The notes beneath the pieces are model-generated. The model was not told where the DNA came from. It saw only the letters and a program-made list of their open reading frames with translations, and made no database searches. From Hyphomicrobiales bacterium (lineage in GTDB: Bacteria > Pseudomonadota > Alphaproteobacteria > Rhizobiales > Beijerinckiaceae), in the NCBI GenBank assembly GCA_019237205.1, contig JAFAHO010000146.1:1-47937 (forward strand): DNA of 47,937 nucleotides, written 5' to 3'. Shown here one piece after another: positions 1 through 47,937 of this stretch (position 1 is the stretch's first letter; every line of letters begins with the position of its first letter). The position numbers and the translations under genes were made by a program.

Positions 1-361
1 CCGCGGCGCCCGCATCCGACTCGAGCGCCACGACCTTAGCCCCCATCAATTCGAGGAGCGCTGCGCCGTAGCCGGATCCGCCGCCAACGTCGAGCGCCCG
101 GTCGCCGGCTTTGACGGCGACGGCCTGAAGCATCCGTGCAAGGGTGAGAGGAGGCAGCAACCGCCGGGTTCTAGCGCCCCGCGCCGGGATTTCTCGATCG
201 AGATAGGCGAGCGCGGTGAAGTCCGGCGCTACAAACCGTTCGCGTGGCGTCTCGAGAAAGGCCGCGAGCACTTCCCGGTCGACGACGTCGCCTGTCCGCA
301 GCTGAGAGTTCACCATAGCGAGACGCTGTTCCCGCTGCGATTCAGCTGAAGTCGCCGCCAT
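1..361 (-). CDS. pcm: protein-L-isoaspartate O-methyltransferase (partial, C-terminus off the left edge)
   Basis: The visible 120 residues read as the N-terminal part of a PIMT-family methyltransferase, which uses S-adenosylmethionine to methylate isoaspartyl residues and so repair damaged proteins. The start MAATSAESQREQRLAMVNSQ, with the following QLRTGDVVD, is typical of alphaproteobacterial PIMT. The SAM-binding motif I appears as LDVGGGSGYGAALL at about residues 91-104, followed by an acidic-ended strand (VVALESDAG). A second in-frame Met at 316 is also possible; 361 is preferred because the residues between the two fit the family. The ribosome-binding site is weak. The gene continues beyond the window, so the remaining SAM-binding and substrate regions cannot be judged. 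Confidence 0.85.
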   Translation of the reverse strand, partial: MAATSAESQREQRLAMVNSQLRTGDVVDREVLAAFLETPRERFVAPDFTALAYLDREIPARGARTRRLLPPLTLARMLQAVAVKAGDRALDVGGGSGYGAALLELMGAKVVALESDAGAA

Positions 362-592
362 TGGATTCCGCCCCACGAATGGACGTCGCCGCCCTCAATA
401 AACCCTTGGGATCTAACGCCGTTCCCCTGTAGATATCGGCGGTAAGTTGCGGCGGAGTTCCGGCAAACAAAGACGCCGACGAATCGCTTATTCTCGCTAA
501 CGAGAGACTTGCCGCCAGAGCCCGCCACAACAAGGGAGGCGAAATCCTTCAACGTCGATAAGCATCAGCGAACTTACAGTCAAGGACGCGCC

Positions 593-625
593 GGGCCACG
601 CCCAGGGCCACGCCGGGGCCACGCC
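593..625. repeat. three tandem copies of GGGCCACGCC
   Basis: The decamer GGGCCACGCC occurs at 593-602, 605-614 and 616-625, spaced 12 and 11 bases apart. No function is apparent. Confidence 0.8.
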
Positions 626-700
626 ACGGAAGCTGTCTCGGTATGGGATGCGAGACCATAGGCTTCGGCTGGTCAAGAAGTCGCGGTCCCGCCCCTCTGC

Positions 701-731
701 CAGAACGTCCGCCCTCCAGAACGTCCGCCCT
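701..731. repeat. tandem duplication of a 16-base unit
   Basis: CAGAACGTCCGCCCTC at 701-716 is followed directly by 15 bases of a second copy at 717-731. It looks like a simple slippage duplication inside the decayed region. Confidence 0.8.
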
Positions 732-834
732 ATAGGATGCAGTTAGCAGATCAGGCGCACGCCAAGATGGGTGAAGCACAGATATCGCAGCGTCCACGAC
801 GCAGAGTACCACACGATCCGTCTGCCCGAAGAAT

Positions 835-1059
835 GTGGTCGTGGAGGAATGCGGCGAGGATGGACTGCTCGTCCCCGCGCGACACGCACCGGCGCTCGCC
901 AGCGCCATCCGGCGGCTTGCCGAGAATGATGACGTTACAAGAAAGTTCGGTATGGCCGTGCGAGAGAGGGTCGTGAGGTCCTTCGACGAGAAGAGTGTTA
1001 TCGAACAGACGCTCTATGTTTACGTGGAGCTGATTGTGGGTCTCAGGCAGGCGGCGTGA
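835..1059 (+). pseudogene. C-terminal remnant of a group 1 (GT4-type) glycosyltransferase
   Basis: The 74 residues match the C-terminal end of GT4 glycosyltransferases: GEDGLLVPARHAPALASAIR is the usual motif after the donor-binding E-x7-E region, followed by a helix ending RERVVRSFDEKSVIEQTLYVY. A full enzyme would have about 370 residues, and nothing upstream continues the homology in this frame. There is no suitable ribosome-binding site, so this is taken as the tail of a gene whose first three quarters were lost. It converges with the end of metY with only 13 bases between them. Confidence 0.65.
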
Positions 1060-1072
1060 ACCGCGCGAACCT

Positions 1073-2371
1073 CTATCGCGACGCGATCGTTGGCGGGGTC
1101 GACGCGGCGGACAGAGCCTGATCGAGATCTTCGATGATGTCCTGCGCGTGTTCGATCCCGACACTGAGCCGAATCGTTTCCGCCCTTACGCCCGCTCGAA
1201 TTTGCTGCTCAGGGGTCATTTGCCTATGGGTCGTTGAAGCTGGATGGCAGCACAGAGTACGGGTGTCGCCGATGTTGACCAGCCGCTTGATGAGTTTCAG
1301 CGCGTCGTAGAACGCCTTGGCCGCCTCCAGGCCGCCCGCGACGCCGAAGGTGAGCAGCGAGGGCGCCCGATCGCCCAGATACTTTGCCGCAAGGGCATGA
1401 TAGGGGCTGTCAGGAAAGCCGACATATTCGACCGACGCGACTCGCGGATGCCCGCGCAAGAAATGCGCGACTTCACGCGCGTTCTCGACATGGCGCTCCA
1501 TGCGTAGCGCGACGGTCTCGATGCCTTGCAAGATCAGGAAGGCGCTCATTGGCGCAAGCACGGCGCCGGTCGTTCGTTGATAGACACTGCGCGCGCGGGC
1601 GATGAACGCCTCGCGTCCGAACCTGTCCGCGTAAATCAGCCCGTGGTACGATTCGTCGGGCTCACAGAACATTGGAAACCGCGACGCTTGAGAGGTCCAG
1701 TCGAACCGGCCCGAGTCGACGATCGCGCCGCCCATCACAACGCCATGACCGCCCATAAATTTCGTCAGGGAGTGTACGACGATGTCGGCGCCGTGTTCGA
1801 TCGGCCGCAGAAGGATGGGCGTCGCTACGGTATTGTCGACTATGAGCGGCAACCCGTGCGCGTGCGCGACATGCGCGAGCGCCTCGATGTCGCAAACATT
1901 TCCCGCGGGGTTGCCGACAGATTCGCAAAAGACCGCTCGCGTAGTTTCGTCGATCAAAGGCGCGATATCCCTGGCGCGGTCGCCTTGAGCAAAGCGCGCT
2001 TGGATGCCCTGGCCCTTCAGCGTGTGAGCGAGCAGCGTGTGCGTCGTGCCATAGAGCTGGGGCGTCGAGACGATGCTGCCCCCGCGGTCGGCGAGCGTGA
2101 GAAAGGCGTAATTGAGCGCGGCCTGTCCCGATGCAACGGCGAGCGCGGCGACTCCGCCCTCAAGTTGGGCAATCCGTTGCTCCAGAATATCTGTGGTGGG
2201 ATTGGCTATGCGACTGTAGCGAAAGCCCGGGATCTCCAGATTGAAGAGCGCGGCCGCTTTGTCCGCGCTCTCAAATTCGTAGGCGACGTTTTGATAGATG
2301 GGCGGCGCCACAGCTTTGGTCGCAGGGTCGCAAATAAAGCCGCCGTGAATGGAGATGGTCTCTCTGCGCAT
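1073..2371 (-). CDS. metY: O-acetylhomoserine aminocarboxypropyltransferase / sulfhydrylase
   Basis: A 432-residue Cys/Met-metabolism PLP enzyme that most likely makes homocysteine from O-acetylhomoserine and sulfide in the cytosol. The N-terminus ([20 protein letters not shown]), the [18 protein letters not shown] motif at 51-68, and the PLP lysine K204 in [11 protein letters not shown] fit the MetY branch better than MetB or MetC; length is also normal. The start at 2371 is chosen because GGGAGG lies 8 bases upstream and the protein begins [10 protein letters not shown]; the frame stays open further upstream but without family features. It is a single gene, transcribed towards the decayed glycosyltransferase tail. 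Discriminating MetY from the related MetZ (O-succinyl substrate) is not certain from motifs alone. Confidence 0.9.
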
Positions 2372-2524
2372 GGCACGCCTCCCGCACGCTCGCGGCAAGA
2401 AGCGAAAGCGCTCCCGCCTAAAGCGATGACGCGTTATCCACTGCCTCGAATCGATTGTAGTTTCAAACGAGATTTTTAGGAGGCGGCCAGGTTCGCGTCG
2501 CGACGTCTCCGGAGGCTTGGAGGG

Positions 2525-2545
2525 CGGCCGGAACATAACCGGCCG
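2525..2545 (-). terminator. hairpin after the acyl-CoA synthetase gene
   Basis: CGGCCGG and CCGGCCG (7-base perfect arms) flank a 7-base A-rich loop. It lies about 77 bases beyond the stop of the minus-strand synthetase gene. There is no T-tract, so intrinsic termination is only a suggestion. Confidence 0.35.
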
Positions 2546-2621
2546 GTGATGACGGTGGACAAAGGGGTGCGCCGTAGCCCCCGGGCCCGCCCGCCGAGCG
2601 CGCGGGGCGCGCTGATTGCGT

Positions 2622-4412
2622 TCAAAGCCGAAGGGCTCCGTTTCGAATTGCGGCGTAGCGTTCTGCGTCCAGCTGCAAATAGGTCTGCCGCTCGCGGTCA
2701 AAGACATAGAGCGGATCTTCGACGCGCGTAGGGTCGAAGCCCTGCTCGACATAGAGGCGACGTTTGGGTTTGAACGTCTCGGTGGCTTCGATCTCAACGG
2801 CGACGCGTAAAAATTGCGGCCGAGCATAGCCGGGGAGAATTTCTAGTCGGCGCGCCAGCGCGCCGAGATCGAAGCGATCGTCGATCTTCAACAGCGCCAT
2901 TCCTGCACGCCCCTCGGCGCCAGGAACTGCGACCCCATAGACGATCGCCTGCGTCACGCCAGGACAGGCCTGGAGCGCCGCCGAGACTTCGGAGGTCGAC
3001 ACGTTTTCTCCCTTCCAACGGAAGGTGTCGCCGATGCGGTTGACAAACGTGTAGAAGCCATCGGCGTCGCGGCGCATCAGATCGCCGGTTCGCATCCACG
3101 CATCCCCCGCCTTGAATACGTCGCGAAGGATTTTCTTCTCTGTCTCGGCGCCTTCGCTGTAGCCCTCAAAACGCGCGCCAGGATCCTCTCCAATGCGCCC
3201 CAAAGCCTCTCCGATTTCGGCGTCGGCGCAGCGCAGGCAGAAGCCATCCGGGCCGCGAATTGGCATTTGGATCTCGTCGTCGAAACGGACGAGCGCGATC
3301 GAGTCCCGCACCGCAAGATACGGCGGGGTCCGCCCAATCGATCCGACCTTGCTTTCGACGTTGTAAAGCCAAACATTGCCTTCCGTCGAAGCGTAGAATT
3401 CGAGAATGCGGACTGGTCCGATCCGGTCGAGAACAGCGCGCCAAACCTCCTGCGAAAGCCCGTTTCCAATGGCGATCCGCAGCTTGTGGGCCCTCTCCTC
3501 AGGGCGAACTGGCGCGGCGATGAGATAGCGGCAAAGCTCGCCGATATATTGAAACGCCGTGCACTCCCAGCGCATGACGTCGTCCCAAAATCCACGGGCG
3601 GAGAAGCGCTCGGAGATTGCGACCGAGCCACCGAAAACCAACGGAGCGCCGATCGCGACAACACCACCCACGCTGTGATGCATAGGAAGGCAGTTGTACA
3701 GCCGGTCGGTCGGGCTCAGGCCGGCGAGACCGGCAAACCAATGTGTCCAGCCGACGAGCCGATGATGACTGACCTCGGCGGCCTTCGGCAAACCGGTCGT
3801 TCCAGAAGTGAAGATCCGGAGCGCGCGATCGGCGAGGGTGACATGGCGTCGCTCGTCTTGCGAGAGCGGCTCCCCGCTCCGCGCTGAAACCGCGAGGTCA
3901 ACTTGACGCGCGTCCGACGGCCCTCCCCCGTGAGTCCAAATCTCAATCTCTTCATCGAGGCGCGCGATTGCCGCCGAGCACACTTCGGCGCATTCGGCGG
4001 CGGCGATTGCACGCCGCGCTTCGGCGACTTTCAAGGCATGGGCGAGCGCCGGCGCGCGAAGATCGGGGCTGATCAGCGCGACAATGGCGCCCACCTGGGT
4101 GAGCCCGAGCCAGATCGCGAAATACTCAGGCCGGTTGCCCATAACAAGAGCGATGCTCTCGCCGCTCGTAACTCCCACGCTAAGCGCCCATCGCGAATAT
4201 TGGTTCATCCGCGCTTCGAGCGCGCGGAAGCTGAAACACTCGCGGTCGCTCACAAACGCCGTAGCATCGCCATACTTGCGAGCCCACTCGGCAACCGCCC
4301 GCGGCAAAACACGCTCGGGATCACGAGTCGCTTGCGCGGTGGTCTCAAGAGCCCGCAACCAGGCCCTGGCCGGCGTCGTCACGGCCGCGCCGTTCGGAGT
4401 GGGCGGGTTCAT
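2622..4412 (-). CDS. long-chain acyl-CoA synthetase, FATP/very-long-chain type
   Basis: A 596-residue AMP-forming (ANL superfamily) enzyme that would activate fatty acids to acyl-CoA through an acyl-adenylate. The P-loop-like motif is present as RIFTSGTTGLPKAAEVSH, the A5 region reads EFYASTEGNVWLYN, the adenosine-contacting aspartate is in MRTGDLMRRDADGFYTFVNR, and the linker and C-terminal domain follow (GDTFRWKGENVST). The FYASTEGN and DTFRWKGENVST wording is typical of the fatty-acid transport protein (FATP/VLACS) branch rather than classical FadD. The start at 4412 has a poor ribosome-binding site, but no better in-frame start was seen. It stands alone between metY and tRNA-Cys. Chain-length preference cannot be read from the sequence. 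Confidence 0.85.
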   Translation of the reverse strand: MNPPTPNGAAVTTPARAWLRALETTAQATRDPERVLPRAVAEWARKYGDATAFVSDRECFSFRALEARMNQYSRWALSVGVTSGESIALVMGNRPEYFAIWLGLTQVGAIVALISPDLRAPALAHALKVAEARRAIAAAECAEVCSAAIARLDEEIEIWTHGGGPSDARQVDLAVSARSGEPLSQDERRHVTLADRALRIFTSGTTGLPKAAEVSHHRLVGWTHWFAGLAGLSPTDRLYNCLPMHHSVGGVVAIGAPLVFGGSVAISERFSARGFWDDVMRWECTAFQYIGELCRYLIAAPVRPEERAHKLRIAIGNGLSQEVWRAVLDRIGPVRILEFYASTEGNVWLYNVESKVGSIGRTPPYLAVRDSIALVRFDDEIQMPIRGPDGFCLRCADAEIGEALGRIGEDPGARFEGYSEGAETEKKILRDVFKAGDAWMRTGDLMRRDADGFYTFVNRIGDTFRWKGENVSTSEVSAALQACPGVTQAIVYGVAVPGAEGRAGMALLKIDDRFDLGALARRLEILPGYARPQFLRVAVEIEATETFKPKRRLYVEQGFDPTRVEDPLYVFDRERQTYLQLDAERYAAIRNGALRL

Positions 4413-4685
4413 CTCAACGCATCGCGCAGAGGAGGCAACGTGCGCGACTTCCCAGGTCTGCGCCGAACATTTGTCGCGATCAGCATAGAGACCCCTCGAT
4501 GTCGAACCTAAATCACCAGGTGAACAAAAAGCATCGCCCGTTCATTTATCGTCTTTTCGCGCCTTGCGCCTGCGTTCGCGCCCTCTTTTGCGGGCGTATG
4601 TCTGCCGCTTCGCTGTTTCTCTGACTGACGATCTGCGGGCTCAGCTTCCTATAGTACCGGAATTTCGGCTAACGGATTGATTCAA

Positions 4686-4759
4686 TGGAGGCCTCGCCCG
4701 GAATCGAACCGGGGTGCAAGGATTTGCAGTCCTCTGCGTAGCCACTCCGCCACGAGGCC
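4686..4759 (-). tRNA. tRNA-Cys (anticodon GCA)
   Basis: Read on the minus strand, the acceptor arms GGCCTCG (4759-4753) and CGAGGCC (4696-4690) pair over 7 bases. The anticodon loop reads CTGCAAA, giving anticodon GCA, the T-arm contains GGTTCGATTCC, and the 3' CCA is encoded (4688-4686) after a T discriminator base. The length of 74 with CCA is normal for tRNA-Cys. It lies between the acyl-CoA synthetase gene and pcs, and all three point left. Confidence 0.95.
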
Positions 4760-4847
4760 GGCGAGCAACGGATGTTGCGCCGCGACCGGCGGCCTATAGC
4801 AAGAATTCACGCTTCCCGGCAAGGCGGCTCCGGCCGGTGGGAGCGGT

Positions 4848-5564
4848 TCAATCCTGCGCCCACGGGGAATGCCTGAGCAGCGGCAGGGCGAGAAAATAGG
4901 CGGCAGTCACGATCAGCCCCCAGACAACCCAACCCGACGGCGACAGATTTTCGGCGACCGCGATGGCGGCAAAGCCGAACCAGGCGATGCTCATCGCGAT
5001 CGTGAGCCGGCGCAGCTTCACAACCCGGAGCGGATGAACGAAGACGACGGGCGCGAACATCAACGCCGCCGCCCCGAGGAGGACGGCCGCGCTCACGATC
5101 CATGGCGGCCGAAGAACGAAGAGATAAAGAACCACGATATTCCAGGTCGCGGGAAATCCCCGAAACCACAGGTCTTCGGTCTTCATGCGCGTGTCCGCGA
5201 AATAGAGCGCGGAAGCGATCGTGACCACCAGTCCGATCCAGAACGAGGCCTCTGTCGGCATCAGGTCTGATCGCCAGAGCGCCACGACCGGCACGAGCAC
5301 ATAGGTGAGGAAATCGATGACCAGATCGAGGACCGCGCCGTCGATCGAAGCGGCCGTCACATGCACCCGTGCGGCGCGCGCCAGAGTGCCGTCGACGCCG
5401 TCGATGAAGAGCGCCAGGCCGAGCCAGGCGAAGCATGCCGGAAAATTGCGTTCGATCGCTGCATAAAGCGCGAGAACGGCGACAGCGCCGCCGGAGGCGG
5501 TGAAGACGTGAACAGAAAATCCCGCCGCCTGGGCCACGCGAACGGGCCGCTTCTCGATCGACAT
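4848..5564 (-). CDS. pcs: phosphatidylcholine synthase
   Basis: A 238-residue integral membrane CDP-alcohol phosphotransferase. Pcs condenses choline with CDP-diacylglycerol to make phosphatidylcholine in one step, a pathway typical of plant- and animal-associated alphaproteobacteria. The catalytic signature is D58-G59-xx-A62-R63, then G76-xxx-D80-xxx-D84 after a 12-residue gap; the long gap and the following DFLTYVLVP are characteristic of Pcs rather than PgsA or PssA. Six to eight hydrophobic segments follow. The start MSIEKRPVRVAQA fits the family. The adjacent oxidoreductase is transcribed divergently with 134 bases between the starts. Confidence 0.92.
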   Translation of the reverse strand: MSIEKRPVRVAQAAGFSVHVFTASGGAVAVLALYAAIERNFPACFAWLGLALFIDGVDGTLARAARVHVTAASIDGAVLDLVIDFLTYVLVPVVALWRSDLMPTEASFWIGLVVTIASALYFADTRMKTEDLWFRGFPATWNIVVLYLFVLRPPWIVSAAVLLGAAALMFAPVVFVHPLRVVKLRRLTIAMSIAWFGFAAIAVAENLSPSGWVVWGLIVTAAYFLALPLLRHSPWAQD

Positions 5565-5698
5565 GCCCTAACTCGCCCGCCTTTCCGCGCGAAAGGAGCG
5601 CCCCTTGGGGATGCGCCAGCTTGACCTCGTCGCTTTCGCCTTATCAAATTCAAGCGGCCCAGTCTTGGCGTCCGGCGAATGCGCGTGAATCTTCGACG

Positions 5699-6913
5699 AT
5701 GAACAGCCTGAAGACATTCCCTGATCGCTCTTGCGACGTGCTCGTCGCCGGAACCGGCCTTGCGGGTCTCACTGCGGCGATCGCCTTCGCGCAGGCTGGA
5801 TTCGACGTCGTCTCATGCGGCGCAGACGAAAGGATCGGGCGCGGACGGACCGTCGCGATGCTCGACCGCTCCGCCGCCTATCTTGAGTCTCTCGGACTTT
5901 GGCCGGTGATCCGAACAGAGGCTGCGCCATTGCGCACCCTGCGCATCATCGACGATACAGGCTCCCTTTTTCCGCCCCGCCCGGTCGAGTTCCACTCCGC
6001 CGAAATCGGGCTCGACGCGTTTGGCTGGAACGTCGAGAACGATCGCATGGCTTCGGGGCTCGCGCTCGAGGCAGCGCGAACGCCGGGCCTTGAGCGCATG
6101 AGCCCCGCCGTCATGCGCTACGATTTCTCTGGCGAGAGAGCGTTGGCGCGGCTCGACGACGGGCGGGTCGTCGCATGCGCGCTTGTGATCGGAGCGGACG
6201 GACGCGATTCGCGCGCACGCCGCTCAGCCGGACTTCCAGCGCGCGGCCGGCGTTATCAGCAGAGCGCATTGACCACACTTCTCGCCCACCGACTGCCGCA
6301 TCGCGACGCGTCGACGGAGTTTCATACCTGCAACGGGCCTTTCACGCTCGTGCCGCTGCCGCCAAAAGAGGCGGCGCCGCACCGTTCGAGCCTTGTCTGG
6401 CTCATGTCCGATGAAGAGGCGCGCCGGCGGGAGACGCTTGAAGCCTCGGGGCTCGAGCGCGAGATCGAGCGTCAGGCGCGGTCGATCCTCGGCGCCATGC
6501 GGCTTGAGGGACCGTCAGGAGTGTTTCCGATGTCGCGCCAGATCGTGCCGAAGATCACATCGCAACGGCTCGCGCTGGTCGGCGATGCGGCGCACGCTTT
6601 TCCGCCGATCGGCGCACAGGGTCTCAACCTCGGCCTTCGCGACGTCAACGCGATCGTCGCCTGCGCGGTCGAGGCGCGAGGCCTGGGGCTGGACATCGGC
6701 GGCGAAGCCGTTTTGCTGAGCTACGATCGCGCGCGGCGGACGGACATCGCCATGCACACCGGCGTCGTTCACGGCCTCAATCAGGCATTGCTGACCCGAT
6801 TTGCGCCGCTCGACTTCGCCCGCGGCGCGGGCCTCGCGGCGATAGGAGCGATCGGACCCTTGCGGCGTTTCGTCATGCGCGAGGGCATCGCTCCGGGACT
6901 GGCGCGCCGATGA
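5699..6913 (+). CDS. UbiH/UbiF/COQ6-family FAD monooxygenase
   Basis: A 404-residue flavoprotein hydroxylase of the UbiH-COQ6 group, normally acting on the ring of a ubiquinone precursor. The dinucleotide-binding motif is VAGTGLAGLTAAIAFAQAG near the N-terminus, the middle DG motif is GADGRDSRARRSAGL, and the FAD ribityl motif is LVGDAAHAFPPIGAQGLNLG. Length and all three motifs are normal. The start at 5699 is chosen for its family-like N-terminus; an in-frame Met at 5621 would add an unrelated extension. Which ring position is hydroxylated cannot be read from motifs. Its stop codon lies inside a perfect 26-base palindrome. Confidence 0.85.
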   Translation: MNSLKTFPDRSCDVLVAGTGLAGLTAAIAFAQAGFDVVSCGADERIGRGRTVAMLDRSAAYLESLGLWPVIRTEAAPLRTLRIIDDTGSLFPPRPVEFHSAEIGLDAFGWNVENDRMASGLALEAARTPGLERMSPAVMRYDFSGERALARLDDGRVVACALVIGADGRDSRARRSAGLPARGRRYQQSALTTLLAHRLPHRDASTEFHTCNGPFTLVPLPPKEAAPHRSSLVWLMSDEEARRRETLEASGLEREIERQARSILGAMRLEGPSGVFPMSRQIVPKITSQRLALVGDAAHAFPPIGAQGLNLGLRDVNAIVACAVEARGLGLDIGGEAVLLSYDRARRTDIAMHTGVVHGLNQALLTRFAPLDFARGAGLAAIGAIGPLRRFVMREGIAPGLARR

Positions 6914-6936
6914 TCCGGCGGCGCGCCGCCGGATCA
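6911..6936 (+). terminator. perfect 26-base palindrome overlapping the monooxygenase stop codon
   Basis: TGATCCGGCGGCG (6911-6923) is followed immediately by its exact reverse complement CGCCGCCGGATCA (6924-6936). The first three bases are the stop codon of the monooxygenase gene. As RNA it would fold into an 11-base-pair GC-rich stem with a tetraloop. It is followed by A residues rather than T, so it may act as an mRNA-protecting stem or a factor-dependent terminator rather than a classical intrinsic one. Confidence 0.5.
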
Positions 6937-7438
6937 AAAACGCGGGATGGCCTGTTAAACAGGGAGAAAACGGGGAGAGGCGGCGTTCTGGCCGATCTCG
7001 CGGGGAAAAAGACCTTTCATTCCAATCTATTGCGCAAAATTTCGCAAGCGCCGCAACAGGACAATAACAGGGAGCTAGTTCGCGCTTATCAGGAAGATAA
7101 GAGGCGGCGGAGGAACGACAGGGAAACGTCTGCGGCGCCGCCAAGAAGCTTGCGCGCTGCCGTCTGAACGGCCCTTTGAGGAGATCCTCGAGATTTGAAA
7201 GGGGAGCGCGCCGTTAGCGCATGACTCGTGACATGTTTTGGTAGTAAAGGTCGGAAGCCGTCCCTCGAGGTGCGCTGACATGCGGGACCAGCGTTATTCA
7301 ACCTTCGACGCGGCGCGCCGCCTCGCAGCCTCATGGTCTGCCCCGCGTTTTTGGTCTCCTCCACGTCAGCAAAAAATCGGAAAGCTAACGGGCGCGGCGG
7401 GGCAGCCGCGGGGGAGTTTCATGCAGGAGAAGTTCGCG
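6937..7438. other. intergenic region upstream of cyoA
   Basis: About 500 bases with no gene that can be supported. An 85-codon frame beginning at 6910 is rich in Arg and Lys and has no recognisable features. The region should contain the promoter and any oxygen- or redox-responsive control sites of the cyo operon, but no clear operator was found. Confidence 0.5.
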
Positions 7439-8383
7439 ATGCGCTCGCTTGACCGGCCGCCGCGCTCGAAAGCGCGATCCCCGATACCTCTCGCGCTCCG
7501 CCTCTGCGGCTTGCTTGCGACGCTCGCATTGGCGGGCTGCCAGCCGAACGTGCTCGACCCGCAGGGACAGGTGGGGAGGGGCGACGCGACGATTCTCATC
7601 GATTCTGTGGCCATCATGCTGGCGATCGTGGTCCCGACCGGCGTCGTCGCGCTCGCCTTCGCCTGGTGGTTCCGCGCCTCCAACACACGCGCCATCCACC
7701 TGCCGGAATTTGAGTATTCGGGCCAGGTCGAGATGATCACCTGGTCGATCCCTCTTCTGACGATCATGCTGCTCGGCGGAGTGGCCTGGATCGGCTCGCA
7801 CGAGCTCGATCCCGCCCAGCCGCTCGCTGCGGAGGCGGCGCCGATCGACGTTCAGGTCGTCTCTCTCGACTGGAAATGGCTGTTCATCTACCCCGCGCAG
7901 CGCGTCGCCAGCGTCAATCGTCTCGTCATTCCTGCCGGCGTTCCAGTGCATTTCACCCTCACCTCCGCCAGCGTCATGAACGCTTTCTTCATCCCCGACC
8001 TCGGCAGCATGATCTACACGATGAATCGCATGGCGACGGACCTCAACCTGATCGCCGACAAGCCCGGCGAGTTCCTGGGCGAGTCGGCCATGTTCAGCGG
8101 GGACGGTTTTGCCGACATGCATTTCAATGTCGAAGCGGTCCCGCCCGACCAGTTCAAAGCCTGGGTTGAGGAGACGCGCTCGAGCGGCGGCAAGACGCTC
8201 GACGCCGACGCCTACAAGGAACTCTCGAAGCAGAGCATCAAAGTCGCGCCGTTTGTCTTCTCGGACATCGAGCCGGACCTCTTTCAGAAGGTCCTGACCC
8301 AGGCTCTGCCTCCCGGGCCCGGACCCAAGCCCGGCCCGGTGGTGGACGCGGATTCATGGTTGGCTTGGTGCGGGGGGAAGTAG
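7439..8383 (+). CDS. cyoA: cytochrome bo3 ubiquinol oxidase subunit II
   Basis: A 314-residue lipoprotein subunit of the haem-copper quinol oxidase that sits in the inner membrane with its cupredoxin-like domain on the periplasmic side. The signal peptide ends in a lipobox LALAGC, giving lipid-modified Cys34. Two membrane segments follow (about residues 50-74 and 92-114), then the COX2-like domain with [15 protein letters not shown]. The CuA ligand set (C-x3-C-x3-H) is absent: the corresponding stretch reads [12 protein letters not shown], as expected for an enzyme oxidising quinol rather than cytochrome c. The start at 7439 has GGAG nine bases upstream; an in-frame ATG at 7421 is an alternative. 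First gene of cyoABCD. Confidence 0.93.
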
Positions 8384-8384
8384 C

Positions 8385-10388
8385 ATGTTGGGCAAACTGA
8401 CCTGGGCAGATATTCCGCTCGATCAACCGATCCCGCTGATCGCCGGCGTCGGCGCGTTTTCGATCGTCGGCCTCGTCGTGATCTACGTCCTGCTGAAAGG
8501 CTGGGGGCCATATCTATGGCGCGAGTGGATCACCAGCGTCGACCACAAGCACATCGGCGTCATGTACGTGTTCCTCGCGGCGGTGATGCTTTTGCGCGGC
8601 TTTGTCGACGCCATCATGATGCGTTCGCAGCAGGCGCTGGCTTTTCAGGCGCCGGGCTATTTGCCGCCGGACCACTACGACCAAATCTTCGCGGCGCATG
8701 GCACGCTGATGATCTTCTTCGTCGCGATGGCCTTCGTGATCGGGCTCATCAACATCGTCGTGCCCTTGCAGCTAGGCGTGCGGGACGTCGCCTTCCCGAC
8801 GCTCAATTCAGTGAGCTTCTGGCTCACCGCAACGGGTGCGCTCTTAATCAACATTTCGCTGGTGGTCGGCGAGTTCTCCCATGTCGGCTGGCTGCCCTTT
8901 CCGCCGCTCTCCGAACTCAGATATTCGCCCGGCGTCGGCATGGACTACTATCTTTGGTCGCTGCAAATCTCCGGCGTCGGCACATTGCTGACTGGCGTCA
9001 ATTTCGTCACCACGATCCTCAAGCTGCACGCCCCCGGCATGACCTATATGCGCATGCCGGTGTTCTGCTGGACCGCGTTCGCGTCGATGTTGCTGATCGT
9101 CGCGGCCTTCCCCGTCCTGACGGCGACGCTCGCCATGTTGCTGCTCGATCGCTACCTCGGCTTTCATTTCTTCACCAACGAGGCCGGCGGCAACGTGATG
9201 ATGTTCAACAACCTCATCTGGATCTGGGGCCATCCTGAGGTCTACATCCTCGTTCTGCCAGCCTTCGGCGTCTTCTCCGAAGTATTCTCGACCTACTCCG
9301 GCAAGCCGCTGTTCGGCTACCGTTCGATGGTGGCCGCCACCATGGTGATTTGCATCCTGTCGTTCACGGTCTGGCTGCATCATTTCTTCACCATGGGGGC
9401 GGGCGCCGACGTCAACGCTGTCTTCGGCATCCTGTCGATGATCATCGCGGTCCCGACGGGAGTGAAAGTCTTCAACTGGATGTTCACCATGTATGGCGGG
9501 CGCGTGCGCTACGCGTCGCCAATGTACTGGGGGATCGGCTTCATCGTCACGATCATCATCGCCGGGATGACGGGCGTGCTGCTGGCGGTGCCGCCGGCTG
9601 ATTTCCTGCTGCACAACAGCCTGTTTCTGGTCGCCCATTTCCACAACGTCATCATCGGCGCAATCCTGTTCGGGATGTTCGCCGGCTATACCTATTGGTT
9701 CCCCAAAGCCTTCGGCTTCCGCCTCGACGAGCGCCTTGGCAAGGCGGCGTTCTGGTGCTGGTTTGTCGGCTTCTACCTCGCCTTCATGCCGCTCTACGTG
9801 GTGGGTCTTATGGGCATGACGCGTCGCATGCAGCACTACGACAATCCGGCGTGGTATCCCTGGCTATTGGTCGCCGCCGCCGGCGCCGCGGTCATCCTGG
9901 TCGGCATTGGGTTCCAGATCGCGCAGCTCGTCGTCAGCATCCGCAATCGCGAGGAGCTGCGCGACACGACCGGCGATCCGTGGGACGGCCGGGCGCTTGA
10001 ATGGTCGACGTCGTCGCCGCCCCCACCCTTCAACTTTGCCGTGTTGCCCCATGTCGAGGGGACAGACGCCTATTGGTTGATGAAGCAGCGCGCGCGGGAG
10101 CGAGGCGCGCCGGAGCCGGAACCCGCCTATCAGGACATCGAGCTGCCGCGCAACAGCGCGACCGGCTTCGTCTGCGCCTTCTTCGCCGCAATTCTCGGCT
10201 TCTCCCTCATTTGGCAAATCTGGTGGCTCGCGGCTCTCGCCTTCGTCGGCGCCTTCGCCACCTTCGTGGTCTTCGCCTGGCGCGACCGCACCGAGTATCG
10301 CATTCCCGCTGCGGAGGTGGCGCGCATCGACCGCGAGAACCGCGCCGCCCGCCGCCTGGCGCTCGCCCAGATGGAGCCTGCCGAATGA
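8385..10388 (+). CDS. cyoB: cytochrome bo3 ubiquinol oxidase subunit I
   Basis: The 667-residue catalytic subunit, which reduces O2 to water and pumps protons. All metal ligands are visible: the low-spin haem histidine in [10 protein letters not shown], the CuB and cross-linked Tyr region in [17 protein letters not shown], the two CuB histidines in WLHHFFTMG, and the haem histidines in [10 protein letters not shown]. The residues that form the quinol site in E. coli CyoB are also kept, in [13 protein letters not shown] and [11 protein letters not shown], supporting a quinol rather than cytochrome c donor. About 14-15 membrane segments are present. It starts one base after the cyoA stop and overlaps cyoC by four bases (ATGA). 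Confidence 0.96.
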
Positions 10389-11032
10389 GCATCGCCGCGC
10401 GAACGACAGCCGTCGGCCTCGGCGGCGAGGGAGCGGCGCCGTCGGTCCCGCATGAGCTCTCCGAACTTGCTCAGAAGCGCGTCATCGTTGGCTACGGCTT
10501 CTGGATCTTCCTCCTTAGCGACATCGTGATGTTCTCGACCTTCTTCGCCGCCTACGCCGTCTTGGTGAACGAGACGGCCGGCGGTCCGAGCGGCAGGGAC
10601 CTGTTCCATCTCGACGTCGTCGCGTTCGAGACCGCCTTCCTCCTGCTCTCGAGCTTCGCCTGCGGCGTGGCCAGCATCGGCGCGCGCGCCCATCGCGACA
10701 CTATGTACTATGGCGCGATGGCGGTGACCGCCCTGCTCGGGGCGGGCTTCCTGTTCCTGGAAGTGCACGAGTTCGTCGGCATGATCGGCATTGGCGCGGG
10801 TCCGCAGCGCAGCGCTTTCCTGTCAGCGTTCTTCACCCTCGTCGGCTGCCACGGCCTGCACGTGACCCTCGGGCTCATGTGGCTTCTGACGATGATGGCG
10901 CAGGTGTTCGCCAAGGGCTACCGCCCCGACATCCTGCGGCGCGTTTTGTGCTTCGCCCTCTTCTGGCACACGCTCGACATCATCTGGGTGGCGATCTTCA
11001 CCGTGGTCTATCTCTTGGGAGTGGTCGTATGA
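10385..11032 (+). CDS. cyoC: cytochrome bo3 ubiquinol oxidase subunit III
   Basis: A 215-residue membrane protein with five hydrophobic segments, matching CyoC in length. The segment [23 protein letters not shown], the acidic membrane residue in FLFLEVHEF and the final [24 protein letters not shown] are family features. Subunit III stabilises the oxidase and supports proton uptake. The start overlaps the cyoB stop by ATGA, and its own stop overlaps the cyoD start by ATGA, implying translational coupling through the operon. Confidence 0.95.
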
Positions 11033-11424
11033 GCGACACCGACGCGAGGCTGCATCTCCACCACGCCTCAGACCATGCGCCCGGCGACGAGCCGGTGAGC
11101 GGCCACGAGATCGCGGAGGGTCTGCTCGGCTATATCGTCGGGCTTTTTCTTGCGGCTCTTATTACCGCCGTTGCGTTCTTCCTTGTGGGCACATCGCTCG
11201 TCTGGCAGCCCAGCATTCCGGTTGCGTTGTTGGTGTTGGCGGTGGCGCAAATGGGCGTCCACCTGGTCTTCTTCCTGCACATCACCACCGGACCGGACAA
11301 CTACAACAACGTGCTGGCGCTCGCCTTCGGCGTGCTGATCGTCGGGCTGATCATCGTCGGCTCGATGTGGATCATGACCAATATGAACCACAACATGATG
11401 CCGATGAACATGATGCACATGTAG
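11029..11424 (+). CDS. cyoD: cytochrome bo3 ubiquinol oxidase subunit IV
   Basis: A 131-residue small subunit with three membrane segments and the family stretch VAQMGVHLVFFLHI. CyoD assists assembly of the CuB site in subunit I. The N-terminus is His-rich (HLHHASDH). The last 16 residues contain eight Met and two His; E. coli CyoD also ends in a short Met/His tail, but this one is longer and could hold copper. It is the last gene of the operon. No cyoE (haem O synthase) follows, so that enzyme must be encoded elsewhere. Confidence 0.93.
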   Translation: MSDTDARLHLHHASDHAPGDEPVSGHEIAEGLLGYIVGLFLAALITAVAFFLVGTSLVWQPSIPVALLVLAVAQMGVHLVFFLHITTGPDNYNNVLALAFGVLIVGLIIVGSMWIMTNMNHNMMPMNMMHM

Positions 11425-12032
11425 ATGGCATAGTCGACGCTCCTCGTTCGACGGCGCGGAGCGGGTGAAGCTGCGGTGGATCGGCTAGGGTGCAATATCT
11501 AACACTTGATACCCGAGCCCAAATGTCGCGAAAGGCGGATAGCGGGCGTACAGGAGTCGCGCCGGGATGGACCGGAGTCGGCCGCCAAGCTGTCATTCAA
11601 TTTCGAGCGCGGAGTACGCCTCATCGCCCGAGGCATCAGCCCGGCCGAAGTCCCGCAGCTCAACGTCTCCCATCATCCCGAGCGACGCGGCCGCTCATAG
11701 CGGAAGCGCAGCAGCCGGCGCGACCCACACGATCGCCACTCTCGCAACCCAAGGCCAATGGATCCCGCCTTTCGGAAGCGGCAATCGACAACCACGCGAC
11801 GGGACACTTGTCTTTCTCCCGTTTTCTGCACGGCGCCATCTGGAGGCCGCTGATTCATCGCCTGAGGGCGAACCAGCATGAGGTGTTCGCACTAACGCGA
11901 TCGCCCGATTCCGTACCGTTGAAGGAAATTGGCGCGGAGCCGGTCATCGCCACGCACTGGATGCCGCCGCGCGGTGAGGGCTGCCACCTAACCGCCGATC
12001 GCCGAGCCCAATCATTTGACGACGTCTCACGC
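11425..12032. other. gene-poor region after cyoD with one decayed gene fragment
   Basis: About 600 bases between cyoD and the convergent hydrolase gene. Apart from the epimerase remnant at 11832-11951 no coding feature is supported. A long frame covering the whole region is compositionally random outside that segment. Confidence 0.5.
11832..11951 (+). pseudogene. N-terminal remnant of an NAD(P)-binding epimerase / NmrA-type reductase
   Basis: Forty codons read GAIWRPLIHRLRANQHEVFA, continuing LTRSP, then LKEIGAEPVIA. This matches the first Rossmann beta-alpha-beta unit of atypical short-chain dehydrogenases, usually G-x-x-G-x-x-G-R-P-L followed by HEVVALTRSP and ALGAEPVVAD. The first part of the glycine motif (VTGATG) is replaced by unrelated residues, the third glycine is Trp, and nothing downstream continues the fold. 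No start codon or ribosome-binding site fits. It is read as a relic of a gene of about 290-320 codons. Confidence 0.55.
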
Positions 12033-12851
12033 TCAGTGGGCAACGGTATTTGCCGCATCTTCGATCGCAGCTACCGTCACTTCGGGATGCGCGATCATGC
12101 TCGGATGATCGCCGCCCGGAACGTGGTAGACTTTCGACTTCGCACGCGTGGCGAATTTATTCAGAATGTCGGGCGGTATGACTTTGTCGGCGTCCCCTAT
12201 GACGTACCACGAAGGGATCGTCTTCCAACCGATTGCAGCCGGCGCTTTATCGGTCAGGCAGCGTGCGGCGAAAGGTCGCTGCGTCGCGGCCAAGCGCGCC
12301 GCAACCTCCGGAGATTCCGCAGACGCAAAGATCGCCCCAAAATACTTCGCATTCACGTATAGATCTGCGTCGCCGCCGGTTGGCGTCGCGAACGGCACGG
12401 CAATCGTGAAGTCCGCCGGAGGTGGAGGTGCGCTTGCGAGCTCTTCTTGGACTGATTCACCCGCTTCGGGAGCGAAGGCGTCCACGTAAACCAATGCCTT
12501 CACGTTCGGCGCATTCGCAGACGCGACGCTGATGACGGAGCCCCCGTAGGAGTGACCGACGAGAACCACCGGACCAGAAACGGTTTTGAGGTACGTTGAG
12601 ATGACGGCGGCGTCCGCGTCAAGGCCGCGAAGCGTGTTCGGCAGCGCTCGAACGTCGTAGCCGTCCTTGAGCAGAAGGTCGACGACTCCGTTCCAGCTCG
12701 AAGAGTCGGCCCACGCACCATGGACAAGCAAAATCGTCGGCTTCATCGTTTGCGCCTCCGTGCTCTGGGTGGACATCAAAACTATTTGCGACGCGAGGCC
12801 GAGTGCACATGCGAAGGCGGGCAATCGCAACTGGAATTCAGTGATGAGCAT
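12033..12851 (-). CDS. secreted alpha/beta-hydrolase
   Basis: A 272-residue alpha/beta-hydrolase with an N-terminal signal sequence of about 33 residues that probably ends near STEAQ. The oxyanion motif is LLVHGAWADSSSW, the nucleophile elbow is GHSYGG (Ser101), the acid is probably Asp220 or Asp222 in VIGDADKVIP, and the base is His249 in PGGDHPSM. The wording (HGAWADSSSW, SYGGSVIS) fits the group of small esterase-like hydrolases often annotated only as alpha/beta-hydrolase. An AGGGGAG ribosome-binding site precedes the ATG. Its substrate is unknown. It has no operon partner. Confidence 0.82.
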   Translation of the reverse strand: MLITEFQLRLPAFACALGLASQIVLMSTQSTEAQTMKPTILLVHGAWADSSSWNGVVDLLLKDGYDVRALPNTLRGLDADAAVISTYLKTVSGPVVLVGHSYGGSVISVASANAPNVKALVYVDAFAPEAGESVQEELASAPPPPADFTIAVPFATPTGGDADLYVNAKYFGAIFASAESPEVAARLAATQRPFAARCLTDKAPAAIGWKTIPSWYVIGDADKVIPPDILNKFATRAKSKVYHVPGGDHPSMIAHPEVTVAAIEDAANTVAH

Positions 12852-13174
12852 CAGTCGCTCCCCTTCAGTGCGCTGTAATCGTTGCCGCTGCGCGATCCAA
12901 AGCTACGAGAACTTTGTTCTGCTCAATGCTACCTCCTCAGTGCTGCGAACGTTACCGGCGCACCATGCGCGTTTCAGCGCTCAACATTCACAGCGCGAGG
13001 GTAGTCGTGCGAACCATAGCACGCTGCCGTTTGGCCGTTAAGATGGCGCATCGACAGATGGCGCATGACGATCTCGTTTGCCTGCCATGACCGTGGGGAA
13101 GGCCCTGCCTGATGTTTGCCGCGGCTTATGGCGCGAGCTTCCCTCCGCCTTCGCATAGCGGCTGTTCAGAGGAC
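12852..13174. other. intergenic region between ribE and the hydrolase gene
   Basis: About 320 bases with no gene or recognisable RNA. It should contain the hydrolase promoter. Confidence 0.4.
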
Positions 13175-13190
13175 CCGGGGGCATGCCCGG
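13175..13190 (-). terminator. short hairpin just after ribE
   Basis: CCGGG (13175-13179) and CCCGG (13186-13190) flank a 6-base loop, beginning 7 bases past the ribE stop on the minus strand. The stem is short and lacks a T-tract, so this is only a weak terminator candidate for the glyA-nrdR-ribD-ribE operon. Confidence 0.3.
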
Positions 13191-13196
13191 CTGAAT

Positions 13197-13811
13197 TCAG
13201 GCGTCGCCGCGCCCGGCTTCGATCAGCCGCGCCGCATAACGCGCCATCTGATCGACCTCGATGTTGACGCGGTCGCCTGATCTTCTTTCGCCCCAAGTGG
13301 TCACCGCCAAGGTGTGCGGGATCAGCAAAACCTCGAACGCATCGCCGTCGACCGCGTTGACGGTCAAGGACGCGCCGTCGAGCGCGACTGAGCCCTTAAC
13401 GGCGATGAACCTCGCGCAATCCTTCAGCGCGCGGAACCGGAAATGCGCCATGCCGTTGAAGTCGCGCCGCGACAGAATTTCGGCGACCCCGTCGACGTGA
13501 CCGCTAACCATATGGCCGCCGAGCTCGTCGCCGACGCGTAAGCTTCGCTCCAGATTGACGCGGTCGCCTTCGCGCCAGGCGCCGAGCGTGGTGACCGCGA
13601 GCGTCTCCGCCCCAACGTCGAAGGCGATGCGGGCGCCCGGGTTCCGGGCTTCGACGCCGACTACGGTCAGGCAGACCCCCGCGTTGGCGATCGAGGCGCC
13701 GATCGCGATCGACGACGGGTCGAAAGCGCTCGCCACCGCCAGCCGATAGCGCTCACCTAGCCGTTTCATTTCAATAATTTCGCCGACGTCGCTGACAATT
13801 CCGGTGAACAT
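13197..13811 (-). CDS. ribE: riboflavin synthase, alpha chain
   Basis: A 204-residue protein beginning MFTGIVSDVGEI, the near-invariant N-terminus of riboflavin synthase, which dismutates two 6,7-dimethyl-8-ribityllumazine molecules into riboflavin. The two homologous lumazine-binding repeats are visible: GVCLTVVGVE...GDRVNLERSLRVGDELGGHMVSGHVDG in the first half, and GASLTVNAVDGDAFEVLLIPHTLAVTTW in the second. Length is normal. It lies 113 bases after ribD; that gap holds an inverted repeat. No FMN riboswitch was recognised. Confidence 0.96.
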   Translation of the reverse strand: MFTGIVSDVGEIIEMKRLGERYRLAVASAFDPSSIAIGASIANAGVCLTVVGVEARNPGARIAFDVGAETLAVTTLGAWREGDRVNLERSLRVGDELGGHMVSGHVDGVAEILSRRDFNGMAHFRFRALKDCARFIAVKGSVALDGASLTVNAVDGDAFEVLLIPHTLAVTTWGERRSGDRVNIEVDQMARYAARLIEAGRGDA

Positions 13812-13830
13812 CCAAAAGCCTTATTTTCTG

Positions 13831-13891
13831 ACTTCGTGGTCCTTCATGTGCTTCGTGGTAAGAGAAGTCACCACGAAGGACACCAAGGCGC
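13831..13891. repeat. inverted CTTCGTGGT-type intergenic repeat
   Basis: CTTCGTGGT (13851-13859) and ACCACGAAG (13870-13878) form a 9-base perfect stem around a 10-base loop. The similarity extends outwards over about 21 bases with 16 matches, and CTTCGTGGT also occurs at 13832-13840. Repeats built on CTTCGTG/CACGAAG words are a known scattered intergenic type in many genomes. It fills the gap between ribD and ribE and could fold in the transcript. Confidence 0.6.
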
Positions 13892-13924
13892 GCGGAGGCC
13901 GCGTTTCCCGCCGTATCCGGTGAC

Positions 13925-15043
13925 CTACGTCCGGCTCTCCCAATACCGCATCGAGTCGGCGCCGTAGATTGCGCTTTCAACGAGGCGATAGCGCTCCGGG
14001 TCCATCAGGCCCGCGCGGGCCTCGTCGCTCAGCGAAGGAAGTCCAGGACGCCCCAGCGGCTTTTCCGCCGTGATGAGAACGACATCGTCCGCGAGCCCCA
14101 GTTCGATAAGCCGCGCCGCCACCCGCGGGCCGCCTTCGCTGAAGACCCGGGTCACGCCTCGCGCCGAGAGCGCCCGCAGCGCCTCCGTGAGATCGACGTG
14201 GCCCTCGGGGCAGAGGGCCACGCGTTCGACGACAACGCCGCAATCGGCGAGACGCGTTGCCGCGTCCTTCGGCGCATCCGGCCCGCTGATCGCGAGCGTG
14301 GGCAAATCCCGGGCGCTTCTGGCCAGCCGCGACCCGGTCGGCAGGCGCAGTCGGGTGTCGAGCACGACGCGCCAGGGTTTCCGGTCGAGCCCGGGCAGTC
14401 GGACGGTCAGCGCGGGGTCGTCGGCGAGCGCCGTCTCGATGCCGATCATGACCGCCTCGTGGGTCGCGCGCATGATCTGCACGCGCAAATTCGCGATCTG
14501 TCCGGTGATCCGCAATCGCGGATCGTGCGGTCCGCCCGAGGCATAGCCGTCCGCAGTTTCAGCCAGTTTCAGCGTGACGCATGGCCGCCCGGCCGTGACT
14601 CTCATGATATGGCCGCGATGATCGCGCCGCGCCTGCGTGGAACCCGGCCCGACGGTCACCATGATCCCTGCGGCCTTGAGCCGGGCATGGCCCTGCCCCG
14701 CCACGCGCGGGTTCGGGTCGTCCATTGGCGAGACCACGCGCGCGATTCCCGCCTCGACAATCGCGTCCGCGCAGGGCGGCGTCCCTCCGAAATGCGAGCA
14801 GGGCTCGAGCGTCACGTAGAGCGTCGCGCCCCGCGCCGATTCGCCGGCCTCCGCGATCGCGATCCGCTCTGCATGCGGCCGTCCGCCCGGCGCCGTCACG
14901 CCTCGGCCGACGACCGTCCCGTCCTTGATGAGAATGGCGCCGACGGCGGGATTGGGCGCGGCCAGGCCAAGCGACCGCTCCCCCAGGTTGAGGGCAGCGT
15001 CCATCCAGCGTCGATCTTCGTCCTGGCCTTCCGGCGCGGTCAT
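13925..15043 (-). CDS. ribD: bifunctional diaminohydroxyphosphoribosylaminopyrimidine deaminase / reductase
   Basis: A 372-residue two-domain enzyme for the second and third steps of riboflavin synthesis. The N-terminal deaminase domain has the zinc motifs PHAERIA and [11 protein letters not shown], with the family start [24 protein letters not shown]. The C-terminal reductase domain begins near residue 150 ([15 protein letters not shown]) and contains [14 protein letters not shown]. The start overlaps the end of nrdR by four bases, so the two are probably translationally coupled. Confidence 0.96.
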
Positions 15044-15540
15044 TGCGCGGACGTTTCCTTGGGCTGCCGAGTTCCCTGCGCCGGCTCAGGTTCTCCCTCG
15101 AGTTCGTCGACGATGGTGTTGAAATCGCGCGCCTCGCGGAAGTTGCGATAGACCGAGGCGAATCGGACATAGGCCACATCGTCGAGCGCCTTTAAGCCCT
15201 CCATCACCAGCTCGCCGATGCGCTCCGTCGGGATGTCGCCGTCGCTCTGGCTCTCGAGCTGGCGCACGATACCGTTGATCATCCGATCGACCCGTTCGGG
15301 AGCGACGGAACGCTTTCTCAGCGCAACCTGCACCGAGCGCACGAGCTTGTCGCGATCGAAGGGGACCCGGCGGCCGCTCTTCTTGACGACCTGCAATTCG
15401 CGCAATTGCACCCGCTCGAAGGTGGTGAAGCGACCGCCGCAATCGGGGCAAACGCGCCGCCGCCGAATCGAGGAGGCGTCTTCAGTCGGTCGGGAATCCT
15501 TCACTTGCGTGTCGAGGCCGCCGCAATAAGGGCACCGCAT
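15040..15540 (-). CDS. nrdR: transcriptional repressor NrdR
   Basis: A 166-residue regulator of ribonucleotide reductase genes. The N-terminal zinc ribbon has Cys3, Cys6, Cys31 and Cys34 ([17 protein letters not shown]), followed by the ATP-cone domain with [16 protein letters not shown] and [13 protein letters not shown]. The protein is slightly longer than the usual 150-155 residues because of an acidic, Pro-rich tail. It sits between glyA (32 bases upstream) and ribD (overlapping), a common alphaproteobacterial arrangement. No NrdR boxes were recognised in this window, so its targets lie elsewhere. Confidence 0.96.
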
Positions 15541-15572
15541 CGCAAGCCGTCCCTTTCAGGCCCTCCGATCCC

Positions 15573-16871
15573 CTAGTAGATCGGAAACCGGCGGGTGAGT
15601 TCCGCGACGTCTGCCCGCACTTTCGCCTCGACCGCGACATTCCCCGATTCGCCGTTCGCCGCCAAGCCGTCGAGGGTTTCGACGATCAGTTCCCCGACCC
15701 TGGCGAATTCCGCGCACCCGAAGCCGCGCGAAGTCGCGGCCGGCGAGCCGAGGCGGATCCCTGAGGTCACCATCGGCTTTTGCGTATCGAACGGGATCCC
15801 GTTCTTGTTGCAGGTGATATGCGCCCGGCCGAGCGTCGTTTCCGCCGCTTTGCCGGTCAGACCCTTGGGGCTGAGGTCGACCAGCATCAGATGATTGTCG
15901 GTGCCGCCAGTCACGAGCTTGTAGCCGCCGGCCAGGATGGGCTCCGCCATCGCTTTGGCGTTGGCCACGACCGCATGCGCATAGTCCTTGAATTCCGGCG
16001 TCAGCGCCTCGTGGAACGCCACGGCCTTGGCGGCGATCACGTGCATCAGGGGGCCGCCCTGGAGGCCCGGGAAGATCGCCGAATTGATCTTCTTGGCGAG
16101 GTCCTCGTCGTTGGTGAGGATCATGCCGCCGCGCGGCCCCCGCAGGGTCTTGTGGGTGGTGGTCGTGACGACATGGGCGTGCGGGAACGGAGACGGGTGC
16201 GCTCCGCCCGCCACCAATCCGGCAAAATGGGCGATGTCGACCACGAAATAGGCGCCGACCGCGTCGCAGATCGCTCGGAAGCGTTGGAAGTCCCAGTGTC
16301 GCGCGTAGGCCGATCCGCCCGCGATGATGAGCTTGGGCTTATGCTCGCGCGCCAGCGCCTCGACCTGGTCCATGTCGATGCGATGGGTCGTACGGTCGAC
16401 TCCATACGACACAGGCTTGAACCACCGGCCAGACATGTTGACCGGCGAACCGTGGGTCAGATGTCCCCCGGCCGCGAGGTCGAGACCCATGAACGTGTCT
16501 CCCGGCTGCATCAGCGCCATGAACACGCCCTGGTTGGCCTGGCTGCCGGAATTCGGCTGAACATTGGCGTAGCGACAGTCGAACAGGATGCAGGCGCGCT
16601 CGATCGCAAGCGTCTCGGCGATATCCACGAACTGGCAGCCGCCGTAATAACGCCTGCCCGAATAGCCTTCGGCGTATTTGTTGGTCAGCACTGACCCTTG
16701 AGCCTCCAGCACGGCGCGGGAGACGATGTTTTCCGACGCAATGAGCTCGATCTCGTCGCGCTGGCGGCCCAGTTCCAGTTCGACCGCGCGGGCGATTTCC
16801 GGGTCAGCCGCAGCGAGCGGCGCGGAAAAAAATGAGTTGGAGCGGACCGGCGTCTGGGCGGTGACGTTCAT
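15573..16871 (-). CDS. glyA: serine hydroxymethyltransferase
   Basis: A 432-residue PLP enzyme interconverting serine and glycine with tetrahydrofolate, the main source of one-carbon units. The N-terminal [14 protein letters not shown], the [20 protein letters not shown] region, and PLP lysine K241 in [16 protein letters not shown] are all present, as is the C-terminal [17 protein letters not shown]. The start at 16871 is preceded by GGAAGG at a spacing of 9; an in-frame ATG at 16913 would add 14 unconserved residues. First gene of the glyA-nrdR-ribD-ribE run. Confidence 0.97.
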
Positions 16872-16973
16872 GAGGCAGGCCTTCCGTAATGGCGCATCGT
16901 CAGCTGAGGACAACTGGACGGGGCCTTAGCACGCGCAGGGCGCCAGTAAAAGCTGGGGTTCGGCTGTCGGAGG

Positions 16974-18413
16974 CTAAACGTTGCGGCGTCCGACCGCCGC
17001 AGCAGGCTGCGGGCGCAGCCTCGCTGCAACGAAGGTCCGGCAACCGCCGATGTCCAACCCAAGAATCGCCGCCGTGACAATGCTCCCGCCTGTGAGAAGC
17101 GCGAGGGCGGCGGCGAGGATCGGCGGCTGAATGGCGTTCATGGGGCGGAGGGCGAGGCCCATGGCGGCGGTTGCGAGTGCGATCGGGAGGAGATCTCGGA
17201 ACGACGGATAGATCGGCCGAACGCGCAGGGCCAGCGTCGCAGCGACCGCCAATGCGATGACGAAGCTGATTGTGTACGCCCTCGCCAGGCCGTCGACGTC
17301 CGCCGCGAACAGGGGCAACCTCGTAAGGACGAGATTGGCAAGGAGCGCGGTCAAAGCCGCAACCGTCAGCGGCCAGGTCTTTCGCGCGAGCTGGAAGACG
17401 GGGTTGCACATCGAGTAGATGGCGCAGAGCGCGAAGAGGCCCGGCGCGAGCAAGAGGCTGAGGCGCGCGTAATCGCCCCGATAGGCGGCCGGCACCAGAA
17501 GCGCCTCGAATGTCGGCGCCATCACCATATAGCCGATGGCGAGCGGCGCGAGCACGGCGAAGCTCAAAACGATATTGAGGGCAATCTGCCGCTCGGCGGC
17601 GGGGCGCCCCTCTTCGGACTCGCGCTGAACCGCGTACTGGAACAAGAGCGTTTCTGGAACGAAGTTGATCGCAAAAAACAGGCGCATCCCGAGATCAGTC
17701 GCGAGAGACAGCTTGCCGGCCGCAGCCGCGCCGAACCGTTCGAACGCAAGCTGCCGATCGATAAAGGCGATCAGGAGATAGATGACGCCCGAGACAACGA
17801 TCGGCTTCGCGTAGACGATGAATCGGCCAATCGTTCGTCGATCGGCCAGCGTCAGGCCCGCGCCGGGGGTTCGCATCGCTGGTCCGAGCGCCACAACCGA
17901 AAGAAGCGTGGTTGCCGCGAGGGCAGCGGCCACAGGTCCGGCGGAGCGGGTCCCGGCGGCGATCCCGATCACCACCGTGAAGGTCAAAGACTGGCGGATC
18001 CCCGCAAGCGCCACATAGGCGCTTCCTTGCGCGCGCGCGCGCATCTGCGCGGCGGTGAAGTCGTTCCGGGCATAGGCGATCGCCATCAGCGGCGTCAGCC
18101 ACAAAAGGGAAGCGCCCATGCCAAAGTCGATCCCCAGCGCTCGAAGCGCTCCGACCGCGACGACCGCGGCGACAATCATCGCGACATAGCTCGCTTCGAG
18201 GCTCGCCGCCGTCGCCTCCCGGCGTTCGTCGGCGGCGGAAAACCGGATCGACGACAGGCGGAGCCAATCGAAAAACGCCATCGCCAAGATCGACGCGCCG
18301 AGCGCTACCGTTGCGTAACGGCCGAATTCCGCCGGGCCCAGGAGCGCGCTGATCGCGATGCCGAGCGCGAAATTCGCCGCGGCGTTCAGAAAGAAGACGG
18401 CGGCGTAAAGCAT
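16974..18413 (-). CDS. oligosaccharide flippase / polysaccharide biosynthesis membrane protein
   Basis: A 479-residue membrane protein with about 12-14 hydrophobic segments and the MOP-exporter pattern of Wzx-type flippases: an N-terminal LNAAANFALGIAISALLGPAEFGRYA that fits the usual LGPAEFGRYA signature, and charged loops between helices. Such proteins move lipid-linked sugar units across the inner membrane. No glycosyltransferase or polymerase gene is adjacent, so the polysaccharide served is unknown. The ribosome-binding site is weak and a slightly different start is possible. It runs towards glyA with 102 bases between the end of this gene and the glyA start. Confidence 0.75.
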   Translation of the reverse strand: MLYAAVFFLNAAANFALGIAISALLGPAEFGRYATVALGASILAMAFFDWLRLSSIRFSAADERREATAASLEASYVAMIVAAVVAVGALRALGIDFGMGASLLWLTPLMAIAYARNDFTAAQMRARAQGSAYVALAGIRQSLTFTVVIGIAAGTRSAGPVAAALAATTLLSVVALGPAMRTPGAGLTLADRRTIGRFIVYAKPIVVSGVIYLLIAFIDRQLAFERFGAAAAGKLSLATDLGMRLFFAINFVPETLLFQYAVQRESEEGRPAAERQIALNIVLSFAVLAPLAIGYMVMAPTFEALLVPAAYRGDYARLSLLLAPGLFALCAIYSMCNPVFQLARKTWPLTVAALTALLANLVLTRLPLFAADVDGLARAYTISFVIALAVAATLALRVRPIYPSFRDLLPIALATAAMGLALRPMNAIQPPILAAALALLTGGSIVTAAILGLDIGGCRTFVAARLRPQPAAAVGRRNV

Positions 18414-18486
18414 CGAACGCGCCCAGAACCAAGGGCTCCGATGCTACCGGCTCGGAGATTAAGGGCGCATTGATGCGCAAAAGGGA

Positions 18487-18813
18487 TCAGCGGGTCGGGT
18501 CAGGCGCGGTGAAAATCACCACCTCATCCTTGAAGACGCGGTCGAGCTTTGCATGCGCCTCTTCATCGAGAAGGTCGCGGTCGACGCTCTGGGGTCCGAG
18601 AGCGGCCACCCGACGCTCCCAGCGGGCGCGCTCTTCTTTCAGGGCGGCAAGCTCGATTTTGAGCGTCTCAGCCTCAGCGTCATATTTCAACTTGGCTTTG
18701 AGCCCGTGCTCGCCGTTCGAGGCGCCCCATACGAGGTAGCCGCTCGCCACCCCGAGCACGAGATAGAACACGATCGGCAATACGATCGAGCGCAGGCGCG
18801 TCCTGACCACCAT
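18487..18813 (-). CDS. FtsB/DivIC-family septum formation initiator
   Basis: A 108-residue bitopic membrane protein: a short cytoplasmic N-terminus, one membrane helix (about 11-30), then a periplasmic coiled coil (about 38-72, AEAETLKIELAALKEERARW) and a C-terminal LLDEEAHAKLDRVFKDEVV. The order helix, coiled coil, then a DxxxLDEEAR-like stretch is typical of the alphaproteobacterial FtsB-like protein encoded after eno, which helps link FtsL and FtsQ in the division complex. It lies 48 bases after the eno stop in the same direction and is probably co-transcribed with it. Confidence 0.85.
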   Translation of the reverse strand: MVVRTRLRSIVLPIVFYLVLGVASGYLVWGASNGEHGLKAKLKYDAEAETLKIELAALKEERARWERRVAALGPQSVDRDLLDEEAHAKLDRVFKDEVVIFTAPDPTR

Positions 18814-18861
18814 GCGGCAATCTTCCCGGAACGTGATTAAGAAGACGTTACAGAACGAGAC

Positions 18862-20505
<1,644 letters not shown>

Positions 20506-20541
20506 CAAGAGGCGAGCCGCCTGCTGGCGTCTCGCCTCTTG
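20506..20541 (-). terminator. strong hairpin downstream of tgt
   Basis: CAAGAGGCGAG (20506-20516) and CTCGCCTCTTG (20531-20541) form an 11-base perfect stem with a 14-base loop that can itself fold (GCC-TGCT-GGC). It lies 60 bases past the tgt stop, so it probably ends the ppiA-ppiB-queA-tgt transcript, although no T-tract follows on the minus strand. Confidence 0.55.
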
Positions 20542-20600
20542 CATTTGGGGCGCTTCTTTATACTACTTGCAGGCGATCGTTTCTACTAAATATAGCGGCT

Positions 20601-21731
20601 TCAGGCGCCTTCGGCCTCGCCTTCGATCCACGCCCGTCGGATCTCGTCGACAAAGGCGCTGAGGCGCCCTTCACCGATTGCCCGCCGCGCCCCCGCCATC
20701 AGGTCCTGATAATAGGCGAGATTGACTTCCGTCAGTCCCATCATTGCGAGGATCTCGCCCGACTTGACGAGATGGCGCCAATAGGCGCGCGAAAAGGTCC
20801 GCGCAACCGACGAAGACGACAACGGATCGATCGGGCGCGCATCATCGGCAAAGCGCGCATTGCGGAGGTTGAGGCGGCCGCGGCGGGTGAAGACCATCCC
20901 ATGTCTCCCCGCGCGCGTCGGCATCACACAATCGAACATGTCGATCCCGCGCATGAGCGACTGCAGGAGATCGTCCGGCGCGCCCACGCCCATCAGATAG
21001 CGCGGCTTGTCTTCGGGCAAATGCGGGATCACCGTCTCGATCATGTCGAGCATCACTGATTGCGGCTCGCCGACCGCAAGCCCGCCGATCGCATAGCCGT
21101 CAAAGCCCATTGCGACGAGCGCTCGCGCGCTTGAGATACGCAAGTCCTTCTCGGCGCCGCCCTGGACGATGCTGAAAACCGCCCTGCCCTGCTGCGCCCC
21201 GAAGGCGATTTTTGACCGCTCGGCCCAGCGCAGCGACAGACGCATCGCGCGCTCCGCTTCTTCGCCGGAGCACGGCAGCCTGACGCATTCATCCAACTGC
21301 ATCTGGATGTCGGATCCGAGCAACCGCTGGATCTCCATCGCGCGCTCGGGCGTGAGTTCGTGCAACGAGCCGTCGATGTGCGACTGGAAGGCGACGCCTT
21401 TTTCGCTGAGCTTTCTGAGCTTGGCGAGGCTCATGATCTGGAACCCGCCCGAGTCGGTGAGGATCGGATGCGGCCAGTTCATGAACTTGTGCAGGCCGCC
21501 GAGCGAGGCGATGCGCTCGGCTCCGGGCGCCAGCATCAGGTGATAGGTGTTGGAGAGGACGATATCGGCGCCGAGCGCCCGCACCGCCTCCGGATACATC
21601 GCCTTGACCGTCGCCGCGGTCCCGACCGGCATGAAGGCCGGGGTCCTGATGACGCCGCGCGGGGTTGCGAGCGCGCCGAGGCGGGCGGCGCCGTCCACGG
21701 CGCTCACAGTGAAGGAAATGTCGTCCCTCAT
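20601..21731 (-). CDS. tgt: tRNA-guanine transglycosylase lacking the usual zinc ligands
   Basis: A 376-residue enzyme that exchanges guanine for preQ1 at position 34 of tRNAs with GUN anticodons. Catalytic features are present: Asp93 in [10 protein letters not shown], Asp147 in QMQLDECV, and the nucleophile Asp267 in [14 protein letters not shown]. The structural zinc site is not. The usual C-x-C-x-x-C motif reads SSSSVA, so Ser305, Ser307 and Ala310 stand at the Cys positions, and the His of the TEHN motif is Val336 (TEVN). The reading was confirmed from the codons. The rest of the domain aligns without a gap, so this looks like an adapted zinc-free form, possibly shared by relatives. It starts 16 bases after queA. 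Confidence 0.93.
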
Positions 21732-21747
21732 GAATCGCTTCGGGAAT

Positions 21748-22833
21748 TCAGGCGTGTTCGGCGCCGATCAGCAGGCACGCGTCGCCATAGGAGTAAAAGC
21801 GATAGCCCGCTTCGATCGCGTGTGCATAGACCCCCCTTATCGTCTCGAGCCCGCTGAAGGCGGTCGCCAGCATGAGGAGCGTCGATCGCGGCAAATGGAA
21901 ATTGGTCATCAGCACGTCGACCGCGCGGAAACGGTAGCCGGGCGTGATGAAGATAGAGGTCTCGCGGGCGAACGAATGAATGCGCCCCTCTTCGTCCGCG
22001 GCGCTCTCGAGCAGGCGGGCGGAGGTCGTACCGACGCAGACGATGCGTCCCCCGTTGCGACGCGCGGCGTTGAGCGCCGTCGCGGTCGCGGAGTCGATCG
22101 CGCCCTCCTCTGCATGCATCGCGTGATCTCTCGTGTCCCTGACCTTCACCGGCAGAAAAGTGCCGGCGCCGACATGCAGCGTCACCCGATGAAGCGAGAC
22201 GCCGCGCCCAGCGATGCGCTCGACCAGAGCCGGCGTGAAATGGAGGCCCGCGGTCGGCGCCGCGACCGCTCCAGGTTCGGCGGCGAACATCGTCTGATAG
22301 TCGGCCCGGTCCTTCTCGCCCGGCGCGCGGCGCGCCGCGATATAGGGCGGCAGGGGAGGCGCGCCGAGGCGTTCGATCGCCTCGTCAAGCGCGGCGCCTG
22401 CAAATTCGAAACGCAACAGGACCTCGCCCTCATCGCCCTTCTCTTCGACTTCCGCGTCGAGCGCCGCCAGGAGACAGACACGACTTTCGGCCGTCTCGCC
22501 GAACCGGATGCGCTCGCCGGCCTTCAGCTTCTTGGCGGGGCGAGCGAGCGCCCGCCAGCGGCAGTCGTCGACGCGGCGGATCAAGGTCGCCTCGATCGAC
22601 GCGGCCGCATCGCCCCTGACGCGCACGCCCTCGAGCCGCGCGGCGATGACGCGCGTATCATTGACGACGAGCGCGTCGCCCGCGCGCAGAAAGTCCGGCA
22701 GGTCGGAGACGCGGGAATCCGTCAGCGCGCCATCGGCCCCGACGACGAGCATCCGCGCGCTGTCGCGAGGCGAAGCGGGCTCGAGCGCGATCCGCTCCGG
22801 CGGAAGGTCGAAATCGAAGGCGTCGACGCGCAT
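21748..22833 (-). CDS. queA: S-adenosylmethionine:tRNA ribosyltransferase-isomerase
   Basis: A 361-residue enzyme that transfers and isomerises the ribose of S-adenosylmethionine onto preQ1 in tRNA to give epoxyqueuosine. The N-terminus [19 protein letters not shown], then [49 protein letters not shown] and the C-terminal [19 protein letters not shown] are diagnostic. An in-frame ATG at 22857 would add eight Pro-rich residues; 22833 matches the family start. It lies directly upstream of tgt, placing the two modification steps in one transcript. Confidence 0.96.
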
Positions 22834-22936
22834 AGGCTTCAGAGGAGGCGGCGCCATTGGCCGCGAACGTGGATATCCAGGACGATCCTCGGATCACGTC
22901 TGGGGACGGCCGTGACCAGCCTGGAAGACCGTCCGC

Positions 22937-23389
22937 TCAGTTCAGCGTCGCCTTGATGATCTTGTCGGGATCCTTGACCGGTTCGCCGCGCTTGATCTTG
23001 TCGACGTTCTCCATCCCCGAGGTCACCTTGCCCCAGACGGTGTACTGGCGGTCGAGGAAGCGGGCGTCGCCGAAGCAGATGAAGAACTGCGAATTGGCCG
23101 AGTTCGGGCTCGAAGCGCGCGCCATCGAGACGGTGCCTCGGACATGCGGCTCGGGATTGAACTCGGCCTTGAGGTCGGGATATTTCGACCCGCCGGTTCC
23201 GGTCCCATGCGGACAGCCGGTCTGGGCCATGAAACCGTCGATCACGCGGTGAAAGACGACGCCGTCATAGAAGCCCTCTGAGACAAGCCGCTTGATGTGC
23301 GCGACGTGACCCGGCGCGACTGCCGGATTCATTTCGATGACGACCGGGCCCCTGGTGGTCTCCAGGGTCAGCGTGTTCCCTGTGCTCAT
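22937..23389 (-). CDS. ppiB: cytoplasmic cyclophilin-type peptidyl-prolyl isomerase
   Basis: A 150-residue cyclophilin without a signal peptide. The active-site stretch is FHRVIDGFMAQTGCP, with the partner motifs SANSQFFICFGD and WGKVTSGMENVDKI. It isomerises X-Pro bonds during folding in the cytosol. A strong GAGGAG ribosome-binding site overlaps the intergenic space after ppiA, which ends 16 bases upstream. Second gene of the ppiA-ppiB-queA-tgt run. Confidence 0.93.
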   Translation of the reverse strand: MSTGNTLTLETTRGPVVIEMNPAVAPGHVAHIKRLVSEGFYDGVVFHRVIDGFMAQTGCPHGTGTGGSKYPDLKAEFNPEPHVRGTVSMARASSPNSANSQFFICFGDARFLDRQYTVWGKVTSGMENVDKIKRGEPVKDPDKIIKATLN

Positions 23390-23405
23390 ACCTTGAATCT
23401 CCTCA

Positions 23406-23954
23406 TTATTTCGGTGCGCCGGCCATGCGCATGGTCACGATCTTGTCAGGGTTGGTCACCTGGCCGTTGTTGGCTTCCGTTCCAGCCTTGATCTTGTCGA
23501 CGACGTCCATGCCGGAGACGACCTCGCCGAATGCGGTATACTGGCCGTCGAGGAAGCTGGCGTCGCCGAAGACGATGAAGAACTGCGAATTGGCCGAATC
23601 CGGGTCCTGGGAACGCGCCATGCCGACGATCCCGCGGCTGAAATGCGTCTGGTTGAATTCCGCGGGGATGTTTGGCAGGTCCGAACCGCCCGACCCGGTG
23701 CCTGTGGGATCGCCCGTTTGCGCCATGAAGCCGGGGATGACGCGATGGAAGACGATGCCGTCATAGAACCCGCGCTTCACCAGCGTCTTGATCTGCGCGA
23801 CATGCTTCGGCGCCCAGTCAGGACGGAGCCGGATGACGACCTTGCCGTTCTTGGTCGTCAGGATGACGGTATTGTCTGCGTCCGCCGCCGCCCAGGCGGA
23901 CGGAGTGGCAAGAAGAGGAAGCGCCAGCGCGGCACGGCGGCTGAAAAGGAACAT
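23406..23954 (-). CDS. ppiA: periplasmic cyclophilin-type peptidyl-prolyl isomerase
   Basis: A 182-residue cyclophilin with a cleavable signal peptide (MFLFSRRAALALPLLATPSAWA, about 22 residues), so it acts in the periplasm. The catalytic FHRVIPGFMAQTGDP and SANSQFFIVFGD motifs match its cytoplasmic neighbour; the two are paralogues. A longer reading frame extends upstream to 24224, but the signal peptide and a GAGG ribosome-binding site place the start at 23954. First gene of the operon, divergent from the small secreted protein gene. Confidence 0.93.
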   Translation of the reverse strand: MFLFSRRAALALPLLATPSAWAAADADNTVILTTKNGKVVIRLRPDWAPKHVAQIKTLVKRGFYDGIVFHRVIPGFMAQTGDPTGTGSGGSDLPNIPAEFNQTHFSRGIVGMARSQDPDSANSQFFIVFGDASFLDGQYTAFGEVVSGMDVVDKIKAGTEANNGQVTNPDKIVTMRMAGAPK

Positions 23955-24213
23955 GCAGGGCCTCGGATTGCGCCGGCGCGGATCGCCGGCGCGGCGTGAT
24001 AGCAGGTTAAAGGCGCTTTGCAACCGCGTGAGCGCGTGTCGGCGCCTGTCGGCCGCCGGCGACGATCTGTCTCCGTTTGGCCACAGTTCCGGGGTCGCGC
24101 ACGCCAAATTTCGCCGCTTTTGCGAAATAGCTGGATTGTGGCGGCTGGGGGGCGCATAGTGGCTGGGAGGCCGCTCGGAGCCGGCTCGACTCACTAAACT
24201 CTGGCGTGTGTGA

Positions 24214-24618
24214 ATGAATTGCATCCCACTGGCCCTGGCAGGATTTGTTGTGCTTTTGGCGACGCCGCTCGCCGCCCAACCCGTCTCCCGGATCTGCGAC
24301 TACAAGGGCGAGGGCAAGTTCGGACCGCTCCAGGTCTCGTTCGATGAAACGAGCCGCTCCGTGACGGTGACGACACACGACGGACAGGTCTGGCGGTATC
24401 AGGACGGCGCCACGGGACCGATCAACCCGTCCAGCGCGAAGGACGATTTGGGCCCGGTTGAGCAATTCGTCAAACTTGGCCCCGACCGGGTCGAGGTCGG
24501 CTTCCGTTGGCCGGACGACGGATCGACCGGCCACCTTTCCTATTTCGACCCCGCGTCGTTCAAAAATCCCGCCAAGCGTTGCCTGTGGCGTTCTTTGTCG
24601 GACTTCGGGACCGGCTAA
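24214..24618 (+). CDS. small secreted protein of unknown function
   Basis: A 134-residue protein with a clear signal peptide (MNCIPLALAGFVVLLATPLAAQ, cleavage after about residue 21). The mature part is acidic and beta-rich, with two Cys residues (RICDYKG near the new N-terminus and RCLWRSL near the end) that could form a disulfide. The family is not recognised. Codon use resembles neighbouring genes, and it is transcribed divergently from ppiA, which supports it being real. It has no operon partner. Confidence 0.65.
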   Translation: MNCIPLALAGFVVLLATPLAAQPVSRICDYKGEGKFGPLQVSFDETSRSVTVTTHDGQVWRYQDGATGPINPSSAKDDLGPVEQFVKLGPDRVEVGFRWPDDGSTGHLSYFDPASFKNPAKRCLWRSLSDFGTG

Positions 24619-24743
24619 CGGCGATCGGATCCCCGGGCGGCGACGAAGGCGGCAGGCGAGCCCTGGCAAGGATACTCGCGCAACGGGTTCACGGCTGAAG
24701 CCGACGGCGCGCCGTATCCCAGCATCTGTACCGCACTCGTTCC

Positions 24744-26111
24744 CTACTCTGCCGCCACTTTGGGCAGATTGGCGAGCGAGGCTTCGAGCATCGCCTCGTC
24801 ATAGTCCTGATCGACGAGCTTGCCCGCGAAATAGTCCGCGTAGGCCTGCATGTCGAAATGACCATGGCCGCTGAGGTTGAACAGGATCGTCGGCGACCTG
24901 CCCTCCTCCCGCGCCTTCACCGCTTCGTCGATTGCGCCTTTGACCGCGTGATTGGCTTCCGGCGCCGGCACGATCCCCTCGGCGCGCGCGAACAGCACGC
25001 CGGCCTCGAAGCACGCGTTCTGATGATAGGCTCGCGCCTCGATGAGGCCGAGCTCCTTGCAGTGGCTGACCAGCGGCGACATCCCGTGATAGCGCAGGCC
25101 GCCGGCATGGAAACCTGGCGGAATGAACGTGGAGCCTAGCGTGTGCATCTTGACCAGCGGGGTCAGATGGGCCGTGTCCCCGAAATCAAAGGCGTATTTG
25201 CCGCGCGTCAGCGACGGACAGGCCGCGGGCTCGACCGCGATAATCCGCACATCTCGCTTGCGGCTGAGTTTTGCGCCAAGGAACGGAAAGGCGATCCCGG
25301 CGAAATTCGAGCCGCCGCCCGTGCAGCCGACAACGATGTCGGGATAGGCGCCCGCCATCTCCATCTGCGCGATCGCTTCCTGGCCGATCACGGTCTGATG
25401 CAGGAGCACGTGATTGAGCACGCTGCCGAGCGCATATTTGGTGTCGTCGTTCTGCGCGGCGACCTCGACGGCTTCCGAAATCGCAATTCCGAGGCTGCCG
25501 GGCGAGTCCGGATGTTCGGCGAGGATTCCCCGCCCGGAGGCGGTCTCCATGCTCGGGCTCGGGACGCATTGCGCTCCATAGGTCTCCATCAACGCCCGCC
25601 GATACGGCTTCTGGTTGTAGGAGACCCTGACCATGTAGACCTTGACGTCGAGTCCGAAGAGCGCGCCGGCGAAGGCGAGCGCAGATCCCCACTGACCGGC
25701 GCCGGTCTCGGTCGAGAGTTTTTTCACGCCCTCCGCCTTATTGTAGTAGGCCTGCGCCACCGCAGTATTCGGCTTATGGCTGCCGGCAGGGCTTACGCCC
25801 TCGTATTTGTAGAAAACGCGCGCCGTAGTGCCGAGCTTCTTTTCGAGCGCAAGTGCGCGATGGAGCGGGCTCGGGCGCCACATCCGGTAGACATCGCGCA
25901 CCGGTCCCGGAATCTCGATGTGCCGCTCGGCCGAGACTTCCTGGCCGATGAGCGCCATCGGGAAAAGCGGCGCGAGGTCGGCGGGGCCGATCGGCTGACC
26001 GGTGCCGGGGTGCAGAACCGGCGGCGGCGGAGCCGGCAGATCGGCCATGAGGTTGTACCAGGCGTGCGGAATCCGGTCCTCGCCCATCACATATTTGTGC
26101 TGATCGCTCAA
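24744..26111 (-). CDS. TrpB2-type tryptophan synthase beta-like enzyme
   Basis: A 455-residue fold-type II PLP enzyme of the TrpB2 group, longer than classical TrpB (about 400). The PLP lysine is K113 in [12 protein letters not shown], the phosphate loop is [10 protein letters not shown], and [14 protein letters not shown] is the substrate loop. TrpB2 proteins can join indole with serine to make tryptophan and usually act without TrpA; no trpA is nearby. The start is taken as TTG at 26111: GGGAGGG lies just upstream and the resulting N-terminus ([19 protein letters not shown]) matches the family, whereas the first ATG (26087) would lose it. It may serve as an indole-salvage enzyme; this is inference. 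Confidence 0.88.
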
Positions 26112-26342
26112 ATGTCCCTCCCGACGCCGCCGCATCCCGGGGCGGCTTGGACGCACGCTAACACATCGACTTGCCTTCATTGAAAGGCTTTTTTCTCGCT
26201 TCGCGCGAGGCGACTTGCGCAGGAATGCGCACGACGCGCGGCGCACCCCTGCGGTTCGCTTGTGGTCGGATCGCTTGACAGAGCGGGAGGCGCTGCGCCA
26301 TCAGGCGCCTTCGGCCCCGGAGCCGATTGGCTTGGCCGAGCG

Positions 26343-27209
26343 ATGATCGATTTCAAAGACCTGCGTTACCGGCTGGAATATGCCGGGTTTCGACTGATCC
26401 AGGCAGCGATACTGGCCCTTCCGCTGGAGGCCGCGTCACGTGGATCCGGAATCGCGTGGCGATTGATTGCGCCGCATCTCTACCGTCAGAAGCGCGTGCT
26501 CAACAACCTGGCGCTCGCCTACCCGGATATGCCGCTCAAGGAGCGCAAAAGGATCGCCGCCGACATGTGGGAGAACCTCGGCCGCACCTTTGCCGAGTCC
26601 TTCCACCGCGATGAGGTCCTTGGCGGGGGGCGCATTCGGTTCGAGCCGGAGGAACGGTACGACGAGATCGCCCGCGGCGGCCCTTGCGTGATGTGCGCCC
26701 TGCACCTGGGCAACTGGGAGATCGTGGCGCAGGTGGGCAAACATGTGGGCAAGCCGCTGACCGGCGTCTATCAGCGACTCAGTAACCCCTATGTCGAGGA
26801 GGCGACCTTCAGGTTGCGCGCGCCCCTTTACGAGGGCGGCCTTCTGCCGAAGACCCCCGCGACCGCGCGCGCGATGTTGCGGAAGGCTAAGGAAGGAGGG
26901 TATCCGTCGTTTCTCGCTGACCTCCGCGATGACCGCGGCGCGCCGGTGCCCTTTTTCGGACGCGCTGCGCTGTCGAACGTCTTTCCGGCGCTGCTTGCGC
27001 GAACGACCGGCCTGCCGCTCTACGCATTCGCAGCGTTCCGGCTTCCCAACGTGCGATTCTCGATCCGGGCCGAGCCGGTGCCGGTCCCGCAGACCAACGA
27101 CCGCGAGGCCGACGCGCTCGTCGCAACCGCCTCCCTGCAAGCGCAGTTCGAAGCCTTCATCCGCGAGGCGCCGGAACAGTGGATGTGGGGTCACCGACGC
27201 TGGGATTAG
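26343..27209 (+). CDS. lipid A biosynthesis lauroyl acyltransferase-like protein
   Basis: A 288-residue LpxL/HtrB-superfamily acyltransferase. The catalytic H-x4-E motif is HLGNWE in CALHLGNWEIVAQ, followed by the usual KPLTGVYQRLSNPY and the C-terminal EQWMWGHRRW signature. Such enzymes add a secondary acyl chain to lipid A at the inner face of the inner membrane; an N-terminal hydrophobic segment (about 17-33) would anchor it. The start at 26343 gives MIDFKDLRYRLEYAGFRL, like other family members; an in-frame start further left is unlikely. Which chain or position is used cannot be read. Confidence 0.88.
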   Translation: MIDFKDLRYRLEYAGFRLIQAAILALPLEAASRGSGIAWRLIAPHLYRQKRVLNNLALAYPDMPLKERKRIAADMWENLGRTFAESFHRDEVLGGGRIRFEPEERYDEIARGGPCVMCALHLGNWEIVAQVGKHVGKPLTGVYQRLSNPYVEEATFRLRAPLYEGGLLPKTPATARAMLRKAKEGGYPSFLADLRDDRGAPVPFFGRAALSNVFPALLARTTGLPLYAFAAFRLPNVRFSIRAEPVPVPQTNDREADALVATASLQAQFEAFIREAPEQWMWGHRRWD

Positions 27210-27392
27210 CCGGCGAAACGCTGATCCTCGTCGGCGGCGCCGGGTGCGCCGGGTCGAAAGCACGCAAGGGAATCTGCCGACTGTCCGCCGATTTAGAGTT
27301 GCCCAGACCCTTCTGGGACGGCTAAGTCTCCTGGACGACGCCTCCAGGCTAACTGTGCAATGACCGCGTGTCCGACTATGCGAGGGCGAACG

Positions 27393-29141
27393 ATGACCGG
27401 CCGCAAGTTCTTGATTGTTCTGATCAAGCCGTCGCACTACGACGATGACGGCTATGTGATCCAGTGGCGGCGCTCGACAATCCCCTCGAACAGCCTCGCC
27501 AGCGTGTACGGCCTGCTCGCGCAATGCGCCGACGAACGAGTCCTCGGTCCCGAAGTGGATATCGAGATCGACGTCTATGACGAATGCAACACAATCGTCG
27601 ACATTCCGGGGATTTCCAACCGGATCAAGGCCGCCGGCGGCGGCTTTGTCGCGCTCGTTGGCGTTCAGTCGAATCAGTTTCCCCGTGCGCTCGACATCGG
27701 GCGGCAGTTTCGCGCTCGCGGCATGGCGGTCGCCGTCGGCGGCTTCCATGTCTCCGGATGCATGGCCATGTTGCCCGAGTTGCCGCCGGACCTGAAGGAA
27801 GCGCAGGCGCTCGGCATGATCCTCTACGCCGGCGAGGGCGAAGGCCGCCTCGAAGGGCTGCTGCGCGATATCGACGCCGGCGAGGCCAAGCCGCTATATA
27901 GTTACCTGAACGACATGCCCGATATGGCGTCCGCGGCGATCCCGGTGCTGCCGCGCTCCGTCGTGACGAGGGTGGCCGGCCATTACACGAGTTTCGACGC
28001 CGGGCGCGGCTGCCCGTTCCAGTGCAGCTTCTGCACCATCATCAACGTCCAGGGGCGGAAGTCGCGCTATCGAACCGCCGACGATGTCGAGGCGATCGTA
28101 CGCGCCAACGCCGCTCAGGACGTCACCCGCTTTTTTGTCACCGATGACAATTTCGCCCGCAACCGCAATTGGGAGCCGATCCTCGACCGCCTGATCGAAC
28201 TGCGCGAAATCCACGGGTTCAAGATCAGGCTCCTGTTGCAGGTCGACACGCTCTGCCATCGCATTCCGGGCTTCATCGAGAAGGCGGCGCGCGCCGGATG
28301 CAACGCGGTGTTCATCGGCCTCGAAAACATCAATCCCGAGTCGCTGATGGGGGCGAAGAAGCGGCAGAACAAGATCTGGGAATATCGCGATATGCTGCAG
28401 GCGTGGCGCCGCGCCAAGGTGATGACCTGGGCCGGCTACATCCTCGGCTTCCCGACCGATGCGCCCGAATCCATCGCGCGAGACATCGAAACCATCAAGC
28501 GCGAATTGCCGATCGACATTCTCGAATTTTTTTTCCTGACCCCCCTGCCCGGCTCGGAGGACCACAAGACGCTCTACCTCAAGGGGGCGCGCATGGACCC
28601 CGACATGAATAATTACGATCTCGAGCATGTTTGCGCCGATCACCCAATCATGTCGGCCGAGATCTGGCGGGGAGTCTATCGCGACGCCTGGGCGCGCTAC
28701 TATTCCGACGCGCATGTGGAGACCGTGCTTCGCCGGGCGGTGGCGAGCGGCATCAATCCGAAGAAGATCGTCGACGCTATGACGGTTTTTTCCGGATCAT
28801 CCCGGATCGAGGGCGTGCATCCGCTGCAGTTCGGCTATGTCAGGCGCAAGATCCGGACGCAGCGCCGGCATGGGCTGCCTGTCGTCAATCCACTTGTCTT
28901 TTATCCCTGGCGCGCGCTCGACTTCGCCAAGGTCGCCGCGAATTGGGCGGCGCTGGCGCTCCGCCACCGGGCCATCCTGCGTCGCGTTCTCGCCGTCAAG
29001 GACGGCGCAACATATGTCGACGAGTCGCTCCGGCCGCCGACTGAAGCCGATCGGAACGCGGATTTCGTCACAGCTTTCGCCGACAAGATTCCCGACACTT
29101 ACGGCGCGCCGAAGCGAGAGCCCGCACAAGCTGCCGGGTGA
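27393..29141 (+). CDS. B12-binding-domain radical SAM protein of unknown substrate
   Basis: A 582-residue class B radical SAM enzyme. The N-terminal 130 residues have the alternating pattern of a cobalamin-binding domain (ALVGVQSNQFPRALDIG, AVAVGGFHVSG), though the classical D-x-H-x-x-G motif is not evident. The [4Fe-4S] site is C207-PFQ-C211-SF-C214 in DAGRGCPFQCSFCT. IGLENINPESL and TWAGYILGFPTDAPESI are usual strand motifs of the barrel. A basic C-terminal extension (about 430-582) is of unknown role. Related proteins include hopanoid and other lipid methylases and the BchE/magnesium-cyclase group, but no specific activity is claimed. The third ATG, with GAGGG upstream, is chosen. The esterase gene follows 31 bases after it. 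Confidence 0.85.
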   Translation: MTGRKFLIVLIKPSHYDDDGYVIQWRRSTIPSNSLASVYGLLAQCADERVLGPEVDIEIDVYDECNTIVDIPGISNRIKAAGGGFVALVGVQSNQFPRALDIGRQFRARGMAVAVGGFHVSGCMAMLPELPPDLKEAQALGMILYAGEGEGRLEGLLRDIDAGEAKPLYSYLNDMPDMASAAIPVLPRSVVTRVAGHYTSFDAGRGCPFQCSFCTIINVQGRKSRYRTADDVEAIVRANAAQDVTRFFVTDDNFARNRNWEPILDRLIELREIHGFKIRLLLQVDTLCHRIPGFIEKAARAGCNAVFIGLENINPESLMGAKKRQNKIWEYRDMLQAWRRAKVMTWAGYILGFPTDAPESIARDIETIKRELPIDILEFFFLTPLPGSEDHKTLYLKGARMDPDMNNYDLEHVCADHPIMSAEIWRGVYRDAWARYYSDAHVETVLRRAVASGINPKKIVDAMTVFSGSSRIEGVHPLQFGYVRRKIRTQRRHGLPVVNPLVFYPWRALDFAKVAANWAALALRHRAILRRVLAVKDGATYVDESLRPPTEADRNADFVTAFADKIPDTYGAPKREPAQAAG

Positions 29142-29172
29142 GCGACGGCCAGCGTGTCGAGAGGGAGGATCT

Positions 29173-30411
29173 GTGAACAAAGCCGTTGAAATCCCCGAAT
29201 CCGTCGGAATGAGCGCGCGACGCGTGGAGCGGGTCAAGCCCGCGATGCAGGCTTACATCGACCGCGGCGTATATGCAGGAATATCCACGCTGATCGCACG
29301 GCGCGGCAAAATCGTGCACTCGGGGCAGTTCGGCTGGCGCGACAACGAAGCGCAGACGCCGATGTCGACCGACACGATATTTCGGCTCTATTCGATGACC
29401 AAGCCGATCGTGTGCGTTGCGATGATGACGCTGCTCGAGGAGGCGCGCTGCACGCTCTTCGATCCGCTGGCAAAATACATTCCGGCGTTTGCGGGCGTGA
29501 AGGTGCGTGAGGCCGACGGCAGCCTCGTCAATCCAGCGCGTCCCATCCTCCTGCGCGACCTGATGGCCCACACCAGCGGCCTGACCTACCATTTCGTCGA
29601 CGAAACCGAGGTTGGGAAAATGTATCTGGGGGCGAAGCTTCTGGACGCCCTGTGTCCGCTTGAAGCGGCGATCGACGATCTGGCGCGGTTTCCGCTCGCG
29701 TTCCAGCCGGGGACGCGTTGGCGCTACAGCGTCGGCATCGACGTCGTCGCGCGCGTTATCGAAGTGATCTCCGGCCGGCCGCTCGGGTCTCTCTTGCGCG
29801 AACGACTGTTCGAACCGCTCGCTATGGTCGATACGGCCTACGGCGTCCCGCCGGAGAAAAGAAATCGCGTGGCCGCGATGTACGGCCGGCCCGACGTGAT
29901 CGCTCCTGGCCCGACCGTGAGCAGCGAACTAGAGGCCTGGGCCAAGGGGGTCAATGATCGCCTCGACGTTTCGAAGTCTTACCCTGTCGATTCGCCCGAT
30001 GTCTTCATGCGTGGCGGTCATGGCCTGTTTGGCACGATCGGCGATTACTATCGGTTCGCCCAGATGCTGGCGAATGGCGGGCAGCTGGACGGGACGAGGA
30101 TTCTCGGACGCAAGACGCTGGCCCTCATGCACGCCAATCACATTCCCGCGGCGCTTCTCCCGCTCGACATCGGCGGGTTGCCCCTGCCCGGCTACGGCTT
30201 CGGCCTCGGCTCGCGCGTCGCGCTCGACGTGGCGCAGACCGGGGCTCCGGGCTCGGTCGGCGAGTTTGGTTGGTCTGGGGCGGCGAAGACCCATTATTGG
30301 GTCGATCCGCAGGAAGAACTGGTCGGGCTCTTCATGACCCAATCGATGATGAGCTTCGACTTGCCCGAACTCGAACTGCGGGCGCTCGCCTATCAGGCGA
30401 TAGAAGACTAA
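29173..30411 (+). CDS. family VIII esterase / class C beta-lactamase-like serine hydrolase
   Basis: A 412-residue serine hydrolase of the beta-lactamase fold. The nucleophile motif S-x-x-K is S74-M-T-K77 in FRLYSMTKPIVC, and the second motif tyrosine is Y185 in RWRYSVGIDVV, matching EstB-type esterases more than true penicillinases. The third position is GWSGAAKTHYWVDPQ. No signal peptide is seen, so a cytoplasmic carboxylesterase is more likely than a periplasmic beta-lactamase. The start is GTG at 29173 with GGGAGGA just upstream. It is closely spaced after the radical SAM gene and probably co-transcribed. Confidence 0.87.
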   Translation: MNKAVEIPESVGMSARRVERVKPAMQAYIDRGVYAGISTLIARRGKIVHSGQFGWRDNEAQTPMSTDTIFRLYSMTKPIVCVAMMTLLEEARCTLFDPLAKYIPAFAGVKVREADGSLVNPARPILLRDLMAHTSGLTYHFVDETEVGKMYLGAKLLDALCPLEAAIDDLARFPLAFQPGTRWRYSVGIDVVARVIEVISGRPLGSLLRERLFEPLAMVDTAYGVPPEKRNRVAAMYGRPDVIAPGPTVSSELEAWAKGVNDRLDVSKSYPVDSPDVFMRGGHGLFGTIGDYYRFAQMLANGGQLDGTRILGRKTLALMHANHIPAALLPLDIGGLPLPGYGFGLGSRVALDVAQTGAPGSVGEFGWSGAAKTHYWVDPQEELVGLFMTQSMMSFDLPELELRALAYQAIED

Positions 30412-30488
30412 CGGACATAGCCGAGGTAGCTTTCGAAGGCGCGAAGGCGGACGAGCGCGAGAAGATGCCGGCGCTCCCCCTCGCGACC

Positions 30489-31313
30489 ATGGCGTGTCAG
30501 TATGCGAAGGTCCGCCAGATCACGGAGTCAGCCCTGCGCATCGCCACATGGAACGTCAATTCGGTCCGTCAGCGGATCAGCCATCTTCTCGCCTATCTGA
30601 AGGAGGCGAGCCCGGACGCGCTCTGCCTGCAGGAGATCAAGTGCCTCGACGAGCAGTTTCCGCGCCTCGAAGTCGAGGACCTGGGCTACAATGTCGAGAC
30701 GCATGGCCAGAAGGGGTTCAACGGCGTCGCCATCCTCGCCAAGCGCCCGTTCGAGGTCGCCCGCGGCCTTCCCGGCGACGACGCCGACACGCAGTCGCGC
30801 TACATCGAGGCGGTGGTCCCGACAGATGGCGGCGCGGTGCGGGTCGCCAGCATCTACCTGCCGAACGGCAATCCGCCGGACACAGAGAAATACCCCTATA
30901 AGCTCGGCTTCATGGACCGGCTCATCCGCCATGCGAAGAAGCTCATGGACTACGAGGAACCGCTCGTCCTCGCCGGCGACTTTAACGTGATCCCCGAGCC
31001 GTTCGACGCCGCGCGCCCCGAACTTTGGACCTCGGACGCGCTGTTCCTGCCACAGACCCGGGCGAAATATCGCGAACTCCTGGCGCTCGGCTTGACTGAC
31101 GCGCTCCGCGCCACCACCGACGCCGGCGGCCTCTTCACGTTCTGGGATTATCAGGCGGGGGCCTGGCAGAAGAACAACGGCATCCGCATCGACCACCTGC
31201 TCTTGTCGCCGCAGGCGACCGACCGACTCGGTTCGGTCGAGATCGACAAGGCCATGCGCGGGCGCGACAGGGCCTCAGACCACACGCCGATCCGCATTGA
31301 ACTGGCCGTATGA
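30489..31313 (+). CDS. xth: exodeoxyribonuclease III (AP endonuclease)
   Basis: A DNA-repair nuclease of the ExoIII/APE1 fold that incises at abasic sites and trims 3' ends. Core motifs are IATWNVNSVRQRI, LQEIKCLD, KGFNGVAILAK, VASIYLPNGNPP, LAGDFNVIPEP, and RIDHLLLSP with the final DRASDHTPI. The usual N-terminus begins at LRIATWN; the only ATG nearby at 30489 adds 15 residues. A CTG at 30534 has CGGAG six bases upstream and may be the real start, giving about 259 residues, closer to family length. It follows the esterase by 77 bases. Confidence 0.93.
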   Translation: MACQYAKVRQITESALRIATWNVNSVRQRISHLLAYLKEASPDALCLQEIKCLDEQFPRLEVEDLGYNVETHGQKGFNGVAILAKRPFEVARGLPGDDADTQSRYIEAVVPTDGGAVRVASIYLPNGNPPDTEKYPYKLGFMDRLIRHAKKLMDYEEPLVLAGDFNVIPEPFDAARPELWTSDALFLPQTRAKYRELLALGLTDALRATTDAGGLFTFWDYQAGAWQKNNGIRIDHLLLSPQATDRLGSVEIDKAMRGRDRASDHTPIRIELAV

Positions 31314-31361
31314 ACCGGGCGCGTTCAGCGAAAACGGTGGTCGAGTGTCTCCGGCAAGCGC

Positions 31362-31379
31362 TTTTGGACGGTTCTAAAT
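31362..31379 (+). promoter_or_regulatory. LacI-type operator half of an inverted pair (left site)
   Basis: TTTTGGACGGTTCTAAAT is the inverted partner of the sequence at 31419-31436, with 16 of 18 positions matching after reverse complementation. It lies 82 bases upstream of the LacI-family gene. The TTTGGA...TCTAAA halves are roughly symmetric around the centre, as in LacI/GalR operators. Confidence 0.6.
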
Positions 31380-31418
31380 TTTCTATTTGCAGTCGCCCCA
31401 AAATTGCTCAGCCCTCGC

Positions 31419-31436
31419 ATTTAGAACGATCCAAAA
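31419..31436 (+). promoter_or_regulatory. LacI-type operator (right site)
   Basis: ATTTAGAACGATCCAAAA contains the pseudo-palindrome TTTAGAAC-GATCCAAA with a central CG, the usual layout for LacI/GalR-family operators. It ends 24 bases before the regulator's start codon, and its centre is 57 bases from that of the left site, a spacing that could allow a repression loop or bracketing of the promoter. Autoregulation and control of the transport operon are inferred. Confidence 0.6.
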
Positions 31437-31460
31437 ACAAACGTCCGGCGAGGAAGCGTT

Positions 31461-32474
31461 TTGCGCGCCACGGTGAAGGACATCGCTCGGCACGCGGGGG
31501 TGTCGCCTGCGACGGTTTCTCTCGTTCTGAGAAAAAGCCCGCTTGTCGCCGGCGCGACCAGAGAGCGGGTCGAGTCCTCAATGGATTCCCTTGGATATAT
31601 TTATCATCGGGCGGCAGCGAATTTGCGCGCGCGGCTGACGCACACCATTGGCATCGTCATCTGCGAAATCACGAACCCGTTCTACGCCGAGTTGACGGCG
31701 GGCATCGACGAAGCCCTCGACCGCGCCGGATGGGTGGCGTTTCTGGCCAACACCGCGGAGTCGCCTGCTCGGCAGGACCGGTTCATCGTCCGGATGCGTG
31801 AGCACAGGGTCGACGGCATTTTGCTGGCTCCTGCCGAAGGCACCTCGCCGCGAACAATTGAGCAGTTGATGCGTCAGGGGGTGCCGGTGGTGCAGATATT
31901 AAGACGCGTCGGTCGCCGAAGCGCGGATCACGTAAGCGCCGACTTCCGACTCGGCATGACCTTGGCTGCTGAGCATCTGATCGGTCTCGGCCACAGGCGG
32001 ATCGCCTTCGTCGGCGGGGCGAGAAGAGTTTCACCCGCAAGGGACCGCACGCAAGCATTCCGCGACACCCTGACGCGTCATGGACTGGCCCTTGGCGCGA
32101 TCGTCAACTGTATGCCGACCCGCGAGGACGGGGCGAACGCCGTCGCCCGATTGTTTCGAGGCGGGTCGAACGAGCCCACGGCAGTCCTATGCTACAATGA
32201 CCTTTGCGCGCTTGGCGTCATGGTCGGCCTTGTCGACCGCGGTCTGACGCCCGGACGCGACGTGGCGGTCGTCGGCTTCGACGATATCCCTGAAGGCGCG
32301 ATGCACCGGCCGGCGTTGACGACCGTCGCCGTCGAGCCTCGCCGGATTGGCGAGGAAGCCGCCAATCTCTTGCTTCGCCGCGTGAAGGCCCCGGACGCCG
32401 CGCCGGAAACGATCATCCTGCCGCCGAAGCTCGTCGTTCGCGAGAGTTGCGGCGAGCGACGGATCCATCAATGA
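31461..32474 (+). CDS. LacI-family transcriptional regulator
   Basis: A 337-residue regulator with an N-terminal helix-turn-helix (VKDIARHAGVSPATVSLVLR, residues 5-24) and hinge region, followed by a periplasmic-binding-protein-like effector domain (IGIVICEITNPFYAELTAGID; AFVGGARRVSPARDR; VVGFDDIPEGAMHRPALTTV). The start is TTG at 31461 with GAGGAAG upstream; the residues before it do not fit the family. It heads a binding protein-ATPase-permease-cyclase operon and two operator-like repeats lie just upstream, so it probably represses itself and that operon until the transported compound binds. The effector is unknown. Confidence 0.92.
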   Translation: MRATVKDIARHAGVSPATVSLVLRKSPLVAGATRERVESSMDSLGYIYHRAAANLRARLTHTIGIVICEITNPFYAELTAGIDEALDRAGWVAFLANTAESPARQDRFIVRMREHRVDGILLAPAEGTSPRTIEQLMRQGVPVVQILRRVGRRSADHVSADFRLGMTLAAEHLIGLGHRRIAFVGGARRVSPARDRTQAFRDTLTRHGLALGAIVNCMPTREDGANAVARLFRGGSNEPTAVLCYNDLCALGVMVGLVDRGLTPGRDVAVVGFDDIPEGAMHRPALTTVAVEPRRIGEEAANLLLRRVKAPDAAPETIILPPKLVVRESCGERRIHQ

Positions 32475-32521
32475 ATGCTGCGCGTCGGGAAGGCGCGAAA
32501 ATGAAGAAGGGAGGAACTGCG

Positions 32522-33631
32522 ATGTCTGCAAAACTTTGTCGCTTTGCCCTGCTAGCCGGCTCGACGATCGCGTTGACCGGTTGCTTGTTGCCGGCGTTAG
32601 CCTTCGCCGATGCGGTGTCTGACGCCAAGGCGGCCGTCGCCAAATACGCCGGCCCGCAGACCACGTGGGAGGGCCCGACCAAGGGCCCGAAGCCGGAACC
32701 CGGCAAGAAGGTCGTATTTCTGTCGGGCGACGAGCAGAACGACATTTCGCATCTCTACGGCGTCTACATCAAGCAAGCGGGCGAAAAGCTCGGTTGGAAC
32801 GTCACCGTGATCGACGGCAAAGGCAGCCCGACTTCCTGGCTCGCCGGCATGAATCAGGCGATCGCGCTGAAGCCGGACGGGATCGCGCTCTTCGCCGACG
32901 CCGCCAGCCTACAGGACCCGATCAAGGCGGGCGTGGCGCAGGGCGTCAAGTTCGTCGGCCTTCACGCCGCCGGATTGCCGGGGCCGCAGCCGAACCTCAA
33001 TCTCTTCGTCAATATCCAGGAGGATCCGCGCGAAATCGGCAAAGCCGAGGCGGACTGGGCGATCGCCGATTCCGACGGAAAGGCTCATGTCGTCGTCCTC
33101 AGCCACAACGAATATGCGATCGCCAAGGTCAAATCGACAGCGACCAAGGACGAGGTCGAGAAATGCCCTGGCTGCAAGGTGCTGGACTACGTCAACTCGC
33201 CCGCATCGGAAGCCGCGCAGCGTCAGCCGCAGCTGACCACGAGCTGGGTCCAGCGCTTCGGACTTCCCATCTACGCGACTTCGGTCGGCGACAACGACTG
33301 GGACTTCGCTGTCCCCGTCCTGCGTTCGGGAGGCGTCGATCCTGCCCAGGCGAAGCTGATCGCCGCCGACGGGAATCGCTCGGCGTATGACCGCATCCGC
33401 AAGGGCGACCAGTATCAAACGGTTACTGTCTCGGAGCCAATCGAATTGCAGGCGTGGCAGGCGATCGACGAGTTGAACCGAGCGTTCCACAACGAGGCGC
33501 CGAGCGGATTCGTGCAGCCGCCGTTTCTGGTGACCAAAGAGAACATTCACGCGGAGGGAGGCGACCAGAACACGTTCATCCCCAGCAACAACTACAAGGA
33601 GCACTATCTCGAAATCTGGGGCGTGAAGTAG
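32522..33631 (+). CDS. ABC-transporter substrate-binding protein (sugar-binding, PBP type I)
   Basis: A 369-residue secreted binding protein. The signal region (ALLAGSTIALTGCLLPALAFA) offers both a lipobox-like LTGC and a signal-peptidase I site ALAFA, so either a lipoprotein or a soluble periplasmic form is possible. The mature part follows the ribose-binding pattern: a first strand VVFLSGDEQNDISHLYGVYIKQAG, then WLAGMNQAIALKPDGIALF and a C-terminal EPIELQAWQAIDELNRAFH. A CxxC pair (EKCPGCK) is unusual. A GGGAGG ribosome-binding site supports the 32522 start. The ligand is not known; the downstream cyclase suggests it may not be a simple sugar. Confidence 0.87.
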   Translation: MSAKLCRFALLAGSTIALTGCLLPALAFADAVSDAKAAVAKYAGPQTTWEGPTKGPKPEPGKKVVFLSGDEQNDISHLYGVYIKQAGEKLGWNVTVIDGKGSPTSWLAGMNQAIALKPDGIALFADAASLQDPIKAGVAQGVKFVGLHAAGLPGPQPNLNLFVNIQEDPREIGKAEADWAIADSDGKAHVVVLSHNEYAIAKVKSTATKDEVEKCPGCKVLDYVNSPASEAAQRQPQLTTSWVQRFGLPIYATSVGDNDWDFAVPVLRSGGVDPAQAKLIAADGNRSAYDRIRKGDQYQTVTVSEPIELQAWQAIDELNRAFHNEAPSGFVQPPFLVTKENIHAEGGDQNTFIPSNNYKEHYLEIWGVK

Positions 33632-33638
33632 CCGCAAA

Positions 33639-33653
33639 GGCCCCGGCGGGGCC
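33639..33653 (+). promoter_or_regulatory. GC-only hairpin between the binding-protein and ATPase genes
   Basis: GGCCCC and GGGGCC (33639-33644 and 33648-33653) form a 6-base stem with a 3-base loop, 7 bases after the binding-protein stop. Stems in this position are common in ABC-importer operons, where they protect the upstream message so that the binding protein is made in excess. Function is inferred from position. Confidence 0.4.
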
Positions 33654-33711
33654 AACCCCCGGGCCCTTCGGAGCTCTCCTCTTGATTGAGCCGCATACGG
33701 AGCATTCGATC

Positions 33712-35253
33712 GTGGAGCGTGTCGAACAACCCCGTTCCGACCACGGGCCGGTCCCGTTGCTCGCCATGACTGGCCTCGTCAAGCGCTTCACCGCAACGAT
33801 TGCGCTCGACCACGTCGACTTCGACGTCCGTCGCGGGGAGGTTCATGCGCTCCTCGGCCAGAACGGGGCCGGCAAGTCCACCCTCATCAAAATTCTGGCC
33901 GGCGTCTACGGCGCCGACGCAGGCCAGATACGATTCGCCGGAAGGCCTGCGCATCCGGGAACAGACGCGCTGCCGATCGCATTCATTCACCAGGACCTGG
34001 GCCTCGTCGAATGGATGACGGTGGCCGAGAACGTCGCGATTCAGACCGGGTATCCGCGCTCCCTCGGCGGCCTCATACCCTGGCGGCGCGTTCGTGACGC
34101 CGCGGCGGACGCGCTCGCCATCATGGGCAGCGATCTCGACCCGGACGCGCCCATATCGTCGCTTCCGGCCGCCGAGCGCTCGCTCGTCGCCATCGGCCGG
34201 GCGCTCGCAATCAAGTCGGACATAGTCGTTCTCGATGAACCGACCGCGGCGCTTCCCGAGGCCGACGTCGAACGATTGCTCGACACGCTCAGACGTCTTC
34301 GAGCCAACAATATTGGCGTCGTCTTTGTCACCCACCGTCTGGACGAGGTCTTCCGCATCGCCGACCGCGTCACGGTTCTGCGCGACGGACGTCGGCTCGC
34401 CACGGTCGCAACGGAGGAAACGAACGCCACGGACCTGGTTCAGATGATTGTAGGGCGCTCGATGACCGACGCATTTGTGAGACCGGCGCCGGCGTCCGAC
34501 CGCCGCACTCTCTTGGTTCAGCACCTTTCGGCTGAACATGCCGGCCCGGTTTCGTTTTCCGTCGCCGCAGGCGAAACCCTGGGCCTGGTCGGCCTCCGCG
34601 GCGCCGGTCATCACACCATCGGGCGGGCCATCTTCGGTCAGACACGGATCGCCGCGGGCCGCCTGCTGCTCGGTGGCGAGCCGATCGCACCCAGGAGTCC
34701 GGCCGAAGCCATGGCCTTGGGGATCGGCTTCGTATCGAGCCGCCGCGCCGAGGAGGGCATAGCCTCGAATCTAGCGGTGCGCGAAAATATCTACATGAAT
34801 CCGGCGGCGAGCGGCAAACGCGTGCTCGAAGTCATCCCTCGCACGGCGGAGCTTACCCAAGCTTGGGCCGCGGCGAGGCGCTTTTCCATCAAGGCGGCGA
34901 GCATGGAGGAGCCGGCGGCGACGCTTTCCGGCGGAAATCAGCAAAAGGTGATTATTGCGCGCTGGATGGAGGCGCACGTCAGGCTGCTCATTCTCGAGGA
35001 GCCGACCATTGGCGTTGACGTCGGAGCGAAGGCGGACATCTATCACCTGCTCCAGCTCTCGCTGCAGAGCGGACTGGCGGTTCTGCTGATCTCATCGGAT
35101 TTCGAAGAGGTCGAGCGCATTTGCCATCGCGCGCTGGTCTTCAGTCGGGGCCGGCTCGCGGCGGAGATTCCCCGCGAGGCCCTGACCGTCGCCGCATTGA
35201 CGGCATCCGCGTCAGGCGGGACCTCGACCGCCCGCCACGGAGAGACCCAATGA
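33712..35253 (+). CDS. sugar-type ABC transporter ATPase (tandem domains, RbsA-like)
   Basis: A 513-residue ATPase with two ABC domains. The first has Walker A GQNGAGKSTL, a degenerate signature (SLPAAERSLVAIGRAL) and Walker B IVVLDEPTAAL. The second has a degenerate Walker A (GLRGAGHHTIG), the intact signature LSGGNQQKVIIARWM and Walker B LLILEEPTIGVDVG. This asymmetry is normal for RbsA/MglA proteins. The start is taken as GTG at 33712 with CGGAG nine bases upstream; an ATG at 33766 would cut into the first beta strand (PLLAMTGLVKRF), and a TTG at 33682 is also possible. It overlaps the permease start by four bases. Confidence 0.92.
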   Translation: MERVEQPRSDHGPVPLLAMTGLVKRFTATIALDHVDFDVRRGEVHALLGQNGAGKSTLIKILAGVYGADAGQIRFAGRPAHPGTDALPIAFIHQDLGLVEWMTVAENVAIQTGYPRSLGGLIPWRRVRDAAADALAIMGSDLDPDAPISSLPAAERSLVAIGRALAIKSDIVVLDEPTAALPEADVERLLDTLRRLRANNIGVVFVTHRLDEVFRIADRVTVLRDGRRLATVATEETNATDLVQMIVGRSMTDAFVRPAPASDRRTLLVQHLSAEHAGPVSFSVAAGETLGLVGLRGAGHHTIGRAIFGQTRIAAGRLLLGGEPIAPRSPAEAMALGIGFVSSRRAEEGIASNLAVRENIYMNPAASGKRVLEVIPRTAELTQAWAAARRFSIKAASMEEPAATLSGGNQQKVIIARWMEAHVRLLILEEPTIGVDVGAKADIYHLLQLSLQSGLAVLLISSDFEEVERICHRALVFSRGRLAAEIPREALTVAALTASASGGTSTARHGETQ

Positions 35254-36278
35254 GCCCTGTCGCCGGCCGCTCCTTCGGCGCCGTCCTTACGCGGGCGATT
35301 TCCGTCTGGGGACTGCTGGTGTTGTTCGCTCTGCTCGTCGTCGTCTTCTCGCTGCTGAAGCCGGATACGTTTCTTACCTACTTCAACATTCGCTCCATTC
35401 TCAGCAACAAGTCGGTGCAGCTCCTGGTCGCCCTCTCGGTGTTCATCCCGATGGTGGCGAATCAGTTCGACCTCTCGGCCGGTTTCAACGTCGGCATCTC
35501 GCAGGTGCTGGCGATCGGTCTCCAGGGCCAGGGCTGGCCGTGGTGGGCGGCCGTTTCAGCCGTGCTGCTGATGGGCGCTGCCGTCGGGCTGGCGAACGGG
35601 CTCTTGATCACCCGCGTCAAGATCGATTCTTTCATCGCCACGCTCGGAACCGGCACGATTCTCTATGGGCTCAACGCATGGTACACCGGCGGGCAGCAGG
35701 TGCTCGCCTCCCTCCCGCCCGAGTTCCTGGCGATCTCGGGCCGCATCTGGATCGTGCCTGCGCCGGCGGTCTATGCGCTTGTCGCGAGCCTGACGCTGTG
35801 GGTGGTTTTCGAATACCTTCCCCTCGGCCGGTACCTCTACGTGCTCGGCGCCAGTCCGCGGGCGGCGGAGCTCAACGGCATTTCGGCGAAGCGATACATA
35901 ACGCTGGCGTTTGTCGCCGCGGGAACGCTCGCGGCCTTCGCGGGCGTGGTGCTTCAGTCGCAGCTGCAGGTCGGCCAAAGCTCGGTCGGCCAGGAGTACC
36001 TTCTGCCGGCCTTCACCGCCGCGCTCCTCGGCGCGACGTCGATCCGTCCTGGGCGCGTCAACGTCTGGGGGACGGTGCTGGCGGTCGCGGTGCTGGCCGT
36101 GACCGTTGCAGGCCTCAACCAGCTCGGAGCGCCGTTCTTTGTCGAGCCGCTGTTCAACGGCTCGATGCTGATCCTGGCGGTGGGCCTTGCCGTGCAAGCC
36201 GCGCAACGCCGCCAACGCCAGGGGACTCAGGCCGAGAAAACGGCGGCCGCAGGGGCTGTCACGCCAGTCGTGGAATAG
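35250..36278 (+). CDS. sugar-type ABC transporter permease (RbsC-like)
   Basis: A 342-residue membrane protein with about 8-10 hydrophobic segments. The family signatures are present: NQFDLSAGFNVGISQVLAIG near residue 75, IDSFIATLGTGTILYGL, and GRYLYVLGASPRAAELNGISAKRYI, followed by EYLLPAFTAALLGATSIRPGRVN. It forms the channel for the neighbouring binding protein and ATPase. The ATG overlaps the ATPase stop (ATGA), indicating translational coupling. The cyclase gene starts 17 bases after its stop. Confidence 0.93.
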   Translation: MSPVAGRSFGAVLTRAISVWGLLVLFALLVVVFSLLKPDTFLTYFNIRSILSNKSVQLLVALSVFIPMVANQFDLSAGFNVGISQVLAIGLQGQGWPWWAAVSAVLLMGAAVGLANGLLITRVKIDSFIATLGTGTILYGLNAWYTGGQQVLASLPPEFLAISGRIWIVPAPAVYALVASLTLWVVFEYLPLGRYLYVLGASPRAAELNGISAKRYITLAFVAAGTLAAFAGVVLQSQLQVGQSSVGQEYLLPAFTAALLGATSIRPGRVNVWGTVLAVAVLAVTVAGLNQLGAPFFVEPLFNGSMLILAVGLAVQAAQRRQRQGTQAEKTAAAGAVTPVVE

Positions 36279-36295
36279 CTCGATAGGAGCGCGCG

Positions 36296-37249
36296 ATGAG
36301 CGATGAGACCGCCGATTCCGAGGGCATGAGCCCGGCGCTCGCCTCCGAGTGGTTCGAATCGCGCTGGGGACGCGAGGATCAGCGCGGGAACGGCAACCTC
36401 ATGGCCCCGCAGAAGGTGCTCGAGGCGGTCGGACTGATCAAGACGGGCGAAATTGTCAGTCTCGGCATGCCCTACGATGCGCGAATGCCGCTCGCGCCCG
36501 GGCGGGCCTATGCCCTCCGGATGCCCGGCGGCCCGACCGGAGGGCCATATGGCGGCAAGAGCAAAACGATCTGGAACGACGAATTCATCGCGACCGAAAT
36601 CGGACAGATCGGCACCCAGATGGACGCTCTCGGCCATCTCGGCTGCATGTGCGGGGCGCGAGGCGACAAGACCAAGATGCTGTTCTACAACGGCAACCGG
36701 CTGTCGGACATGTGGTCTCCATACGGTCTGAAGAAGCTCGGAATCGAGAACGCGCCGCCCTTCTTCACGCGCGGCGTCCTGTTCGACGTCCAAGGCCTGA
36801 AAGGACGCGTGCTCGACGTCGGCGAGGAGATCAGGCTCGCTGATCTGAAAGCGTGCTTAAAGCGCCAGGGCCTTGCCGAAGACATCATACGGCCAGGCGA
36901 CGCCGCGTTCGTGCGTACGGGACACGGGACGCGGTGGTACACCGAGACGAAGACCTTTTACGATGGCGCGCCGGGCATCGGTCTCGGATGCGCGCGCTGG
37001 TTTTCCAGCCTTGAGGTTTGCATCGTCGGCGCCGACAACTTCGCCGTCGAGGTCGTGCCGCCGGTCGATCCTGAAGTCTTCCATCCATGCCACCAACACC
37101 TGATCATGGAGCACGGCATCCACCTCCAGGAAGGCATGACCTTCGAGGGACTGATCGAGCGCGAGGCTTGGGTTTTCGCCTATGTTTTCGCTCCCTTGCC
37201 GATTGTCGGCGCCACGGGGTCGCCGGGCAACCCGATCGCGGTGTTGTGA
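36296..37249 (+). CDS. cyclase-family (kynurenine-formamidase-like) hydrolase
   Basis: A 317-residue protein of the cyclase family, a metal-dependent amidohydrolase-like group that includes kynurenine formamidase and isatin hydrolase. The metal-binding region, usually H-x-G-T-H-x-D-x-P-x-H, reads IGTQMDALGHLG: Thr-Gln-Met-Asp stands where Thr-His-x-Asp is usual, and a His remains after it. GDAAFVRTGHGTRWYTE and HPCHQHLIMEHGIHLQEGM are further family stretches. AGGAG precedes the ATG. Its place as the last intact gene of the transporter operon suggests that it hydrolyses a cyclic or amide form of the imported compound; no substrate is claimed. Confidence 0.82.
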   Translation: MSDETADSEGMSPALASEWFESRWGREDQRGNGNLMAPQKVLEAVGLIKTGEIVSLGMPYDARMPLAPGRAYALRMPGGPTGGPYGGKSKTIWNDEFIATEIGQIGTQMDALGHLGCMCGARGDKTKMLFYNGNRLSDMWSPYGLKKLGIENAPPFFTRGVLFDVQGLKGRVLDVGEEIRLADLKACLKRQGLAEDIIRPGDAAFVRTGHGTRWYTETKTFYDGAPGIGLGCARWFSSLEVCIVGADNFAVEVVPPVDPEVFHPCHQHLIMEHGIHLQEGMTFEGLIEREAWVFAYVFAPLPIVGATGSPGNPIAVL

Positions 37250-37272
37250 ATGAACGATTTGGCGTTTGGTAG

Positions 37273-37401
37273 GCGATCGAGCCGACCGAAAAGGGCCTCC
37301 TTCGCGAACGGGGTCCGGGCGTCTCGACCGAGGACATCATCAGTCGGACCACCGCCAAGCTGATCCTCGAGGGCGAACCGCCGGAGATGGCGCTCAACTG
37401 A
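37273..37401 (+). pseudogene. C-terminal remnant of a CoA-transferase subunit B
   Basis: Forty-two codons read AIEPTEKGLLRERGPGVS, continuing TEDIISRTTAKLILEGEP and ending EMALN before a stop. This matches the C-terminal end of 3-oxoacid/acyl CoA-transferase subunit B, typically EPTAKGL-LRE-APGVS-EEV...A-LIV...P-M-L. The remaining ~170 residues of the subunit, and a subunit A gene, are missing, and no start codon fits. The fragment begins 23 bases after the cyclase stop, so it looks as if a deletion removed the A gene and most of the B gene from an operon that once continued with CoA activation of the cyclase product. Confidence 0.6.
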
Positions 37402-37487
37402 GACGAAGGGTTCGCCCGCGCAGAAAGTCGACTATACGCCCCGGCGCTCGCGCGGCGTTCCTGTGCCCGCGGCGTGCGACTATGAAC

Positions 37488-37988
37488 TCAATCCAACTCC
37501 CTGACGTAGAGACGCGCGACGCGAAGAGCGACATCGCGCGGCGCGCGGTTGTCCGTGCCGACGACGGGAACGAGGGTGATCGAGATGGTTTGGCCGAAGT
37601 CGGAATAGCCGATCATCGGCATTTCGAATGCAATTCCCGTTCGACGCACTTCGCCCCTGACAGGAAGCAGCTGAATGAAGCCCGCGCAGCGCGGATCCGT
37701 CGTAGGCGTAAGGTTGTCCGCGTCGGGTTTGTCGACGAACACATTGATCCGCACAGGCTGGGCCGCCGCGCCTTCGATCCCTTCGATAGCGAGAACCATC
37801 GGCAAGGGCTTGCCGGCGTTGAGCGCCGATGCGAGGTCGGGCTCAGGCGTCAGCTTCACGTCGAGCGGGGCGGTCCCGAGCTTGAGATTGGTCGCGATAT
37901 CGGTCAGCTCCCGTGCATTCGCAGGACTGGCCAAGCCGAAACCTGCAAGCAAGAGCGCCAGACCTATACCGCAGTAACCGAAAGCCAC
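37488..37988 (-). CDS. secreted stand-alone homologue of the tyrosinase C-terminal domain
   Basis: A 166-residue protein with a signal peptide (cleavage probably after SPANA, near residue 25). The mature part aligns with the C-terminal domain of the tyrosinase encoded just upstream: VLAIEGIE (65-72) matches VLYIRGIE (401-408) there, NVFVDKPDA (82-90) matches NVFLNLPDA (418-426) with the same 17-residue spacing, and SITLVP near residue 136 matches SVTLAP at 478. The start is GTG at 37988 with a weak ribosome-binding site, 15 bases after the tyrosinase stop. It may shield, chaperone or regulate the enzyme; this is inference. No tyrosinase copper motif is present in it. Confidence 0.8.
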   Translation of the reverse strand: MAFGYCGIGLALLLAGFGLASPANARELTDIATNLKLGTAPLDVKLTPEPDLASALNAGKPLPMVLAIEGIEGAAAQPVRINVFVDKPDADNLTPTTDPRCAGFIQLLPVRGEVRRTGIAFEMPMIGYSDFGQTISITLVPVVGTDNRAPRDVALRVARLYVRELD

Positions 37989-38003
37989 GTAATCAGTCCG
38001 CCG

Positions 38004-39524
38004 TCAAAATCGCTCGAGCGAAATCTGCCGGAACGTCGCCTGCGAGGCCCTCGGCGCGATCCCCCCTGCCGCCGTCGGCGCCAACGTGACCGAGAGATTT
38101 TCGACGCCCTTGAGCTTGCTCAGCAGGTCGGTCACATCGAAAGCCGCATTCGTGGTCACGGGGGTACGCGCAATCGGGGATTTCGTTTTGGCCAGGACGG
38201 TAACGGCGCCGACGAAATTCGGCGACTCGGTGCTCGTCGCGGCCGTCGCGTCGGGCAGATTTAGAAATACGTTGAAGATGGCCTGGCCGTCGTTCGGCGT
38301 CTCGATACCGCGAATGTAGAGCACGTATTGCGCGGGCGAAGTGGGCCCAAGCTGCGCGAGCGCGTGCATTTCTTCCTGCGGAATGGCGATCTCACGCGTT
38401 ACCGGCGCGACGCCGAGCGCGATCGGAGCGGCCGTCGCGTTGGTCATCGAGAAGGAAGCCGCCGCCACGAGACTTTCGGCCGCTGCGGCTACGGTTGCGG
38501 GCCGGCTGCGCGGTCTGAACGTCCAAATCGGCTTCGCGCTGGGCTTGGCGTATTCCGAGCGGAGTGATTTGACGGTATCGAGCACGTCCGCGATCTTGAT
38601 CTCTGTCCAGACGGCGTTTTCGTCATAGAACTGCCAGGGATGCTGCGTCCACGTCGCGGAGGTGAAGTTCTTGTGCTGGGCAGGCGCGAGGTCCAGCCAC
38701 ACGCCCCACAGCCTGTCGATGTTGCCATGATGGGCGAAGAATAAGGGATCCTGCGCCGCCGTCGCCAATACGCCCATGTCGTTGTTGCCGTTCTGCATGG
38801 TGGTGTCGCCGGTCCAGATGTGCACCGGCCCGTGAGGGGCGTTCTCCATGGCGCCCGCATCGCCGGCCTGCGAACCCAGGAACAGGTTGTTGTTGGGCGC
38901 ATTCATCGTCGTATTCAGGATCGCGGCCGAGACCGCCTGATCGCTGATCGCGTCGCTCGCCTTGGCGGAGCGCAGCATGTCGAACAGCGGGTTCGAAGGA
39001 TCGCTCGGATCGCCGTAGATACTCGGGAATTTCTGCCTGCCCTCGCTGTCCCAATCCCAATACGGAATCGCCAGCGTATCGTCGTTGATGAGCTTGCAGA
39101 GGATCCGTTCGTGAAAATGCAGGTACGCGCGATGCCACGGGAAGAACAGCCAACTCCCATGAATCTCCTCGCCCGCCTGGTTGTCGTTCCCGCCGCCGCA
39201 GTACCAACAATGGACATAGCCACCGCGCAACCACCCCCGGGGATCGTCGGGCGTGTCGTGCGTGAGCTTTCGCAGAGCGGCGTAAGCCTCCTTGAGACGA
39301 TCGACCTCTGTCTTGCTCAGTTCGAACGCGCTCTTTCGCATGCGAACGGGGAGATTTGGATCCGGTTTGTAGGCAACGGGGTTCTTGCCAGCCACCCCGG
39401 GCGGCGCGCAATTGTCTGGGTTGTCCTGCGCGAACGCGGCGCGCGGGCGAAGGCTGAAGCCGCTCAGTGCTGCCGCGCCGAGGCCCGCGCAAACGTCACG
39501 GCGATTTGGACCACGAGCTTTCAT
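38004..39524 (-). CDS. tyrosinase / polyphenol oxidase with Tat signal
   Basis: A 506-residue type 3 copper oxidase that would oxidise phenols to quinones. CuA ligands are H105 (GGYVHCWYC), H122 and H131 (EIHGSWLFFPWHRAYLHFHER); C109 sits where a Cys-His thioether occurs in catechol oxidases. CuB ligands are H231 and H235 (HGPVHIWTG) and a His of DPLFFAHHGNIDRLW. The N-terminus has a twin-arginine motif (PNRRDVCAG) and ends near AAFAQ, so it is probably exported folded and copper-loaded. The C-terminal ~140 residues (about 365-506) form a beta domain like the shielding domain of plant enzymes. GGGGAG precedes the 39524 ATG. Its natural phenol is unknown. Confidence 0.9.
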   Translation of the reverse strand: MKARGPNRRDVCAGLGAAALSGFSLRPRAAFAQDNPDNCAPPGVAGKNPVAYKPDPNLPVRMRKSAFELSKTEVDRLKEAYAALRKLTHDTPDDPRGWLRGGYVHCWYCGGGNDNQAGEEIHGSWLFFPWHRAYLHFHERILCKLINDDTLAIPYWDWDSEGRQKFPSIYGDPSDPSNPLFDMLRSAKASDAISDQAVSAAILNTTMNAPNNNLFLGSQAGDAGAMENAPHGPVHIWTGDTTMQNGNNDMGVLATAAQDPLFFAHHGNIDRLWGVWLDLAPAQHKNFTSATWTQHPWQFYDENAVWTEIKIADVLDTVKSLRSEYAKPSAKPIWTFRPRSRPATVAAAAESLVAAASFSMTNATAAPIALGVAPVTREIAIPQEEMHALAQLGPTSPAQYVLYIRGIETPNDGQAIFNVFLNLPDATAATSTESPNFVGAVTVLAKTKSPIARTPVTTNAAFDVTDLLSKLKGVENLSVTLAPTAAGGIAPRASQATFRQISLERF

Positions 39525-39587
39525 CGTTCCACTCCCCATTTTGTCCGGTCGTACCGGCTTTCGTCCCGAGATCTTACATCCAACGGG

Positions 39588-40070
39588 TCACGGCTGCCTG
39601 ACAGCAATGAACGACGCGACATAGCCGGCCTCGCCGCCGTCGTGAGCCTTCGCCCGCATGACCGTTCCGACGAGCGCGGGCGCCTGATCGACGCCGGCTG
39701 GCCACTGATACGCCAACCGGGCGTGGTAGTCATATTCCCATCCGGCCGTGCTCGTGGCAGGCCGCCCAGTGCCGACGATCTCGAGGACTGGCGCGCCGCC
39801 TTCTCCAGTCGGCTGGATGGTCTCCTGCAAATCAAGACCGCCGCCCGTCCACTCGATCGTCCCCTTGAGTGTGGAGCTCGTGGGAATCTCGAACGTAAAC
39901 ACGGCTTCGGCGAAAATCAGGGCCAACGCCCTGTTGGCGTCGTCGCCCACCAGAGCCGGGTCCTTGACATAGCTGCGATATGTCCACCGGCCAGCGAACG
40001 GCGACGTGCTCGATTTTGACGCTGCCAATGCCGCAGGCGCGTGCGACGCCTGCGCGTCGATGGGCATCAT
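39588..40070 (-). CDS. hypothetical protein of the tyrosinase operon
   Basis: A 160-residue protein not recognised as a named family. It lacks a clear signal peptide, and is beta-rich, with conserved-looking stretches FAGRWTYRSYV near the start, a middle GTIEWTGGGLDLQ, and VGTVMRAKAHDGGEAGYVASFIAV at the end, which resemble a lipocalin-like or calycin barrel in style. It starts 63 bases upstream of the tyrosinase ATG... in transcription order, and is probably the first main gene of that operon. Of the two adjacent ATG codons, 40070 overlaps the stop of a short leader frame (ATGA). A role in substrate or product binding is possible but unsupported. Confidence 0.6.
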   Translation of the reverse strand: MMPIDAQASHAPAALAASKSSTSPFAGRWTYRSYVKDPALVGDDANRALALIFAEAVFTFEIPTSSTLKGTIEWTGGGLDLQETIQPTGEGGAPVLEIVGTGRPATSTAGWEYDYHARLAYQWPAGVDQAPALVGTVMRAKAHDGGEAGYVASFIAVRQP

Positions 40071-40114
40071 TTTAGAAATTCCGCCGGCGCCAGGAACAGC
40101 AGCCCGCTGGTCAT
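40067..40114 (-). CDS. possible 15-residue leader peptide
   Basis: A 15-codon frame (MTSGLLFLAPAEFLK) with a very strong GGAGTGGAGG ribosome-binding region directly upstream. Its TGA stop overlaps the ATG of the 160-residue protein gene as ATGA, the arrangement used for translational coupling. The downstream gene itself has no good ribosome-binding site, which supports the idea that ribosomes reach it through this leader. Whether the peptide matters or only its translation does cannot be told. Confidence 0.4.
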   Translation of the reverse strand: MTSGLLFLAPAEFLK

Positions 40115-40244
40115 GGCCTCCACTCCTCAAGTCGAAACGCAAGAGCTATCCGTGGGAATTAATTTGGGGGAGGCCGTTCGAAGTCATCACCATCGCGCAA
40201 CGGAGCGCCTAGGCGCTTTCATCACACAAAACTCATGGGTCCGC

Positions 40245-40260
40245 TGTGACGAACGTCACA
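40245..40260. promoter_or_regulatory. CRP/FNR-like palindrome TGTGA-N6-TCACA
   Basis: TGTGACGAACGTCACA is an inverted repeat with 7-base perfect arms, TGTGACG and CGTCACA, around a two-base centre. It matches the general CRP-family consensus TGTGA-N6-TCACA exactly. It lies between the divergent tyrosinase operon (leader start 131 bases away) and lexA (172 bases to its start), so either or both could be controlled. Confidence 0.5.
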
Positions 40261-40327
40261 CGTCCGCTTCGGGAAGAAGCGGGCCAGAAAATCCTTTCTG
40301 GGTCTCCAGGCACAGATTCCGCTTGCC

Positions 40328-40342
40328 GAACACAGCGTGAAC
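40328..40342. promoter_or_regulatory. LexA box (GAAC-N7-GAAC)
   Basis: GAAC-ACAGCGT-GAAC is the exact reverse complement form of the alphaproteobacterial LexA box GTTC-N7-GTTC, a direct repeat rather than a palindrome. It lies 90 bases before the lexA start codon. Confidence 0.7.
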
Positions 40343-40353
40343 GATTAGGCATT

Positions 40354-40368
40354 GTTCGTGATTTGTTT
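40354..40368. promoter_or_regulatory. second LexA box (GTTC-N7-GTTT)
   Basis: GTTC-GTGATTT-GTTT has one mismatch to GTTC-N7-GTTC and lies 26 bases from centre to centre of the first box and 64 bases before the lexA start. Two boxes support autoregulation of lexA. Confidence 0.65.
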
Positions 40369-40431
40369 ACGCCGCGGGCGATTCTGCCGCGGGCGCATCG
40401 AATCTCCGAGGGCGAGACGCCGGAGGCCAAT

Positions 40432-41136
40432 ATGCTAACCAGGAAGCAGAGCGAATTGTTGCGCTTCATCCACGAGCGACTGCAAGAGTCGGGCGTGCCG
40501 CCATCTTTCGACGAAATGAAGGATGCGCTGGACTTGCGCTCGAAGTCCGGCATCCACCGCTTGATCATGGCGCTCGAGGAACGCGGCTTCATCCGCCGGC
40601 TCGCCAATCGCGCCAGGGCGATCGAAGTGCTTCGATTGCCGGAGTCGGCGACGGTCTCAACGCCGCGGGCGCAAAAATTCTCGCCGAGCGTCATTTCAGG
40701 CAGCCTCGGCCGGCTGCGCACGCCTCAACCTTCGCGCGAGGGCGAGACTGCGCAGCCAGTGATGGTGCCGCTCATGGGCCGCATCGCCGCCGGCACGCCG
40801 ATCTCGGCAATTCAGACGCGGACGCAGACGCTCGCCATGCCGCCGGAGTTTTTGGGTAGTGGAGAGCACTTCGCGCTTGAGGTGCGCGGCGACTCGATGA
40901 TCGAAGCCGGGATCCTGGAAAACGACACAGTCATTATCCGCAAGCAGGAGACGGCCGAAACCGGCGACATCGTTGTTGCCCTGATCGATGAGGAGGAAGC
41001 AACTCTCAAGAGATTCCGCAAACGCGGGGCGTCGATCGCCCTCGAAGCGGCCAATCCCGCTTATGAAACGAGAATTTTCGGCCCAGATCGCATTCGCGTT
41101 CAGGGCAAGATGGTTAGTTTGTTACGCCGCTACTAA
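40432..41136 (+). CDS. lexA: LexA repressor
   Basis: A 234-residue SOS repressor. The winged helix-turn-helix occupies about residues 1-65 ([17 protein letters not shown]...[21 protein letters not shown]), and a variable linker follows. The self-cleavage site is Ala120-Gly121 (RIAAGTP), with the catalytic Ser155 ([11 protein letters not shown]) and Lys193 (ATLKRF). DNA damage triggers RecA-stimulated self-cleavage and releases target genes. GGAGG lies six bases before the ATG at 40432, and two LexA boxes lie upstream. Confidence 0.97.
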
Positions 41137-41159
41137 TGCGGCGACGACAACGTAAGACT

Positions 41160-41203
41160 GGCGGAATGCGGCGCAGAAGGCTACGTCGGACCGCAATTCC
41201 GCC
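41160..41203 (+). terminator. hairpin after lexA
   Basis: GGCGGAATGCGG (41160-41171) pairs with CCGCAATTCCGCC (41191-41203) with one bulged base and a 19-base loop, starting 24 bases after the lexA stop. There is no T-tract, so it is a moderate terminator candidate. The rest of the 390-base gap to scpA, apart from the hairpin at 41466-41494, shows nothing supportable. Confidence 0.4.
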
Positions 41204-41465
41204 GGCCCGCCCCGCCGGGGTCGGGAGATGCGGCGAAACCGATTGCCCGGCGGAGCGTTTTGCCGGCCATGACTGACTGACGGATGAGACGATATCCCAT
41301 CGACGACCTATTCAATGAATACGGTTAAGTTTGACCTTTGGGAGAAGACCCTGACCGCGAGATAATTCTCTTCATCTGCACCACAAAGATAGCGAACCGC
41401 GATCCACTTTCTTTCGTAAACCCGCGCTCTAGTGTCCGTTTGCGACCGCCTGTTGATGCTCTCCA

Positions 41466-41494
41466 GCAGCCCCTTGCTCTCGACGCGGGGCTGC
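41466..41494 (+). promoter_or_regulatory. hairpin in the scpA leader
   Basis: GCAGCCCC and GGGGCTGC form an 8-base perfect stem with a 13-base loop. It ends 34 bases before the scpA start codon, just upstream of the very strong ribosome-binding site, so it may be an end of an upstream transcript or a leader stem. No known riboswitch fold was recognised. Confidence 0.35.
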
Positions 41495-41528
41495 GCGACA
41501 CAGGCGGACGCCGCGGAGGAGGTGATTC

Positions 41529-42335
41529 GTGTCCGGAGCGGACGAATTTCCGGGCGCTCTCGGCCCGGGGAGCGTAACTGGCGATGAGGCCTTTACCGTC
41601 GATCTCGACGGGTTCGAGGGCCCGCTCGATCTTCTGCTTGAGCTTGCCCGCCGGCAGAAGGTCGATCTGGCGAGAATCTCCGTTTTGGCGCTCGCCGAGC
41701 AATATCTTCTGTTCATCGAGGCCGCGCGCAAACTGAGGCTCGAACTGGCGGCCGATTACCTGGTCATGGCGGCCTGGCTGGCGTATTTGAAGTCCCGCCT
41801 GCTCCTCCCGGCGCCTCCGCGGGCGGCGGAACCGGACGCTTCCGAGCTTGCGGACGCGCTCGCCCGGCGCCTGCGCACCCTGGAGACCATTCGGAAAGCT
41901 GCAGAGCTCCTGATGGACCGGCCCCGCCTCGGGCGCGACATCTTCGCGAGAGGCGTCCCTGAGGCAGTCGAGGCGCCGCGCCGTGTGGTTTATGAGGCCA
42001 CTCTGTACGACATTTTAGCGGCTTACGCGCGACAGGCGCAAAAGCATGCGAACGCGGCGGTGCGTTTGAGGACGCGGAGCGTCTGGTCGCTCGCTGAAGC
42101 CAGAGAGATTCTAGCCCGGCTCATCGGCCGGGTTTGCGACTGGACCGCCTTCGACGACTGGGTGCTCGAGGCCTGTGTCGATCCGAAAATGCGTCGGAGC
42201 GCCCGCGCGTCCTCTTTCTCGGCATCGCTCGAACTGGTTCGCGAAGGCAAGATCGAGTTGCGTCAGGACGCAATGTTCGCGCCGATCTGGATTCGCGCCT
42301 GCCCCGCGGCAGCCGTCGATGAGATCGCCGCGTGA
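41529..42335 (+). CDS. scpA: segregation and condensation protein A (kleisin)
   Basis: A 268-residue kleisin that bridges the SMC dimer with ScpB in chromosome condensation. The signature FTVDLDGFEGPLDLLLELARRQKVDLARISVLALAEQYLLF covers the N-terminal SMC-binding helix, and the C-terminal winged-helix part (SASLELVREGKIELRQDAMFAPIWI) binds the SMC head. The start is GTG at 41529, preceded by GGAGGAGG at ideal spacing. scpB follows 35 bases after its stop. In many relatives nagZ precedes scpA; here nagZ lies 4 kb away. Confidence 0.93.
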   Translation: MSGADEFPGALGPGSVTGDEAFTVDLDGFEGPLDLLLELARRQKVDLARISVLALAEQYLLFIEAARKLRLELAADYLVMAAWLAYLKSRLLLPAPPRAAEPDASELADALARRLRTLETIRKAAELLMDRPRLGRDIFARGVPEAVEAPRRVVYEATLYDILAAYARQAQKHANAAVRLRTRSVWSLAEAREILARLIGRVCDWTAFDDWVLEACVDPKMRRSARASSFSASLELVREGKIELRQDAMFAPIWIRACPAAAVDEIAA

Positions 42336-42370
42336 CCTTCCCTAATCCCAAGCGTCAGATGAGGTAAGCA

Positions 42371-43081
42371 ATGGGCCGAATGACCGCCGCAGGCGATGTC
42401 GCACGCTTGTTTGAAACGATTGCTCCGCGTGCGTTGGCCGAAGACTTGCGCATCGCCGAGGCGATGGTGTTCGCGTCGGCGGAGCCGCTCGAGGCGCAGG
42501 CGATCGCCGCCCGACTGTCCGTCGGCGCCGATGTTGTCGTCGTCATTGAGGAGCTGAGGCGGATCTATGCCGGACGCGGCGTGAATCTCGTGCGCGTCGC
42601 GGGACGCTGGACGTTTCGCACAGCTGAGGACCTGTCCTGGCTGCTCGCAAGCCACGGGGAAGAGAAGCGGAAGCTGTCTCGAGCGGCGACCGAGACCCTC
42701 GCCATCATAGCTTATCATCAGCCGGTCACGCGGGCCGACATCGAGGAAATTCGCGGGGTCGCGGTGTCGAAGGGCGCCCTTGACGTCCTCATGGAGGCGG
42801 GTTGGGTGCGGATGCGCGGTCGCCGCAGGGCGCCCGGTCGCCCGATCACCTACGGCACCACGTCGGACTTCCTGATCGAGTTCGGGCTCGAAGCGATCAC
42901 CGACCTGCCCGGACTCGACGAGCTTCAGGGGGCCGGCCTTTTCGAAGGCAAGCTGCCCGCGGGTTATGGCCTCCCCGATCCAAACGACGAGCCGACGTTG
43001 AGGCCGGACGAAGAGCCCCTTGACGAGCCGGCGCCGCTCGACGAGGCGTGGGGGCCTATCCCTCCGGACGAAAGCGCTTGA
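42371..43081 (+). CDS. scpB: segregation and condensation protein B
   Basis: A 236-residue partner of ScpA made of two winged-helix domains. RIAEAMVFASAEPLEAQAIAARL marks the first and SRAATETLAIIAYHQPVTRADIEEIRGVAVSKGALDVLMEAGWV the second, followed by GRPITYGTTSDFLIEFGLE. The acidic Pro/Asp/Glu-rich C-terminal tail (about 200-236) is typical of alphaproteobacterial versions. GAGG precedes the ATG. It is co-transcribed with scpA. No tatA gene follows, unlike in many relatives; the next gene is eipB. Confidence 0.93.
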   Translation: MGRMTAAGDVARLFETIAPRALAEDLRIAEAMVFASAEPLEAQAIAARLSVGADVVVVIEELRRIYAGRGVNLVRVAGRWTFRTAEDLSWLLASHGEEKRKLSRAATETLAIIAYHQPVTRADIEEIRGVAVSKGALDVLMEAGWVRMRGRRRAPGRPITYGTTSDFLIEFGLEAITDLPGLDELQGAGLFEGKLPAGYGLPDPNDEPTLRPDEEPLDEPAPLDEAWGPIPPDESA

Positions 43082-43157
43082 CAGACGCGGGCCAGCGGCG
43101 TCACGAAAGCGCCGGAAACGCAAACAATCGTTCGATGTCGTCCATTGTGGAGAGATC

Positions 43158-43991
43158 ATGGTCTTGCGACTCGCCGCCAGCGCCACCGCCCTTCTTGTCT
43201 TCCAGTCCGTGGTTTACGCCAATCCGTCGGCGACCATGCCGCTCGCGTCGCATCGCGCCGCTTACGACCTCTCGCTGGTCGATCCCACATCGCCCCCTCA
43301 TTCTTCCGCTCAGACCCCGATCGCGGCGAGCGGGCTGATCGCTTACGAATTTCGCGGTTCGCCCTGCGAGGGATACACCTCCAATTTCCGTCAGCTGACC
43401 CGGATGGAGCGCAGCGAGGGCGAGCCGCTTTCCACGCAGGTGAATGCGATGTCGTTCGAGGACGCGGACGGCAAGTCCATGCGTTTCCGGGTCGATTCGG
43501 AGGGAGCGCCGGAAGCGCCGCCGATCGTTGGGACCGCGACCCGGGGCCCCGACGATGACCTACGGGTCGAACTGACCAAACCGTCGCGAAAGGCGATCGA
43601 TTTTGGCCATGACATCCTCTTTCCGACGCAGCACATCGAACGTCTGATTGAAGCCGCCAAGAAGGGCGGCGGGGCGATCCAGGCCCGCGTCTATGACGGT
43701 TCGGATACCGGCGCGAAGATTTATGCGACGATGGCCGTGATTGGGAAAGAGGCCAGCAAGCCGAGCGACGACGCAGAGGCGGCGGCCGAATTGAGAGGTA
43801 TCCGTCGCTGGCCGGTTGTGGTCTCCTACTTCGACGAAGCCTCGAAGGACTCGGCGCCGGAGTACACGCTATCCTTCGATCTCTACGAGAACGGGGTGTC
43901 TGGCACGCTCAAGCTTGATTACGGCCTCTTCGCCTTGCGCGCGCGCCTTCAGAAACTCGAGATTCTCCCGATGCCCGTCTGCGAGAAATAG
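43158..43991 (+). CDS. eipB: EipB/DUF1849 periplasmic envelope-integrity protein
   Basis: A 277-residue secreted protein with a signal peptide ending near YANPSA. Conserved DUF1849 features include HRAAYDLSL near the mature N-terminus, a two-cysteine layout with C70 (GSPCEGYT) and C275 near the C-terminus (MPVCEK), and PVVVSYFD with YTLSFDLYENGVSGTLKLDYG towards the end. In Brucella EipB forms a beta-spiral whose terminal disulfide joins equivalent cysteines and helps resist cell-wall stress; the match in cysteine layout is why the symbol is given. GGAGAG precedes the ATG. It is 76 bases after scpB and convergent with dinB, only 5 bases apart. Confidence 0.85.
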   Translation: MVLRLAASATALLVFQSVVYANPSATMPLASHRAAYDLSLVDPTSPPHSSAQTPIAASGLIAYEFRGSPCEGYTSNFRQLTRMERSEGEPLSTQVNAMSFEDADGKSMRFRVDSEGAPEAPPIVGTATRGPDDDLRVELTKPSRKAIDFGHDILFPTQHIERLIEAAKKGGGAIQARVYDGSDTGAKIYATMAVIGKEASKPSDDAEAAAELRGIRRWPVVVSYFDEASKDSAPEYTLSFDLYENGVSGTLKLDYGLFALRARLQKLEILPMPVCEK

Positions 43992-43996
43992 CGCGG

Positions 43997-45286
43997 TCAA
44001 GCCTTCCGCGACGTTTGCCGAAAGGCGAGGCCGCGCTGGACGGAACGAGCGCCGAACTTGTCGCGCAGGCTCGCGATCGCCGCTTCCCGGGACTTCTCTC
44101 GAGCGGCGTCGCGGTCGATGAGATCATCCTCGTCCGCGGCCGCGGCCGGCTTGAGATCCGTCCCAGCGACTCCGAGAAGACGATAGGACGTTCCATCGGG
44201 CTGAGCGTCCAGCAGCGCCCGCGCGGCGGCGAACAGACGCGGCGCCAGCTGAGTCGGCCTCATGCCGGTTCGGCTCCGCGTTCTGAGGCGGAAGTCGGGC
44301 AGCCGCAGCTTCAGCGTGACGCCGCTGGCTGCAAGGCCTTCCTTGCGCAGCCCCGCGGCGACTCGATCGCAATGGCCGAGCAGGACGCGCGTTAGTTCCC
44401 CCTTGTCCGCGACGTCGCAATCGAATGTCGTTTCGCTCGAGATGCTTTTCGTCTTGCGGTCGGCGCTGACGCGGCGATCGTCAAGTCCTTGCGCAAGACG
44501 CCAGAGGCGGCGGCCGTCGTCGCCGAGGGTCGAGGCGGCGGCCCATTCGTCGAGCCGCTGCAGATCGCCGATCAGCCGAAATCCCAAACGTTCAAGCCGT
44601 TCCTGCCCGGCCCGGCCGACGCCCCACAGTCGGCCGACGCTCTGCGGCGCGAGCCAGGCCTTCGCCTCTTCGCGGCGCAGCAACGCGAAGCCCCTCGGCT
44701 TGTCGAGATCCGAGGCGAGCTTCGCCAGAAATTTGCAATCGCTCAAGCCAACGGAAACCGTGACGCCGACCTCACTCTCCACGCGACGAGCGAAGCGCAC
44801 GAGCGCCTCGGCGGCTCCCATCCCATTGGATCCCTCGCATCCTCTCAAGTCGAGGAACGCCTCGTCGATCGACAACGGCTCGACCAGAGGCGTCAATTGC
44901 TGCATCAGGAGGCGGATGTCTCGGCCGGCGCGCGCATATTTGCTCATGTCCGGCGGCAGGACGACAGCCTCGGCACAAAGCGCGAGCGCGCGCGCCATCG
45001 GCATCGCCGAGCGTACGCCGAAAGTTCGCGCGATGTAGCAGCAGGTCGACACCACCCCGCGCGCCCCGAGACCGCCGACAATCACCGGCTTGTCGCGAAG
45101 GTCGGCATTGTCGCGCTTTTCCACAGAGGCATAGAACGCGTCGCAATCGACATGCGCGATGTGAAGGCCGGCCGAAGCCACGAGATCGACCGATCTTGGC
45201 GAGCCGCAGGAGGGACAGCGCGCCGTCTTGTACGAGCGCCGGCCGAGGCAGTCCCGGCAGAGCCTATGCCCGGGCGGCTCAGTCAT
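43997..45286 (-). CDS. dinB: DNA polymerase IV (Y-family), with an N-terminal zinc-ribbon-like extension
   Basis: A 429-residue translesion polymerase. The catalytic acidic residues are in HVDCDAFYASVE and PLSIDEAFLDLRGC, with GLSDCKFLAKLASDLDKP and the thumb SVGRLWGVGRAG. The little-finger domain extends to about residue 380. The first 30 residues carry two CxxC pairs (C10, C13, C24, C27: LCRDCL and RCPSCG), a possible metal site not found in E. coli DinB. No convincing ribosome-binding site precedes it; its ATG overlaps the DUF3572 stop (ATGA), so translation is probably coupled. The polymerase may be under LexA control elsewhere, but no box was recognised here. Confidence 0.92.
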   Translation of the reverse strand: MTEPPGHRLCRDCLGRRSYKTARCPSCGSPRSVDLVASAGLHIAHVDCDAFYASVEKRDNADLRDKPVIVGGLGARGVVSTCCYIARTFGVRSAMPMARALALCAEAVVLPPDMSKYARAGRDIRLLMQQLTPLVEPLSIDEAFLDLRGCEGSNGMGAAEALVRFARRVESEVGVTVSVGLSDCKFLAKLASDLDKPRGFALLRREEAKAWLAPQSVGRLWGVGRAGQERLERLGFRLIGDLQRLDEWAAASTLGDDGRRLWRLAQGLDDRRVSADRKTKSISSETTFDCDVADKGELTRVLLGHCDRVAAGLRKEGLAASGVTLKLRLPDFRLRTRSRTGMRPTQLAPRLFAAARALLDAQPDGTSYRLLGVAGTDLKPAAAADEDDLIDRDAAREKSREAAIASLRDKFGARSVQRGLAFRQTSRKA

Positions 45287-45588
45287 GACCCGTCGAGAGG
45301 CGGTCCGCTCAGTCCCTGATGCGCCCGCGCGACATCCCCGGGCGCGAACCCCGCGTCCGCCGCAAAAGCAAGGAGAAGCGGTTCGTCGGCAATAAGATAA
45401 TCGAGCACGCTCCCACAAAAGCCTGGATCGGCGGCGGCTCCTCTCAAATTGTGCGGCCCGAGCCCGGTGACGGACAGAAATCTTGCCAGACGCTCAGGAT
45501 CCGCCGCCAGGAAAGTCAACGCCGCGATCGCCATCGATTGGTCGGAGGCGGGGCTTGTGGATAACCGGGCCTTTTTCGGATGATGCAT
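45283..45588 (-). CDS. DUF3572 family protein
   Basis: A 101-residue helical protein of unknown function. [35 protein letters not shown] followed by [16 protein letters not shown] and PGDVARAHQ fits the small alphaproteobacterial DUF3572 family. It is placed directly before dinB, overlapping its start by four bases, and divergent from divK. This neighbourhood is conserved in relatives, which suggests a link to DNA damage tolerance, but no activity is known. Confidence 0.85.
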
Positions 45589-45657
45589 CTTCTGATTCTC
45601 TTTTCATCAATGTCCACCGGCTATTGTCTCCTGGCAAGCCGACCAGAAAGCGCCCCG

Positions 45658-46041
45658 ATGGAAAGCCTTAACCCCAAGACCGTGCTGATCGTTGAGGACA
45701 ACGAACTCAACATGAAGCTGTTCAACGATCTCGTCGAGACGCGAGGGCACCGGATCGTGCAGACCCGAAGCGGGATTGAAGCCGTCGACCTCGCGCGTAA
45801 GCACCGGCCCGATCTTATTCTGATGGACATCCAACTGCCAGAAGTGTCCGGCCTTGAAGTGACGCAATGGCTCAAGGATGACGAAGACCTGCGCGAGATT
45901 CCCGTGATCGCCATAACGGCCTTCGCGATGAAGGGCGACGAGGAGAAAATTCTGCAAGGCGGCTGCGAGGCGTATCTGTCCAAACCAATCTCCGTCGCCA
46001 GATTCTTCGAGACGATCGATCGGTTCCTCGTCAGCGCGTGA
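45658..46041 (+). CDS. divK: single-domain response regulator DivK
   Basis: A 127-residue receiver without an output domain. The phosphoacceptor is Asp57 in LILMDIQLP, with acidic pocket [11 protein letters not shown], and Lys109 in AYLSKPIS. DivK acts with PleC and DivJ kinases in the asymmetric cell-cycle circuit leading to CtrA. The neighbouring DUF3572-dinB pair on the other strand supports the DivK assignment, since this is the usual alphaproteobacterial location. pleD, commonly next to divK, is absent here: nagZ follows on the opposite strand. Confidence 0.88.
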
Positions 46042-46133
46042 CGCGCGTCGCGACCTGCGATGACGGGCGCTCCGGCGCGCCCGTCCGCGCCGGAAGGGCG
46101 GAAGCGCAAAATCGCAGCCAACCGAAGAAGCGC

Positions 46134-47144
46134 TTAGCCGGCGCCAAGCGTTGTCTTGATGCACGCAAGTTTAGCTTCGGCCGCTTCGAGGTCGAGGACC
46201 TGCGGAAGTACGGCGGCGGCGACCGCGGCTTCGGCGCGGCGCAGCGACTGGCCAGAGAGTTCGGGCGCGGCGTACGCAACTGCGCGAGCCTCCTCGAGTT
46301 CGCCGTTGCAGTGGAGAACGATATCGACCCCCGCGTCATAGATGGCCTGCGCGCGCTCGTCGAAGGGGCCACGCAGCGCCTTCATCGAAACATCGTCGCT
46401 CATAATCAGCCCGTCGAAGCCGATCTCGCCACGCATGATCTCCTGAACGACGATCCGCGAGACGGTCGCGGGCCCGACCGGATCGAGCGCGCTAAAGACG
46501 ACATGCGCGCTCATTGCCATCGGTAGATCCTTCAACTCCGCAAAGGGGAGAAAATCGCGCTCCAGCTCCGTGCGCGTCGCGTCAACCACCGGCAGCTCAT
46601 GGTGACTGTCCACTCGCGCCCGCCCATGGCCCGGCAGGTGTTTGACAACAGGGACGACGCCGCCTGCGAGAAGCCCCTCGGCGAACGCCCTGCCCATCGC
46701 GGCGACCCGGTCGGGCCGTTGAGAAAAGGCCCGGGCGCCGATAACGGCGTGGGTCGCGGGTTGGGCAACGTCAAGCACCGGCGCGCAGTCGACCGTGATC
46801 CCGACTTCGCGCAGATCATAGGCGATGAGGCGGGCGATCAGGCGGGCCGCGGTCTCGGCTTCAGACGGAACGAGACCCGCCTCGATCACGCCGGCAGCGG
46901 GATAAGCCCGCCAGCGGGGCTGCGCCAGGCGCTGGACGCGGCCTCCTTCCTGATCAACGAGAACTGGCGCATCGGCGCGTCCGACACACTCGCGGAACGA
47001 GCGAATGAGATCGCGCAGCTGATCGCGATCCTCCACATTGCGTTTGAAGATGATGAAGCCCCACGGGTCGCTTTCCCGAAGGAAGGCCCGCTCTTCGTGG
47101 CCGAGCGTGAGACCTGCGCAGCCGCAAACGAAGGCCTTCGGCAT
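46134..47144 (-). CDS. nagZ: beta-N-acetylhexosaminidase
   Basis: A 336-residue glycoside hydrolase family 3 enzyme that removes N-acetylglucosamine from recycled anhydro-muropeptides in the cytosol. Signatures include GFIIFKRNVEDRDQLRDLI, LVDQEGGRVQRL, VVKHLPGHGRARVDSHHELP with the catalytic His, and LIMSDDVSMKAL with the nucleophile Asp. No signal peptide is present. It follows the SPOR-domain gene on the minus strand (39 bases apart). Its usual partner scpA is 4 kb away on the other strand. Confidence 0.94.
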   Translation of the reverse strand: MPKAFVCGCAGLTLGHEERAFLRESDPWGFIIFKRNVEDRDQLRDLIRSFRECVGRADAPVLVDQEGGRVQRLAQPRWRAYPAAGVIEAGLVPSEAETAARLIARLIAYDLREVGITVDCAPVLDVAQPATHAVIGARAFSQRPDRVAAMGRAFAEGLLAGGVVPVVKHLPGHGRARVDSHHELPVVDATRTELERDFLPFAELKDLPMAMSAHVVFSALDPVGPATVSRIVVQEIMRGEIGFDGLIMSDDVSMKALRGPFDERAQAIYDAGVDIVLHCNGELEEARAVAYAAPELSGQSLRRAEAAVAAAVLPQVLDLEAAEAKLACIKTTLGAG

Positions 47145-47183
47145 CGTATGCTCCGTCCGGGGCCGGGCTGCCCTGCCCCTCGC

Positions 47184-47937
47184 CTACTTGGCGATGAAGC
47201 AGTCGCCGCCATCGCCTTTCAGGCGCGCGCAAAGAGCGGCGGCGTCCGCCTTTGACAGCCCGACCACGCGAAGGCGATAAATTGTCTCGCCATTGACGAC
47301 AGCTTTGTGCACCCCGATCGCAGAGCCGTTCAGCGCCGACTCGTATTTCGTGCTGAGTCGCGCAGCCGTGCTCTTGGCTTCCGCCTCGGACTTCGGCGCG
47401 CCAAGTTGAACGGCCCAGCCGGTTGAGGATGTTGCCGCGGGCGACTCCACGGTCGCTTGCGCCGGCGCCGCCGGGCTCACGGTCTCGGCAGCGGCTTGCT
47501 GGATCTTTGGCGCTTTCGCCGGCTTCTCGGATTTCGTCGGAACGCCTTGTTGCACAGGTTCGTTCTGTGTCCCTGTCGCCGCGGCGGACGCCGTCGTATC
47601 GGTCTTGGCGACCGCCACCCGCGCTGAAGACTTGCCGGAAAGCTTGGTCGGCACATCAAGCTTTGGGGTCGACGATTGCGCGCTCCCAGCGCTCTCGGCC
47701 ACGGCTTTCGCCGCAGGCTTTGCAGGCGGCTTCGGAGCTTCGCTCGGCGGAGCCGCATCGCTCCCCTCGGCCGTCGCAACCGTTGACGGTGGAATGGGCG
47801 TCCCGTCGGGCCGCAACGAAACGGTCCGTACGGGCTTCGGATCCGGGAACTGCTGCGCCACCGGCGGCTGCCCCGCAGGCAGCGTCACGACGACCGGCGC
47901 GTCGCCTGCGCCCTTCATTGGGCTTCCGCCAGGAGCG
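47184..47937 (-). CDS. SPOR-domain protein (partial, N-terminus off the right edge)
   Basis: The visible 250 residues are the C-terminal part of a cell-division-associated SPOR protein; the frame stays open to the window edge, so the start lies outside. A long Ala/Pro/Lys/Ser-rich linker occupies about the first 170 residues. The SPOR domain follows (WAVQLGAPKSEAEAKSTAAR, YRLRVVGLSKADAAALCARL, GGDCFIAK), which binds denuded glycan at the division septum. A membrane segment would be expected in the missing part. It is the gene commonly found before nagZ. Confidence 0.88.
   Translation of the reverse strand, partial: APGGSPMKGAGDAPVVVTLPAGQPPVAQQFPDPKPVRTVSLRPDGTPIPPSTVATAEGSDAAPPSEAPKPPAKPAAKAVAESAGSAQSSTPKLDVPTKLSGKSSARVAVAKTDTTASAAATGTQNEPVQQGVPTKSEKPAKAPKIQQAAAETVSPAAPAQATVESPAATSSTGWAVQLGAPKSEAEAKSTAARLSTKYESALNGSAIGVHKAVVNGETIYRLRVVGLSKADAAALCARLKGDGGDCFIAK

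Follow-up and report, generated by a model that had tools for sequence, protein, structure and literature searches.

Tyrosinases accompanied by a separate accessory protein are a known kind. In Streptomyces the caddie protein MelC1 (PF06236) is described as a lid produced as a protein of its own (PMC11608171), which helps copper uptake and carries a Tat signal (PMC8375020; PMC11608171; PMC6312201). In Marinomonas PpoB2 (PF09948), the second protein of a tyrosinase operon, has been reported in copper transfer to PpoB1 (PMC2855505). A preliminary description of the locus presented here had stated that no two-part system of this kind was described; MelC1/MelC2 and PpoB1/PpoB2, already known, contradict it (PMC11608171; PMC2855505).

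We identified a lid-bearing tyrosinase gene followed by a gene for a small secreted protein in the window, a stretch of 47,937 nucleotides from a Hyphomicrobiales bacterium. In sequence family and predicted fold, this small protein and its counterpart in a Methylocapsa locus (L012) are like the PPO1_KFDV lid (PF12143) of plant polyphenol oxidases (PPOs) and of the bacterial enzymes 7xio and 8b74. However, that lid usually makes up the C-terminal portion of the enzyme itself, whereas here it is a separate secreted protein and the enzyme keeps its own lid. With MelC1/MelC2 the pair shares a separate protein encoded beside the tyrosinase, but MelC1 is encoded upstream of its tyrosinase and the small protein downstream. 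MelC1 provides a lid-less enzyme with its Tat signal, whereas the small protein has a Sec-type signal and stands beside an enzyme equipped with both a Tat signal and a lid. MelC1 also offers Tyr98 to the active site, and the small protein is without a PF06236 match. That MelC1 covers the active site and loads copper would be a functional parallel only if our inference on the small protein holds. PpoB2 occupies the same slot as the small gene, directly behind a lid-bearing tyrosinase, but it is a putative transmembrane protein and in the loci studied here pairs with enzymes without a Tat motif. The lone lids of apple PPO (6elt, 6elv) are, like the small protein, lid domains as free folded proteins, but they come from pro-enzyme self-cleavage or recombinant expression and the small protein from its own gene. 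A second, separate lid next to an enzyme that retains one appears to be new. In the literature as represented by titles and opening abstracts, with few subscription papers covered, a stand-alone lid-like partner of Tat-type tyrosinases was not found.

We propose that the small protein is an accessory subunit of the Tat-exported tyrosinase that would act in the periplasm as a trans-acting cap or regulator, and put the probability of this at roughly 0.5.

Gene arrangement

The features of the locus are as follows.

37488-37988, minus strand: small secreted lid-like protein, 166 aa, GTG start (ORF and PF12143 match)
37914-37988, minus strand: probable Sec-type signal peptide of the small protein (hydrophobic stretch; cleavage after PANA, by eye)
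37548-37805, minus strand: PF12143 match of the small protein, residues 62-147 (Pfam profile)
37665-37667, minus strand: Leu108 of the small protein, at the position of the lid placeholder in the alignment (Phe397 in HcTyr1)
38004-39524, minus strand: tyrosinase with its own lid, 506 aa (PF00264, PF12142 and PF12143 above their cut-offs)
38067-38336, minus strand: the tyrosinase's own lid domain, PF12143 (40.9 bits in a genome search, 37.5 bits in a Pfam scan)
39426-39524, minus strand: probable Tat signal at the tyrosinase N-terminus (twin arginine in NRRDVCAGLG, by eye)
39588-40142, minus strand: conserved protein encoded upstream of the tyrosinase gene, perhaps by the first gene in the cluster (homologues elsewhere)

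The small gene starts 15 nt past the tyrosinase stop on the same strand, and it is from spacing and strand only that we place it at the end of a tyrosinase operon. An alternative upstream ATG would give a tyrosinase of 511 aa. The protein encoded at 39588-40142 has no Pfam or NCBIfam match at E 10. Its homologues occur in 8 other of 86 tyrosinase loci, at differing distances, both in loci of the small type (L016, L018, L033, L036, L040) and in loci of the PpoB2 type (L068, L078, L090).

Throughout the genome of the window (5.46 Mb, 459 contigs), PF12143 matches two genes at E ≤0.001, the tyrosinase and the small protein. A second tyrosinase of this genome (L007:8270-9820, contig C253) has a lid-like C-terminus without a PF12143 match and a hydrophobic N-terminus in which no Tat motif is seen. 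The 0.97 kb available downstream contains no small partner and no PpoB2, and the ORF before this tyrosinase (L007:7509-8144) presumably resembles a lysozyme inhibitor of the Ivy kind.

Homology to the tyrosinase lid

Three motif pairs had been noted between the two window proteins, and all are present as claimed: VLAIEGIE and NVFVDKPDA in the small protein correspond to VLYIRGIE and NVFLNLPDA in the tyrosinase, with a spacing of 17 residues in both, and SITLVP corresponds to SVTLAP. In a Pfam scan the small protein matches PF12143 at 28.5 bits (cut-off 26, E 1.7e-6), which places it in the lid family and in no unrelated one; the tyrosinase matches the same profile at 37.5 bits, besides PF00264 and PF12142. 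Even at E 10, PF12143 is the only match of the small protein, with neither PF06236 (MelC1) nor PF09948 (PpoB2) appearing. When the window and L012 small proteins were compared by hhalign with the lids of the same two loci, the probability was 97.9 (E 6e-13), and it was 97-98 against lids, in support of the alignment with the tyrosinase C-terminal domain first suggested. Reversed and shuffled controls gave at most 0.66. Among the ORFs of the L012 locus, the window tyrosinase as query retrieves the Methylocapsa small protein at E 2.6e-12. When compared with two lid sets, the rest of the small family reaches 45 (E 2.2e-4) for one and 87 (E 3.9e-6) for the other; its value of 4.2 against the window and L012 lids alone counts against a capping role.

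An AlphaFold2 model of the window small protein by itself (pLDDT 79.6, pTM 0.75) has the predicted beta-sandwich fold of PF12143 lids. The structure comparison proposed in the preliminary description agrees with its expectation, as Foldseek ranks 1-19 against the PDB are all PPO or tyrosinase chains. Foldseek places lids first for two models, both built from alignments that contain no lid. However, the Foldseek E values are just about 1e-3, and in VIA there is a tie with unrelated beta-sandwich folds, both of which count against the lid assignment. With phmmer the small protein finds two weak matches only among PDB sequences, both to one V-ATPase subunit (E 0.23 and 0.25), and the small-family profile ranks the 8b74 lid first, though at E 0.041. 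The small protein is not C-terminal to a tyrosinase domain but an ORF of its own, 166 aa long, with its own N-terminal signal. Taken together, alignment and predicted fold show the mature protein to be a homologue of the tyrosinase lid domain. A beta-sandwich of this kind might bind a polysaccharide or a phenolic substrate with no direct contact with the enzyme, which we consider very unlikely.

Distribution

Tyrosinase loci were collected with a three-sequence profile from a species-genome collection. The best 80 of 170 confirmed matches were used and the fractions given below therefore describe these best 80 only; about ten of them are near-identical Rhizobium loci. Loci L001-L006 repeat the window or L007 and were excluded from the counts. 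Relatives of the small protein were sought among 8,272 ORFs (0.99 Mb) with an iterative profile of downstream proteins, starting from eight seeds picked by eye, and the start codons of the small genes were set by rule and not predicted.

We identified 52 members, the eight seeds included, and the pair thus recurs in other genomes, a question raised in the preliminary description: a small lid-like protein is encoded downstream in 48 of the best 80 loci, in the window and in L008-L010. Every member lies on the tyrosinase strand within 600 nt of the stop, and none is found elsewhere among the 8,272 ORFs. The distance from the tyrosinase stop to the small-gene start has a median of 19 nt (range -20 to 238). 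The sources include Rhizobium, Bradyrhizobium, Nitrobacter, Methylobacterium, Caulobacter and Roseibium, as well as Nitrosomonas, Acidovorax, Pseudomonas japonica and Lysobacter. The window pair fits this layout, its small protein having an export-type N-terminus and being encoded directly downstream of a lid-bearing Tat-type tyrosinase.

Removal of copies leaves 42 distinct small proteins. Alignment A3 holds 33 of them (absent are L008, L009, L010, L017, L038, L049, L070, L082 and L089) and alignment A4 holds 32. Two of 33 small proteins scanned in Pfam match PF12143, those of the window and L012, and an NCBIfam scan of 32 gave no credible match. On plasmid p42d of R. etli CFN42, the gene beside the tyrosinase is RHE_RS32525, annotated 'hypothetical protein'.

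Among 397 genomes of the order to which the window belongs, 14 of which contain a tyrosinase, the A4 profile, a query that does not depend on tyrosinase, matches in 3, each time directly behind the tyrosinase. Two matches were found in 385 class-level genomes, a set partly overlapping the order set. The match in G410 lies behind a tyrosinase and is the same protein as in L058. The match in G414 (E 6.7e-4) has three internal stops, lies across other ORFs, is without a tyrosinase in 3.2 kb, and was counted as chance. PF12143 at E 0.001 matches in 4 of the 397 order genomes (2 above the cut-off), and all four have a small downstream gene. It also matches in 3 of 398 genomes of a phylum sample, where G531 has a lid-bearing tyrosinase without a small downstream gene. 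Locus L011 has a lid-bearing Tat-type tyrosinase and no small lid-like neighbour, which counts against a capping role.

Two downstream ORFs outside the 52 were considered. The one in L054 is possibly a diverged family member (hhalign 48.6; its score of 28.5 exceeds those of 20 shuffles, 14.8 at most), and the one in L044 is unconvincing (hhalign 3.75; score 18.8 against 13.1). In L053 the contig ends 10 nt past the tyrosinase ORF. A search of viral contigs for relatives confirmed none of 11 candidate stretches. Plasmids gave no match to the window and Nitrosomonas small proteins, and the Rhizobium small protein is present in 37 plasmid records. The Rhizobium loci L009 and L031 have an in-frame stop that interrupts the tyrosinase, next to an intact small gene downstream. 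In a tyrosinase of a Paludibacterium MAG (L081:1437-3107) an in-frame stop separates the catalytic part from the lid part, so that this lid is a separate ORF, through a real split, decay or a sequencing error.

Signals, conserved positions and constraint

A hydrophobic N-terminal stretch is found in all 52 small proteins; 15 N-termini fit a loose lipobox pattern and 2 a Tat-like pattern. These N-termini raise the alternative that the small protein is a structural or dimer partner, or a tether, which would pair with the enzyme's lid or anchor the enzyme at the membrane or surface and leave the active site untouched. Homologous beta-sandwich domains could pair in this way. However, most members, that of the window included, are without a lipobox by the loose pattern, and we regard this alternative as improbable.

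The most conserved motif of the small family is GRFGxFP, with the P present in 39 of 42 proteins. It aligns with the lid loop that bears the placeholder residue, which in HcTyr1 (8b74) is Phe397, positioned over the active site (PMC11609597); residue 397 of the 8b74 sequence is F. At this position the general small family (n=40) has F in 23, H in 6 and Q in 4 proteins, and the share of H and Q counts against a cap. The residue is L in the window small protein and A in that of L012. In the enzymes' own lids the placeholder is Phe in 22 of 22 PpoB2-type enzymes, and Leu in 21 and Phe in 20 of 41 small-type enzymes; this difference may relate to latency.

No conserved His, Cys or Met column was found among the 42 small proteins, the best columns having 6, 17 and 8 of 42, and a direct copper carrier was set aside on this ground. 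The small gene has a dN/dS of 0.13-0.49 in 10 of 11 pairs, several with dS near or past saturation, and one pair could not be computed. The small protein is under constraint.

Origin of the stand-alone lids

The proteins of the window and L012 are closer to lids than to the wider small family, against which they give an hhalign probability of 51 (E 1.5e-4). The A4 profile, built without this pair, has no match at E 0.001 in the genome of the window and so misses the window gene. In a joint tree of small proteins and lids, the two stand next to the lids of their own enzymes (SH-aLRT 89) and away from the remaining small proteins. These results could mean that the window copy is a recent lid duplicate within its own lineage, with no settled function and in the position of the small family by chance. 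Yet the L012 protein keeps frame, signal and position at about 40% identity to that of the window, with a dN/dS of 0.42. Moreover, a single clade of all small proteins is not rejected by the AU test (p 0.672; log-likelihood 5.3 higher), before which nine rows with long or doubtful branches were removed. A recent duplicate of this sort is hardly credible.

Two origins were not accepted as established, since the AU test does not reject the single clade. More tentatively, and we would bet against it, stand-alone lids may go back to two or more separate events, one in the ancestor of the Tat-exported tyrosinases of proteobacteria and one in the plant-like PPOs of Methylocapsa-type bacteria, and would form a general trans-acting control layer that stands in for PpoB2 where the enzyme is exported.

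The slot behind the tyrosinase

In the 86 loci, the slot downstream of the tyrosinase holds a small gene only in 52, a PpoB2-like gene only in 23, both in none and neither in 11. The PpoB2-like proteins were called with an iterative profile, and four of the 23 were scanned in Pfam, all four matching PF09948 'Copper chaperone'. A pattern search detects a Tat-like motif in 47 of the 52 small-type tyrosinases vs 0 of 23 PpoB2-type ones. The five small-type exceptions comprise the window, whose RR the automated pattern overlooked and which was read by eye, L035 and L086, in which inspection shows a KR variant, and L009 and L031, where the in-frame stop removed the N-terminal part. Eight PpoB2-type N-termini were inspected; they begin near the catalytic domain and have no signal. 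The difference in signals first noted for the window pair, Tat-type on the tyrosinase and Sec-type or lipoprotein-like on the small proteins, is borne out. However, a Tat-like motif is also present in 10 of the 11 loci with neither partner, which counts against a capping role: together with L011, these loci indicate that a Tat enzyme can do without the small protein.

A tree of catalytic domains was built from the 86 loci (73 rows, midpoint root; identical cores merged; L009, L031, L047, L062 and L085 omitted for want of a CuA match by pattern). One side of a branch (SH-aLRT 89) holds 22 PpoB2-type rows with L007 and L011, and the opposite side 42 small-type rows with 7 others. Seven changes are needed for three labels and just two for the PpoB2 label alone. 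Many independent swaps were rejected as the cause of the exclusivity, which is, from this layout, close to one deep split. The window enzyme is nearest those of L012 and L013. Its best full-length PDB match is the plant PPO 6els (221.9 bits, residues 36-483), and that of the L060 tyrosinase is 7xio (source Ralstonia, 571 bits).

The position of the small gene in PpoB2's slot, never together with it, suggests that the small protein could be a copper-loading factor, helping to metallate the apo-enzyme in the periplasm, the role of PpoB2 for tyrosinases without an export signal. Both MelC1 and PpoB2 serve copper transfer, according to the papers cited above. The exclusivity, however, being close to a single split, carries less weight than many swaps would, and the small family is without a conserved metal ligand. 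Furthermore, E. coli supplemented with copper is reported to yield active R. etli MelA, apparently in the absence of the small protein (PMC3842659). On balance copper loading is unlikely.

Proposed function

Under the proposed role as a trans-acting cap or regulator, the tyrosinase would cross the membrane folded, via Tat, and the small protein via Sec, some members perhaps as lipoproteins; the two would meet in the periplasm. There the small protein may dock with its lid-type surface, either over the mouth of the active site or against the lid that the enzyme already carries. Once docked, it would stabilise the enzyme, keep it latent, or gate access of copper and substrate, a role that would resemble that of MelC1 on the lid-less Streptomyces tyrosinase. 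We favour a cap or regulator over an obligatory copper carrier because no metal ligand is conserved and because MelA is active apparently without its partner. Homology to lids, the constant slot behind the tyrosinase, the association with Tat-type enzymes, the alignment of the GRFGxFP loop with the placeholder loop and the constraint on the protein speak for the proposed role. However, a second lid has no obvious seat, since the enzyme already has one.

The MelA variant D535G is reported to produce melanin in E. coli when supplied on plasmids described as bearing melA, with an earlier onset of melanin at an unchanged rate, and MelA to be inactive without copper (PMC3842659). Residue 535 of the p42d sequence, the aspartate in TDPHYVG, belongs to the lid strand preceding the placeholder, a position which hints that the lid region matters. 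RsTyr, to which the Nitrosomonas enzyme is related along the entire chain, has been produced and purified in a form that retains the lid (PMC13416272). From the expression of MelA and RsTyr, the partner is seemingly not needed for active enzyme in the laboratory.

The pairs of tyrosinase and small protein found in many bacteria point to an undescribed accessory protein of exported tyrosinases. Bacterial tyrosinases are used in melanin and catechol production, and an influence on peat carbon storage has been proposed. The distribution offers a testable split, with PpoB2 beside enzymes lacking an export signal and the lid-like protein beside exported ones. The pair also provides a natural setting for asking what the lid does, with lid and enzyme free to be combined in any way. 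If exported tyrosinases do have a dedicated partner annotated as 'hypothetical', studied enzymes such as R. etli MelA have perhaps been characterised without their natural subunit.
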